Shown: positions 1 to 38,434 of the stretch, in pieces
How the letters are laid out: every line of letters begins with the position of its first letter
Position numbering within the stretch: position 1 is the first letter of the stretch
DNA from: a virus
Strand: one strand, 5' to 3'
Virus record (IMG/VR): IMGVR_UViG_3300005338_000020
Location: 1-38,434 of that record
DNA length: 38,434 nt
Translations under genes and position numbers: made by a program
The notes under the pieces: model-generated
Seen by the model: the letters and a program-made list of their open reading frames with translations, nothing else
Told to the model about the DNA's origin: nothing
The model's database searches: none

Positions 1-772
1 GTATGAAAGATCTTGCACCCCCCCTCATTATAGAATAGAGAGAAAAGAAGAGAGAAAAGAAAAGAAAAGAAAAATAAGCGCCAGCTCCGCCGGCGCCTTC
101 TCATCTTTCGAAAATCCTTCTTCTGTCGAAGAAGTTGCTTCGCAACCTAATGAAGATTATCAGCTTAAAACTATTAGTAGTGAGATTAATTCACCACACA
201 ACATAACATATAATTCAGGACGTGGAAAAAGTGAACAAAATAAACTAAAAAATAACGATTTACAATTAAAGGAAAACTATTCCCCACCTGAAACCGAGAA
301 AATCAAGCGAAGACATAATGTTGAAACAACTAATGCACAGCACGACTCTCTCGTAGAAAAATATGGCGAAGAGCTCGTTTCACGAGCATATGACTATCTC
401 TCCGAGTGGAAAGAAGATAAACCATCCAAAGAACTCAAAAAAGCGTCCGACTACGGACGTCTCAAGAAATGGGTGTTCAACGCCATCAAAGAAGCTGACA
501 TCAAAGAACGCGAACTGAAAGTTCGAGAGGAAAAACTTCAAAACTCCACAGAAAAATCAAAGCTTTCCCAAGAACTCCAATGGAAAATGATCAACGAGAA
601 AACTGTCTATAATAACAAAGAACGTTGGGGAGAAGAATTAAGTCATATTGTAGTTAGAGGTAATTGGGTTGTAAATTCTAAACTTTCGGGAAAAGATATA
701 TTATTAACCCTATCTCCTGAGATATTCAATAAAAGATTATGTGATTTAATTGGAGTAGAGTATAAACCATGA
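1..772 (+). CDS. Replication initiator, C-terminal part (continues from right edge)
   Basis: The frame starting at base 2 is open from the window edge to the stop at 770-772 (about 256 codons). It lacks a convincing internal start; the GTG at 473 has no good ribosome site, so the gene is partial. It begins with a very basic stretch (KEERKEKKRK), then a low-complexity polar linker, then a helical C-terminal domain with 'EKYGEELVSRAYDYLSEWK' and 'SDYGRLKKWVFNAIKEA'. That pattern is seen in phage and plasmid replication proteins that carry an N-terminal HTH_36 domain, and such a domain is encoded at 38035-38434. If the ends join, the two parts form one protein with a -1 frame change at the C7 run (18-24). 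A sequencing or assembly error in that run is the simplest alternative to real slippage. Confidence 0.7.
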   Translation, partial: YERSCTPPHYRIERKEERKEKKRKISASSAGAFSSFENPSSVEEVASQPNEDYQLKTISSEINSPHNITYNSGRGKSEQNKLKNNDLQLKENYSPPETEKIKRRHNVETTNAQHDSLVEKYGEELVSRAYDYLSEWKEDKPSKELKKASDYGRLKKWVFNAIKEADIKERELKVREEKLQNSTEKSKLSQELQWKMINEKTVYNNKERWGEELSHIVVRGNWVVNSKLSGKDILLTLSPEIFNKRLCDLIGVEYKP

Positions 773-1125
773 TAATCGATTTAAACTCTAATTCTTCAAG
801 AGAAAATTCGTTGATTTCCGATGTGGCGCGTGTAAATTCAAATTTGAATTTGGAAAAGTTTACTCTATGGCAATTTTCTCATTCGCTTCCGAAAGGGGTT
901 TTTATTTCTCACAGCAACGACAAGACATGCATCTACATTTCGTTCAACCCCAGACGCATTGAAGTAGAGTATGAATTGCATCTTCAAGCAAACACATTTT
1001 GCAATCCTGTTTCGCTTTTACAAAGCAAAGAAGAATTTATTAAAGATTTAAATTTAAACTATACAAAGTATTGTAACATATCAAAAGAATATTTTAAAAA
1101 ATTAGATTTGAACAAAATTGTATGA
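769..1125 (+). CDS. Hypothetical protein, translationally coupled to rep
   Basis: A 118-residue protein whose ATG overlaps the stop of the replication gene (ATGA at 769-772), so it is probably made by translational coupling. I recognise no domain. It is mixed alpha/beta in character, with an Asn/Lys-rich C-terminus and no membrane segment. Its position between the replication gene and an excisionase-like gene suggests an early function. Confidence 0.6.
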   Translation: MIIDLNSNSSRENSLISDVARVNSNLNLEKFTLWQFSHSLPKGVFISHSNDKTCIYISFNPRRIEVEYELHLQANTFCNPVSLLQSKEEFIKDLNLNYTKYCNISKEYFKKLDLNKIV

Positions 1126-1176
1126 ATGTGATAAACAACATTGCTTCTAATGCAAACCATTGAAAGTGAGGTAAGT

Positions 1177-1467
1177 ATGTATAAACAAGACGATTTCATT
1201 GAGAAACTTAGACACAGTCTTCCAGACCCGTGCAGAACGAAAGATTTGATCGAAGCTAGGATATACAACTCTGAACAAGCCGCAGCCGCAGCTAGACGAA
1301 GAGGCAATTGTCCAACGTTTTTCAAATTAAACGAAAGAGTTGTCATGTATTCAAAAGCGGATGTCATCGCATATATGCAATCCAAACGCCATGCCACTGA
1401 GAACGTTATTTCCATGACCCCAGAGCGAAAAAAATTCATTACCCATGTCAGGGTAGTGCCCCAATAA
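1177..1467 (+). CDS. Excisionase/AlpA-like DNA-binding protein
   Basis: A 96-residue protein starting at ATG 1177, preceded by AGTGAGGT; a TTG further upstream has no ribosome site. It contains 'YNSEQAAAAARRRGNCP' followed by 'VMYSKADVIAYMQSK'. This matches the helix-turn-helix and wing of the AlpA/excisionase (HTH_17) family, where an 'R-Y-x-x-x-D-(L/V)-x-x-(W/Y)' segment closes the domain. Likely role is DNA binding for transcription control or excision. No integrase gene is visible, so a regulator is more likely than a true excisionase. Confidence 0.6.
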   Translation: MYKQDDFIEKLRHSLPDPCRTKDLIEARIYNSEQAAAAARRRGNCPTFFKLNERVVMYSKADVIAYMQSKRHATENVISMTPERKKFITHVRVVPQ

Positions 1468-1508
1468 TTATCGTTGACAAGAACCACGGAAGAAAAATTT
1501 TACTTGAT

Positions 1509-2144
1509 ATGATTATTGAAATTCCAGGAATCCCAATAGCAAAAATACGAGCAAGATACCGCGTTCGCGGTGGCTTTGCTCGAACATATGACCCCCAAGA
1601 AAAACTTAAAAAAGGCGTCATTGCGTTTTTGCAAAAATATAAACCAGATTCCTTCGCAGATAAATATTCTGTCATTCTTGATTTCTATCTTCCGTACCCA
1701 TCCGTTAGCAAGAAGGAAAAAAATCTTATCTCATGGGGAATCCAAAAAAAACCTTCGAGAAAAGATATTGATAATCTTGCTAAATTTTACCTTGATTGTG
1801 CCAACGGAATTCTCTTTCCCGATGACAACATGATTGTAAATCTTTCAGCATCAAAATGTTATGGAAATAATCCAAAGGTTGTGATAAATATCCAAACTAT
1901 GGCAACAAAAAAAATTGACGACCAAGCACAAGTTATACTCTCACAAATATCTAAAGAGCAATTTCAAGAATTTCTCGAAGATATAACCGAATTGTCAAAT
2001 CTTAATTTGACTGATGAAAATTTAATCCCTTTTTACCTCTCCAAATTTGCTGATAAATACGTTGATAAGCTTGCTCTTATCAATCGCAAATGTCCCGGCT
2101 ATTGGAGGAAATTTTTTGTCCAACCTCTAAAGGAAGCTGTATGA
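1509..2144 (+). CDS. rusA: RusA-family Holliday junction resolvase
   Basis: A 211-residue protein. Residues 1-120 match RusA: N-terminal 'IIEIPGIPIAKIRAR', central 'KPSRKDIDNLAKFYLDCANG' (residues 81-100) and 'LFPDDNMIVNL'. The aspartates of the metal site are visible (D86, D88 and D105/D106). RusA dimers cut four-way junctions symmetrically, and phages use them to resolve recombination or packaging intermediates. RusA proteins are usually about 120-140 residues; this one has an extra helical C-terminal domain of about 80 residues of unknown purpose. The stop overlaps the next ATG (ATGA). Confidence 0.88.
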   Translation: MIIEIPGIPIAKIRARYRVRGGFARTYDPQEKLKKGVIAFLQKYKPDSFADKYSVILDFYLPYPSVSKKEKNLISWGIQKKPSRKDIDNLAKFYLDCANGILFPDDNMIVNLSASKCYGNNPKVVINIQTMATKKIDDQAQVILSQISKEQFQEFLEDITELSNLNLTDENLIPFYLSKFADKYVDKLALINRKCPGYWRKFFVQPLKEAV

Positions 2145-2350
2145 AAGAAGAAATCAGCGTTTTTAAAATTACTTTTTGTTTTATTTTCTCCATAATGATT
2201 TTAATCGCTTTTTTGGGCTTCATGTTAACATCATGCTGCACACTTTCTTTCTCAAACGTCATGACATCCGGTACCGCCAGTGATGTTGTTGATGATGATG
2301 AACAAATTCGGTCCAGTCCAGATATATCCCCAACCCTTAATTTTCGGTAA
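2141..2350 (+). CDS. Small membrane protein or lipoprotein
   Basis: 69 residues from ATG 2141, which overlaps the rusA stop. A hydrophobic helix (about residues 9-29) ends in 'FMLTSCCTLSF', which resembles a lipobox with cysteine at the cleavage point. The mature part is short, acidic and disordered. It could be an outer-membrane lipoprotein, for example an Rz1-like spanin component, or simply a single-pass protein. No partner spanin is adjacent, so the lysis role is only a guess. Confidence 0.55.
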   Translation: MKEEISVFKITFCFIFSIMILIAFLGFMLTSCCTLSFSNVMTSGTASDVVDDDEQIRSSPDISPTLNFR

Positions 2351-2354
2351 AAAT

Positions 2355-2603
2355 ATGAAATATCAAATCCAAGTCCATTTTGAAAATAAAGGCCAATATT
2401 GCTTCGAATATGAGCCAGAACCAGAAGAACATATCAACGATTTTATTTTGCGCTATGACAACGGCGAGAAATTCCAACTCACAGGCGATGAAAATACAAC
2501 AGCACTCATTAACATGGACGCAGTAACTTCAATCATCGCATTACCTATCATCCCAGTAAAAGAAAAACATAAAGAAAACATTGTACCATTCCCGGAGCTA
2601 TAA
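2355..2603 (+). CDS. Hypothetical protein
   Basis: 82 residues starting at ATG 2355, four bases after the previous stop; codons upstream in this frame lie inside the preceding gene. The sequence is acidic and beta-rich ('KYQIQVHFENKGQYCFEYEPEPEE' type composition), with no recognised domain. It sits in the run of tightly packed small early genes. Confidence 0.55.
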   Translation: MKYQIQVHFENKGQYCFEYEPEPEEHINDFILRYDNGEKFQLTGDENTTALINMDAVTSIIALPIIPVKEKHKENIVPFPEL

Positions 2604-2604
2604 T

Positions 2605-2763
2605 ATGCCACTCAAAAAAGGTAAATCCAAAAAAACAATTTCATCTAACATTCGCACTGAAATAAGCGCAGGAAAACCTCAAAAGCAAGCTGTTGCCATC
2701 GCGTTAAGTGAAGCACGACGAGCAGGCGCAAAAATTCCTAAACCCAAGAAAAAAGGAAAATAA
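2605..2763 (+). CDS. Small basic phage protein, DUF6496-like
   Basis: 52 residues from ATG 2605, one base after the previous stop. The core 'ISSNIRTEISAGKPQKQAVA' followed by 'IALSEARRAG' is a widespread signature in tailed-phage genomes (DUF6496-type), usually 40-60 residues long. The function is unknown; the basic tail suggests nucleic-acid binding. A good marker of a phage accessory region. Confidence 0.7.
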   Translation: MPLKKGKSKKTISSNIRTEISAGKPQKQAVAIALSEARRAGAKIPKPKKKGK

Positions 2764-2764
2764 C

Positions 2765-2935
2765 ATGTCTAAGCAATCAGAAAAGAAAAACGAAGCCATT
2801 CTTTCCGAACGGCGTAAAGGTTCAAACAAAATGGACAAAGAAGTCAAAAAGAAACTTCTCATTGTCCAACCTCTGGAAGTAACATCTCATAAAACATTAG
2901 GTAAAAGCAGTCGCAAAAAAAAAGGTAAAAAATGA
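2765..2935 (+). CDS. Lysine-rich small protein
   Basis: 56 residues from ATG 2765. It is very rich in lysine, with a C-terminal 'KSSRKKKGKK' tail, and has no fold I can name. It is one of several adjacent basic mini-proteins, and its stop overlaps the start of the GroES-like gene (ATGA at 2932-2935). The start follows the preceding stop by one base; the ribosome site is the AAAGGAAAA at the end of the previous gene. Confidence 0.5.
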   Translation: MSKQSEKKNEAILSERRKGSNKMDKEVKKKLLIVQPLEVTSHKTLGKSSRKKKGKK

Positions 2936-3198
2936 ATTTAAAAGCATTCGGGAAACATATCATCGTTGAAAAGGCCAAACAGGAAGTGAAAAAAGGCTCC
3001 ATTCTTCTTCTTAAAGAAGAAAACACGAATTTTCAGGCTAAAATCTTTAGCACAGGTGATAAAACTGATGCAAAAGATCTCATCGGCAAAAACGTCCTTG
3101 TGCGTGCCTTCGCCGGCAACAAAGTAGATGAAGATGATTCAAACACATATCTCCTGATTTCTCAGGAAGATATTTTAGGAGTTTATGAGTGTAACTGA
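2932..3198 (+). CDS. GroES-like co-chaperonin
   Basis: 88 residues, close to the usual 90-100 of GroES. The opening 'MNLKAFGKHIIVEK' corresponds to the first GroES strand (L-G/D-R-V-I/V-V). It is followed by a mobile-loop-like segment with 'KKGSILLL', in place of the GroEL-binding I-V-L tripeptide, and it ends with 'YLLISQEDILGVYE', the typical GroES C-terminus (Y-L-I-x-x-E-D-I-L-A). Co-chaperonins cap GroEL; phage versions (T4 gp31 type) adapt the host chaperonin to fold the capsid protein. The gene is coupled by ATGA overlap to the previous gene. The sequence is divergent, so the call rests on pattern and length. Confidence 0.78.
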   Translation: MNLKAFGKHIIVEKAKQEVKKGSILLLKEENTNFQAKIFSTGDKTDAKDLIGKNVLVRAFAGNKVDEDDSNTYLLISQEDILGVYECN

Positions 3199-3235
3199 AG
3201 GTTTATCTCCACGAATCGCCCAGAAATGTACGTAA
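3185..3235 (+). pseudogene. 16-codon remnant duplicating the start of the gene at 3497
   Basis: ATG at 3185 opens a 16-residue frame, 'MSVTEGLSPRIAQKCT', stopped by TAA. Residues 6-16 match the start of the zinc-finger-like protein at 3497 ('MASIESLSPRIGEKCT') almost position by position. This looks like the leftover 5' end of a duplicated or displaced copy, with the 3248 gene now lying between the two. It overlaps the last codons of the GroES-like gene. Confidence 0.5.
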
Positions 3236-3247
3236 AAAGAGGAAATA

Positions 3248-3484
3248 ATGAATAAGGAAAAATGGGTTATTCATTTAGATGGCAATCAGGACGTCAACGA
3301 AAAAGATAAATCATGTTGGTCTATTACCACAAATCCAGATTACCCGGGCTGGAACACTGATTCAGCGTATTATGGGTATGGATTGCCAAAAGAATTAGCC
3401 CAATGGATCTGTGATCAATTGAACAGGAGCCAAGAGATATGTCCATATGAAATAAGATATCACTTTTGGGAAAAAAAGAAATAG
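3248..3484 (+). CDS. Hypothetical protein
   Basis: 78 residues with a good ribosome site (AGAGGAAATA before ATG). Rich in tryptophan, tyrosine and aspartate, with 'YGYGLPKELAQWICDQLNRS' suggesting a compact alpha/beta fold. I do not recognise the family. It lies between the 16-codon remnant and its full-length relative and may be an insertion there. Confidence 0.6.
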   Translation: MNKEKWVIHLDGNQDVNEKDKSCWSITTNPDYPGWNTDSAYYGYGLPKELAQWICDQLNRSQEICPYEIRYHFWEKKK

Positions 3485-3496
3485 GAGTAGATTAAT

Positions 3497-3838
3497 ATGG
3501 CTTCAATTGAAAGCTTATCTCCACGAATTGGAGAGAAATGCACTTACCTGACTGAAACATCTTCGCCAATACCTCCAAACCAAAAATGTCTAATGTGCAT
3601 GAAGGCAATCGCTTCTAAAGCCTTTGCATCTATAGAAGAAGATCAAAAGAAACGCTATATTTGCACGCATGAATGCTTCAAAAAATATTATTCAGTTCCG
3701 GTTTTTACATTAGACCCGACTGCAAAAAAAGGTAGACGCCAACTGAAATTTGCTGTCTCTAAAGAAGATGGTTCATTGAGCGCCCAATTTCAAATCAAAA
3801 ATGTTGTTCTCCCCAAAAAAGGTGATGAAAATGGTTAA
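3497..3838 (+). CDS. Putative zinc-binding protein
   Basis: 113 residues with ribosome site TAGGAG nine bases upstream. A CxxC pair ('KCLMCMKA', about residues 30-36) and a later CxxxC ('ICTHECFKKYY', about residues 56-66) could hold a zinc ion in a treble-clef or ribbon fold. The C-terminal third is beta-rich. Function unknown; nucleic-acid binding is possible. A truncated copy of its first 16 codons lies upstream. Confidence 0.6.
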   Translation: MASIESLSPRIGEKCTYLTETSSPIPPNQKCLMCMKAIASKAFASIEEDQKKRYICTHECFKKYYSVPVFTLDPTAKKGRRQLKFAVSKEDGSLSAQFQIKNVVLPKKGDENG

Positions 3839-4136
3839 TATGTCAAAAGATCAATTTATTGCATTGGTCAAAGGCAGGATTTATAGAAGATTTGCATTTA
3901 TCAAAGATCAAGAATTTGAAAACTTTTTAAATGGCGAACCCTTCACTATTGACTTAACTCCATTTTCTAAAGACGATGAAAAAAGATTTCTGATTATGAA
4001 TATACTAGAGGAAACACAAGAAAGCTTAACAATGCTAGAAGATGCTGAAATTCTAAATAAGGAAACATTTAAATTTGCAGCATTCCCCACAGAATCAATG
4101 AAAGTTCAAGTAGAAATTTCAACTAAAAACATATAG
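3831..4136 (+). CDS. Hypothetical protein
   Basis: 101 residues from ATG 3831, chosen because AAAGGTG stands at the right distance. ATG 3825 is too close to that site and ATG 3840 is a weaker choice. It overlaps the previous gene by eight bases. It is acidic and mostly helical, with no recognised domain. Confidence 0.55.
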   Translation: MVNMSKDQFIALVKGRIYRRFAFIKDQEFENFLNGEPFTIDLTPFSKDDEKRFLIMNILEETQESLTMLEDAEILNKETFKFAAFPTESMKVQVEISTKNI

Positions 4137-4145
4137 GAGAAGAGA

Positions 4146-4280
4146 ATGGATAAAAAGATTAAGAAGATTCAAAAAGACACAAAGAAAATTGAGAAGGAAG
4201 AAAAAGAACTTCTAAATGCCGATCATAAACGTGATAAAGTTTGCGATTATGGCAAGAAAATGATGAAAAAGAAAAAGTAG
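4146..4280 (+). CDS. Lys/Glu-rich 44-residue protein
   Basis: A short frame with a strong ribosome site (TAGGAG six bases before ATG 4146). The sequence is almost wholly charged and repetitive ('KKIQKDTKKIEKEEKELL'), predicted to be one long helix. The ending 'HKRDKVCDYGKKMMKKKK' resembles small phage proteins of unknown function found among other basic mini-proteins. Confidence rests on the ribosome site and the tight packing with its neighbours. Confidence 0.55.
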   Translation: MDKKIKKIQKDTKKIEKEEKELLNADHKRDKVCDYGKKMMKKKK

Positions 4281-4286
4281 GTTTCT

Positions 4287-4469
4287 ATGGCTAAAGAAAA
4301 ATGGATCCAAAAAGCACACATAAAAAAAGGCGCCCTTCACAAAGAACTTGGCGTTCCTGCTGAAAAGAAAATCCCTCAAAAAAAACTTAAAGCTGCTGAA
4401 AAAAAAGGAGGTCTCGTCGCTAAACGTGCTCATCTTGCAGAAACTTTGAAGCTTCTTCGGAAAAAGTAA
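4287..4469 (+). CDS. Small basic phage protein
   Basis: 60 residues. 'WIQKAHIKKGALHKELGVP' followed by 'KKIPQKKLKAA' and 'KRAHLAETL' is a pattern I associate with a widespread family of small phage proteins of unknown function. It is strongly basic and may bind DNA or RNA. It starts six bases after the preceding stop. Confidence 0.65.
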   Translation: MAKEKWIQKAHIKKGALHKELGVPAEKKIPQKKLKAAEKKGGLVAKRAHLAETLKLLRKK

Positions 4470-4470
4470 T

Positions 4471-4725
4471 GTGGCCAAGCGACAAAAACGCGACCCATAT
4501 TCCTATTCTTATCTTCTTGAGGAAAAAATTGCAGCAGAAAAAAGATGGTTTGAAGTCCTCAAAGAATCAACAAAGCCATCTATCCTTTTGGGTATTGAAT
4601 CACCAAATAGAAGTGCAATTGACGCAGCAATATCCACACTAAATGCCATCGATTTTAAAATTCTCAAAACGCCCCACCGCGCTCTTATCTGCTACAAGCT
4701 CGAAAGCAATCCCGAACTGAGATAA
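4471..4725 (+). CDS. Hypothetical protein, GTG start
   Basis: 84 residues beginning at GTG 4471, one base after the previous stop, with no clear ribosome site, so it would depend on coupling. The N-terminal half is charged and helical; the C-terminal half looks alpha/beta. Its last 87 bases are overlapped on the other strand by the frame at 4639-4854, so at least one of the two may not be real. Confidence 0.45.
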   Translation: MAKRQKRDPYSYSYLLEEKIAAEKRWFEVLKESTKPSILLGIESPNRSAIDAAISTLNAIDFKILKTPHRALICYKLESNPELR

Positions 4726-4854
4726 AACGCATATTTGCATGTGCGACAATGTTCGCGCAGGAGGGTGCTTAAAAATTGATACAAGCAATTGCGCCTCTTC
4801 ATCCCGGGGATAGTATCTCGGCGTCCCGTATGCGTTCCTACGCTCAAATTTCAT
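4639..4854 (-). CDS. Hypothetical protein (convergent overlap)
   Basis: 71 residues whose ATG overlaps the stop of the gene upstream on the same strand (TCAT at 4851-4854, an ATGA junction). That supports translation as the last gene of a leftward cluster. It is basic at the N-terminus and hydrophobic in the middle, with no recognised domain. The 3' end overlaps the end of the rightward gene at 4471-4725. Confidence 0.45.
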   Translation of the reverse strand: MKFERRNAYGTPRYYPRDEEAQLLVSIFKHPPARTLSHMQICVLSQFGIAFELVADKSAVGRFENFKIDGI

Positions 4855-5081
4855 GCGTCCTCGTTAGATTTAGAATGTTCCCTGAAATGATCAATACCAT
4901 CATTAACGCCTACCAACACTGTTTGACATGCTGTTAAATGATTAGGCGCCACCGTCAAAGCATAAAGTGTTATCTCACTAGACAATGCAAATATAATTTT
5001 TTCGGGAGGCAAATAAGAAGTTGCCATATCTATAAATGAATTAAAATCATCTCTGATTTTTTGAAAATCGCATTCACTCAT
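4851..5081 (-). CDS. Hypothetical protein
   Basis: 76 residues. The start at 5081 is preferred because AGGATGG stands just upstream and the ATGAGTGA overlap couples it to the preceding gene; longer forms would run deep into that gene. It is helical and acidic, with 'FIDMATSYLPPEKIIFALSS'. No domain recognised. Confidence 0.55.
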   Translation of the reverse strand: MSECDFQKIRDDFNSFIDMATSYLPPEKIIFALSSEITLYALTVAPNHLTACQTVLVGVNDGIDHFREHSKSNEDA

Positions 5082-5298
5082 TTTTCCATCCTGTAAACTT
5101 ATGTAAATTTGTCGATTGGTCAAACACACATTCGCGCTTGCCGATCAATTTATTGGTCTGGTCAGATTCACATTGATAAAGTAACAATGTGCCTCTGTGG
5201 TGCGAAAGGCACTTACTCGCGTAGCCCTTAGCCTTTTTAATGTTATCAGCCCAAAAGGATTCTTCGAATCCATTGGAACAGTAAATTGTAAAATTCAT
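5074..5298 (-). CDS. Hypothetical protein
   Basis: 74 residues, leftward, in an operon with the two genes downstream (8-base overlap). Small alpha/beta-looking sequence ('MNFTIYCSNGFEESFWADN'), no recognised family. The gene starts just beyond the small-RNA promoter on the opposite strand. Confidence 0.55.
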   Translation of the reverse strand: MNFTIYCSNGFEESFWADNIKKAKGYASKCLSHHRGTLLLYQCESDQTNKLIGKRECVFDQSTNLHKFTGWKNE

Positions 5299-5301
5299 GC
5301 C

Positions 5302-5329
5302 TTGACTTAAATCGTAAATGCTCTAAAAT
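5302..5329 (+). promoter_or_regulatory. Sigma-70-type promoter of small RNA
   Basis: TTGACT (5302-5307), 16-base spacer, TAAAAT (5324-5329). Five of six bases match at each box. No rightward coding frame follows; a strong terminator lies about 70 bases downstream. Confidence 0.6.
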
Positions 5330-5335
5330 CTATGC

Positions 5336-5405
5336 GTATTCAAAACCCTAAACACGGGGCTCCTAGCACCCTTAATACCATCTCCGGCCGTTAAGGGTGT
5401 TTTTT
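5336..5405 (+). ncRNA. Putative 70-nt small RNA
   Basis: A good promoter (5302-5329) predicts a transcript start near 5336. A textbook intrinsic terminator ends it at about 5405: stem CACCCTTAA (5367-5375) with TTAAGGGTG (5391-5399) and six T. Nothing in this strand is coding, and both flanking genes are leftward, so the terminator has no other rightward gene to serve. The single-stranded 5' part carries GGGGCTCCTAG, which could pair with ribosome sites. Likely a regulatory RNA; a decoy or a very short attenuated leader are alternatives. Confidence 0.55.
5367..5405 (+). terminator. Intrinsic terminator
   Basis: A perfect 9-bp stem CACCCTTAA/TTAAGGGTG, 15-base loop, followed directly by TTTTTT. 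Orientation is rightward; read leftward there is no T run. The right arm overlaps the stop codon of the leftward gene at 5391-5609. Confidence 0.8.
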
Positions 5406-5609
5406 ATTTCTTTCCAAACGTGCCATTAATGCTCTAGCAATTGTACAACTATCAATTCTAGCAATTTCATAACCTAAGGAATTGACTTCAAAAAAATTTA
5501 AAAAATGTCCATTACTTTTGCACCTATTTGAAAATTCTTCATCAGTCATATTAAATAATTCTTCAAAGAAAATTTCCTGGTTTTTTTTATGCATTTCTAA
5601 CGCATCCAC
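5391..5609 (-). CDS. Hypothetical protein, first of the leftward cluster
   Basis: 72 residues starting at GTG 5609 with AAGGGAA upstream; an ATG five codons later is an alternative. It is helical and acidic ('FFEELFNMTDEEFSNRC'), with no domain recognised. It lies directly behind the leftward promoter at 5643-5670 and so is probably the promoter-proximal gene of the 4639-5609 cluster. Confidence 0.55.
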   Translation of the reverse strand: MDALEMHKKNQEIFFEELFNMTDEEFSNRCKSNGHFLNFFEVNSLGYEIARIDSCTIARALMARLERNKKHP

Positions 5610-5636
5610 ATTACATTCCCTTTTTTAATTTTTAAC

Positions 5637-5668
5637 GACTAATATATATGAACTAATATCTATTAGTC
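5637..5668. promoter_or_regulatory. Palindromic operator between divergent promoters
   Basis: Three copies of the half-site ACTAATA: direct at 5638-5644 and 5652-5658, inverted at 5661-5667. The last two form a 16-bp palindrome, ACTAATATCTATTAGT, with a 2-base centre. It lies inside the spacer of the rightward promoter and overlaps the -35 of the leftward one, the usual place for a repressor site. Confidence 0.5.
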
Positions 5669-5670
5669 AA
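5643..5670 (-). promoter_or_regulatory. Leftward promoter
   Basis: Read leftward: TTGACT (complement of 5665-5670), 16-base spacer, TATATA (5643-5648). It drives the leftward gene starting at 5609. The -35 box is part of the palindrome. Confidence 0.45.
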
Positions 5671-5676
5671 TATAAT
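5648..5676 (+). promoter_or_regulatory. Rightward promoter ahead of terminase genes
   Basis: A perfect TATAAT (5671-5676) with a weak -35 (ATGAAC, 5648-5653) 17 bases upstream. The palindrome fills the spacer. A weak -35 with an operator in the spacer suggests an activated or repressed late promoter; this is inference. Confidence 0.4.
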
Positions 5677-5794
5677 AGATAGGTAGTGAGAGTAACAAAA
5701 CCTAAAGCTGTGTAAATCAGATGTTTAAGATTGATTTTTCTTCTTAATTCTTTCATTCTTAAAGAAAAAAAACTCACCAAAATGGCTATTTCAA

Positions 5795-6211
5795 ATGGGC
5801 ATACAAGGCGTAAAATTCAATCCTTCTGATAGCGATATTAGGGACACCATAAAAAGATGCGAAGGCGTAATAAGCGAAATGGCACGCCATTATAAAGTAT
5901 GGCGAAGCACAATGTGCGATTATTTAGATGATCATCCAGAATATAAATTATTAGTTGCAAAAGAGCGCGAGCAATACATTGAAAATATGTGTGATGATGC
6001 TGAGCAAACCGTTAAACGTTTAATCAAAGACAAAGAAGAAAAAGCAGTATCTCTCAAAGCTGCACAATACGCCTTAAACAACCAAGGCCGTAAACGCAAT
6101 TACAATCACCCAGAAGTAGAAGCAGCCGAACGCAGCTTAGGACTACTTGACAAAGCAAAAACTCTAAAAATATTACCATCTAATGACAACACCCAAAGCA
6201 GTGCTCAATGA
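5795..6211 (+). CDS. Terminase small subunit (putative)
   Basis: 138 residues directly upstream of, and overlapping by 29 bases, the large terminase. The N-terminal part 'FNPSDSDIRDTIKRCEGVIS' followed by 'EMARHYKVWRSTMCDYL' is a helix-turn-helix resembling DNA-recognition domains of small terminases; the middle is helical, as in oligomerising domains. Small terminases bind the packaging site and hand DNA to the motor. The start has a weak ribosome site; an ATG at 5782 is better placed but in another frame and stops after 15 codons. Confidence 0.7.
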   Translation: MGIQGVKFNPSDSDIRDTIKRCEGVISEMARHYKVWRSTMCDYLDDHPEYKLLVAKEREQYIENMCDDAEQTVKRLIKDKEEKAVSLKAAQYALNNQGRKRNYNHPEVEAAERSLGLLDKAKTLKILPSNDNTQSSAQ

Positions 6212-7502
6212 CCCGTTACAAACCATTACATTATCTCACAAGCAGCATCAAAGCATCATTGACAGCGATGCGCGATATAACTTCTGGGTGGGTGCCGTGC
6301 GTTCTGGCAAGTCATTTAGTAGCTTGTGGCGTTTCGTGGATTTTATACGTACAGCACCACCCGGCGAGCTGGCTATCATCGGGAAGTCTCGCGATACGAT
6401 TAAGCGTAACGTATTAGGGCCTCTTAAAGATCTCTTAGGCGATAGATTCCAATACTACTTAGGTAAAGGCGAAGCTACTTTTCACAATCGAATCATTCAT
6501 TTAATTGGCGCAAATGATGAGCGCGCTGAGCATAAGATTCGTGGTTGTACATTAGCCGGCGCCTACGTTGATGAGGTTACGATTATACCTGAGAGCGTCT
6601 TTGAGATGCTTAAATCACGTTTGAGCGTAGCAGGAGCTAAACTCTTTGGAACCACAAACCCTGATTCCCCTTTTCATTGGCTTAAGCGTGACTTTCTTGA
6701 TCGTACAGATCTTGATATTAAAGTATGGAACTTCAATCTAAATGACAATCCTTCGCTTGATGAAACATTTAAGATCAACCTGCAAAAAGAGTACACAGGG
6801 CTTTGGCGTGAGCGTTATATCGAAGGTAAATGGGTACTTGCGGAAGGCACTGTCTTTGATTTCTTTGACAAAGAAAAGCATGTGATACCTGTTGCACCTG
6901 GTAATGCTGATTATTATGTACTTGGAATTGATTATGGCACAACGAATCCATGCGCATTTGCTTTGATAGGATATTCCAAGCGCACATTTCCTAATAGATG
7001 GCTTGAGAAGGAATACTATTGGGACAGCAAGAAACAATTGAGGCAAAAGACAGACACAGAATATGCACAAGATCTACAAAAATTCATTCAAGGATACAAT
7101 GTCAGAGCGATTTACATTGACCCTTCGGCGGTATCTTTCCGTGTCGAAATGCAGCGTATGGGCTTTACAGGAATCATTGAGGCCGAAAACGAAGTACTTG
7201 ACGGTATACGATATCACGCGTTGCAGCTATCCAACGGCAGCTTTAAGATTTGCGCGTCATGTGCAAATGCGATTCAAGAATATGGAACATACCGATGGGA
7301 TATTAAAGCCTCTCAAAGGGGTGAAGACAAGCCGATTAAAGATAATGACCATATCATGGACGCCATTCGATATGTTTTGTTTACGCACTTTTTCAAGTCC
7401 GATGGCATACACATGACACCTGAACAGTTAGAAGTGATGCGTAGAGAGGTGCAGGGAGGAGTTTCAGAACATGGTAAATTCTTTGACGATAGGATGTGGT
7501 AA
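6183..7502 (+). CDS. terL: Terminase large subunit
   Basis: 439 residues, a normal length. ATPase: Walker A 'GAVRSGKS' (37-44), Walker B 'LAGAYVDEV' (125-133), coupling motif 'GTTNPDSP' (157-164). Nuclease: RNase H-like fold with 'LGIDYGTTNP' (D251), 'IYIDPSA' (D314) and 'DNDHIMDAIRY' (D390/D394). It is the packaging motor that cuts concatemers and pumps DNA through the portal. All catalytic residues are present. It overlaps the small subunit gene and is followed after two bases by a DUF551-like gene. Confidence 0.95.
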   Translation: MTTPKAVLNDPLQTITLSHKQHQSIIDSDARYNFWVGAVRSGKSFSSLWRFVDFIRTAPPGELAIIGKSRDTIKRNVLGPLKDLLGDRFQYYLGKGEATFHNRIIHLIGANDERAEHKIRGCTLAGAYVDEVTIIPESVFEMLKSRLSVAGAKLFGTTNPDSPFHWLKRDFLDRTDLDIKVWNFNLNDNPSLDETFKINLQKEYTGLWRERYIEGKWVLAEGTVFDFFDKEKHVIPVAPGNADYYVLGIDYGTTNPCAFALIGYSKRTFPNRWLEKEYYWDSKKQLRQKTDTEYAQDLQKFIQGYNVRAIYIDPSAVSFRVEMQRMGFTGIIEAENEVLDGIRYHALQLSNGSFKICASCANAIQEYGTYRWDIKASQRGEDKPIKDNDHIMDAIRYVLFTHFFKSDGIHMTPEQLEVMRREVQGGVSEHGKFFDDRMW

Positions 7503-7504
7503 AT

Positions 7505-7720
7505 ATGGAATGGATAGATTTTAAAGACAATCCACCTGAAGATGATACAACCGCACTGGTGTGTAACAAAAAAGGTTGGATGAATGACTATGATATGGTT
7601 AGAGCCAGATATAATAACCCGGGCGATGTTTGGGTGTTATACGACCCCAATTATAGGTCAACAGTAACAGTCGAAGTTAGTCATTATTTACCGATACCGA
7701 AATTTGAGTTAGATAAATGA
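7505..7720 (+). CDS. DUF551-like protein (copy 1)
   Basis: 71 residues from ATG 7505, two bases after terL. It starts 'MEWIDFKDNPPEDDTTALVC' and ends 'VSHYLPIPK', the W-I-x-x-K-D-x-x-P opening and H-(W/Y)-(M/L)-P-(L/I)-P closing pattern of DUF551. The family is common in phages; function unknown. The stop overlaps the next start, which is a second, more divergent copy. Confidence 0.65.
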   Translation: MEWIDFKDNPPEDDTTALVCNKKGWMNDYDMVRARYNNPGDVWVLYDPNYRSTVTVEVSHYLPIPKFELDK

Positions 7721-7917
7721 ATTGGATAAGCATCAAAGAACACGGAAAGCCTTTAGAGCCTTGTGCGTGCTGGGTTATTACTTTACTAAATGGAATCGAA
7801 AATGTTAGGCGCGCAATGTTTCTGCCGTGGGGAGAAGGATTATTTCTTTTTATAACCGGCCAACCAGATCAAGTAACGCATTACATTGTAGAACCAGCAT
7901 TACCGAGGGATGATTGA
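7717..7917 (+). CDS. DUF551-like protein (copy 2, divergent)
   Basis: 66 residues, ATGA-coupled to copy 1 and to the next gene. It opens 'MNWISIKEHGKPLEP' like other DUF551 proteins and ends 'VTHYIVEPALPRDD', a degenerate form of the closing motif. Probably a tandem duplicate of the gene before it. Confidence 0.55.
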   Translation: MNWISIKEHGKPLEPCACWVITLLNGIENVRRAMFLPWGEGLFLFITGQPDQVTHYIVEPALPRDD

Positions 7918-8081
7918 TGACTAACTTCCAGAAAAAATTAGATGAAAGAGACTCGATCTTTTTCCGCTTAGATCGCAAATACAGCATTAGGATGCGTAAG
8001 TATTGTCACATTCATCAAATAACGTTGCAAGAGTTTATGGAGCGTGCATTGAAAAAGGCAATAGAGGAATTGGTATGTTAA
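7917..8081 (+). CDS. Ribbon-helix-helix-like small protein
   Basis: 54 residues in a frame whose ATG overlaps the preceding TGA. 'SIFFRLDRKYSIRMRKYCHI' followed by 'LQEFMERALKKAIEEL' has a basic beta strand and then two helices, the arrangement of MetJ/Arc-type repressors. Likely a DNA-binding regulator inside the terminase-portal operon. Its end overlaps the start of the membrane protein at 8075. Confidence 0.5.
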   Translation: MTNFQKKLDERDSIFFRLDRKYSIRMRKYCHIHQITLQEFMERALKKAIEELVC

Positions 8082-8257
8082 TTTTGATAGGATTTCTTTT
8101 GAGTGCTGCATTAGGTGTGATTAGTTATACCATGTATCCTTTACCGCCATTGCTAGTGTTTCTTCCTGCTTTGGTTGCGTTTACATTATCGGCAATAATA
8201 TTCTCATTGGTGATAATATCACTCATGATTATATGGAGACCTTTTAGATGGAAATAG
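8075..8257 (+). CDS. Two-helix membrane protein, holin candidate
   Basis: 60 residues from ATG 8075, with GAGGAATTGGT as ribosome site. Two hydrophobic helices (about 1-20 and 27-53) joined by a short turn with prolines, and a positively charged C-terminus 'WRPFRWK'. Size and topology fit a class II holin, but no endolysin is adjacent, so it could be any small inner-membrane protein. It overlaps both neighbours. Confidence 0.5.
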   Translation: MLILIGFLLSAALGVISYTMYPLPPLLVFLPALVAFTLSAIIFSLVIISLMIIWRPFRWK

Positions 8258-8604
8258 AGAAGCAAAGGTTTTTGGTTAAAACATATCCTAATTTATATAA
8301 GCAAGGGATGAGTTTCGATTGTGAAGATGGATGGTTTGATTTAATCAATGATCTTTCATCTAAGCTAGAACCTTTAATACTCAAAGAAAATGAAGAAATA
8401 GACGAAGACTTCTTTTCTTACGCAACGCAAGTTAAAGAGAAATTCGGTGGATTGCGATTTTATATGTCTACGGCTACAGATCAAATGTATGAATTAATCT
8501 ATGATGCTGAGGACACATCTCTAGTAACCTGCGAATTGTGTGGTAAACCGGGAAAGATTAACAATCATGCATGGGTAACTTGTAGATGCAATAGTTGTGT
8601 ATAA
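8248..8604 (+). CDS. Conserved phage protein with C-terminal zinc-finger-like end
   Basis: 118 residues, overlapping the previous gene by ten bases. 'CEDGWFDLINDLSSKLEPLI' and 'QVKEKFGGLRFYMSTATDQM' are a signature found in many phage genomes without known function. The C-terminus has four cysteines ('CELCGKPG' then 'CRCNSC') that could bind zinc. It ends the first late block; a promoter-like sequence follows. Confidence 0.65.
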   Translation: MEIEKQRFLVKTYPNLYKQGMSFDCEDGWFDLINDLSSKLEPLILKENEEIDEDFFSYATQVKEKFGGLRFYMSTATDQMYELIYDAEDTSLVTCELCGKPGKINNHAWVTCRCNSCV

Positions 8605-8616
8605 GATTATAACTCA

Positions 8617-8644
8617 TTGAAAGTTAGATACTTACGTGTAAATT
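8617..8644 (+). promoter_or_regulatory. Possible promoter of portal operon
   Basis: TTGAAA (8617-8622), 16-base spacer, TAAATT (8639-8644). The spacer contains CTTACGTGT, one arm of a 9-bp inverted repeat. Confidence 0.4.
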
Positions 8645-8694
8645 TTATGGCTTTCCAATAATTTTGTTGGTTAGTATAGAGAAAAACACGTAAG
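8631..8694. repeat. 9-bp inverted repeat flanking the portal leader
   Basis: CTTACGTGT (8631-8639) and ACACGTAAG (8686-8694) are perfect complements 46 bases apart. The right arm includes the GTAAGG ribosome site of the portal gene. A smaller CCAA...TTGG stem lies between. The arms could form an RNA hairpin that hides the ribosome site, or be a DNA operator pair. Confidence 0.5.
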
Positions 8695-8699
8695 GCACT

Positions 8700-10718
8700 A
8701 TGTCTCTATTTCCCCAGATTGACCCTGCGTATTATGGCGATGAAGATAAATCGATCCGAGAGATGATCGAATATTATTACGCGCAAGCAATACAAATAAA
8801 CCAAAGTTTCTGGTCAGAAGCTGATATCGATTCTCGATTTAAGGCAGGCGACCAAACACTCTGGAATGATATCTACGGCAATCTTCCTGCCTTTCGCCGT
8901 CGGCAATTCAATTTCAATCGCATTAGGCGCGTTGTCAACATGATAACTGGATATCAACGCCAGCATCGTTTTTCGACCGTTGTGACGCCTGTGATGGGGT
9001 CTGACGAGGTTACAGCAGATCAACTCTCCAAAACGATGATATGGGCGAATAATGATGGGAATGTTCTTGAGACAATTTCAGAAGCATTTGAAGGCGCTAT
9101 CACAACTGGAATGAATCTACTTTCATGTTGGATGGATTATCGCCAAGACCCTATCAACGGAGACATTCGAGTAGATAACGTATCATATAATGAATATCTC
9201 ATTGATCCATTCTTTAAGAAAAAGGATATGAGCGATTGCCGTTTCTGCTGGACTAGGAAGTGGCTTTCAAAGACAGAGATCAAGTCATTGCTACCGGATT
9301 ATAAGAAAGAAATCGATTCGATGTATGCACGTGGATGGCGTGATGGGAAGTTTCAGTTTCAACCAGAAGCCTATAACTACGCGATGCAGGATTTACTTAC
9401 ATATGATGAGTTCTATTATTTGGATTATCGTAGTAGGAATCTCCTTGTTGATACTGCTACAGGGGAGACATTAGAGTGGAAGGGCGATGAAACCGGGATG
9501 AAAGAATTCATCGGAGTTTATCCCCAAATTTCGATGGTTGAACAGACTGTACCAACAGTAAAATTGGCTATCTTGGTTAATGGAAGAGTGTTGTTTCACG
9601 GTAGAAACCCAATGGGAATTGACCGTTATCCATTTATTCCTGTGTTTGCATACTATGAGCCACAGATTCCATACTTCCCATGGCGCTGTCAAGGTGTTGT
9701 GAGAGGCCTGCGTGATGCTCAATACCTCTACAATAGAAGAAAGATCATTGAACTTGATATTTTAGAGAGTCAGATTAACTCTGGTATTAAGTACAAAGAA
9801 GGCTCATTAATCAATCCTAAAGACGCTTTCTTGACTGGACAAGGCAGATCTCTTGCGTTGAAGCAAGAGGCGAACATGGATGATGTACAGCAGATCATTC
9901 CACCGCAAGTACCACCATCAATGATTCAACTTTCAGAGCTGCTTGGGCGTGAGATTCAGGAGATTTCAGGAGTTAACGAAGAATTACTAGGCTCTGCGAC
10001 CGATGATAAAGCCGGAATCCTATCTATGTTGCGTCAGGGAGCAGGTTTAACGACATTACAGATTCTCTTTGATCAATTGAATCAATCGCAGAAATACCTT
10101 GGAGAATTGACTCTAGATTTAATTCAGGCTAATTTTAGTCCTGGTAAGATCAAGCGCATCATTGGTGAAGAGCCATCGGAGCAGTTCTATTCACGCGTAT
10201 TCCAGAAGTATGATTTAGTAGTAGAAGAAGGCCTCAACACATCTACACAAAGACAAATGCAATTTGCGCAGTTGATGCAAATGAGAGAGATGCAGATTCC
10301 AATTCCTACCGGCCTATTGATTGAGTCATCAACCTTGCAGAATAAACGACAATTGATTGAAGCGTTAGAAGCTCAGGAGAAAGGCGCACAAGAGCAAGAG
10401 GCGAAGCAAGCGCAAGCAGAACTAGAAGTGAAGATGGCGACAATGGGTGCATTGGAAGCTAAGGCCTTTGCGGATAAGGGTCTCGGAATGGAGCGTTTGG
10501 CGCGCGTAGAAGAAAATAGTGCATTGGCCATAGAGAGGGTAGCACAAGCCGAGAAAGACCGTTCACAAGCCGTTTATGAAGAAATAAAGGCAGCCAAAGA
10601 ATTGCAGCATATGGATTTAGATTCGCTGCACAAGTTCGTTGATTTTGTGCAAAAGTTAAAAGATGTGCACATGAGCAATGAGGAGTCGCAACTTACTAAG
10701 GAAGAAAAGGTTGCGTAG
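8700..10718 (+). CDS. Portal protein, P22-like
   Basis: 672 residues. The N-terminal 'YYYAQAIQINQSFWSEADID' then 'FRRRQFNFNRIRRVVNMITGYQ', the central 'DPFFKKKDMSDCRFCWTRKW', and 'SGVNEELLGSATDDKAGIL' match the P22/podoviral portal type. The C-terminal 140 residues are a long alanine/glutamate-rich coiled coil, like the barrel that projects into the capsid. Twelve copies form the DNA entry channel, the docking site of terminase and connector. It follows the small late genes and a structured leader. Longer than siphovirus portals and normal for podoviruses. Confidence 0.9.
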   Translation: MSLFPQIDPAYYGDEDKSIREMIEYYYAQAIQINQSFWSEADIDSRFKAGDQTLWNDIYGNLPAFRRRQFNFNRIRRVVNMITGYQRQHRFSTVVTPVMGSDEVTADQLSKTMIWANNDGNVLETISEAFEGAITTGMNLLSCWMDYRQDPINGDIRVDNVSYNEYLIDPFFKKKDMSDCRFCWTRKWLSKTEIKSLLPDYKKEIDSMYARGWRDGKFQFQPEAYNYAMQDLLTYDEFYYLDYRSRNLLVDTATGETLEWKGDETGMKEFIGVYPQISMVEQTVPTVKLAILVNGRVLFHGRNPMGIDRYPFIPVFAYYEPQIPYFPWRCQGVVRGLRDAQYLYNRRKIIELDILESQINSGIKYKEGSLINPKDAFLTGQGRSLALKQEANMDDVQQIIPPQVPPSMIQLSELLGREIQEISGVNEELLGSATDDKAGILSMLRQGAGLTTLQILFDQLNQSQKYLGELTLDLIQANFSPGKIKRIIGEEPSEQFYSRVFQKYDLVVEEGLNTSTQRQMQFAQLMQMREMQIPIPTGLLIESSTLQNKRQLIEALEAQEKGAQEQEAKQAQAELEVKMATMGALEAKAFADKGLGMERLARVEENSALAIERVAQAEKDRSQAVYEEIKAAKELQHMDLDSLHKFVDFVQKLKDVHMSNEESQLTKEEKVA

Positions 10719-10767
10719 TAAAAATCAAGTGTTTAACATCATAAAGATCCTATAGGAGGGATTAGAT

Positions 10768-10992
10768 ATGAAAAAAGGTACAGCGCCAACACATGGCACT
10801 TCTGAAAATGAAGGTAAGGCTTGGGGACATGGGCAATTTGCCAATATGCCTCAGGAAGTCATTATGAAACCATATCCATCACCTGGTTACTCGACAGACG
10901 GACATTTGGATGATACAATCCAACGTTTAGACGGCGACAAGGCAGATGCGCTTCGTAAGAAGAGAAAATCTATGGATAAGGGTATGTATTAA
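10768..10992 (+). CDS. Conserved small protein after portal
   Basis: 74 residues with strong ribosome site TAGGAGGG. Contains 'KAWGHGQFANMPQEVIMKPYP' shifted one residue, then 'YSTDGHLDDTIQRLDGDKADA'. I have the impression this is common in podoviral late operons next to the portal; function unknown. Hydrophilic, probably disordered. It may be a minor virion or assembly factor. Confidence 0.6.
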   Translation: MKKGTAPTHGTSENEGKAWGHGQFANMPQEVIMKPYPSPGYSTDGHLDDTIQRLDGDKADALRKKRKSMDKGMY

Positions 10993-11015
10993 TACTCTAT
11001 CCACAAGAGGACAAT

Positions 11016-11240
11016 ATGGATTTTTTAATGTGGGTTAAAGAGACGAGTGACAAGGAACTTACCAACGGTGAGTTTGTCACTCTATCTCGAAAGACATACG
11101 GTTTTCTTACAGAAGAGCATTTAGAGACATTCTCAGGAATCAAAATCAAAAGAATAAGGCCTACATATGCCTGTCATGCCACGTCCCAAGGGGAAAGCTC
11201 AGAAGATTGCGATGAAGGTGATGAAATCACATTCGAATGA
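11016..11240 (+). CDS. Hypothetical protein
   Basis: 74 residues; AGAGGACAAT before ATG is a good ribosome site. The first 50 residues look folded; the C-terminus is acidic (SSEDCDEGDEITFE). Its last 74 bases overlap a basic mini-gene in another frame. No family recognised. Confidence 0.5.
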   Translation: MDFLMWVKETSDKELTNGEFVTLSRKTYGFLTEEHLETFSGIKIKRIRPTYACHATSQGESSEDCDEGDEITFE

Positions 11241-11307
11241 ATCGAAAGAGAAATTATCAGACGACAAGAAAGTTCAACGCCAAATGAATAGAGAGATTAT
11301 TCGATGA
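11167..11307 (+). CDS. Basic 46-residue protein, overlapping gene
   Basis: ATG 11167 lies within the preceding gene in a different frame; its TGA overlaps the next ATG (ATGA at 11304-11307). The 'MPRPKGKAQKIAMKVMKSH' opening resembles small basic phage proteins of the DUF6496 neighbourhood. The start has little ribosome site, which lowers confidence; the coupling to the next gene raises it. Confidence 0.45.
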   Translation: MPVMPRPKGKAQKIAMKVMKSHSNESKEKLSDDKKVQRQMNREIIR

Positions 11308-11561
11308 TCTTTTCTAAAGAGTTCTTAAAAAACCTTCAAGAGCAATCAGAAAAAACATCGATACTCGATTTCCTTATGGTTCATTATATGATGAACTTTG
11401 AGGAAGCAATTTTAGAAATTGCCCAATATCTTCAAATGCAACCTGAAAGTTATGAATTCAAAGAAAAGCCTATGAAATCGAGTAAAACTAGGAATAAGGA
11501 TGAAAAATTCCGAGAAGAATTGATCTCTTTTGTAAAGAAATTCAATGAAGAGAATGCTTGA
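11304..11561 (+). CDS. Hypothetical protein
   Basis: 85 residues, helical throughout, with an N-terminal amphipathic region 'SILDFLMVHYMMNFEEAILEIAQYL' type and a charged C-terminal half. Coupled by ATGA to the mini-gene upstream. Function unknown. Confidence 0.5.
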   Translation: MIFSKEFLKNLQEQSEKTSILDFLMVHYMMNFEEAILEIAQYLQMQPESYEFKEKPMKSSKTRNKDEKFREELISFVKKFNEENA

Positions 11562-11644
11562 TGATCTATTAAATATGTCCCGCGTGTCCAACATGTCCAA
11601 CATATTTTTTAGTTGCAAATTTTTAAACAGTTGAAAAGGGTAAA

Positions 11645-12064
11645 ATGACAGTAGGAAGCGAAGCCATAAAGTTGCTGCAAAAAGGCGATGAAAAGCAGGG
11701 TGTAATTGATACTCAGCGCGAAATGCAAAAGGGGTACATAGATGACCTCATCAAATGCGCCAAAAGATACAAAGACTGGACAGAACTCTTTTACATTTGT
11801 GTTCAAACACGCAGAGAGCGTTTACTCTCCAATGTGGTACGCAATCAGTTCTACGGAAGACTCACAAGACCAACTCCGGAATATGACCTTGCGTTATATT
11901 CCTATGACCCGAAAACGGAAAATCTAAAATTTGAGTGGGTGGTGCCGGATAAGGAGACAGTAGAGCAAATAGTAGCAATGGATAAATTGGGCATTGTTGA
12001 TCCTGAAATAGATCCAGATCTTTGGAAATATTGCCTACAATTTCATTCAAGAACTCTACGATAA
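11645..12064 (+). CDS. Conserved phage protein of late operon
   Basis: 139 residues. 'WTELFYICVQTRRERLLSNV' followed by 'RNQFYGRLTRPTPEYDLALY' is a distinctive pattern I associate with uncharacterised proteins next to portal genes in podovirus-like genomes. Predicted helical N-terminus then a beta domain. It is the last rightward gene before the leftward island; its end overlaps the convergent gene at 12043 by 22 bases. The ribosome site is AAAAGGG. Confidence 0.6.
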   Translation: MTVGSEAIKLLQKGDEKQGVIDTQREMQKGYIDDLIKCAKRYKDWTELFYICVQTRRERLLSNVVRNQFYGRLTRPTPEYDLALYSYDPKTENLKFEWVVPDKETVEQIVAMDKLGIVDPEIDPDLWKYCLQFHSRTLR

Positions 12065-12258
12065 GTTCGATACTGATTACAAACTTTTTTTAAGGAAGCC
12101 AAATATGCATCAATTTGTTCCTCATTCCAAGATATCATTTGCATAGCTAAAACATCAGAAATAGCAGTCAAACCAACAGAAACCTTAACATTTTTATTGA
12201 TAAATTCTTCTATAATTTTCGTAGCGATTAAACTAACATCATCAAAATCTTGATCCAT
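12043..12258 (-). CDS. Small helical protein, paralogue of 12529-12753
   Basis: 71 residues. 'IATKIIEEFINKNVKVSVGL' aligns with 'IAASILDEFIRKNVDAAVGI' of the gene at 12529-12753, and the C-terminal halves also correspond, so the two are diverged duplicates. All-helical, function unknown. The stop of the gene upstream and this ATG share a base (TAATG). Confidence 0.6.
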   Translation of the reverse strand: MDQDFDDVSLIATKIIEEFINKNVKVSVGLTAISDVLAMQMISWNEEQIDAYLASLKKVCNQYRTYRRVLE

Positions 12259-12458
12259 TAAAGACTCTCATAAGAAGTTTTATTTTCTCGGTCATGTTCA
12301 ACCAAATGATCTCTTATATCGAACTCTGTAAGTGGCTCAAGATGCAGATCGTAGACAGAAAATTGCGTTATACTTTGACGATAAATAAAATTATTCAATT
12401 CAAATTTACTGGGGAAAATCCTAACTTCACCTTCTGACAAAAGAAAATACATGATCAT
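12258..12458 (-). CDS. Hypothetical protein with very strong ribosome site
   Basis: 66 residues from ATG 12458, placed by CAGGAGG just upstream. The opening 'MIMYFLLSEGEVRIFPSKFE' and later 'HLEPLTEFDIRDHLVEH' suggest a small alpha/beta domain. Not recognised. A perfect 20-bp palindrome abuts its ribosome site. Confidence 0.55.
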   Translation of the reverse strand: MIMYFLLSEGEVRIFPSKFELNNFIYRQSITQFSVYDLHLEPLTEFDIRDHLVEHDRENKTSYESL

Positions 12459-12467
12459 AAAACCTCC

Positions 12468-12487
12468 TGAATAAAATATTTTATTCA
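12468..12487. repeat. Perfect 20-bp palindrome at ribosome site
   Basis: TGAATAAAATATTTTATTCA, perfectly self-complementary with no centre spacer. It touches the CAGGAGG site of the leftward gene starting at 12458 and lies just downstream of its -10-like box. Fits a dimeric repressor operator better than an RNA hairpin, because there is no loop. Confidence 0.6.
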
Positions 12488-12490
12488 AAA

Positions 12491-12519
12491 AGGGTATTGA
12501 TTTTTTGGATTGTAGTCAA
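12491..12519 (-). promoter_or_regulatory. Leftward promoter candidate
   Basis: Read leftward: TTGACT (complement of 12514-12519), 17-base spacer, TACCCT (12491-12496). Good -35, poor -10. It would serve the genes starting at 12458 and 12258; the 20-bp palindrome covers the start point. Confidence 0.4.
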
Positions 12520-12528
12520 GTGAAACTT

Positions 12529-12753
12529 TTATTGATTTTCGTACAATTCCTTACGCATTTGGATGCATCTTTTTCTAATTATGTTTATAAAGTCTTCGAC
12601 ACATACTTCTTCAAAATCACATAAAATAGAACAAATAATTTCGAGAAGTGCAGATATACCTACAGCTGCATCAACATTTTTTCGAATAAATTCATCTAAG
12701 ATGCTAGCAGCAATTTGTTTACTATATTCTGCTTCTTTTGTAAGATCTTCCAT
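12529..12753 (-). CDS. Small helical protein, paralogue of 12043-12258
   Basis: 74 residues from ATG 12753, three bases after the upstream stop, with GGTGGGA as ribosome site; a GTG at 12768 would overlap the upstream gene. The 'EFIRKNV-x-x-AVGI' block is shared with the paralogue at 12043-12258. Function unknown. Confidence 0.6.
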   Translation of the reverse strand: MEDLTKEAEYSKQIAASILDEFIRKNVDAAVGISALLEIICSILCDFEEVCVEDFINIIRKRCIQMRKELYENQ

Positions 12754-12755
12754 AA

Positions 12756-13238
12756 CTAATCCCACCACTTTAAGGAGTGTTTTTCAAAGTTTTTCCAAAG
12801 CAATTTGAAGAGATCTTTTTTGATTTCCTCATCTTTTTTGAGAGAAATAACGCAATACTTACAAAATCTACCACCCCGCCACCCTTGAGTCAATTCTCTC
12901 CAATTATTTGGCATACAGGAACAGAGTTCAGGATATCTTTTTCCAGATTCAGGTAAAAGTTCATCATTGAAGGCAAACCGCTCTAAAAGAACTTCAGTGA
13001 TTCTAATTTGTTGGCAAATATCATCACAATCACGATGCCGGTTGTTTTTTTGAAAAGAGATGCGCAAGAGAGAAAGTTTGAAACGCATGATTTCGAAGAG
13101 ATATGCGGAATCCCAATCCTCATCGCGCCAGATGATTGGAAACCATGCTATAAAGCGTTTTAGGCGCCTATAGCCATTGCGCCACCAATAGAGGCGGAAG
13201 GTGTGCCAGAACCAATTTTTGATTTCATAGAGTGCCAT
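12756..13238 (-). CDS. Conserved phage protein, unknown function
   Basis: 160 residues. 'IIWRDEDWDSAYLFEIMRFKL' minus one residue at the N-terminal third, plus the C-terminal 'FKLLWKNFEKHSLKWWD', is a pattern I associate with many phage hypothetical proteins. It is rich in Trp and Arg, with three Cys near 'CSCMPNNWRE' and 'FCKYC'. Probably cytoplasmic; no catalytic motif seen. Confidence 0.65.
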   Translation of the reverse strand: MALYEIKNWFWHTFRLYWWRNGYRRLKRFIAWFPIIWRDEDWDSAYLFEIMRFKLSLLRISFQKNNRHRDCDDICQQIRITEVLLERFAFNDELLPESGKRYPELCSCMPNNWRELTQGWRGGRFCKYCVISLKKDEEIKKDLFKLLWKNFEKHSLKWWD

Positions 13239-13244
13239 TACGAA

Positions 13245-13529
13245 TTATCCTATATTTTCTTCTGGCGGTTTTGGCAGAGGCATCCAATGAATAATTTCTA
13301 TATGTTCTACATCTATGTCATATCCAGAGCAATTGCAATTTTCTATAAATCGATTATAATAATCGTCCCAAATACATGTATTTATTTGTTCTGTCCTTGT
13401 GTCTTTTCCAGATGTATATGTTCCAACTAATATATGTGCCAAAAAATCCCTATCTTTTGGTGGAGGTTTATCCTTAACACTAATCCATCCCATAGTATGT
13501 TCAGTGCATTTATCGGGATGGTTGCTCAT
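13245..13529 (-). CDS. DUF551 protein (copy 3)
   Basis: 94 residues. The typical DUF551 opening 'MGWISVKDKPPPKDRDFL' (about residue 13 onward) and closing 'IIHWMPLPKPPEE' are both clear, making this the best match of three copies in the window. It overlaps the gene upstream by ATGA. Function unknown. The first 12 residues (MSNHPDKCTEHT) could be trimmed if ATG at residue 13 is used. Confidence 0.75.
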   Translation of the reverse strand: MSNHPDKCTEHTMGWISVKDKPPPKDRDFLAHILVGTYTSGKDTRTEQINTCIWDDYYNRFIENCNCSGYDIDVEHIEIIHWMPLPKPPEENIG

Positions 13530-13768
13530 TCCTCATCTCTCCATTCCCATTTATTTTTTTTCTTTTTTTCCCAAGAACAACGCCCTGTTGCATAACGGAT
13601 TATTTTGTCTTCAAAAACAATATGCGCCCACATGCTACAAGATTCCGTTTCAGTAATTTCTAAATGTTCTCTTGCTGCTAGTTCACTTTCAAAATAACCC
13701 TTGAAATCACCCCAACCACCCAAAGGATAACAATTATCGCCATAGAAAAGTTTATATTTTTTCTGCAT
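13526..13768 (-). CDS. Hypothetical protein
   Basis: 80 residues from ATG 13768, placed by ATAGGT; a longer form from 13786 is possible. 'QKKYKLFYGDNCYPLGGWGD' and a lysine-rich C-terminus. Aromatic-rich alpha/beta appearance, no family recognised. Confidence 0.5.
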   Translation of the reverse strand: MQKKYKLFYGDNCYPLGGWGDFKGYFESELAAREHLEITETESCSMWAHIVFEDKIIRYATGRCSWEKKKKNKWEWRDEE

Positions 13769-13790
13769 AAAACCTATCCATCGCAATTTT

Positions 13791-13841
13791 TCATTTACAA
13801 ACTACATCATCCAATGTGCCGTCTAGGTCAAAGATTATCAT
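13791..13841 (-). pseudogene. Remnant of HAD-family phosphatase
   Basis: A 16-residue frame, 'MIIFDLDGTLDDVVCK', then stop. 'FDLDGTL' is the nucleophile motif I of the haloacid dehalogenase superfamily and normally opens a 130-250-residue phosphatase. The rest of the enzyme is missing from the next few hundred bases in any frame I checked, so this looks like a decayed gene start. Confidence 0.5.
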
Positions 13842-13849
13842 TTTTCACA

Positions 13850-14005
13850 TCAATGTTTATTGTTTTCACTTACTAACAATCTCCAAATTGCTCCATCCCA
13901 AAGAGTGGGATCAATTTCAGGATGACTTGCTATACAATCTTTTAGTAAATTGAAAGCTTTTTCAGTTTCTTCTTGATCTGTTTCCTTTGCTGGTCTTATT
14001 TCCAT
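13850..14005 (-). CDS. Hypothetical 51-residue protein
   Basis: ATG 14005 is preceded by GAGGGG at the right distance. The sequence 'MEIRPAKETDQEETEKAFNL' continues to 'HPEIDPTLWDGAIWRLLVSE', a plausible two-helix protein. Its stop lies eight bases before the HAD remnant. No family recognised. Confidence 0.5.
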   Translation of the reverse strand: MEIRPAKETDQEETEKAFNLLKDCIASHPEIDPTLWDGAIWRLLVSENNKH

Positions 14006-14030
14006 CAAAACCCCTCATCATCAGAATTCA

Positions 14031-14246
14031 CTAAATAATTTCTTCAAATATAAGACAAAATTGGTCAGTAACATTATGAATAAGATCAAGCTCATAAATA
14101 AAACGAACATTTCGGTCAGTATTTTGCGCTTCATGTTGTTCTCTTTTCAATTCGTCTGCATATTTTTCAAGAAAAGACAAGAACCTTTGGATTTTAGCGC
14201 CTACTTGATATTCATTTGGTGAACAGTTGCAACTTTCACAATTCAT
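14031..14246 (-). CDS. Hypothetical helical protein
   Basis: 71 residues from ATG 14246 with AAGGAG upstream. It starts with a Cys cluster ('MNCESCNCSPNEYQVGAKIQ') and continues as a long helix. The longer frame upstream would run into the tRNA-like gene, so the internal start is preferred. Confidence 0.55.
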   Translation of the reverse strand: MNCESCNCSPNEYQVGAKIQRFLSFLEKYADELKREQHEAQNTDRNVRFIYELDLIHNVTDQFCLIFEEII

Positions 14247-14266
14247 AAATCTCCTTATTAAAATTA

Positions 14267-14333
14267 GCGGAGGCACGAGTTGAACGTGCGCTGCCATGGC
14301 TTATGAAACCAGACATAGACCCCTATTCTCCGC
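14267..14333 (-). tRNA. tRNA-like gene, anticodon CAT (Met or Ile2), reduced D arm
   Basis: Read leftward: acceptor GCGGAG...CTCCGC (6 bp), T arm GCACG-TTCAACT-CGTGC (perfect 5-bp stem, standard loop), anticodon arm TGGT-TTCATAA-GCCA with CAT at the anticodon. The D arm is short (a TAG/CTA stem around GGGT) and the total is 67 nt, 4-9 short of normal. No CCA is encoded. It could be a divergent working phage tRNA or a decaying one. Confidence 0.55.
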
Positions 14334-14340
14334 GTTAAAT

Positions 14341-14380
14341 TTCCGATTTCTGATTTCCTATACAGAATCGGAAATCGGAA
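14341..14380. repeat. 15-bp hairpin between the two tRNA genes
   Basis: TTCCGATTTCTGATT (14341-14355) pairs with AATCGGAAATCGGAA (14366-14380) with one G-T pair and a 10-base loop. No T run follows on either strand. Possibly a processing signal in a dual-tRNA transcript. Confidence 0.55.
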
Positions 14381-14449
14381 CTGTTCAACCCAAGAACAAA
14401 AAACCAATCAGAATTAGAATTAAAATGTCGGCACGTTGATGGTCACATT

Positions 14450-14521
14450 CGGTACATGAAGGGATTGAACCTCCGACCAATGCGTTAACAGCGCACTGCT
14501 CTACCGCTGAGCTAATGTACC
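14450..14521 (-). tRNA. tRNA-Asn (GTT)
   Basis: Read leftward: acceptor GGTACAT/ATGTACC (7 bp perfect), D arm GCTC-AGCGGTA-GAGC, anticodon arm GTGCG-CTGTTAA-CGCAT with GTT at the anticodon, T arm GGAGG-TTCAATC-CCTTC. 71 nt plus discriminator G; CCA is not encoded. All canonical features are present. It would help decode AAC/AAU codons, which are frequent in this AT-rich genome. Confidence 0.95.
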
Positions 14522-14524
14522 ATT

Positions 14525-14659
14525 TTAATCAGGTAAATTCTTTCCAACTTCAAAACACTTTTTAATAGCTCTGATAGCAATATTTGTACCGTGATAGGAA
14601 CCTGCAATGAAACAGCAAAAACCGAATAGTGGAATGAAAAAGAAGTACCACCAATCCAT
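14525..14659 (-). CDS. 44-residue single-pass membrane protein
   Basis: ATG 14659 overlaps the stop of the SPFH gene by one base (TAATG) and has AAGGGG upstream. 'MDWWYFFFIPLFGFCCFIAG' is an N-terminal transmembrane helix followed by a short basic cytoplasmic tail. Coupling to the SPFH gene suggests the two work together at the membrane. Confidence 0.55.
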   Translation of the reverse strand: MDWWYFFFIPLFGFCCFIAGSYHGTNIAIRAIKKCFEVGKNLPD

Positions 14660-15564
14660 TATCTAACCCCTTGCAAGAACATCATTTTATCACCCATAGC
14701 ATATGTAGGAAGCTTTCCATCCCATTGCTTGATGGCTTGAGATTGTATCAGATTCTCGTCTAATGATTCAGCAAGTAATTTATTTGCTTTAGCTTCGGCT
14801 TCCGCCAGAATCGTGATTGCTTGAGCGTCAGCAGAGGCTTTTGCGGTTCTAGCAGTAGCTTGCGCTTGTGCTTCAAGAATACGACATTGCGCTTCACCTT
14901 GAGAAGTAGCCACAAGTTTTTTGGCTTGTGCTTCTGTCTCGCGCAATTCGTTTTCTCTTTGTTGTGCTCGTTGTGTGGCTTCGATTTTCTGGTTCAGAGC
15001 AGCAACCACGTTCTGAGGAAAATGAAAACGTCCAATGAGATAAATTTTAGAGATAAAGAAACCCAGAGGTTGCAAATCCCGTTTAACAAAATTCTGAACT
15101 TCGTCAAAAAATGCTTCCTTAGATAGTCCATAGAGGTCTTCTATTTTCATTTTAGACGCTGACTTATTAATAGCATCCCGAACATTATTTCTAATGAAGA
15201 CGCTGTTAATTTCATCCATTCCACGCCGATATTTTTGGAATATAAGGGGTACAGAAGTTGCATCGATGTGATAAGTAATCCCAACTTCAGCAGATACGGC
15301 AAGCCCTTCAGAAGTTTGAAAGTTAAAGGACTCGTCTGCTTCCCAAGTATGGTTTTGTTCGAATACCGGAAAAAGATAAACAGACTTCCAAGGAGATATC
15401 CAGTGGAGGCCAACATGTAGTTCATGATCTTCAACTCCTTTATCGGAGCCTAGCTGATCCACGACAACCCCGACATAACCAGGCTGTACTTGAGTCCAAC
15501 ATGTGAGCCAAAATAATAACAAGAAACAAGCTATAAAACAGGCAATCATATGGTTAATTTTCAT
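14659..15564 (-). CDS. SPFH/Band 7 (prohibitin-like) membrane protein
   Basis: 301 residues from ATG 15564, placed by AAAGGAGAAAG. One N-terminal transmembrane helix (about 6-24), then 'VQPGYVGVVVDQLG' opening the SPFH domain (about 27-200), then a helical Glu/Ala/Gln-rich coiled coil with 'IEATQRAQQRENELRETEAQ' as in prohibitins, HflK/HflC and stomatins. Such proteins form ring assemblies that organise membrane zones and control FtsH-type proteases. A phage copy could act on host proteolysis, lysis timing or superinfection; that is inference. It is flanked by two small coupled membrane proteins. Confidence 0.87.
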   Translation of the reverse strand: MKINHMIACFIACFLLLFWLTCWTQVQPGYVGVVVDQLGSDKGVEDHELHVGLHWISPWKSVYLFPVFEQNHTWEADESFNFQTSEGLAVSAEVGITYHIDATSVPLIFQKYRRGMDEINSVFIRNNVRDAINKSASKMKIEDLYGLSKEAFFDEVQNFVKRDLQPLGFFISKIYLIGRFHFPQNVVAALNQKIEATQRAQQRENELRETEAQAKKLVATSQGEAQCRILEAQAQATARTAKASADAQAITILAEAEAKANKLLAESLDENLIQSQAIKQWDGKLPTYAMGDKMMFLQGVR

Positions 15565-15778
15565 TATCTTTCTCCTTTGAAACAATAGTTCTTCCACAGT
15601 CGGTGCAATATGTTTCTGTGTTTTTGCAACCATTAGTATTGCAATCACCAATAATAAATCTCTTACAGTATTCTTTTTTGGATAAAATATTTCTATATCT
15701 GCATTTTGACAGCTCCTGGCCAACAAAATATCCACAAAATGCACCGATCAAGGAAAGTAATAAAAAAATGACCATCAT
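15554..15778 (-). CDS. Membrane-anchored cysteine-rich protein
   Basis: 74 residues. An N-terminal transmembrane helix ('MMVIFLLLSLIGAFCGYFVG') is followed by a small domain with six cysteines ('CNTNGCKNTETYCTDCGRT' and C26, C38), probably a zinc finger. It is the first gene of the SPFH operon and overlaps the SPFH gene by 11 bases. The ribosome site is GAGGAT. Not recognised beyond this. Confidence 0.6.
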   Translation of the reverse strand: MMVIFLLLSLIGAFCGYFVGQELSKCRYRNILSKKEYCKRFIIGDCNTNGCKNTETYCTDCGRTIVSKEKDNEN

Positions 15779-15809
15779 CGTGCTTTATCCTCGTATGTTG
15801 AAAAAAGTT

Positions 15810-15931
15810 CCCCTTCCAATTTATCGGCGGACATGAAGGGGCACCGCCTTTAATCTGGTGTCTCCCCAGATCGCTTATTAACGCCCACGGTCTCGGCGAA
15901 AGGAGAACAAGCATGCGACAGCTTGATTCTC
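15810..15931 (+). promoter_or_regulatory. Structured leader that can hide a ribosome site
   Basis: Several stems compete: CCCCTTC (15810-15816) with GAAGGGG (15835-15841); GGGGCACC (15838-15845) with GGTG/CCCC (15857-15867); ATCTGG (15853-15858) with CCAGAT (15866-15871). At the end, GAGAACAAGC (15903-15912) pairs with GCTTGATTCTC (15921-15931) with one bulge, leaving the ATG (15913) in the loop and covering the AAAGGAG site. Mutually exclusive stems suggest a translational switch or attenuator before the capsid operon. Matches no riboswitch I know. Confidence 0.45.
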
Positions 15932-16035
15932 AAAAGGTTCAATCACAAAAAGTGAAAGCGCGGACATTTAATAGTAAAATCTATTTTTCTGCAAGTTTTT
16001 TCTATCACTTCTACAAGTTATCCATAACTCATTAA
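15913..16035 (+). CDS. 40-residue leader peptide candidate
   Basis: ATG 15913 with a strong AAAGGAG site seven bases upstream. The product is basic then aromatic ('MRQLDSQKVQSQKVKARTF' to 'SASFFYHFYKLSITH'). It lies about 105 bases before the scaffold gene in a strongly structured leader, so it may be a regulatory leader peptide. No similarity recognised. The 105 bases after it hold only a small CACAA/TTGTG hairpin and the scaffold ribosome site. Confidence 0.4.
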   Translation: MRQLDSQKVQSQKVKARTFNSKIYFSASFFYHFYKLSITH

Positions 16036-16140
16036 AATACAGTCGCTTACACATCACATTTTATTCCTTTTAAAAATACAAATCCACACAATCTGTTGTG
16101 AAGGTAGCAAACGCTAGATTCACCACCTAGGGAGTAGTCA

Positions 16141-16824
16141 ATGGTAGATGAAAACGCTGACGTAGCAATACAGGAAGTCGTCACCCCTGAACAAGAAACT
16201 CAACCAGAGACTGTGACAGCCGTCCAGAAAGCGCCAGAGCCTCAAGAGGATGCTCAAGAGAAGAACTGGCGAGAGATGCGACAGGCATTTAAGGAACTAA
16301 AGCGCGAAAACCAATTCTTGCGCGAACAGTTTGAAAGGGCACAGCAACCTGCAAAGGCTATTGAAGAAGACATAGACGAAAATGAACCCTATGTCACTCC
16401 AAAAAGCTTTAAGAAAAAGATCCACGAGCTTGAACAGAAGCTAGTGGCTAAAGAAGCAGAAAGCATTCCTGATCGCCTGAGAGCCAAGTATGCGGACTTC
16501 GACGAAGTAGTTTCAGTAGAAAACGTTGAATTTTTGAAACAAAACGACCCTGAACTTGCGATGTCGTTAGCAGCGTTGGCTTCTGATCCATACAAACAAG
16601 GCATAGCAGCATACAAACTCCTTAAGCGATCTGATTACAATCAAGATAAGGTAAGTATGCACGAGAAGGCGAAAATTGCGGAGAACGCAAAAAAACCAAC
16701 ATCGGTACAAGCCGTGCGAAAGCAGGGTGCGTTGTCTGATGCCAATAGATTTGCAAATGGACTGACACCAGAGCTTAAAAAATCTCTCTACGCAGAGATG
16801 CAGGCAGCACGTAAGGGGGCGTAA
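16141..16824 (+). CDS. Scaffolding protein (putative)
   Basis: 227 residues with ribosome site AGGGAG. Acidic, helical, Gln/Glu-rich, with a long coiled coil 'MRQAFKELKRENQFLREQFE' and a basic C-terminal region. Composition, absence of hydrophobic core and position immediately before the major capsid gene match phage scaffolds, which assemble inside the procapsid and leave before DNA entry. The basic C-terminus would contact the coat protein, as in P22. Confidence 0.75.
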   Translation: MVDENADVAIQEVVTPEQETQPETVTAVQKAPEPQEDAQEKNWREMRQAFKELKRENQFLREQFERAQQPAKAIEEDIDENEPYVTPKSFKKKIHELEQKLVAKEAESIPDRLRAKYADFDEVVSVENVEFLKQNDPELAMSLAALASDPYKQGIAAYKLLKRSDYNQDKVSMHEKAKIAENAKKPTSVQAVRKQGALSDANRFANGLTPELKKSLYAEMQAARKGA

Positions 16825-16840
16825 ACCAAGATGGTGACGC

Positions 16841-17791
16841 ATGTCCATTACAACAAGCTCGGTGCTTCCAGCACCCGTACAACAGTCATTTAGCTTTAAA
16901 CTGCTATCTGTACCAGTTCCGTACATGATCCACAAGATCCCAGCCGATCTCAAGCAGATGCCACGAAACGGTGGTACAACACTGCGTATGAGACGTTACA
17001 ACCCATTGAATACAGCTACTGTACCATTGGGAAATAGTGGTATTACACCACCTCCACAACAGCTTACTGCTGTTGATATTGATGCCAAGATGGATTTCTA
17101 TGGCACATACATTTACTTGAATGAACAAGTCACACTTCAAAACCAAGACCCAGTGCTTAATGAAGCATCACAACGTCTTGGGGTATCACTCAGACAGACT
17201 GAAGATGAACTTACACGCAACATGCTTGCGTCTACAGCTTCATTTATCAACTGCGTAGGCGGTACAAACGGGGATAACCCAACTGAAATGGTGCGCTCTG
17301 ATGTAGATGCTGTTATTCAGACATTGGCTGGTAACAATGCATATACCATCTCAGACAACATTGAAGGTGATGATAAGTTCGGTACAGCACCTGTAAGGGA
17401 TGCTTATTTCGCTCTAGGTTCTACGAACTTGATCCGTACTATTGAGAACGTAAACGGATTCATCGCAAAAGCTCAATATCCATCTCAAATGAACACATTG
17501 AGACCGGAATGGGGTTCAATTTCTAACTTAAGATTCTTGCTGGCTTCTATCGGTAGCGTATCTCCAACATCATCTGCGCTTGGTGCTGATGTGTATAACA
17601 TCTTCTGCGTAGGTATGGAAGCATATGCTTGCATCGAGCAAGACGGATATTCTGCACAATTCCTGTATCGTCCACCAATCTATGACGGCCCATTGGCCCT
17701 CAACAGTTCTGTTGGCTACAAATTTGCGGAAGTGCCTCGTATCACGAACGATGCCTGGGTAATCAATCTTAGATCAACCCTTAAACCATAA
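16841..17791 (+). CDS. Major capsid protein, N4-gp56 family
   Basis: 316 residues. The start 'MSITTSSVLPAPVQQSFSFK' leads to 'MPRNGGTTLRMRRYNPLNTA', then 'GITPPPQQLTAVDIDAKMDF' with 'YGTYIYLNEQVTLQNQDPVL' and 'LTRNMLASTASFINC', which match the N4-gp56 group of HK97-fold coat proteins. It is the shell subunit, and the length is typical of the family. ATG 16841 is chosen because ATG 16831 is out of frame; the ribosome site (GGTG) is modest. It follows the scaffold gene after 16 bases. Confidence 0.88.
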   Translation: MSITTSSVLPAPVQQSFSFKLLSVPVPYMIHKIPADLKQMPRNGGTTLRMRRYNPLNTATVPLGNSGITPPPQQLTAVDIDAKMDFYGTYIYLNEQVTLQNQDPVLNEASQRLGVSLRQTEDELTRNMLASTASFINCVGGTNGDNPTEMVRSDVDAVIQTLAGNNAYTISDNIEGDDKFGTAPVRDAYFALGSTNLIRTIENVNGFIAKAQYPSQMNTLRPEWGSISNLRFLLASIGSVSPTSSALGADVYNIFCVGMEAYACIEQDGYSAQFLYRPPIYDGPLALNSSVGYKFAEVPRITNDAWVINLRSTLKP

Positions 17792-17803
17792 TAGGAGGCA
17801 TAT

Positions 17804-18832
17804 ATGGCAGTTTTAGATAATATTTTTGAAGGTACCTTTACACAGGGTTCTACTGCGGTTGTTCAATATTTGAATCTTCCAGGTGGTTTCGATCACATTG
17901 AAGTTTTCAATTATACCCAATGGAATGCTGCGTCAAAATCATTCAAGTTTGAATGGTTTAGAGGGATGCCATCGGGTTCTGCTCTTGTGACATCACAAAA
18001 CGCAGTTCCTGAAGTGTATACCAGTACGATTCCTTCTGGTGGATTTACATTAATTTCACCAACAGGAGTTCCAGTTCCTGGTTCACAATTAAGTGGTACA
18101 GCGATTAGCAGTGCAACACCTCCAGTTGTTTCTTCAGCAGCTACTAGCACGCTGAAAAACGGCGATATTGTTGTCATGTACAATTGCACAGGTGCAAAGC
18201 AGTTCAATGGCTACTATTTCACAGTAGGGTCAGTAACTGCAAATACATCTTTCACTTTGGCATATGCTCCAACGATTGTTGCTGGTACTACTTGCAACTA
18301 TCGCATTATGTCAAGTGATGCAGCTTTCTATCCTAGAAACCGTTTGATCGCTTCGATTTCACAAGCAACTCAAGCAGTAGTGACTTTCACAGTTACCCAT
18401 GGTTTGACAGTTGGTCAAGAGATCGTATTTAGCGTTCCAGCGGCATTCGGAATGACCCAAATGAACGGGTTGAGAGGAACGATCTTAGCTATTAACACAA
18501 CCACCAACGCTGTGACTGTTAATATCGATTCATCAGGCTTTACAGCCTTTGCGTTCCCACTAACCGCAACTGCAGCGACGGCATATAGCCCAGCTCAATG
18601 CGTTCCATTTGGTGACGGACTAGATATCACAAACCCATTGCAAACATCCGCAACACTTGCTGGTGCTACTCAAAACACATCTTTCAACGGTGTGGCATTG
18701 GGTCTTGGAGTTACTGGAACAAGTAACGTCCAATCCAATGGTATGGGTCCTGCTGGTTCTGCAAACGATGTGATGTATTGGAGAGCGACTAAGTCAGGCG
18801 CTTACTATCCAACTTCATACACACCGCTTTAA
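17804..18832 (+). CDS. Virion protein with FCCH-like domain, probable decoration protein
   Basis: 342 residues with TAGGAGG ribosome site 12 bases after the coat gene. The N-terminal part is a beta-rich domain ('FDHIEVFNYTQWNAASKSFK'). The middle repeat 'VTHGLTVGQEIVFSVPAAFG' followed by 'MNGLRGTILAINTTTNAVTV' is the pattern of the FCCH (ubiquitin-activating E1 four-helix/Ig-like) domain common in phage structural proteins. The C-terminus is Gly/Thr-rich. Probably a capsid-surface or spike protein; two terminator-like hairpins follow. Confidence 0.7.
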   Translation: MAVLDNIFEGTFTQGSTAVVQYLNLPGGFDHIEVFNYTQWNAASKSFKFEWFRGMPSGSALVTSQNAVPEVYTSTIPSGGFTLISPTGVPVPGSQLSGTAISSATPPVVSSAATSTLKNGDIVVMYNCTGAKQFNGYYFTVGSVTANTSFTLAYAPTIVAGTTCNYRIMSSDAAFYPRNRLIASISQATQAVVTFTVTHGLTVGQEIVFSVPAAFGMTQMNGLRGTILAINTTTNAVTVNIDSSGFTAFAFPLTATAATAYSPAQCVPFGDGLDITNPLQTSATLAGATQNTSFNGVALGLGVTGTSNVQSNGMGPAGSANDVMYWRATKSGAYYPTSYTPL

Positions 18833-18839
18833 ACAAAAC

Positions 18840-18875
18840 GTAGATCATTTTCGTGACGTTGCGGAAATGATCTAC
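18840..18875 (+). repeat. 11-bp hairpin after capsid genes
   Basis: GTAGATCATTT (18840-18850) pairs perfectly with AAATGATCTAC (18865-18875) around a 14-base loop. No T run follows; probably an mRNA 3'-end stabiliser or part of a double terminator. Confidence 0.6.
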
Positions 18876-18883
18876 ATAACACA

Positions 18884-18913
18884 GTGAGCCATGTAATGTG
18901 GCTCACATTTTAT
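18884..18913 (+). terminator. Intrinsic terminator of capsid operon
   Basis: GTGAGCCA (18884-18891) and TGGCTCAC (18899-18906), a perfect 8-bp stem with a 7-base loop, followed by ATTTTATT. It lies just before the ribosome site of the next gene, so read-through must supply the connector genes. Partial termination would give high coat expression relative to the tail. Confidence 0.7.
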
Positions 18914-18923
18914 TGAGGAAACA

Positions 18924-19379
18924 ATGGCAAAAGCAAAAGAAGTAGTCGAGGAAGTTTCGACAGAAAAACCAAGCATGAGCGTAGGGGATCTGGTAGCTCG
19001 CATCGAGAAGATGTCCCCCAAAGAAAAACAAGCTTTTTGCAAGACATTATCTACTGAAGAAAAGAAACGCTATATCGGGTACCTGAAAGATCGCGATATG
19101 GAAACTATCACAGCGGTTTTCCGCTGCTATGAACCTTTGGGTGGAATGGTCAAGATGACCGTGAAACCATATGAGGGCTGCGAAGCTACATATGAGTTTT
19201 ACGACAATCAAACCTATACGATCCCAATTTATCTAGCCAAACGATTCAACAATGAGTTCCAGGGTGTTGGTACATGGTATCCAACTCATGCGCACATCAT
19301 GGATGCAAGTGGTACGCCGATCGTTGGTGTAGGTAAGAAGAATTATCGTTTTGGAATGAATTCGACGGCTCTGATGTAG
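18924..19379 (+). CDS. Structural protein, connector region
   Basis: 151 residues with TGAGGAAAC ribosome site. N-terminal helical segment ('DLVARIEKMSPKEKQAFCKT') and a beta-rich C-terminal domain ('YEGCEATYEFYDNQTYTIPI'). The position after coat and decoration proteins suggests a head-tail joining role. Not matched to a named family. It abuts the next gene without a gap. Confidence 0.55.
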   Translation: MAKAKEVVEEVSTEKPSMSVGDLVARIEKMSPKEKQAFCKTLSTEEKKRYIGYLKDRDMETITAVFRCYEPLGGMVKMTVKPYEGCEATYEFYDNQTYTIPIYLAKRFNNEFQGVGTWYPTHAHIMDASGTPIVGVGKKNYRFGMNSTALM

Positions 19380-19820
19380 ATGTCTATACCGCAACCATTG
19401 AATCTTTTTACTCCGATTGCGTCCAACTACATCTATCAGAGGGCATTGATCTCTGATGTGACAAACGAAGTAAACGCAATTGTTACGACATCTACGGAAA
19501 ATGGATTCAATAACGGTCAAGTCATCCGAATCATTGTTCCACCACCCTATGGAATGGTTTTGAACTATGTTCAGACGACCATAGAGTTGATTGATGGATT
19601 CAGTTTCAGAACACAAATAGATACCTCGGCGCTGCTACCTTTTGTAGCGCCGACTTTTACTCCTGGCCATGCATTTACAGAGGCACAAGCGGTGCCTATG
19701 ACGGGTCTAGAGTGGAATATTGCGCCATTAACGGGAAATCAACCGCCAGCGGTTCCAACGCCTGTGAATACGGAAATACTACCGCATATGCCACCTGTAT
19801 ACCCCCCAAAGGAGGTTTAG
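19380..19820 (+). CDS. Structural protein, beta-rich
   Basis: 146 residues, ATG directly after the preceding stop. 'NQGNNG'-like 'ENGFNNGQVIRIIVPPPYGM' followed by 'LIDGFSFRTQIDTSALLPF' resembles the FCCH-like beta repeat of the decoration protein. The proline-rich C-terminus is probably extended. Likely a virion protein in the connector region. Confidence 0.55.
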   Translation: MSIPQPLNLFTPIASNYIYQRALISDVTNEVNAIVTTSTENGFNNGQVIRIIVPPPYGMVLNYVQTTIELIDGFSFRTQIDTSALLPFVAPTFTPGHAFTEAQAVPMTGLEWNIAPLTGNQPPAVPTPVNTEILPHMPPVYPPKEV

Positions 19821-21056
19821 ATGTCAGCAACCTTACAAGACATCAGATTGAAAGTCAGAAGGATTACAAAAAGCCCTTCTGTGAATCAGATTACAGATGC
19901 GCAGATTGACCAGTACATCAACACATTCTATCTCTGGGACTTTCCTGAACATTTAAGACTATTTGACCTCACATCAGAGCTTAGGATCACCTGTAGCGCA
20001 AATATTGATACTTATGACCTTCCTACAAGCGCACCTACGAATGTTAGTCCTGTTTCATTAGGAAACGTTTCTGGAACATCTGCAAACATTGATTTAATTG
20101 CAACACTAGGTCTACCTGCTGATGCGACAATCATCCCAGGATCAATCTTGGTTAACGTCAACTCCACTTCCCCATCCGCATTTACTGAGGTTTTCCCATA
20201 TACCGGAGAACTAGTTGCGGATGCTGGCGATGGTACGCAAGGATTGATTGATTATCAAAATTGCGTCTTGCAATTGAGTTTCAGTTCATCTATTGCATCA
20301 AGCCCAGCAACCATTCAATTCAGTTATACAGTTCCAGAATTCATCACGATCATGCCTCCTCTCTATATTGCAGGATTTGAATCGTATTATACACAATCGC
20401 AAGCAGAGTTTTTTCGTCTTTACCCAATCATCAGGACTATATTAGCACTTACATATGGAACTGGTTCCGCAGGTCCATACACGGGCACATTATCTTCCAC
20501 TCCAGTGTTAAGAAATAATGTTCTGATTGACACCGTAGATACATCAGGAAATTCAATGTCTGTCAGTGATGATGGCAATGGAAATTTAGTTGGGAATGGC
20601 ACAGGAACTATCAATTACGTTACAGGCGCCATTTCAGTTTCATTCAACCAACCAGTTCAATCCGGCGCAGCAATCAATACGCAGACTGTTCCCTATGTAG
20701 GAAATAGGCCAGCAGCAGCCCTTTATTTTAACGATCAACTCACATTGAGACCCGTACCCGATCAAGCATACACAATTCAACTACAGGGGTTCAGAAGGCC
20801 TACAGCATTGATTGCGCAAGGTGATACTCCAGTATTGCGAGAATGGTGGCAGCTATTAGCAATGGGTGCAGCATTAAAGATATTCGAAGATAGGGGAGAT
20901 TTCAACTCAATCAATCTCTACATGCCTCTATTCAATCAATACAGAAATCAAGCCGAAAGAAAAACCATCGTTCAGTTGACGAATAACCGTTCACAGACTG
21001 TCTACACAGAGATGACGCAAGCTGCATTCGGTAATTTTTATGGAACCATGTTTTAA
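19821..21056 (+). CDS. Head-tail adaptor-like protein with inserted beta domains
   Basis: 411 residues with AAAGGAGG ribosome site. The helical N-terminus 'TLQDIRLKVRRITKSPSVNQ' then 'ITDAQIDQYINTFYLWDFPE' and the C-terminal 'DQLTLRPVPDQAYTIQLQGF' plus 'EWWQLLAMGAALKIFEDRGD' fit head-tail adaptor proteins of podoviruses (P22 gp4-like). Two beta inserts sit between; the second contains 'SVSDDGNGNLVGNGTGTINY', which recurs in the 833-residue tail protein. Adaptors dock under the portal and seal the channel. Confidence 0.68.
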   Translation: MSATLQDIRLKVRRITKSPSVNQITDAQIDQYINTFYLWDFPEHLRLFDLTSELRITCSANIDTYDLPTSAPTNVSPVSLGNVSGTSANIDLIATLGLPADATIIPGSILVNVNSTSPSAFTEVFPYTGELVADAGDGTQGLIDYQNCVLQLSFSSSIASSPATIQFSYTVPEFITIMPPLYIAGFESYYTQSQAEFFRLYPIIRTILALTYGTGSAGPYTGTLSSTPVLRNNVLIDTVDTSGNSMSVSDDGNGNLVGNGTGTINYVTGAISVSFNQPVQSGAAINTQTVPYVGNRPAAALYFNDQLTLRPVPDQAYTIQLQGFRRPTALIAQGDTPVLREWWQLLAMGAALKIFEDRGDFNSINLYMPLFNQYRNQAERKTIVQLTNNRSQTVYTEMTQAAFGNFYGTMF

Positions 21057-21082
21057 GTAAAGCCGCTTTACATTGGAGTTTT

Positions 21083-21709
21083 ATGACTACCTATACACCC
21101 AATATTCCTCAACCTGGTGACATACCAGCACAGTCACAAGACCAAATTTTGCAAAACTTTCAATCGATAGATGATGGAACAAATGGATTCGCAAGAAATC
21201 ATGTGAGTTTAACAAATGGCACAGTAGGCCAAAGAGGAAAGCATAATTTTCTAGAATTGGTCCAACAATCCGGAAAACCCGGTACATTGGCAGCTAATGA
21301 AAATACTTTTTATGCAAAGTCAGTTACTAGTACGGGTGATGGAGGATATACACAAACAGAAACTTTTCTTGCTCGTGGCACTTCAGCAGTAGAAATTCAA
21401 ATGACTGCTGGAAAAAATTCTGATGTTCCATTTTCAGATGCTGATAATTTTGTCACTTTTTTACCTGGTGGCCTATTAATTCAAGGTGGGGTTGTTACTT
21501 CACCAGGAAGTAGTGGAACAATTTCTTTTTCCCCCACATTTAGTGCTGTTCCACTATCTATTACCTTAACTGCACAAAGAAATTCAAGTTCAAATCCTAT
21601 TGTAGCATGGGTTGATAACGCATCCGCTCCATCTGCTTCTCAATTTAAATACAACTCAGATGTTTCAAGTATTTCCAAACTATACTGGGTAGCAATAGGT
21701 CTAGCATGA
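21083..21709 (+). CDS. Tail-fibre/appendage protein with gp53-like C-terminus
   Basis: 208 residues. The N-terminus 'PQPGDIPAQSQDQILQNFQS' is an attachment segment common in phage virion proteins; the middle is Gly/Thr-rich and beta-structured; the C-terminus 'SISKLYWVAIGLA' resembles the end of gp53-like fibre domains. Probably an adsorption appendage. It overlaps the next gene by ATGA. It lies before the main tail protein rather than with the other fibres. Confidence 0.6.
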   Translation: MTTYTPNIPQPGDIPAQSQDQILQNFQSIDDGTNGFARNHVSLTNGTVGQRGKHNFLELVQQSGKPGTLAANENTFYAKSVTSTGDGGYTQTETFLARGTSAVEIQMTAGKNSDVPFSDADNFVTFLPGGLLIQGGVVTSPGSSGTISFSPTFSAVPLSITLTAQRNSSSNPIVAWVDNASAPSASQFKYNSDVSSISKLYWVAIGLA

Positions 21710-24207
21710 CGGCACAACCACTATTCATAGGCCCCTATGATATCGGTTTGCAGAAGAACCTCAAGCCTTTCATGCTTCCCGATAAGGCATTTCCTAATTT
21801 GGTGAATGCGTTCATATTTCGCGGTCGCATTGAAAAGAAGATAGGATTTTCTCTGATTGGAAGACTTCAGAGAAACTACACAACTGCTTCTATAGGCAAT
21901 TCTGGGGCTTCCCCTTGGACATTTAATCTCTATACTGTTCTTTCTATTACGGGTGAACCTAACGCAGCAATTAAACCAGGATCTGTTGTTATAGTGATTG
22001 GGGGTGCAATTACCTTCACAGATCAAGGAAATGGCACTTTAACATCGATTACTCCAGGAAATAGCGGAACGATCAATTATGCAACCGGTTCGGTTACGTT
22101 AACTCACATAGCAGGTGCAGGAGTAGCCACTACAGCTACTCTTTCATATTATCCGACATTACCTGTTATGGGTCTATGTCGACGCGAATTGGTGTCACTA
22201 AATCAATTCCAAACCGTAGCATTTGATACAAAATACGCTTATCGATTTTTAGCTGGTGCATGGCAAGAATTGCCCTCTACTATGGTCACAAGATGGAATG
22301 GTACTGATTACCAATTGTTTTGGACGACTAACTATGCAAAGGATGCGTCAGGAAATGACCTTTTTTGGGCTTCTAATGATAATCCTGGATTAAATGGATA
22401 TGCCTTTACATCATTTGCAGGTAGTGTTGCAGGGCCTCCATCAACTACAAACATCACTACGACAGTTGCAAACAACTTTCAGGTAGGCGACAGTGTCATT
22501 ATCTTGAATTCATCTGCTGGAGCTGCCAATGGCACTACAGGAACTGTTACAGCAGCCGGAAACCCATTCACAATAAGCAATCCTGGTACAGGAGTTTTCA
22601 CCGATACTGCAAACACAGGTATTGTTTTAAATCTATCCAGACAAGTAACTGGAGTCGATACAATCAAATATTACAATGGTTCCACATGGAGCATTTTCAA
22701 TCCTACAACATTCTCTGGGATAGTACCTAATATAATTTTGGGTGCTTTGTTAATTGTTCCTTATAAAGATCGATTAGTGCTTCTGAATACTACAGAAGGC
22801 AATGCAACAACTTCACAGAACTTTCAAAACAGGGCTAGATGGTCACAAAATGGATCACCAATTGATTTGGTTAATGGTTGGCTTGATGATACTGTTGGTC
22901 GCGGTGGATTCGTGGACGCCCCCACGCTGGAAGCCATAGTCTCATGCGGATTTGTAAAAGATACTCTTATTGTATATTTCGAAAGATCCACATGGCAATT
23001 AGTATATACGTCCAATGAAGTTTTGCCTTTCATTTGGCAACGTATCGATTCAGAATTAGGAGCTGAAAGCACATTTTCTAATGTGCAATTCGATAATGGA
23101 TTACTGGCCTTTGGTAACGTGGGAATTCATAGTACAAACGGTGTAAATTGTGAAAGAATTGATGCTATCATCCCAGACGAAGTCTTTACGATAAACAACA
23201 ACAATAATGGCCCGCAGCGTGTTTCAAGTCAAAGGGACTTCTTAAATGAATTGGCTTATTTCACATATCCTGATCCTACAAGCATACCACCTTCAACATC
23301 CTCAGCTTTTAAATTTCCCAATAAGGTATTGGTTTATAATTACCGAAATAACACATGGTCTTTTTTCCGTGAGAATTTCACTTGTTACGGTCCTTACCAG
23401 CTTGTGACACCAGGTTTTACATGGGCGAATATGGTTAGTGGCACATCATGGGCGCCATGGTCATCATGGTCAGCACCATGGAATTCCGGCTTCCAATTAA
23501 CTGGAGTGCCTACAATCTGTGCAGGTACGCAACAAGGGTATGTTGTAGAGTTGAACCCTGACAACGTTACAAATTCGGAAACACTAAGCATCAAAGGCAT
23601 CACAGGATCTACAATAAATAGCCCAAACCATAATCTGGAACAGGGTGAATATATTTATGTCATTGGATGTATTGGTTCAACCACATTCAACAATCAGATT
23701 CTCAAGATCATTTCCGTTACGGATGCGAACAATTTCGTTGTGGATCAAACGGCAAGTGGAACCTATCTAGGTGGTGGATCAATCCGACTATTGAGTAATA
23801 TTAACATCTTCACCAAAGAATTTGCTCCTTTCTGGGCTAATGGAAGAAGGGTTCGTTTACGAAAAGGGGAATTTCTCTTTTCTAAATCATCCGAGGGTGA
23901 AGTGACTTGCAATGTATTTGTAGATACTTCTGAGAATTACTCAACAACAGAATATGATCCTAATTTAGGCATTAACAATGCCGTTTTGGGTACAAACCAT
24001 ATCTCAACAGCACCAGAACCAAATATTCCTGCACAATTGCAACAACAAGAAATCTGGCAGCACATGTATTTCTATACCTCTGGAGACACATTCCAGGTGC
24101 AAATTACCTTGGATGATTCTCAGATGCGAAATTTGGACATTGTAGATAGTGATATTGTATTGCATGGGATGATCTTCTATTTTGAAGAAGCTGGAGAATT
24201 TCTATGA
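21706..24207 (+). CDS. Large tail hub/stabilisation protein
   Basis: 833 residues. The opening 'FIGPYDIGLQKNLKPFMLPD' followed by 'NLVNAFIFRGRIEKKIGFSL' and a long beta-propeller-like body ('ERSTWQLVYTSNEVLPFIWQ', 'NGLLAFGNVGIHSTNGVNCE') match tail stabilisation/hub proteins that cap the connector in podoviruses (P22 gp10-like role). Residues about 70-140 hold the same beta insert seen in the upstream adaptor ('DQGNGTLTSITPGNSGTINY'). FCCH-like repeats are also present. Overlaps the genes on both sides by 4 bases. Confidence 0.72.
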   Translation: MTAQPLFIGPYDIGLQKNLKPFMLPDKAFPNLVNAFIFRGRIEKKIGFSLIGRLQRNYTTASIGNSGASPWTFNLYTVLSITGEPNAAIKPGSVVIVIGGAITFTDQGNGTLTSITPGNSGTINYATGSVTLTHIAGAGVATTATLSYYPTLPVMGLCRRELVSLNQFQTVAFDTKYAYRFLAGAWQELPSTMVTRWNGTDYQLFWTTNYAKDASGNDLFWASNDNPGLNGYAFTSFAGSVAGPPSTTNITTTVANNFQVGDSVIILNSSAGAANGTTGTVTAAGNPFTISNPGTGVFTDTANTGIVLNLSRQVTGVDTIKYYNGSTWSIFNPTTFSGIVPNIILGALLIVPYKDRLVLLNTTEGNATTSQNFQNRARWSQNGSPIDLVNGWLDDTVGRGGFVDAPTLEAIVSCGFVKDTLIVYFERSTWQLVYTSNEVLPFIWQRIDSELGAESTFSNVQFDNGLLAFGNVGIHSTNGVNCERIDAIIPDEVFTINNNNNGPQRVSSQRDFLNELAYFTYPDPTSIPPSTSSAFKFPNKVLVYNYRNNTWSFFRENFTCYGPYQLVTPGFTWANMVSGTSWAPWSSWSAPWNSGFQLTGVPTICAGTQQGYVVELNPDNVTNSETLSIKGITGSTINSPNHNLEQGEYIYVIGCIGSTTFNNQILKIISVTDANNFVVDQTASGTYLGGGSIRLLSNINIFTKEFAPFWANGRRVRLRKGEFLFSKSSEGEVTCNVFVDTSENYSTTEYDPNLGINNAVLGTNHISTAPEPNIPAQLQQQEIWQHMYFYTSGDTFQVQITLDDSQMRNLDIVDSDIVLHGMIFYFEEAGEFL

Positions 24208-24674
24208 CGGCTACTCCTGAAGGTGGAACATCACCATTTCTTCCTACATTTCGAAATCTGGAACTCAATGATGAACAGCTACGCATTGTCCTTTCACAAT
24301 ACCTTACAAACTCGGCTTATGCTGTAAACATTAAGCAAAGTGGACAATATGAGACTATAGAGTTATTGAGCAGTCAGCAATTTACAGATCAAACATCGGC
24401 ACAAAAGAAGAGACAAGGATTTCGTAAGATTTTCTATATTGATCCGGCAAATTTGACCTTTAGTCATAACATTTCAGGCGTGCAACTCTTCACTAATATT
24501 TACGGTGTAGTTTCTGTGTCCGGGGGTTGGTATCCACTGCCTCTTGTAGACGTAGTTAATGTGACTAATCAAATATCTATACAAGTGACTAATACTCAGG
24601 TTATTATAACAGGTGGAGCTACGGCGCCTATGATAACTGGCGGTATAGTGGTTTTAGAGTATGTAAAAAATTGA
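24204..24674 (+). CDS. Tail-associated protein
   Basis: 156 residues, ATGA-coupled to the hub gene. Beta-rich, with hydrophobic strands and a C-terminal 'TNTQVIITGGATAPMITGGI' repeat-like end. 'QTSAQKKRQGFRKIFYIDPA' is the most distinctive stretch. Position and composition suggest a virion protein of the tail tip or connector. No family named. Confidence 0.5.
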   Translation: MTATPEGGTSPFLPTFRNLELNDEQLRIVLSQYLTNSAYAVNIKQSGQYETIELLSSQQFTDQTSAQKKRQGFRKIFYIDPANLTFSHNISGVQLFTNIYGVVSVSGGWYPLPLVDVVNVTNQISIQVTNTQVIITGGATAPMITGGIVVLEYVKN

Positions 24675-24681
24675 GGTTTTT

Positions 24682-25281
24682 ATGGCGTGGGATTGGTTAT
24701 TTGGTAAAGAAGCAAAAGTAAAGGATTATCATCCATATACGGATGAGCAAGAGAATTTTATCAATTCAGTCCTTCAACAAACTGGTCCATTGAATCAAGC
24801 TGGAATGGACTATTTACGCCAAATTCTAAGCAATGATCCTAGGGCGTTTGAGGCGTTTGAAGCACCCATAAAGCAACAATTCGAAGAAGAAACTATTCCA
24901 AATATATTAGAGAGATTTTCTTCTGCGGGTGCAAGAAATTCATCTGCATTAAATCAAACTTTGGGACGTTCAGGAAGAGATCTTTCTACTCAATTAGCCG
25001 GTCAACGAGCAAATTTGCGTGATAGTGCTTTGTCAAGATTGATGCAATTTAATCAAACCGGACTTACACAAACAAAGCAACCATACATGAAAGGTGGTTC
25101 AGAAGGCGTTGCAGGCCCATTACTTAATCTTGGTGCATCAGTTTTAGGTGGCCCATTAGCGAGTGGATTTAGCTCCTTAACAAACTTTTTGAGTTCTAAA
25201 TTTGGTGGCGCTGCATCTGGCGGTGGTGGTGATTTAACAGGTGCATATGATTTTGGTTTCAGAAGTGGCGCAATGACTTAG
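24682..25281 (+). CDS. Putative internal virion (ejection) protein 1
   Basis: 199 residues. 'MAWDWLFGKEAKVKDYHPYT' then a helical central part rich in Gln/Ser, and a C-terminal Gly/Ala/Leu stretch ('GPLLNLGASVLGGPLASGFS') that is membrane-active in character. First of three consecutive genes between tail hub and fibres, the place of ejection proteins in P22-like phages. Such proteins leave the head with the DNA and span the host envelope. Assignment is by position and composition. Confidence 0.55.
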   Translation: MAWDWLFGKEAKVKDYHPYTDEQENFINSVLQQTGPLNQAGMDYLRQILSNDPRAFEAFEAPIKQQFEEETIPNILERFSSAGARNSSALNQTLGRSGRDLSTQLAGQRANLRDSALSRLMQFNQTGLTQTKQPYMKGGSEGVAGPLLNLGASVLGGPLASGFSSLTNFLSSKFGGAASGGGGDLTGAYDFGFRSGAMT

Positions 25282-25290
25282 GAGAAATTT

Positions 25291-26451
25291 ATGGGTTTTG
25301 TTCTTCCACGCAATCCTAATCCTTTGGTGGGTGCGTTAAATACATTAACACAAACTTTTACAAAGCGAGCAACTGAAGACCGTGAAAACAAATTGATCGG
25401 TGATGCTTTTCAAAAGCTCAACGACCCCAATATTTCACCTTTGGAGCAATTAGTTACATTAAGCCAACTGGATGTGTCTCCTGAGAAGAGAAAGATGCTT
25501 ACAGAGGGTTTTAGCACCATTAATGAGCAAGCCGCAAAAGCACAGAAAGCGCAACAAGAACGACAGCGCAACGTGCAAGTTGCACAGCATTTAGGTTTAG
25601 AGAATCCCGAACAATATGCAGATCATGATCCATCTACAATTGTTGCGATTCATAAGCAGAAGAATCCTGTGGCTAAGGGAGGAATTTCTGCTCAACCAAT
25701 CCCGGAAGAACACTTGAATAAAATAGAAGAAATCGAAAATGCGAATCCAAAAGCCTCACCCGGTGAATTGATTAAACTATTTGCTAAAGCACAAATTCCT
25801 GAATCTTCATATAAATTGCGCGTTGAAACTAAAGGGAAAGAAGGCGAAGCATCAAATAAAAATCTCCTTACCATTCATGAGTATTCTGAAGATGCTGATA
25901 AAGAAATTATTAATGCTTCTAAAACAGCACGTAAACAACTCGAAGCTGCAAAAGATATTGAGGAAGCTGTTCGTTCAAAAAAAGTACAACCTAATTCCGT
26001 TTCAAATTGGTTTAGAGGTTTTGGGAAGATTGGAGATAAAATCGCTGATGCTTTTAAAAATGCCGAGCAGGGTAAATTTGAAGCAGCTCTTCCACAATTG
26101 ATCGAGGGTTGGAAAGATGTTTTCGGAGTCAGATTATCTGATGCCGACTTAAAAATCATTCAAGACAAACTGCCTAGTATTGGCAAAAGTGCTGAAGCGA
26201 ATGAAGCCATTTTAAAAGTCATCCGTAAATATGCACAACCACTTATAGATAGAGAACAAATTGGAAGACAAATCAAAAAAGAAAATAATGGTTATAGACC
26301 TCTAAATTATACTGACATGATTGAAGAACGATTAGAGGCTATGAATGAACCTGTAATGGTAATTAGCCCAAAATCTGGAAAGCCAGTTTCTATTCCACGA
26401 AGGGATTTACAAGCAGCTTTAGATGCTGGGGGAAAATTAGCCAATGAGTAG
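25291..26451 (+). CDS. Putative internal virion (ejection) protein 2
   Basis: 386 residues with ribosome site TAGGAG. Nearly all helical, Lys/Glu/Gln-rich with a coiled coil at about 75-110 ('NEQAAKAQKAQQERQRNVQV'). No membrane segment and no catalytic motif. Overlaps the next gene by eight bases, so the two are coupled. Fits the soluble, elongated type of ejection protein. Confidence 0.55.
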   Translation: MGFVLPRNPNPLVGALNTLTQTFTKRATEDRENKLIGDAFQKLNDPNISPLEQLVTLSQLDVSPEKRKMLTEGFSTINEQAAKAQKAQQERQRNVQVAQHLGLENPEQYADHDPSTIVAIHKQKNPVAKGGISAQPIPEEHLNKIEEIENANPKASPGELIKLFAKAQIPESSYKLRVETKGKEGEASNKNLLTIHEYSEDADKEIINASKTARKQLEAAKDIEEAVRSKKVQPNSVSNWFRGFGKIGDKIADAFKNAEQGKFEAALPQLIEGWKDVFGVRLSDADLKIIQDKLPSIGKSAEANEAILKVIRKYAQPLIDREQIGRQIKKENNGYRPLNYTDMIEERLEAMNEPVMVISPKSGKPVSIPRRDLQAALDAGGKLANE

Positions 26452-28651
26452 TTTTAATTGGGATCAATATGAGCCTGAAGTTGCAACAGAAAATCCACCA
26501 CAAAAAACTCTCCCTAAAAATACTCCTCCGTTGAAATTTGAAAAAACTCCTGAAAGTTTTGATTGGTCAGATTACGAAAAAAGTTCATTTCCAGAAGAGG
26601 TTGAAAAAGAACCGGACTCATTACCTGCAAAAATTTTCAGATATGTATATTCTTTGCCTTCAGGAATTGGTCAAGCATTTACTTGGCCGTTAGATGCAGT
26701 TAACTTTTTGGCTCAAGGCGAAGGTTTGAGTGGATTAGAAGAATATGAGCAAAATTGGGAAAAGTGGCAGCAACAATGGCCTGGGGTGCAATTTCCTGAT
26801 CCTAACTCAGAAGATTTCAGAAAGAAGTATTTAGAAGCTGTTGTTTCAGGATCAGAATATTTTCCAAGTCAATCAAATATTGAACGCATTATTGAAGAGA
26901 AAACAGGCGCACCACTTGTTGCAACTGATAAATTGCAAAAATTAATCCGACTTGGAGGTATGGCTGGTGCATTTCAAAAAACTTTAGGAAAAGCTGCTGT
27001 AGCTGGTGTGACAGCTCCTGTCGTATCTGGAACAGCGCAAGTATTAGGTGCAAATGAAGGCGTTGCAGATGTTTTGGGCTTACTCGCTTCACCGGCTCCT
27101 GGAGCTATAAATCAAGCAATAAAGAAATCTCTACCATCTTCTAAAGCTGCTGCATTGGAATCTAAAATTATAGGAGCAGAAAAGCAACCAAGTTCTTTTG
27201 AAACTGCTGAAAGCATTTTGAAAGACTTACAGAGCACTCCAGAAACTAATGAAGGTGCTTTAGGATTAAGAATTCCTCAACAAAATAAACCTTCAATTAA
27301 TGTCGAAGGAAGAACTATCACCTCTAAAGGAAAGGATCTTGGAGTTAGACCATCAAAAACTTTTGAAGCAACAAATCTAAAAGATGTTGTTGGCAACACT
27401 ATTTCTCCTCAAAAGTTCTATAACACCACCGAAGGTGGAAAAGCTATCACAGATGAAGTCAGAAGACTTGATGAAGAAGTTTATAGAGGGGTAAATAATC
27501 TTTACAAAAGGTCTAGAGAACTAAATTCTCAAATCGAAAATATTCAACCAAATCTTGTTGAAGATTTAACCCCGCGCATTCGGGAACTAGAAAAAATTCC
27601 TGAACCTTCAGATGTACAAAAACGTCTAATTACTGCGATGAAGAAAATTAGAAATGATCTTGCACATATCGGTGAAGATGGTGAAGTAATCGGATACAAG
27701 CCGATTAATAACCAAACTCTAATAGATCAGGTTCAAAGCTTACGCCAGATTGTGGATTATGATTTTTCCCATGGAAATACCAAGAACATTTTTAAGCCAT
27801 TGATTAATTCTATCGAAGATGCCGTAATTAACACATCAAAGCAATCAGGGAATTTGGAAGCCGTAGCAGCAAATATCGAAGCCAAAAATGCATATAAGAA
27901 TTGGGTGAATGCTTTTGATACGCCTTATATGCGCCCTTTGCGCGACAGAAGCAATAAGGACTTTAGCAAATCATTTAAGTCGGCTTTAGATTTGGATGAA
28001 TATAATGTCTTAAGTCCTATTTTGAATGCTTCTGAAAGAGGAAAGTTGCTTAATCAAGCTGTGTCAAGAGATTTAGTAGAAAAGCATCTTGCACCATTTT
28101 TGGAGAATCCTCACAAAGCTAACACAAGAGAATTTAATAAAACATTAAGAGAACTGGATGCTGTTTTACCTCCTGGAATGACTCAACAAATCCGTAACAA
28201 ATTCAATGCATCGCGTAAAACACCTTCGTTTCGTGCAAAGGCAAAGCCGTTTACCAAAGCTGAAGAGGCTTCAAGCAAATACCTGAAATTGAAACCAGAA
28301 GATATACAAGCTAAAATGAATTCCCGTTCAGGTATTAGAGAATTGCGTCAGGATCTATCTGGAAGTGAATCAAGAAAGAAATTATTCAATCAACTAGAAA
28401 GACAAAAGCTTCGCTCGTTGCTTCGTGAAGGGAACATTGAGAAAGAATTCACCGGTAATGATGTCTACAATGTGTTGAATAAAGAAAAGAATGCTGAAAT
28501 CTTTAGAGAAATCATGGGAGAGCAAGAGTTTGAAGCAGCACGACAAGAGTTTAAAGAGATAGGCAAAAAGCAAATTAGAATTGATAATCTAACAAAATAT
28601 TCTAAATATATTGGTGTGCTGAAATTTCTTCACAATTTCTCACCACTTTGA
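26444..28651 (+). CDS. Putative internal virion (ejection) protein 3
   Basis: 735 residues. The N-terminus is Pro/Lys-rich; about residues 60-215 hold two amphipathic or hydrophobic regions ('LPSGIGQAFTWPLDAVNFLA' and 'AGVTAPVVSGTAQVLGANEG'), and the rest is long charged helices. This matches the largest ejection protein of podoviruses, which forms part of the trans-envelope conduit. No transglycosylase motif is evident, though a catalytic domain too divergent to see cannot be excluded. It is the last gene of the late operon and ends convergent with the leftward membrane genes. Confidence 0.62.
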   Translation: MSSFNWDQYEPEVATENPPQKTLPKNTPPLKFEKTPESFDWSDYEKSSFPEEVEKEPDSLPAKIFRYVYSLPSGIGQAFTWPLDAVNFLAQGEGLSGLEEYEQNWEKWQQQWPGVQFPDPNSEDFRKKYLEAVVSGSEYFPSQSNIERIIEEKTGAPLVATDKLQKLIRLGGMAGAFQKTLGKAAVAGVTAPVVSGTAQVLGANEGVADVLGLLASPAPGAINQAIKKSLPSSKAAALESKIIGAEKQPSSFETAESILKDLQSTPETNEGALGLRIPQQNKPSINVEGRTITSKGKDLGVRPSKTFEATNLKDVVGNTISPQKFYNTTEGGKAITDEVRRLDEEVYRGVNNLYKRSRELNSQIENIQPNLVEDLTPRIRELEKIPEPSDVQKRLITAMKKIRNDLAHIGEDGEVIGYKPINNQTLIDQVQSLRQIVDYDFSHGNTKNIFKPLINSIEDAVINTSKQSGNLEAVAANIEAKNAYKNWVNAFDTPYMRPLRDRSNKDFSKSFKSALDLDEYNVLSPILNASERGKLLNQAVSRDLVEKHLAPFLENPHKANTREFNKTLRELDAVLPPGMTQQIRNKFNASRKTPSFRAKAKPFTKAEEASSKYLKLKPEDIQAKMNSRSGIRELRQDLSGSESRKKLFNQLERQKLRSLLREGNIEKEFTGNDVYNVLNKEKNAEIFREIMGEQEFEAARQEFKEIGKKQIRIDNLTKYSKYIGVLKFLHNFSPL

Positions 28652-28750
28652 ATTCTGCATATCTAGAAAAAAAACAATCGCTAACCAGATCATTCCTGTT
28701 CCTGTTGATGCGATAAGCCCGAAAGATAGTAATAAAGCAATAACTTCCAT
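28640..28750 (-). CDS. 36-residue single-pass membrane protein
   Basis: ATG 28750 lies one base after the upstream stop. 'MEVIALLLSFGLIASTGTGM' continues as one hydrophobic helix, with a short polar C-terminus. The size fits a tiny holin, antiholin or lysis-type peptide. It overlaps the end of the large ejection gene by 12 bases. Confidence 0.5.
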   Translation of the reverse strand: MEVIALLLSFGLIASTGTGMIWLAIVFFLDMQNSKW

Positions 28751-28751
28751 T

Positions 28752-28991
28752 CTATCCCGCCTTCTTCATTTCGCCATCATGTTTGAGCATGCAGCATTCT
28801 TTTTGTGAGAATGCGCCTTCCATACGGCAGAGGCGACGATCGATGTCTGTGACTTTATCATCCATTTTATCAACTCTATTAGTTAAGTAATCCATTCGAT
28901 TATTAAGACTGTTCCACATAATGATCATGAGACCATAAGTAATTGTAAAACCAGCTCCTAAAATCCATAAAATTATATCTAACTTTTCCAT
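28752..28991 (-). CDS. Membrane-anchored coiled-coil protein, holin/spanin-like candidate
   Basis: 79 residues. N-terminal transmembrane helix (about 5-27), then a coiled coil with heptads 'NRMDYLTNRVDKMDDKVTDI' and a Cys pair in the tail. One helix plus periplasmic or cytoplasmic coiled coil is the layout of inner-membrane spanins and of some XhlA-like lysis proteins. It has its own good promoter (29116-29144). Role inferred from topology only. Confidence 0.55.
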   Translation of the reverse strand: MEKLDIILWILGAGFTITYGLMIIMWNSLNNRMDYLTNRVDKMDDKVTDIDRRLCRMEGAFSQKECCMLKHDGEMKKAG

Positions 28992-29115
28992 ATTTAACCC
29001 ATACTTTTACTTCTACTTTCAAGCCATAGAAAGAACATGGTCAAGGCAAATAGGTGAAAAAAATTAATTTTTTCAAATATAGCTACCAAATCCACGTTAT
29101 ATTCCCTTTTCTCAC

Positions 29116-29144
29116 ATTATATCACATATCCCATTTATAAGCAA
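29116..29144 (-). promoter_or_regulatory. Strong leftward promoter of membrane-protein pair
   Basis: Read leftward: TTGCTT (complement of 29139-29144), exact 17-base spacer, perfect TATAAT (29116-29121). It is the best promoter in the window and would start transcription near 29109, ahead of the gene at 28991. Confidence 0.65.
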
Positions 29145-29169
29145 TCCTGAACAAATATTTATCAATTTC

Positions 29170-29217
29170 TTGGGTATTTTCACCCAATTAAATCTGCATT
29201 TCTTAAGATGTCTTAAG
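29170..29217. promoter_or_regulatory. Two operator-like palindromes before tail-fibre operon
   Basis: TTGGGT-ATTTTC-ACCCAA (29170-29187) is a perfect 6-bp inverted repeat; CTTAAGA-TG-TCTTAAG (29202-29217) is a perfect 7+2+7 palindrome just before the AAGGAG site of the gene at 29238. They may bind a regulator of the fibre genes. Confidence 0.45.
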
Positions 29218-29237
29218 TAACTAATAAGGAGTAACTT

Positions 29238-30038
29238 ATGACATCTTTCAATGATCCAGGACTCAACCCTTTGGCATATACTGGAGTTAGAGCAAATAAT
29301 CCTGCAAATGTGATCCAAGCCACTAGAGCACCGACTACAACAGATGTGGGTTACCAATTAGGTACTTTATGGGTAAATACTACAGCTCAATCAAGCTATC
29401 AACTTGATGGTTTTAGCTCTGGAGCTGCTGTTTGGGTAGTTCTTGGAGGCGGTACATCTGATGTAAATACCATCAACAACCTATCTCCAACAGGTGGTAA
29501 CATCACAATTGCCGGTACTGCAAATCAGATCACAATGACCTCTGCTGGCTCAACAGTGACAGCATCGATTCCATCGGCATTTACTGCTCCTGGGTCTATC
29601 ACAGCTACTACTACTGTTGCGTCCACGACGACTATGACAGCAGGAACAGGCCTCACAGCAACTACAGGCAATATTACAGCTACTACAGGCAACTTTGTGG
29701 CCTCGGCTGCTGGTCAAGGCATCCTTTTGAATTCTTCTCAAGCTTCCGGCGCTGCTGCTTCCCCAGTAGTTGTAAACGGGAGATCCGGAAGAGCGACTTT
29801 TACTTCTGTGTCAATCGCTGCAGCTGCCGATCTAACATTAACAATTACAAATTCATCCATCACAGCTTCTACAACCGAAGTTTTAATATCCATGAGTGGT
29901 GCAACTACAGGTTCAGCTTTGAGTATTAAAAGTAAGACTGCTTCATCTGGATCTCTTGCAATTGTGGTTACAAACGGCACTGGAGCTACTACGACAACCG
30001 CAGATATTCAAATCGACTTCTTAGTCCTAAACGCATAA
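29238..30038 (+). CDS. Tail-fibre protein
   Basis: 266 residues with AAGGAG ribosome site. Gly/Thr/Ser/Ala-rich with short repeats ('TTTVASTTTMTAGTGLTATT' and 'GNITATTGNFVASAAGQGIL'). The N-terminus 'DVGYQLGTLWVNTTAQSSYQ' and 'LSPTGGNITIAGTANQITMT' are commonly seen in fibre proteins of podovirus-like phages. Probably a beta-helical trimer on the virion surface. Confidence 0.65.
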   Translation: MTSFNDPGLNPLAYTGVRANNPANVIQATRAPTTTDVGYQLGTLWVNTTAQSSYQLDGFSSGAAVWVVLGGGTSDVNTINNLSPTGGNITIAGTANQITMTSAGSTVTASIPSAFTAPGSITATTTVASTTTMTAGTGLTATTGNITATTGNFVASAAGQGILLNSSQASGAAASPVVVNGRSGRATFTSVSIAAAADLTLTITNSSITASTTEVLISMSGATTGSALSIKSKTASSGSLAIVVTNGTGATTTTADIQIDFLVLNA

Positions 30039-30047
30039 GGAGCTAAA

Positions 30048-30383
30048 ATGTCGGCATTGGTAGCACGTTTTGATGCAGTCCGCACAGTAGCAAATGGTAG
30101 CATTACTGCTTCCTATACTGCTGTATCGACCGCATTTCAACATAGAATGCGCATCATAAAATTTGTCAACACAACCGATGCGGGGATGTATTTCTCATTT
30201 GATGGTACAACCAATAATGATTATGTCCCTGCCAATAGTTTTGTCCTTTACGATCTAACCACAAACGGCACAACCAATCCAGACTTTACTTTAGAGCTAT
30301 TTACGCAAGTATACGTGAAGTATGAATCTGCGCCTACCACGGGTTCTATTTACGTTATAGGCGTATTTGGAAGAGGTGAGTAG
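30048..30383 (+). CDS. Fibre-associated structural protein
   Basis: 111 residues with AAGGAGC ribosome site. 'MRIIKFVNTTDAGMYFSFDG' and 'NNDYVPANSFVLYDLTTNGT' suggest a small jelly-roll-like beta domain, a form seen in phage accessory virion proteins. Placed between two fibre genes; likely assembled with them. Confidence 0.55.
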   Translation: MSALVARFDAVRTVANGSITASYTAVSTAFQHRMRIIKFVNTTDAGMYFSFDGTTNNDYVPANSFVLYDLTTNGTTNPDFTLELFTQVYVKYESAPTTGSIYVIGVFGRGE

Positions 30384-30893
30384 ATGTCACAAGCTGGAAT
30401 GAACAACACATCCCAAGGCCCAGTTCCACCTTCTGTAGCAACTTCCTATGTAACCAACTCTGGAACAGCAGTACCAGCCGGAAACGTTTTGAATGTGTTA
30501 GGAGCAGCAGGAACGGTAACTTCTGGATCTGGTAATACCATCACAATCACTGTTTCAGGCTCTGGAATGACTTGGAGCGCGATTTCAGCAAGCCAGACAT
30601 TAGCAGTAGATCATGGTTATTTCTGTACAGGTGGCGCAGCACTGTCATTGGCATTACCTGCTGTGAGTGCAGTTGGAGATGAAATTACTGTGGTTTTAGA
30701 TGGCTCTACATCATGGACCATCACACAACCCAATGCAGCAACCAGAATTCGTTTAGGCAACCAGCAAACGACTTTAGGAGTAGGTGGAAGTCTTGCTTCT
30801 ACAGCAGCAGGAGATACCATCACATTAGTGTGTGAAACAGCAAATGCACGTTGGGTAGTTATTTCATCTATAGGAAATATAACATTCGTTTAA
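30384..30893 (+). CDS. Tail-fibre protein
   Basis: 169 residues, ATG directly after the previous stop. 'YVTNSGTAVPAGNVLNVLGA' with 'GTVTSGSGNTITITVSG' is a standard fibre opening; the C-terminal half is a beta domain ('AVGDEITVVLDGSTSWTITQ'). No membrane or enzymatic feature. Part of the receptor-binding apparatus. Confidence 0.65.
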   Translation: MSQAGMNNTSQGPVPPSVATSYVTNSGTAVPAGNVLNVLGAAGTVTSGSGNTITITVSGSGMTWSAISASQTLAVDHGYFCTGGAALSLALPAVSAVGDEITVVLDGSTSWTITQPNAATRIRLGNQQTTLGVGGSLASTAAGDTITLVCETANARWVVISSIGNITFV

Positions 30894-30900
30894 GGGTCAT

Positions 30901-31728
30901 ATGGCAACAAATAATTCTGTGAATGAACCAACAGCAGCTTCGGGAACGGTCCTGCAAGGACAAGGTGTAGGAACTGCTTCTGCATTTTCTACAGCGACAT
31001 ATCCTTCTACAGCAGGTACAAGTGGTAATGTAATAACTTCAAATGGAACTAATTTTGTTTCTCAAGCACCTGCTGCTTTTAGCATGAATATCCAAACTTT
31101 CACCGGATCAGGAACATATACACCAACTGCCAACATGAAATATTGCATCATCGAAGCTCTAGGCGGGGGTGGCGGTGGTGGTGGTGCTCTACAAGGAGTA
31201 AATAATGGTTGTGGTGCAGGAGGAGGTGGTGGAGAATATCGCCGAGGTACATTTAGTGCAGCTACAATTGGTGTTTCACAAGCTGTAACTGTTGGCGGTG
31301 GTGGAAATGGAGGTTCAGCGGGAAATAACGCAGGGTCCGCGGGTACTGCTTCTTCAGTAGGTGCGTTAATTTCTGCAAATCCAGGGCAAGGTGGTGCTGC
31401 TAATAACAATAGTTCTACAACTAGTACTGGTGGTGCTGGAGGTACAGGTGGATCAGGTGGTCAATTAAATATTGATGGAGTAGTCGGCATATACGGTGGA
31501 GGACAAGGTAATACATTTCCTGGAGGATGGGGTGGAGCAAGTTTTTTTGGTGGGATAACTTACAAAGGTGTTAGTGCATCATCAGGACAGCTTGGCCAAG
31601 CTGGAGTTAATGCACCTGCCAATAAAGGAGGTGGTGGTTCTGGTGGTCAAGCAGTGAGTGGTTCATCAGTAGCCGGAGGTAATGGTGGCTCCGGCATTGT
31701 GATCGTTACTGAATTTATTTTTGCGTAG
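30901..31728 (+). CDS. Glycine-rich tail-tip adhesin
   Basis: 275 residues. After the linker 'FTGSGTYTPTANMKYCIIEA', the sequence becomes glycine-rich runs ('LGGGGGGGGALQG', 'GAGGGGGEY', 'GGAGGTGGSGG') and ends 'GGSGIVIVTEFIFA'. Polyglycine strands can pack as a polyglycine-II sandwich, as shown for gp38-type adhesins of T-even phages, with variable loops contacting the receptor. Probably the host-range determinant. The glycine codons are mixed, so this is not a simple-sequence artefact. Confidence 0.7.
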   Translation: MATNNSVNEPTAASGTVLQGQGVGTASAFSTATYPSTAGTSGNVITSNGTNFVSQAPAAFSMNIQTFTGSGTYTPTANMKYCIIEALGGGGGGGGALQGVNNGCGAGGGGGEYRRGTFSAATIGVSQAVTVGGGGNGGSAGNNAGSAGTASSVGALISANPGQGGAANNNSSTTSTGGAGGTGGSGGQLNIDGVVGIYGGGQGNTFPGGWGGASFFGGITYKGVSASSGQLGQAGVNAPANKGGGGSGGQAVSGSSVAGGNGGSGIVIVTEFIFA

Positions 31729-32014
31729 CAGGTGAAGAAGAATATTTGCCTGCGTTTTTGTCGATCTGAAATTTAATTTCACTATAAGCCATTGATTTTC
31801 CAAAATTGATCCAATACATAGACCTAGCGTTTTCGTCTAGTTTTTCGGGAAATATATTCCATGTCATACCCATATAAGAGAAGTATCTTTCATCTACAAA
31901 GTCACACATTTCAGTGTACTGCTTTTCATAGTAATAGACTTTAGGATCTTCTTTTACGTCTTTAGCATATGCAACAACTGGAATCAGAGCCATCAAAGTT
32001 AAAAATTTCTTCAT
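31715..32014 (-). CDS. Exported protein (paralogue of 32097-32324)
   Basis: 99 residues with GGAGG ribosome site. A clear signal peptide ('MKKFLTLMALIPVVAYAKD', cleavage after AYA) and a mature domain with one CxxxxxC-like region and 'ARSMYWINFGKSMAYSEIKF'. The gene at 32097 shares the signal peptide and the C-terminal 'W-x-x-(F/L)-G' block, so these are duplicates. Function in the periplasm unknown. It overlaps the convergent adhesin gene by 14 bases. Confidence 0.65.
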   Translation of the reverse strand: MKKFLTLMALIPVVAYAKDVKEDPKVYYYEKQYTEMCDFVDERYFSYMGMTWNIFPEKLDENARSMYWINFGKSMAYSEIKFQIDKNAGKYSSSPATQK

Positions 32015-32032
32015 AATTTCCTCCGGTTAAAG

Positions 32033-32107
32033 TTATCTTTTTGCATAGACCATATTTTCAGTCATGATTTTTGTCCAATATTTTTTATAAGGATTTCTAG
32101 TTTTCAT
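32033..32107 (-). CDS. 24-residue basic peptide frame
   Basis: ATG 32107 lies in the last codons of the gene at 32097. It encodes 'MKTRNPYKKYWTKIMTENMV' plus YAKR. Overlapping start and absence of a ribosome site leave it uncertain; listed because it fills the gap between the two exported paralogues. Confidence 0.25.
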   Translation of the reverse strand: MKTRNPYKKYWTKIMTENMVYAKR

Positions 32108-32324
32108 CTTCATCTAAATAAGAGAGGACAGAGCTGAAGGCATGTTCTGCGCCTAAAGAAAACCAAATTTCAAAAATCTTGTCTTCTGTAAGATTATCAG
32201 ACAATAAAAGTTCATGTTGTCTATCTTTGATCTCATTTGTGCTTTCTACGCAAAATTCTTGGATATCCTTTTCTGTATATGCCAGAGCAGGAATCAAAAC
32301 CATTAAGGTTAAAATTTTCTTCAT
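32097..32324 (-). CDS. Exported protein (paralogue of 31715-32014)
   Basis: 75 residues. Signal peptide 'MKKILTLMVLIPALAYTEKD' and an acidic, helical mature part with 'FEIWFSLGAEHAFSSVLSYL'. A shortened duplicate of its neighbour. Ribosome site AAGGAAC. The predicted location is the periplasm. Confidence 0.6.
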   Translation of the reverse strand: MKKILTLMVLIPALAYTEKDIQEFCVESTNEIKDRQHELLLSDNLTEDKIFEIWFSLGAEHAFSSVLSYLDEDEN

Positions 32325-32341
32325 AAGTTCCTTCTACTCCA

Positions 32342-32425
32342 TTACCTGTTTTTTAACCAAGTAAACAAAAGGATTGCAATTCCAAATAAAGTTGCGGAGA
32401 CGGTTGAGAACTTGTCTTCATTCAT
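32342..32425 (-). CDS. 27-residue membrane peptide
   Basis: The ATG overlaps the stop of the phosphoesterase gene (ATGA). 'STVSATLFGIAILLFTWLKN' is one hydrophobic helix with a basic end. It could be a lysis or regulatory micropeptide; support is the coupling and topology only. Confidence 0.4.
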   Translation of the reverse strand: MNEDKFSTVSATLFGIAILLFTWLKNR

Positions 32426-33090
32426 AAAATCACTCGTACTGGATTGTGAACAGGGTCGTAAACTTCATCCATGATGCTAGCATTAACAAATTTAATAATC
32501 GTTAAATCCACCATTCTGCCACCAAATTCGTGTATGTGTCCAAACACATGTAATTTGGGCTTTATACGCCCTATTACATGATTACGCAGTGATTTGGAGC
32601 CAACGTGTATACATGATTCATAATAACGCACCTGGTCAAGAATGCCTTGAGGAGGCTCATGTGTAATCAAGATATCTATGTCGGAGGGAATAAGTTTCCA
32701 TTTCTCATCCAGATCTTCTTCTGTGTCGAGTGTGAAGGCTTTGCATTTAGGGTTCATGCCTTTGAAGGATTTTGTCCAGGGTGTACCCCAGATTTTAAGG
32801 CCTTCGAATTCTGTTCCTGAGTCGCAGAGATATTGAATTTTTGTATCATGATCTTCATCTATAACAACGCATGTTTTATTCCACATTAGAGAGTTATCGT
32901 GATTACCAGCTACAACGATAATTTTTTTATATTTTTGATTCATCATCCATATGCAAACACTCATCCAATCATTTCCCGTATCTCTTTCAGTTAAATCCCC
33001 AGCAACAATCAAAAGGTCTCCGCCTTCTAAATCGGGCATGAAACCATGCAGATCAGAAATACAATCGATTTTGATTTGATCCTTAGACAT
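32422..33090 (-). CDS. MPPED-like metallophosphoesterase
   Basis: 222 residues from ATG 33090 (TAATG junction with the upstream gene). All calcineurin-type motifs are present: 'SDLHG' (D13, H15), 'GDLT' (D32), 'GNHD' (N63, H64), 'THEPP' (H144), 'GHIH' (H185, H187). The layout 'GLKIWGTPWTKSF' and 'RIKPKLHVFGHIHE' resembles the MPPED1/MPPED2 and UPF0046 class of cyclic-nucleotide phosphodiesterases rather than lambda protein phosphatase. It would cleave phosphodiester bonds using two metal ions. In a phage it might destroy host signalling nucleotides used in defence; that is inference. Confidence 0.87.
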   Translation of the reverse strand: MSKDQIKIDCISDLHGFMPDLEGGDLLIVAGDLTERDTGNDWMSVCIWMMNQKYKKIIVVAGNHDNSLMWNKTCVVIDEDHDTKIQYLCDSGTEFEGLKIWGTPWTKSFKGMNPKCKAFTLDTEEDLDEKWKLIPSDIDILITHEPPQGILDQVRYYESCIHVGSKSLRNHVIGRIKPKLHVFGHIHEFGGRMVDLTIIKFVNASIMDEVYDPVHNPVRVIL

Positions 33091-33341
33091 TAGATGCACA
33101 ATTCTTGTGGTGGCTCTTCATGATGCAATGGTAATCTGTTCTCAATACATGGAGAAGGGAGTTTAAACACCTTTATGTTTGTGCTATTTTCGTTCCTAAT
33201 CATTTTCTCATATATCTGTGGGAGATATTTTTTCAATTCTTCCATAGACCCATAAAAATAAATAGGGGAGTAAGTTGGCTGACTTGATGAAATATATACT
33301 GTAGATGAACGATTCATATCTCCATCCGATGCGATGAACAT
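33090..33341 (-). CDS. Hypothetical protein
   Basis: 83 residues with ribosome site TAGGAG. 'STVYISSSQPTYSPIYFYGS' then 'MEELKKYLPQIYEKM' and a Pro-rich tail. Small alpha/beta protein, no family recognised. Coupled to the phosphoesterase. Confidence 0.55.
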   Translation of the reverse strand: MFIASDGDMNRSSTVYISSSQPTYSPIYFYGSMEELKKYLPQIYEKMIRNENSTNIKVFKLPSPCIENRLPLHHEEPPQELCI

Positions 33342-33352
33342 AACAAGATCTC

Positions 33353-33775
33353 CTATCGGTTATTTATGGTTTGTTGAAAGATCTTTATAGACTTTTCAAC
33401 TCTTTTACTCCTAACTTTTTTTTCTTCGGATTTATTTGCAATTTTTTCTTTAGGCATATTTTTAAGAAAAAAATGTAGCATTTTTGTACAAAGATCACCG
33501 GTTTGTTTATTGCTTAAGATCAAATTGTTTTTTTGCATGTGATGCCATAAAAAAGATTTAAGACCATCAAGCTCGATACTAAATTCTTCAAATGTAGTAG
33601 CACTATCATACCACTCCATGAAATGGTCTAGACCTTCTTTGGGCGACGAAAACCATCTCCCATGGAACCAAAAAGGCTTATTCTTTTTTTCTTCTCTCTC
33701 CTTTTCAACTTGTTCATAAAACTCAGAACAATTTTGTAATTCAGAATATGGCTTCTGCAATAAAGTCTCAGTCAT
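33353..33775 (-). CDS. Hypothetical protein
   Basis: 140 residues with strong GGGAGG ribosome site and a promoter-like sequence upstream. Charged and helical; contains 'KPFWFHGRWFSSPKEGLDHF' and a Lys-rich C-terminus ('KSEEKKVRSKRVEKSIKIF'). May bind nucleic acid. Not recognised. Confidence 0.55.
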   Translation of the reverse strand: MTETLLQKPYSELQNCSEFYEQVEKEREEKKNKPFWFHGRWFSSPKEGLDHFMEWYDSATTFEEFSIELDGLKSFLWHHMQKNNLILSNKQTGDLCTKMLHFFLKNMPKEKIANKSEEKKVRSKRVEKSIKIFQQTINNR

Positions 33776-33802
33776 ATATACCTCCCAAAAAATGGAAGAT
33801 AT

Positions 33803-33831
33803 AAGATATCCCAGTTATAAATATAACACAA
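33803..33831 (-). promoter_or_regulatory. Leftward promoter candidate
   Basis: Read leftward: TTGTGT (complement of 33826-33831), 17-base spacer, TATCTT (33803-33808). Lies before the gene starting at 33775 and would give the distal half of the early operon its own start. Confidence 0.4.
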
Positions 33832-33839
33832 TAAATATT

Positions 33840-34058
33840 TTATGATCTCTTTTTGAGTAATCCTTCCAACACCCATATTTGATGCTCTAGGGCATTTATT
33901 TTCTCTTCCAGCGCATTTACTTTAGAGCCCAGAGTGGTAACCTTATGGAACAAACCTTTTCTCACCTTCTCAAGGGAAAGACCTAATTCATGGATTTTAT
34001 CATCGGGTTCTTCTAAAGGAAAAAATAAAAGTTGTTTAGGCTGCATAATATGACTCAT
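33840..34058 (-). CDS. Coiled-coil small protein
   Basis: 72 residues; the C-terminal half is a clear leucine heptad coiled coil ('VNALEEKINALEHQIWVLEG'). It overlaps the end of the ParB-like gene by 23 bases. No ribosome site, so coupled translation is needed; ATG 34046 is an alternative start. Probably an oligomerising partner of a neighbour. Confidence 0.5.
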   Translation of the reverse strand: MSHIMQPKQLLFFPLEEPDDKIHELGLSLEKVRKGLFHKVTTLGSKVNALEEKINALEHQIWVLEGLLKKRS

Positions 34059-34788
34059 CAAGGGGGTTAGAATTTTTAATATTATAAATTCCTACTAGCA
34101 AAAAGTAATACTCTCGCCAATTTGGGCATGGACGGATGCGAGAAAGTCCATAAGGTAATTTTTTCATGAATATGTCAAATTCAAATTCAGGATGATCAGT
34201 CAATGTTAAAAACGCTTTGAATAAAGATTTGGAACGAATCCAACAAGTTTGGGATGTAACAACCTGTTTGTCTTTAATATATTTTATGAAAGTTTTGAAT
34301 TGAGTCATTTTTTCTGAAATGAAATCCTCGTCTTGCAATTCTAAATCACCCTTCTTAAATTTATCATAACGTGTTTCTTCAGATTTTCCCTTCGCAAAGA
34401 TTAAAACCTGTGTAATGGAAAGTTTATGATCTTTCATGATTCTTTCCATTTTGATGTATTCTTTATTCTTTCCTTTCATGTGAGCATTTAGAAAATCTTC
34501 AAATGTCCATTGACCCATAGTTTGAAGAGAAACGATATCGTCAACCTTTGAAACCTCTTTCTCTTGACAGACGATGTAATGGATCGGAATTTGTAGTTCT
34601 TTTGCTGCTTCTAATCGATGTTGTCCATCAATCACATTAAAATTCTTATCTACAAGAATCGGTTTATACATCAAAAGATTTTTATAGGAAATAGACGATT
34701 TTAGTTTACTTACTAAATTGAAATTTATGGGTCTGTTATAATTTAAATATTTAAACTTATCGTAATTTGTTGTTGACATTGATGTCAT
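34036..34788 (-). CDS. ParB-like (sulfiredoxin/ParB N-domain) protein
   Basis: 250 residues with ribosome site TAGGAG. 'YKPILVDKNFNVIDGQHRLE' (42-60) then 'AAKELQIPIHYIVCQEKE' is the ParB N-terminal domain, whose G-x-H-R motif binds CTP in ParB and nucleotides in relatives. The rest is helical, without a recognisable ParB dimer domain. No ParA ATPase is visible. It overlaps the HTH_38 protein gene by 32 bases, so the pair is made together. Could segregate the genome as a plasmid-like element, act in regulation, or be an enzyme. Confidence 0.75.
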   Translation of the reverse strand: MTSMSTTNYDKFKYLNYNRPINFNLVSKLKSSISYKNLLMYKPILVDKNFNVIDGQHRLEAAKELQIPIHYIVCQEKEVSKVDDIVSLQTMGQWTFEDFLNAHMKGKNKEYIKMERIMKDHKLSITQVLIFAKGKSEETRYDKFKKGDLELQDEDFISEKMTQFKTFIKYIKDKQVVTSQTCWIRSKSLFKAFLTLTDHPEFEFDIFMKKLPYGLSRIRPCPNWREYYFLLVGIYNIKNSNPLDESYYAA

Positions 34789-35272
34789 TTTTTTCTCCTA
34801 AAAGTTCCACTTTTTTTTCTAAAGTTTCGAAACGTTCAATAAATATTTCAATTGCCATCAATTTTGATTCAATTTGATCTAAGAGATCTTTTAAATTTAC
34901 ATCCACAAATGAAGTAGTGCTGTTATTTGCAACTTCAGCACTATAGTTCTCCCTTCCTCCACCTTTTTTTATTTCATATGAAATAGTTGATTTGCTACGG
35001 TTCAAATGTGAAGAAAGTTGTTTATATGAACAACCCTCTTTTAAAAGTTTTTCAATAAGACGCCTTTCTTCTAGATTGATCCGTTTCAAAAAATATTCTT
35101 TTTTTATTAAAGGTAAAGGAGGTTTTCTGGATAACCTTGGTCGAATATCAAAATCATTGGCTAAAGCAAAAGCCTTAGCTTCTTCTTCGGTCTTGAATGA
35201 TTTCCTTTGGCGTCGATTATCCAAAATAAAATCTAATCTCCAATGCTTTCTTTCTAGATACAGACTAGCCAC
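34757..35272 (-). CDS. Arm-binding-like plus HTH_38 DNA-binding protein
   Basis: 171 residues from GTG 35272 with GAGGT upstream. Residues 1-45 ('YLERKHWRLDFILDNRRQRK' and 'SFKTEEEAKAFALAND') resemble the N-terminal DNA-arm-binding/AP2-like domain of tyrosine integrases. Residues 64-104 ('INLEERRLIEKLLKEGCSYK', 'QLSSHLNRSKSTISYEIKKG') are the HTH_38 domain of IS30-type transposases. There is no catalytic domain of either enzyme. The C-terminus is a coiled coil for dimerising. Likely a sequence-specific regulator or partition-site binder for the adjacent ParB-like protein. Confidence 0.7.
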   Translation of the reverse strand: MASLYLERKHWRLDFILDNRRQRKSFKTEEEAKAFALANDFDIRPRLSRKPPLPLIKKEYFLKRINLEERRLIEKLLKEGCSYKQLSSHLNRSKSTISYEIKKGGGRENYSAEVANNSTTSFVDVNLKDLLDQIESKLMAIEIFIERFETLEKKVELLGEKNDINVNNKLR

Positions 35273-35278
35273 ATAACC

Positions 35279-36124
35279 TCAATGTGTATTGATTCTCCAA
35301 CACTCAGACGGCGATTTGCGGTAATCGTCCAAATTGATACCTTTCAAAGCGGGTATTGCCTTGTAATCCACATTCCCTCTTCTCATAAAACGAGATAAAG
35401 TCAGGACGTTTCCCTTGATGTTCTGCCCGTTCGCGCAGGAAATTAATTTCTCCCTGAGCTGTTCGGATTCTTCGATGTAGGGTTGTAAGAACAACCACCT
35501 TTGCTCTAGAGTTTTCCATTCATCATCCTCCCTTGCGACATAATCTTTATCAGACATAGGAGGCGCATCAAGCTCTTCAACTCGGCGCCAGAATTCTTTT
35601 TCTTTTAACATCATTTCATCGATGTATTGTTGGTTTCTTTCAACTTCTAAAAGTTTCGATGACTTTCTAGTATAACTAAGGTAATAGATCATGTCTATAC
35701 CAAAATGTTTAACACATTCTGCTTGATGTTGTAATTGCGGATAGTATTTCTCTGGAATAACTCCATCCATTGCACAAATATGATCTTCTGATTTTTCTGA
35801 CATGGGACACTTGGTTTCAAGGACGAATCTTTTTTCTAAATCCATACCATCCAATGACGCCATCATAAACTTATGGGTAGGGTGGAATACGACAGAAGGA
35901 AATACCACAATGCCAGTAAGCGCCTCGAACTCTTCCCGAGCCTTTGGCTCCATAGCTTTTCCATGGCGCATGGCATCCGTTTCGATGACCTTTTCTCCTT
36001 TACCTATCTTTTCTAAGTAAAGTTGATATAGAGTGCGTTTACCAACACCCATGATTACCGGGGCATCTGAAGCCCCGATATGTTTTTGTCTGGTTTCGTG
36101 CCACTCTTTTGATCCTTGCTTCAT
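35279..36124 (-). CDS. YqaJ-type (lambda-exonuclease-fold) recombination nuclease
   Basis: 281 residues. 'GSKEWHETRQKHIGASDAPV' opens the fold; 'HGKAMEPKAREEFE', 'ASLDGMD' (D92) and 'VLETKCPMSE' (E103-x-K105) form the PD-(D/E)xK active site. These enzymes digest one strand of double-stranded ends to leave 3' tails for annealing. The partner is probably the ssDNA-binding-like gene upstream, which it overlaps by ATGA. No RecT/Erf annealing protein is recognisable. A tight operon with replication functions fits early expression. Confidence 0.85.
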   Translation of the reverse strand: MKQGSKEWHETRQKHIGASDAPVIMGVGKRTLYQLYLEKIGKGEKVIETDAMRHGKAMEPKAREEFEALTGIVVFPSVVFHPTHKFMMASLDGMDLEKRFVLETKCPMSEKSEDHICAMDGVIPEKYYPQLQHQAECVKHFGIDMIYYLSYTRKSSKLLEVERNQQYIDEMMLKEKEFWRRVEELDAPPMSDKDYVAREDDEWKTLEQRWLFLQPYIEESEQLREKLISCANGQNIKGNVLTLSRFMRRGNVDYKAIPALKGINLDDYRKSPSECWRINTH

Positions 36125-36858
36125 GCTGCCTTACCTTTGCTTTCAGTAATTTTCTTACTTACAGCAGTTTTGATTTTATCAAAATGTTCCACGGGTAATT
36201 CATGAATAGAAGCTGCTTTGATGTCCGGACCCCGGATATAATCATTCACAGTTTTTTGAAAAGTAGGGTCAGTATGTTTCAACATGTCTAACAATTCAAC
36301 TGCCTGCCCTTGACTTATATTCACAATTTTGGGCGAGTCTTTTGAAAAGACTCCCGGGGTGTATGAATCATAACCAGGAAGAAATGGGTCTTGATTCTCA
36401 AAGAGCATTTCAAGATTGCATCTCTTTTCATCAAACGCATTTTTCACAACATCAGGAAGTGGTTTATGTGGCACTGGCGTAAGGTTATATTCAGTGTTTA
36501 CGCCTTCACCTTTCTTCGATACTTTAATATCATAGAAATAGGGCGCACCCCAATCCTCAGATTGACAGAGAGCCTCTAATGCGTTTCTCAATGTAGCCTG
36601 AGTAATCTGGAATATCTGAATCTTCTCTTCTAAATGATTCCAAACGATAAATGCCCAAAAGTGCTTAATCGGCTTTTTGGCATCGTGTGGCTTCATTGGT
36701 TTAGAGTCCATGCGATAGCGCACAGGCTTATTATCAATCCAATCTTCCCAGCCTAAAACAGGCTGAGAGAGTATTCTAAATTTGTTTTCTCCATCTTGCA
36801 ACTTCATATAATTGCCGGCTGCTTTTGGAGCTTGGTAGTCTTTTGGTAAAAATTCCAT
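36121..36858 (-). CDS. Single-strand DNA-binding-like protein
   Basis: 245 residues. 'YMKLQDGENKFRILSQPVLG', 'KKPIKHFWAFIVWNHLEEKI' and 'IFQITQATLRNALEALCQSE' then 'WGAPYFYDIKVSKKGEG' follow the order of a large phage family annotated as ssDNA-binding proteins with an OB-fold core. It would coat single strands during recombination and replication. The usual acidic C-terminal tail is missing; it ends 'KITESKGKAA'. Coupled to the exonuclease. Confidence 0.7.
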   Translation of the reverse strand: MEFLPKDYQAPKAAGNYMKLQDGENKFRILSQPVLGWEDWIDNKPVRYRMDSKPMKPHDAKKPIKHFWAFIVWNHLEEKIQIFQITQATLRNALEALCQSEDWGAPYFYDIKVSKKGEGVNTEYNLTPVPHKPLPDVVKNAFDEKRCNLEMLFENQDPFLPGYDSYTPGVFSKDSPKIVNISQGQAVELLDMLKHTDPTFQKTVNDYIRGPDIKAASIHELPVEHFDKIKTAVSKKITESKGKAA

Positions 36859-36860
36859 AG

Positions 36861-37181
36861 TTAACCTGCCTTTTGTACTTGTGCTAATTCAATAGCAAAT
36901 TTGTGAATCTGTGATTTTTTTCTTTCGATAGATGGTAATCTTGGCACAACCCATTTAACATCAAGAGTATCTGCCATCTCACCAAGTCTATCATCGAGCT
37001 TTCCTAGATCTAGTGTGCCTTCTCCGTAAAGAATGTCCACAATGTCTAGAAACGCATTCTCGATAGTGTGTAGTTTTTCTTGGTACTCGCACTTATGTTC
37101 CATGTAATCCGATGGATCACAGTCGGGATATGAACCTCCGCGAGTATAGTAATCATCCCATTCTTGTATTGACCGGTACAT
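36861..37181 (-). CDS. First gene of early leftward operon, unknown
   Basis: 106 residues from ATG 37181 with AAGGAAAATT; a start at 37226 with AAAGGTG would add 15 basic residues. 'MYRSIQEWDDYYTRGGSYPD' then a helical domain. I do not recognise it. Being first behind the main leftward promoter, it is expressed early with the ssDNA-binding-like and exonuclease genes. Confidence 0.55.
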   Translation of the reverse strand: MYRSIQEWDDYYTRGGSYPDCDPSDYMEHKCEYQEKLHTIENAFLDIVDILYGEGTLDLGKLDDRLGEMADTLDVKWVVPRLPSIERKKSQIHKFAIELAQVQKAG

Positions 37182-37300
37182 AATTTTCCTTGTTTTGTGT
37201 ATTTTTCTATTTGTTATATCTACCATTCAACACCTTTAGCAAGAGGTCTTTGCGTAATCGCTCGCTCCGTTAATCGCGTGTGTCATGGTTGATGTTTGTA

Positions 37301-37329
37301 TTTATAACACATGTTGGTTTTTACAACAA
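37301..37329 (-). promoter_or_regulatory. Main early leftward promoter
   Basis: Read leftward: TTGTTG (complement of 37324-37329), 17-base spacer, TATAAA (37301-37306). Drives the 37226-31715 operon. The first AAAAAGGTAGTC copy lies four bases upstream of the -35. Confidence 0.5.
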
Positions 37330-37332
37330 GCA

Positions 37333-37409
37333 AAAAAGGTAGTCAAATATGAAAAGGGTAGCCATAATCTAGAAATATCACAACCCTTTTCCTAGACAAA
37401 AAGGTAGTC
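37333..37409. repeat. Repeated 12-mers, operator or iteron cluster
   Basis: AAAAAGGTAGTC occurs exactly at 37333-37344 and 37398-37409; a variant AAAAGGGTAGCC is at 37352-37363 and an inverted relative, CAACCCTTTT, at 37381-37390. The cluster sits between the leftward promoter and the repressor gene, as operators do in phage switches; iterons for the initiator are the alternative. A TAACAA/TTGTTA inverted repeat follows at 37445-37461. Confidence 0.6.
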
Positions 37410-37504
37410 GTTAAGAACTAAAGATAAGTGACTTACAATCATTTTAACAAATGAATTGTTACAAAAGCCAACATCTTTTAGACTATTATAAGTGAGGTAA
37501 AACA

Positions 37505-37723
37505 ATGGATCTGAGAGAATTTATTTTTTTGCATGGTTTAACGGTAACGCAAGTTGCTAAAGATCTTGAATGTAATCGATCGTATTTTTCGCAAGTGCTT
37601 CATGGTGAAGTAAAAGCAGGTAAAAGATTGGCTAGAGATATCTGCCGATACACAAATGGAACTGTTACCGAATACGAGCTAAATAAAGAATTTAATCGCA
37701 AAAAACTGAAGAAGTCAGTATAA
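37505..37723 (+). CDS. Cro/CI-type repressor
   Basis: 72 residues with GTGAGGT ribosome site. 'LTVTQVAKDLECNRSYFSQV' followed by 'LHGEVKAGKRLARDICRYT' is a helix-turn-helix of the HTH_3/Cro type covering residues 10-50. There is no cleavage or dimer domain, so it is Cro-like in size. It is transcribed divergently from the early operon, with repeated sites between, and lies upstream of the replication gene. Confidence 0.7.
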   Translation: MDLREFIFLHGLTVTQVAKDLECNRSYFSQVLHGEVKAGKRLARDICRYTNGTVTEYELNKEFNRKKLKKSV

Positions 37724-37727
37724 GAAG

Positions 37728-37756
37728 AAGGCACCAAGTTAGAAACCTGGTGCCTT
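37728..37756 (+). terminator. Hairpin directly after repressor gene
   Basis: AAGGCACCA (37728-37736) and TGGTGCCTT (37748-37756), perfect 9-bp stem with 11-base loop. No T run rightward; leftward it is followed by TTCTTCTTAT. A weak terminator or mRNA-end stabiliser. Confidence 0.45.
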
Positions 37757-37809
37757 AAGATAGAAAACGCTCAGTATCCCCATACTGGGCAAATAACAAA
37801 GCTGGTAAC

Positions 37810-37857
37810 GGTGCGTGGCATAGGCAAAAAGCCATTTATGGCTAAACGCCCCTTTTT
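37810..37857 (+). terminator. Rightward intrinsic terminator-like structure
   Basis: GGTGCGT (37810-37816) pairs with ACGCCCC (37846-37852) apart from one mismatch, enclosing AGCCAT-TT-ATGGCT (37830-37843), then TTTTT. It would end the repressor transcript. The 311 bases 37724-38034 hold no gene; besides three hairpins and a CAGTAT/ATACTG stem at 37772-37787 I see no further feature. Confidence 0.5.
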
Positions 37858-37978
37858 ATTACTTGAGCCCCTTTGCGTTACGTGTCTTGCTATTTACATC
37901 TCTAAGTATAGAACTCATAGGAATTAAATACAAGTGAGAAAACTCAAAAAACGAAGATTTTTCCTTTTGGAACGAAAA

Positions 37979-38000
37979 AGGGGCCACCGAAGTGACCCCT
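37979..38000 (-). terminator. Leftward intrinsic terminator
   Basis: Read leftward: AGGGGTCAC-TTCG-GTGGCCCCT then TTTTTCG. A 9-bp stem with one mismatch, a UUCG loop and T5. Stops any leftward transcript entering from the replication gene side, or forms a structured leader when read rightward before the replication gene. Confidence 0.65.
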
Positions 38001-38034
38001 ACCTATAAGGAAAATTTACGTACAAAGGTATCAT

Positions 38035-38434
38035 ATGACATCACACGAAAATAATGCAAGATCTTTAATGAAAAATTCTACTGAACCAAGTCCACAAGAA
38101 ATGTCCAGGGATTTCAAAGGTATTTGGATTCCACGTGAAATTTGGCTTTGCAAGGAACTTTCTATCACAGAAAAAAGTTTATGGGCTGAAATTCATTCTT
38201 TGCATGACCGATCAATCGGTGCTTGTTACGCAAGCAATGAATATCTCAGCAGGTTTTTACAATGTACCACAAGAAATGTTCAATATTATCTATCTAGACT
38301 TCTAAAAGCTGGTTTTCTCGAAATGTTTTTTCACGAAGATCAAAGATACATGCGAGCAACAATTTCTACTGAAGTTATTGATTTTCAAAATGATGTGAAA
38401 ACTAAGATAGGGGGGGGTGAAAAATCCTTCAGGG
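38035..38434 (+). CDS. Replication initiator, N-terminal HTH_36 part (runs off right edge)
   Basis: 133 codons from ATG 38035 with AAAGGTATC, open at the window edge. 'FKGIWIPREIWLCKELSITE' with 'KSLWAEIHSLHDRSIGACYA', 'SNEYLSRFLQCTTRNVQYYL' and 'SRLLKAGFL' is the HTH_36 winged-helix domain of phage/plasmid replication initiators such as those related to the lambda O N-terminus. After the domain comes 'GGGEKSF', the start of a Gly/Lys/Pro linker common in these proteins. Joined to base 1, it continues 'RGMKDLAPP' and the same frame stops at 36-38 unless the C7 run shifts the frame. Confidence 0.8.
   Translation, partial: MTSHENNARSLMKNSTEPSPQEMSRDFKGIWIPREIWLCKELSITEKSLWAEIHSLHDRSIGACYASNEYLSRFLQCTTRNVQYYLSRLLKAGFLEMFFHEDQRYMRATISTEVIDFQNDVKTKIGGGEKSFR

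Follow-up and report, generated by a model that had tools for sequence, protein, structure and literature searches.

A predicted prohibitin-type SPFH protein encoded in a leftward insertion of a probable Chlamydiota phage, and the small partner of its relatives in other phages

The window, a virus record of 38,434 bases, encodes a single SPFH protein, which carries a predicted N-terminal transmembrane anchor and no lipobox. Its gene sits in a leftward insertion of about 3.7 kb and behaves as a moron. Taken together, the SPFH family, the anchor type and the inserted position are assigned with high confidence. As a whole, the data are best explained by a moron-type phage prohibitin that would cage inner-membrane proteins, a reading to which we assign a probability of about 0.45.

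The SPFH gene and the inserted block

The SPFH protein was identified with the Pfam family Band_7 (PF01145; 1.7e-27, 97 bits for a cut-off of 23.6), a match far beyond chance, and with the phrog_200 profile (1.6e-73). No second Band_7 match was found in the whole record. The AlphaFold2 model of the monomer, with a mean pLDDT of 90.1, consists of an N-terminal transmembrane helix (residues 2-20), the SPFH1/SPFH2 region (about 23-176) and an 84-residue helix (184-267). A W-x-G-x-x-P motif lies near the C-terminus; this motif and the long C-terminal helix are common to phrog_200 members. Comparison with known folds using VIA-align gave human prohibitin 1 as top match (Z 18.6 over 214 residues, rmsd 5.7), together with the erlins (Z about 17), HflC (15.9), QmcA (14) and stomatin. 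When a profile of the relatives was compared with solved structures, QmcA, prohibitin 1, HflC and HflK were retrieved, QmcA being the best sequence match; the profile match to prohibitin had an E-value of 3e-7. From the profile matches, the predicted model and the fold matches, we class the protein as a genuine member of the SPFH proteins, of prohibitin type. The phage-encoded prohibitin-like protein beside small membrane proteins that had been proposed in a sequence-only reading is supported. The sequence preceding the SPFH domain does not contain a lipobox, since in the stretch FWLTC the Thr before the Cys fails the [GAS]C pattern. The SPFH domain may be periplasmic on its predicted N-terminal helix, with an orientation taken from the charges only.

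The features of the region are the following:

12529 to 15778, minus strand: leftward gene block (moron cassette) within the rightward structural gene cluster, from ORF orientation and its absence from a sister phage
12756 to 13238, minus strand: ORF of 160 residues in the leftward block, no Pfam or PHROG match
13245 to 13529, minus strand: DUF551 protein of 94 residues in the leftward block (Pfam PF04448, 9.1e-11)
14031 to 14297, minus strand: ORF of 88 residues in the leftward block, downstream of the tRNA, no PHROG match
14449 to 14522, minus strand: tRNA-Asn (GTT), from ARAGORN and Rfam RF00005 (69.2 bits), closest to Chlamydiota tRNA-Asn
14525 to 14659, minus strand: gene of a 44-residue single-pass membrane protein (ORF, AAGGGG, hydrophobic segment)
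14659 to 15564, minus strand: SPFH/Band_7 gene, 301 residues (Pfam, PHROG, AlphaFold2, fold matches)
15554 to 15778, minus strand: gene of a 74-residue single-pass protein with a four-cysteine tail (ORF, hydrophobic segment)
15779 to 16140, minus strand: divergent intergenic region, presumed from its position to contain the promoter of the leftward block

The three coupled leftward genes described earlier are present, as ORFs of 74, 301 and 44 codons (15778-15554, 15564-14659 and 14659-14525, respectively). A Shine-Dalgarno-like site precedes each of them, AAGGGG in the case of the 44-residue gene. The 74-residue gene overlaps the SPFH gene by 11 nt, and the SPFH stop shares one base with the following start (TAATG). 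The ORF list gave a version of the SPFH protein of 361 residues, which likely begins too early: the ATG at 15564 has a well-spaced AAGGAG upstream and agrees with the relatives, and was therefore chosen, giving 301 residues. Two bases past the end of the third gene, the tRNA-Asn begins on the same strand; the sequence-only reading had not included it. A scan of the surrounding 5 kb with a promoter consensus returned 15 occurrences, compared with 14.5 expected from shuffled sequences, and the terminator consensus was likewise found at chance level.

The inserted position was established by comparison with a sister phage contig (G077:C102, 35,479 bp, binned in a Chlamydiota genome) that has the same gene order as the window, with identities of 81% for the major capsid protein and 59% for the portal. 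Between the homologs of the window ORF 11645-12064 and of the scaffold gene at 16141, the sister phage has 382 bp versus 4,076 bp in the window, and no homologs of the leftward-block genes, SPFH included, were found at that site. The block with the SPFH gene and the tRNA being thus missing from a syntenic phage, we consider it as a moron. In other phages of the same branch, the position of the SPFH gene varies and is often antisense to the adjacent structural genes, which together with the insertion corresponds to moron behaviour. Where the window has the block, a single short ORF (L138:12488-12802, minus strand) runs leftward in the sister phage and looks like a helix plus a coiled coil. Cargo genes may be preferentially accommodated at this position.

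The two small proteins flanking SPFH are less well characterised. Neither matches a Pfam or PHROG family above cut-off, and Pfam detects no NfeD domain in them. The 74-residue protein combines one hydrophobic segment with a C-x4-C-x6-C-x2-C tail; its best Pfam match, zf-LITAF-like, has an E-value of 0.66, under the cut-off. A zinc finger, as proposed for it, is suggested by the cysteine spacing only. A search of 2.9 million viral contigs detected no relatives of this protein, and at 40 loci of the window's branch neither of the small ORFs was seen again beside SPFH. By the criterion given with the earlier reading, the conservation of the trio as a system is not supported. Both ORFs are supported by overlap, ribosome sites and hydrophobicity, not by conservation.

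We searched for the host using the terminase and the tRNA. Three of 192 Chlamydiota genomes gave matches to the window terminase (56, 52 and 40%), whereas 299 Pseudomonadota genomes gave none and the best match among known phages is near 44%. For the tRNA-Asn, a match was obtained in 103 of 116 Chlamydiota, at up to 93%, and in 31 of 150 Pseudomonadota, at up to 86%. The terminase, the synteny around the capsid gene, the tRNA-Asn and the SPFH relatives thus indicate that the phage probably infects Chlamydiota; binning errors may affect genomes from metagenomes, and plasmids of Megaera/Megaira (Rickettsiales) carry related SPFH genes as well. The contigs behind the assignment are L137 and L138 (G077:C102) and L135 and L136 (G184:C1). 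The plasmid genes, in L108, AP017965 and NZ_CP104167 from Rickettsiales endosymbionts, encode window-like SPFH proteins of about 48% identity, the L108 copy being broken by stops. The chlamydial phages known from isolates are microviruses.

Phage SPFH genes and their two-helix partner

SPFH relatives were detected in 351 of 50,697 phage records, including N4 gp20 and P1 isolates, and in 558 plasmid records, of which almost all are classified as non-mobilizable. The identity of the window protein to most annotated phage members is about 30-45%. Phage SPFH genes as such were already known: SPFH ORFs of the T4-like phages 44RR, Aeh1 and RB43 were listed in 2006 (PMC1524935), and the SPFH gene of phage DLP5 was termed a moron (PMC5834331). 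The T4-like ORFs are likened to the window gene by their SPFH domain. In the open-access literature, we found no functional study of a phage SPFH gene in infection; nine SPFH proteins of P. aeruginosa are the subject of a paper that draws no phage connection, and gp19 and gp20 are unmentioned in a paper on the N4-like core genome.

In annotated phages, a gene of 62-84 codons usually lies ahead of the SPFH gene and often overlaps it. Eleven of these small proteins could be aligned over two helices, with P, S and G residues that do not vary, and 10 of the 11 match phrog_1130 ("membrane protein"). A profile built from the 11 sequences was iterated on the ORFs adjoining SPFH genes. At all 66 phage or prophage SPFH loci examined that do not belong to the window's branch, a partner of about 65 residues was thus found no further than 1.2 kb from SPFH, encoded on its strand and with E-values of at most 6e-4. 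It lies upstream or downstream of SPFH, and nearly all 66 loci have its P-x-[hydrophobic]2-S motif. Owing to the iteration, the weaker E-values are partly circular, and those of the downstream group are biased in favour of the result; the first-round profile already retrieved most of the upstream partners. Conversely, viral contigs were scanned with a four-sequence subset of the two-helix alignment; SPFH is present at each of the five loci retrieved, of which four come from closely related rV5-like phages. In the model of the partner, the two helices form a hairpin whose turn contains the motif; as both ends are often positively charged, this turn is presumably on the periplasmic side.

Most SPFH proteins outside the window's branch carry a lipobox, and lipobox and partner are strongly associated (both at 50 loci, neither at 42 and a mixed state at 10; Fisher p 1e-17 with near-duplicates removed and kinship not corrected). 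At least two of the 10 mixed cases, L008 and L011, are failures of the pattern in which lipoboxes are visible. The partner is kept across N4-like, T7-like, rV5-like and P1-like phages. An SPFH gene with a small membrane protein, as in the earlier reading, does recur as a module across phages, in the form of SPFH plus the two-helix protein. At the level of sequence the pairing is real and, as far as our literature search showed, undescribed. In Escherichia phage RCS47, which is P1-like, an unannotated 78-residue ORF with a P-x-M-I-S motif (L017:3784-4020) overlaps the SPFH gene and is the partner; the SPFH gene itself bears the annotation "putative serine protease", which is probably wrong.

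The window belongs to a distinct branch. In a tree drawn without a true root and used for grouping only, 43 rows including the window are set apart with support 100/98. The branch mostly lacks a lipobox and has a transmembrane anchor instead, and no two-helix partner was detected in 40 of its loci at E < 0.02. The best candidate ORF in the window has an E-value of 0.65, lies 525 bases from SPFH and lacks the P-x-[hydrophobic]2-S motif. The 44-residue protein was rejected as partner: it reached an E-value of 2.4 at best with the first profile, has no P-x-x-x-S and was outranked after iteration. Given these loci without partner and the association of lipobox with partner, the sequences indicate that the branch either swapped lipid anchor and partner for one transmembrane helix or never had either. 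A further anchor variant is seen in L004, L005, L050, L052 and L055, whose SPFH N-termini have two helices, several with a positively charged loop between them.

Small single-pass membrane ORFs accompany SPFH in 18 of 40 branch loci versus 10 of 73 control genes (p 3e-4, the true significance being weaker as the loci are related). A small MDW-helix-coiled-coil family recurs beside SPFH in seven loci of the branch (L022, L026, L027, L028, L029, L038 and L042). L026 has three tandem copies of it, and the phage contig L136, which lacks SPFH, probably encodes a relative. The 44-residue protein was also rejected as a member, being absent from the matches at E 50, and neither small protein of the window belongs to any of the small-ORF families found beside SPFH in the branch.

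Comparison with known systems places the window protein in a known family. It belongs to phrog_200, the "lipoprotein" family of N4 gp20 and the P1-like SPFH proteins, of which most members have the lipobox and the two-helix P-x-x-x-S partner, in contrast with the window's branch. With human PHB1 and PHB2, of which PHB1 is the best fold match, it shares the N-terminal helix anchor; it differs from them in being encoded by a single gene, its identity is about 14%, and an oligomer would be expected by analogy. E. coli HflK-HflC is similar in fold (Z 13-16) and predicted anchor but is encoded by a gene pair. In the E. coli SPFH-NfeD pair QmcA-YbbJ, an SPFH protein is encoded with a small membrane partner, as in phages; the partner there has an NfeD/OB fold, whereas the partners in phages have one or two helices and no soluble domain. 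Finally, work on Pasteurella multocida PM0222, an HflK/C-like protein of a lambda-like prophage island, addressed TLR1/2 signalling and its release in vesicles rather than a phage role (PMC9872710). These properties would fit a lipoprotein; the protein is likened to that of the window by its HflK/C-like description.

Possible roles of the phage prohibitin

In our preferred explanation, about two dozen SPFH copies would form a cage at the inner membrane, on its periplasmic side, like HflKC or prohibitin, with the two small single-pass proteins in or beside the ring as dispensable, fast-changing accessories. The cage would enclose or shield inner-membrane proteins during infection and so alter their turnover or mobility. 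In most other phages, a lipid-anchored SPFH protein and the phrog_1130 protein would do the same task; in the window's branch, the transmembrane helix fused to the SPFH domain would replace both lipid anchor and partner, and the proteins should remain in the inner membrane. By analogy with solved complexes, we hold a periplasmic cage to be somewhat more probable than the explanation as a whole. HflKC forms a periplasmic enclosure around FtsH (PMC12048511), and periplasmic HflK/C are anchored by N-terminal helices (PMC12624060). The host FtsH protease would therefore be the first candidate client, although we regard it as a doubtful direct one. Against the explanation as a whole, the window has a single SPFH gene without an HflK/HflC pair, and many of the lipoprotein relatives carry a Ser directly behind the lipid cysteine. 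In E. coli, a Ser at this position would favour the outer membrane, away from FtsH.

Alternatively, an SPFH scaffold might stiffen or partition the inner membrane early in infection without FtsH, blocking the DNA entry of a second phage or repairing the damage made by the first. The early or middle position of the gene in N4 and TL agrees with such exclusion or sealing, as do the moron-like position of the window gene and the organisation of membranes proposed for solved SPFH complexes (PMC12624060). The gene ahead of gp19-gp20 in N4 (gp18, L009:3401-3715), annotated "similar to P22 gp17", also points this way; profiles of defence systems, however, gave no match, and we consider this role rather unlikely. 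The same gene position speaks against a general role in lysis timing or delay, for instance through holin turnover or placement. A membrane scaffold could by analogy act on holins, one matched record is annotated "RIIB lysis inhibitor", and rIIA lies about 3 kb from the gene in QDWS595; yet no annotated holin or endolysin adjoins SPFH in the regions read, and lysis timing or inhibition is very improbable. N4 and rV5-like phages are virulent. Their having SPFH relatives also makes a general role in lysogeny control unlikely.

The gene might also have no phage-specific task and derive from an exchange of Chlamydiota prohibitins that improves host envelope fitness. Stand-alone SPFH genes of the same branch do occur on Chlamydiota contigs, one of them 316 kb long with ordinary chromosomal genes around, and they fall among the viral ones in the tree. 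The dedicated partner retained across so many phage groups argues instead for a phage role, and simple capture appears unlikely, slightly more so than exclusion. A more serious doubt concerns the two small ORFs, which could be unrelated neighbours or non-coding, the SPFH gene alone being of importance. Neither is conserved, and the control genes show that small membrane ORFs are not peculiar to SPFH. Against this, their starts and stops overlap, their ribosome sites are good and such ORFs are enriched beside SPFH in the branch, so that we give this possibility a real, minor share.

More broadly, and as a tentative proposal, tailed phages might possess a widespread, undescribed two-part envelope machine of the N4 gp20-gp19 type, in which a lipid-anchored prohibitin cage acts with a near-obligate two-helix partner and remodels the quality control of host membrane proteins early in infection; the branch present in tailed Chlamydiota phages and on contigs of their hosts would have fused the anchor and dropped the partner. 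Tailed phages of Chlamydiota would be of interest in themselves, and the window's branch illustrates how parts may be swapped, a lipid anchor and partner on one side and one transmembrane helix on the other. The pair gp19-gp20 of N4, a classical laboratory phage, offers a defined target of two genes on which the need of phages for a prohibitin can be tested directly.
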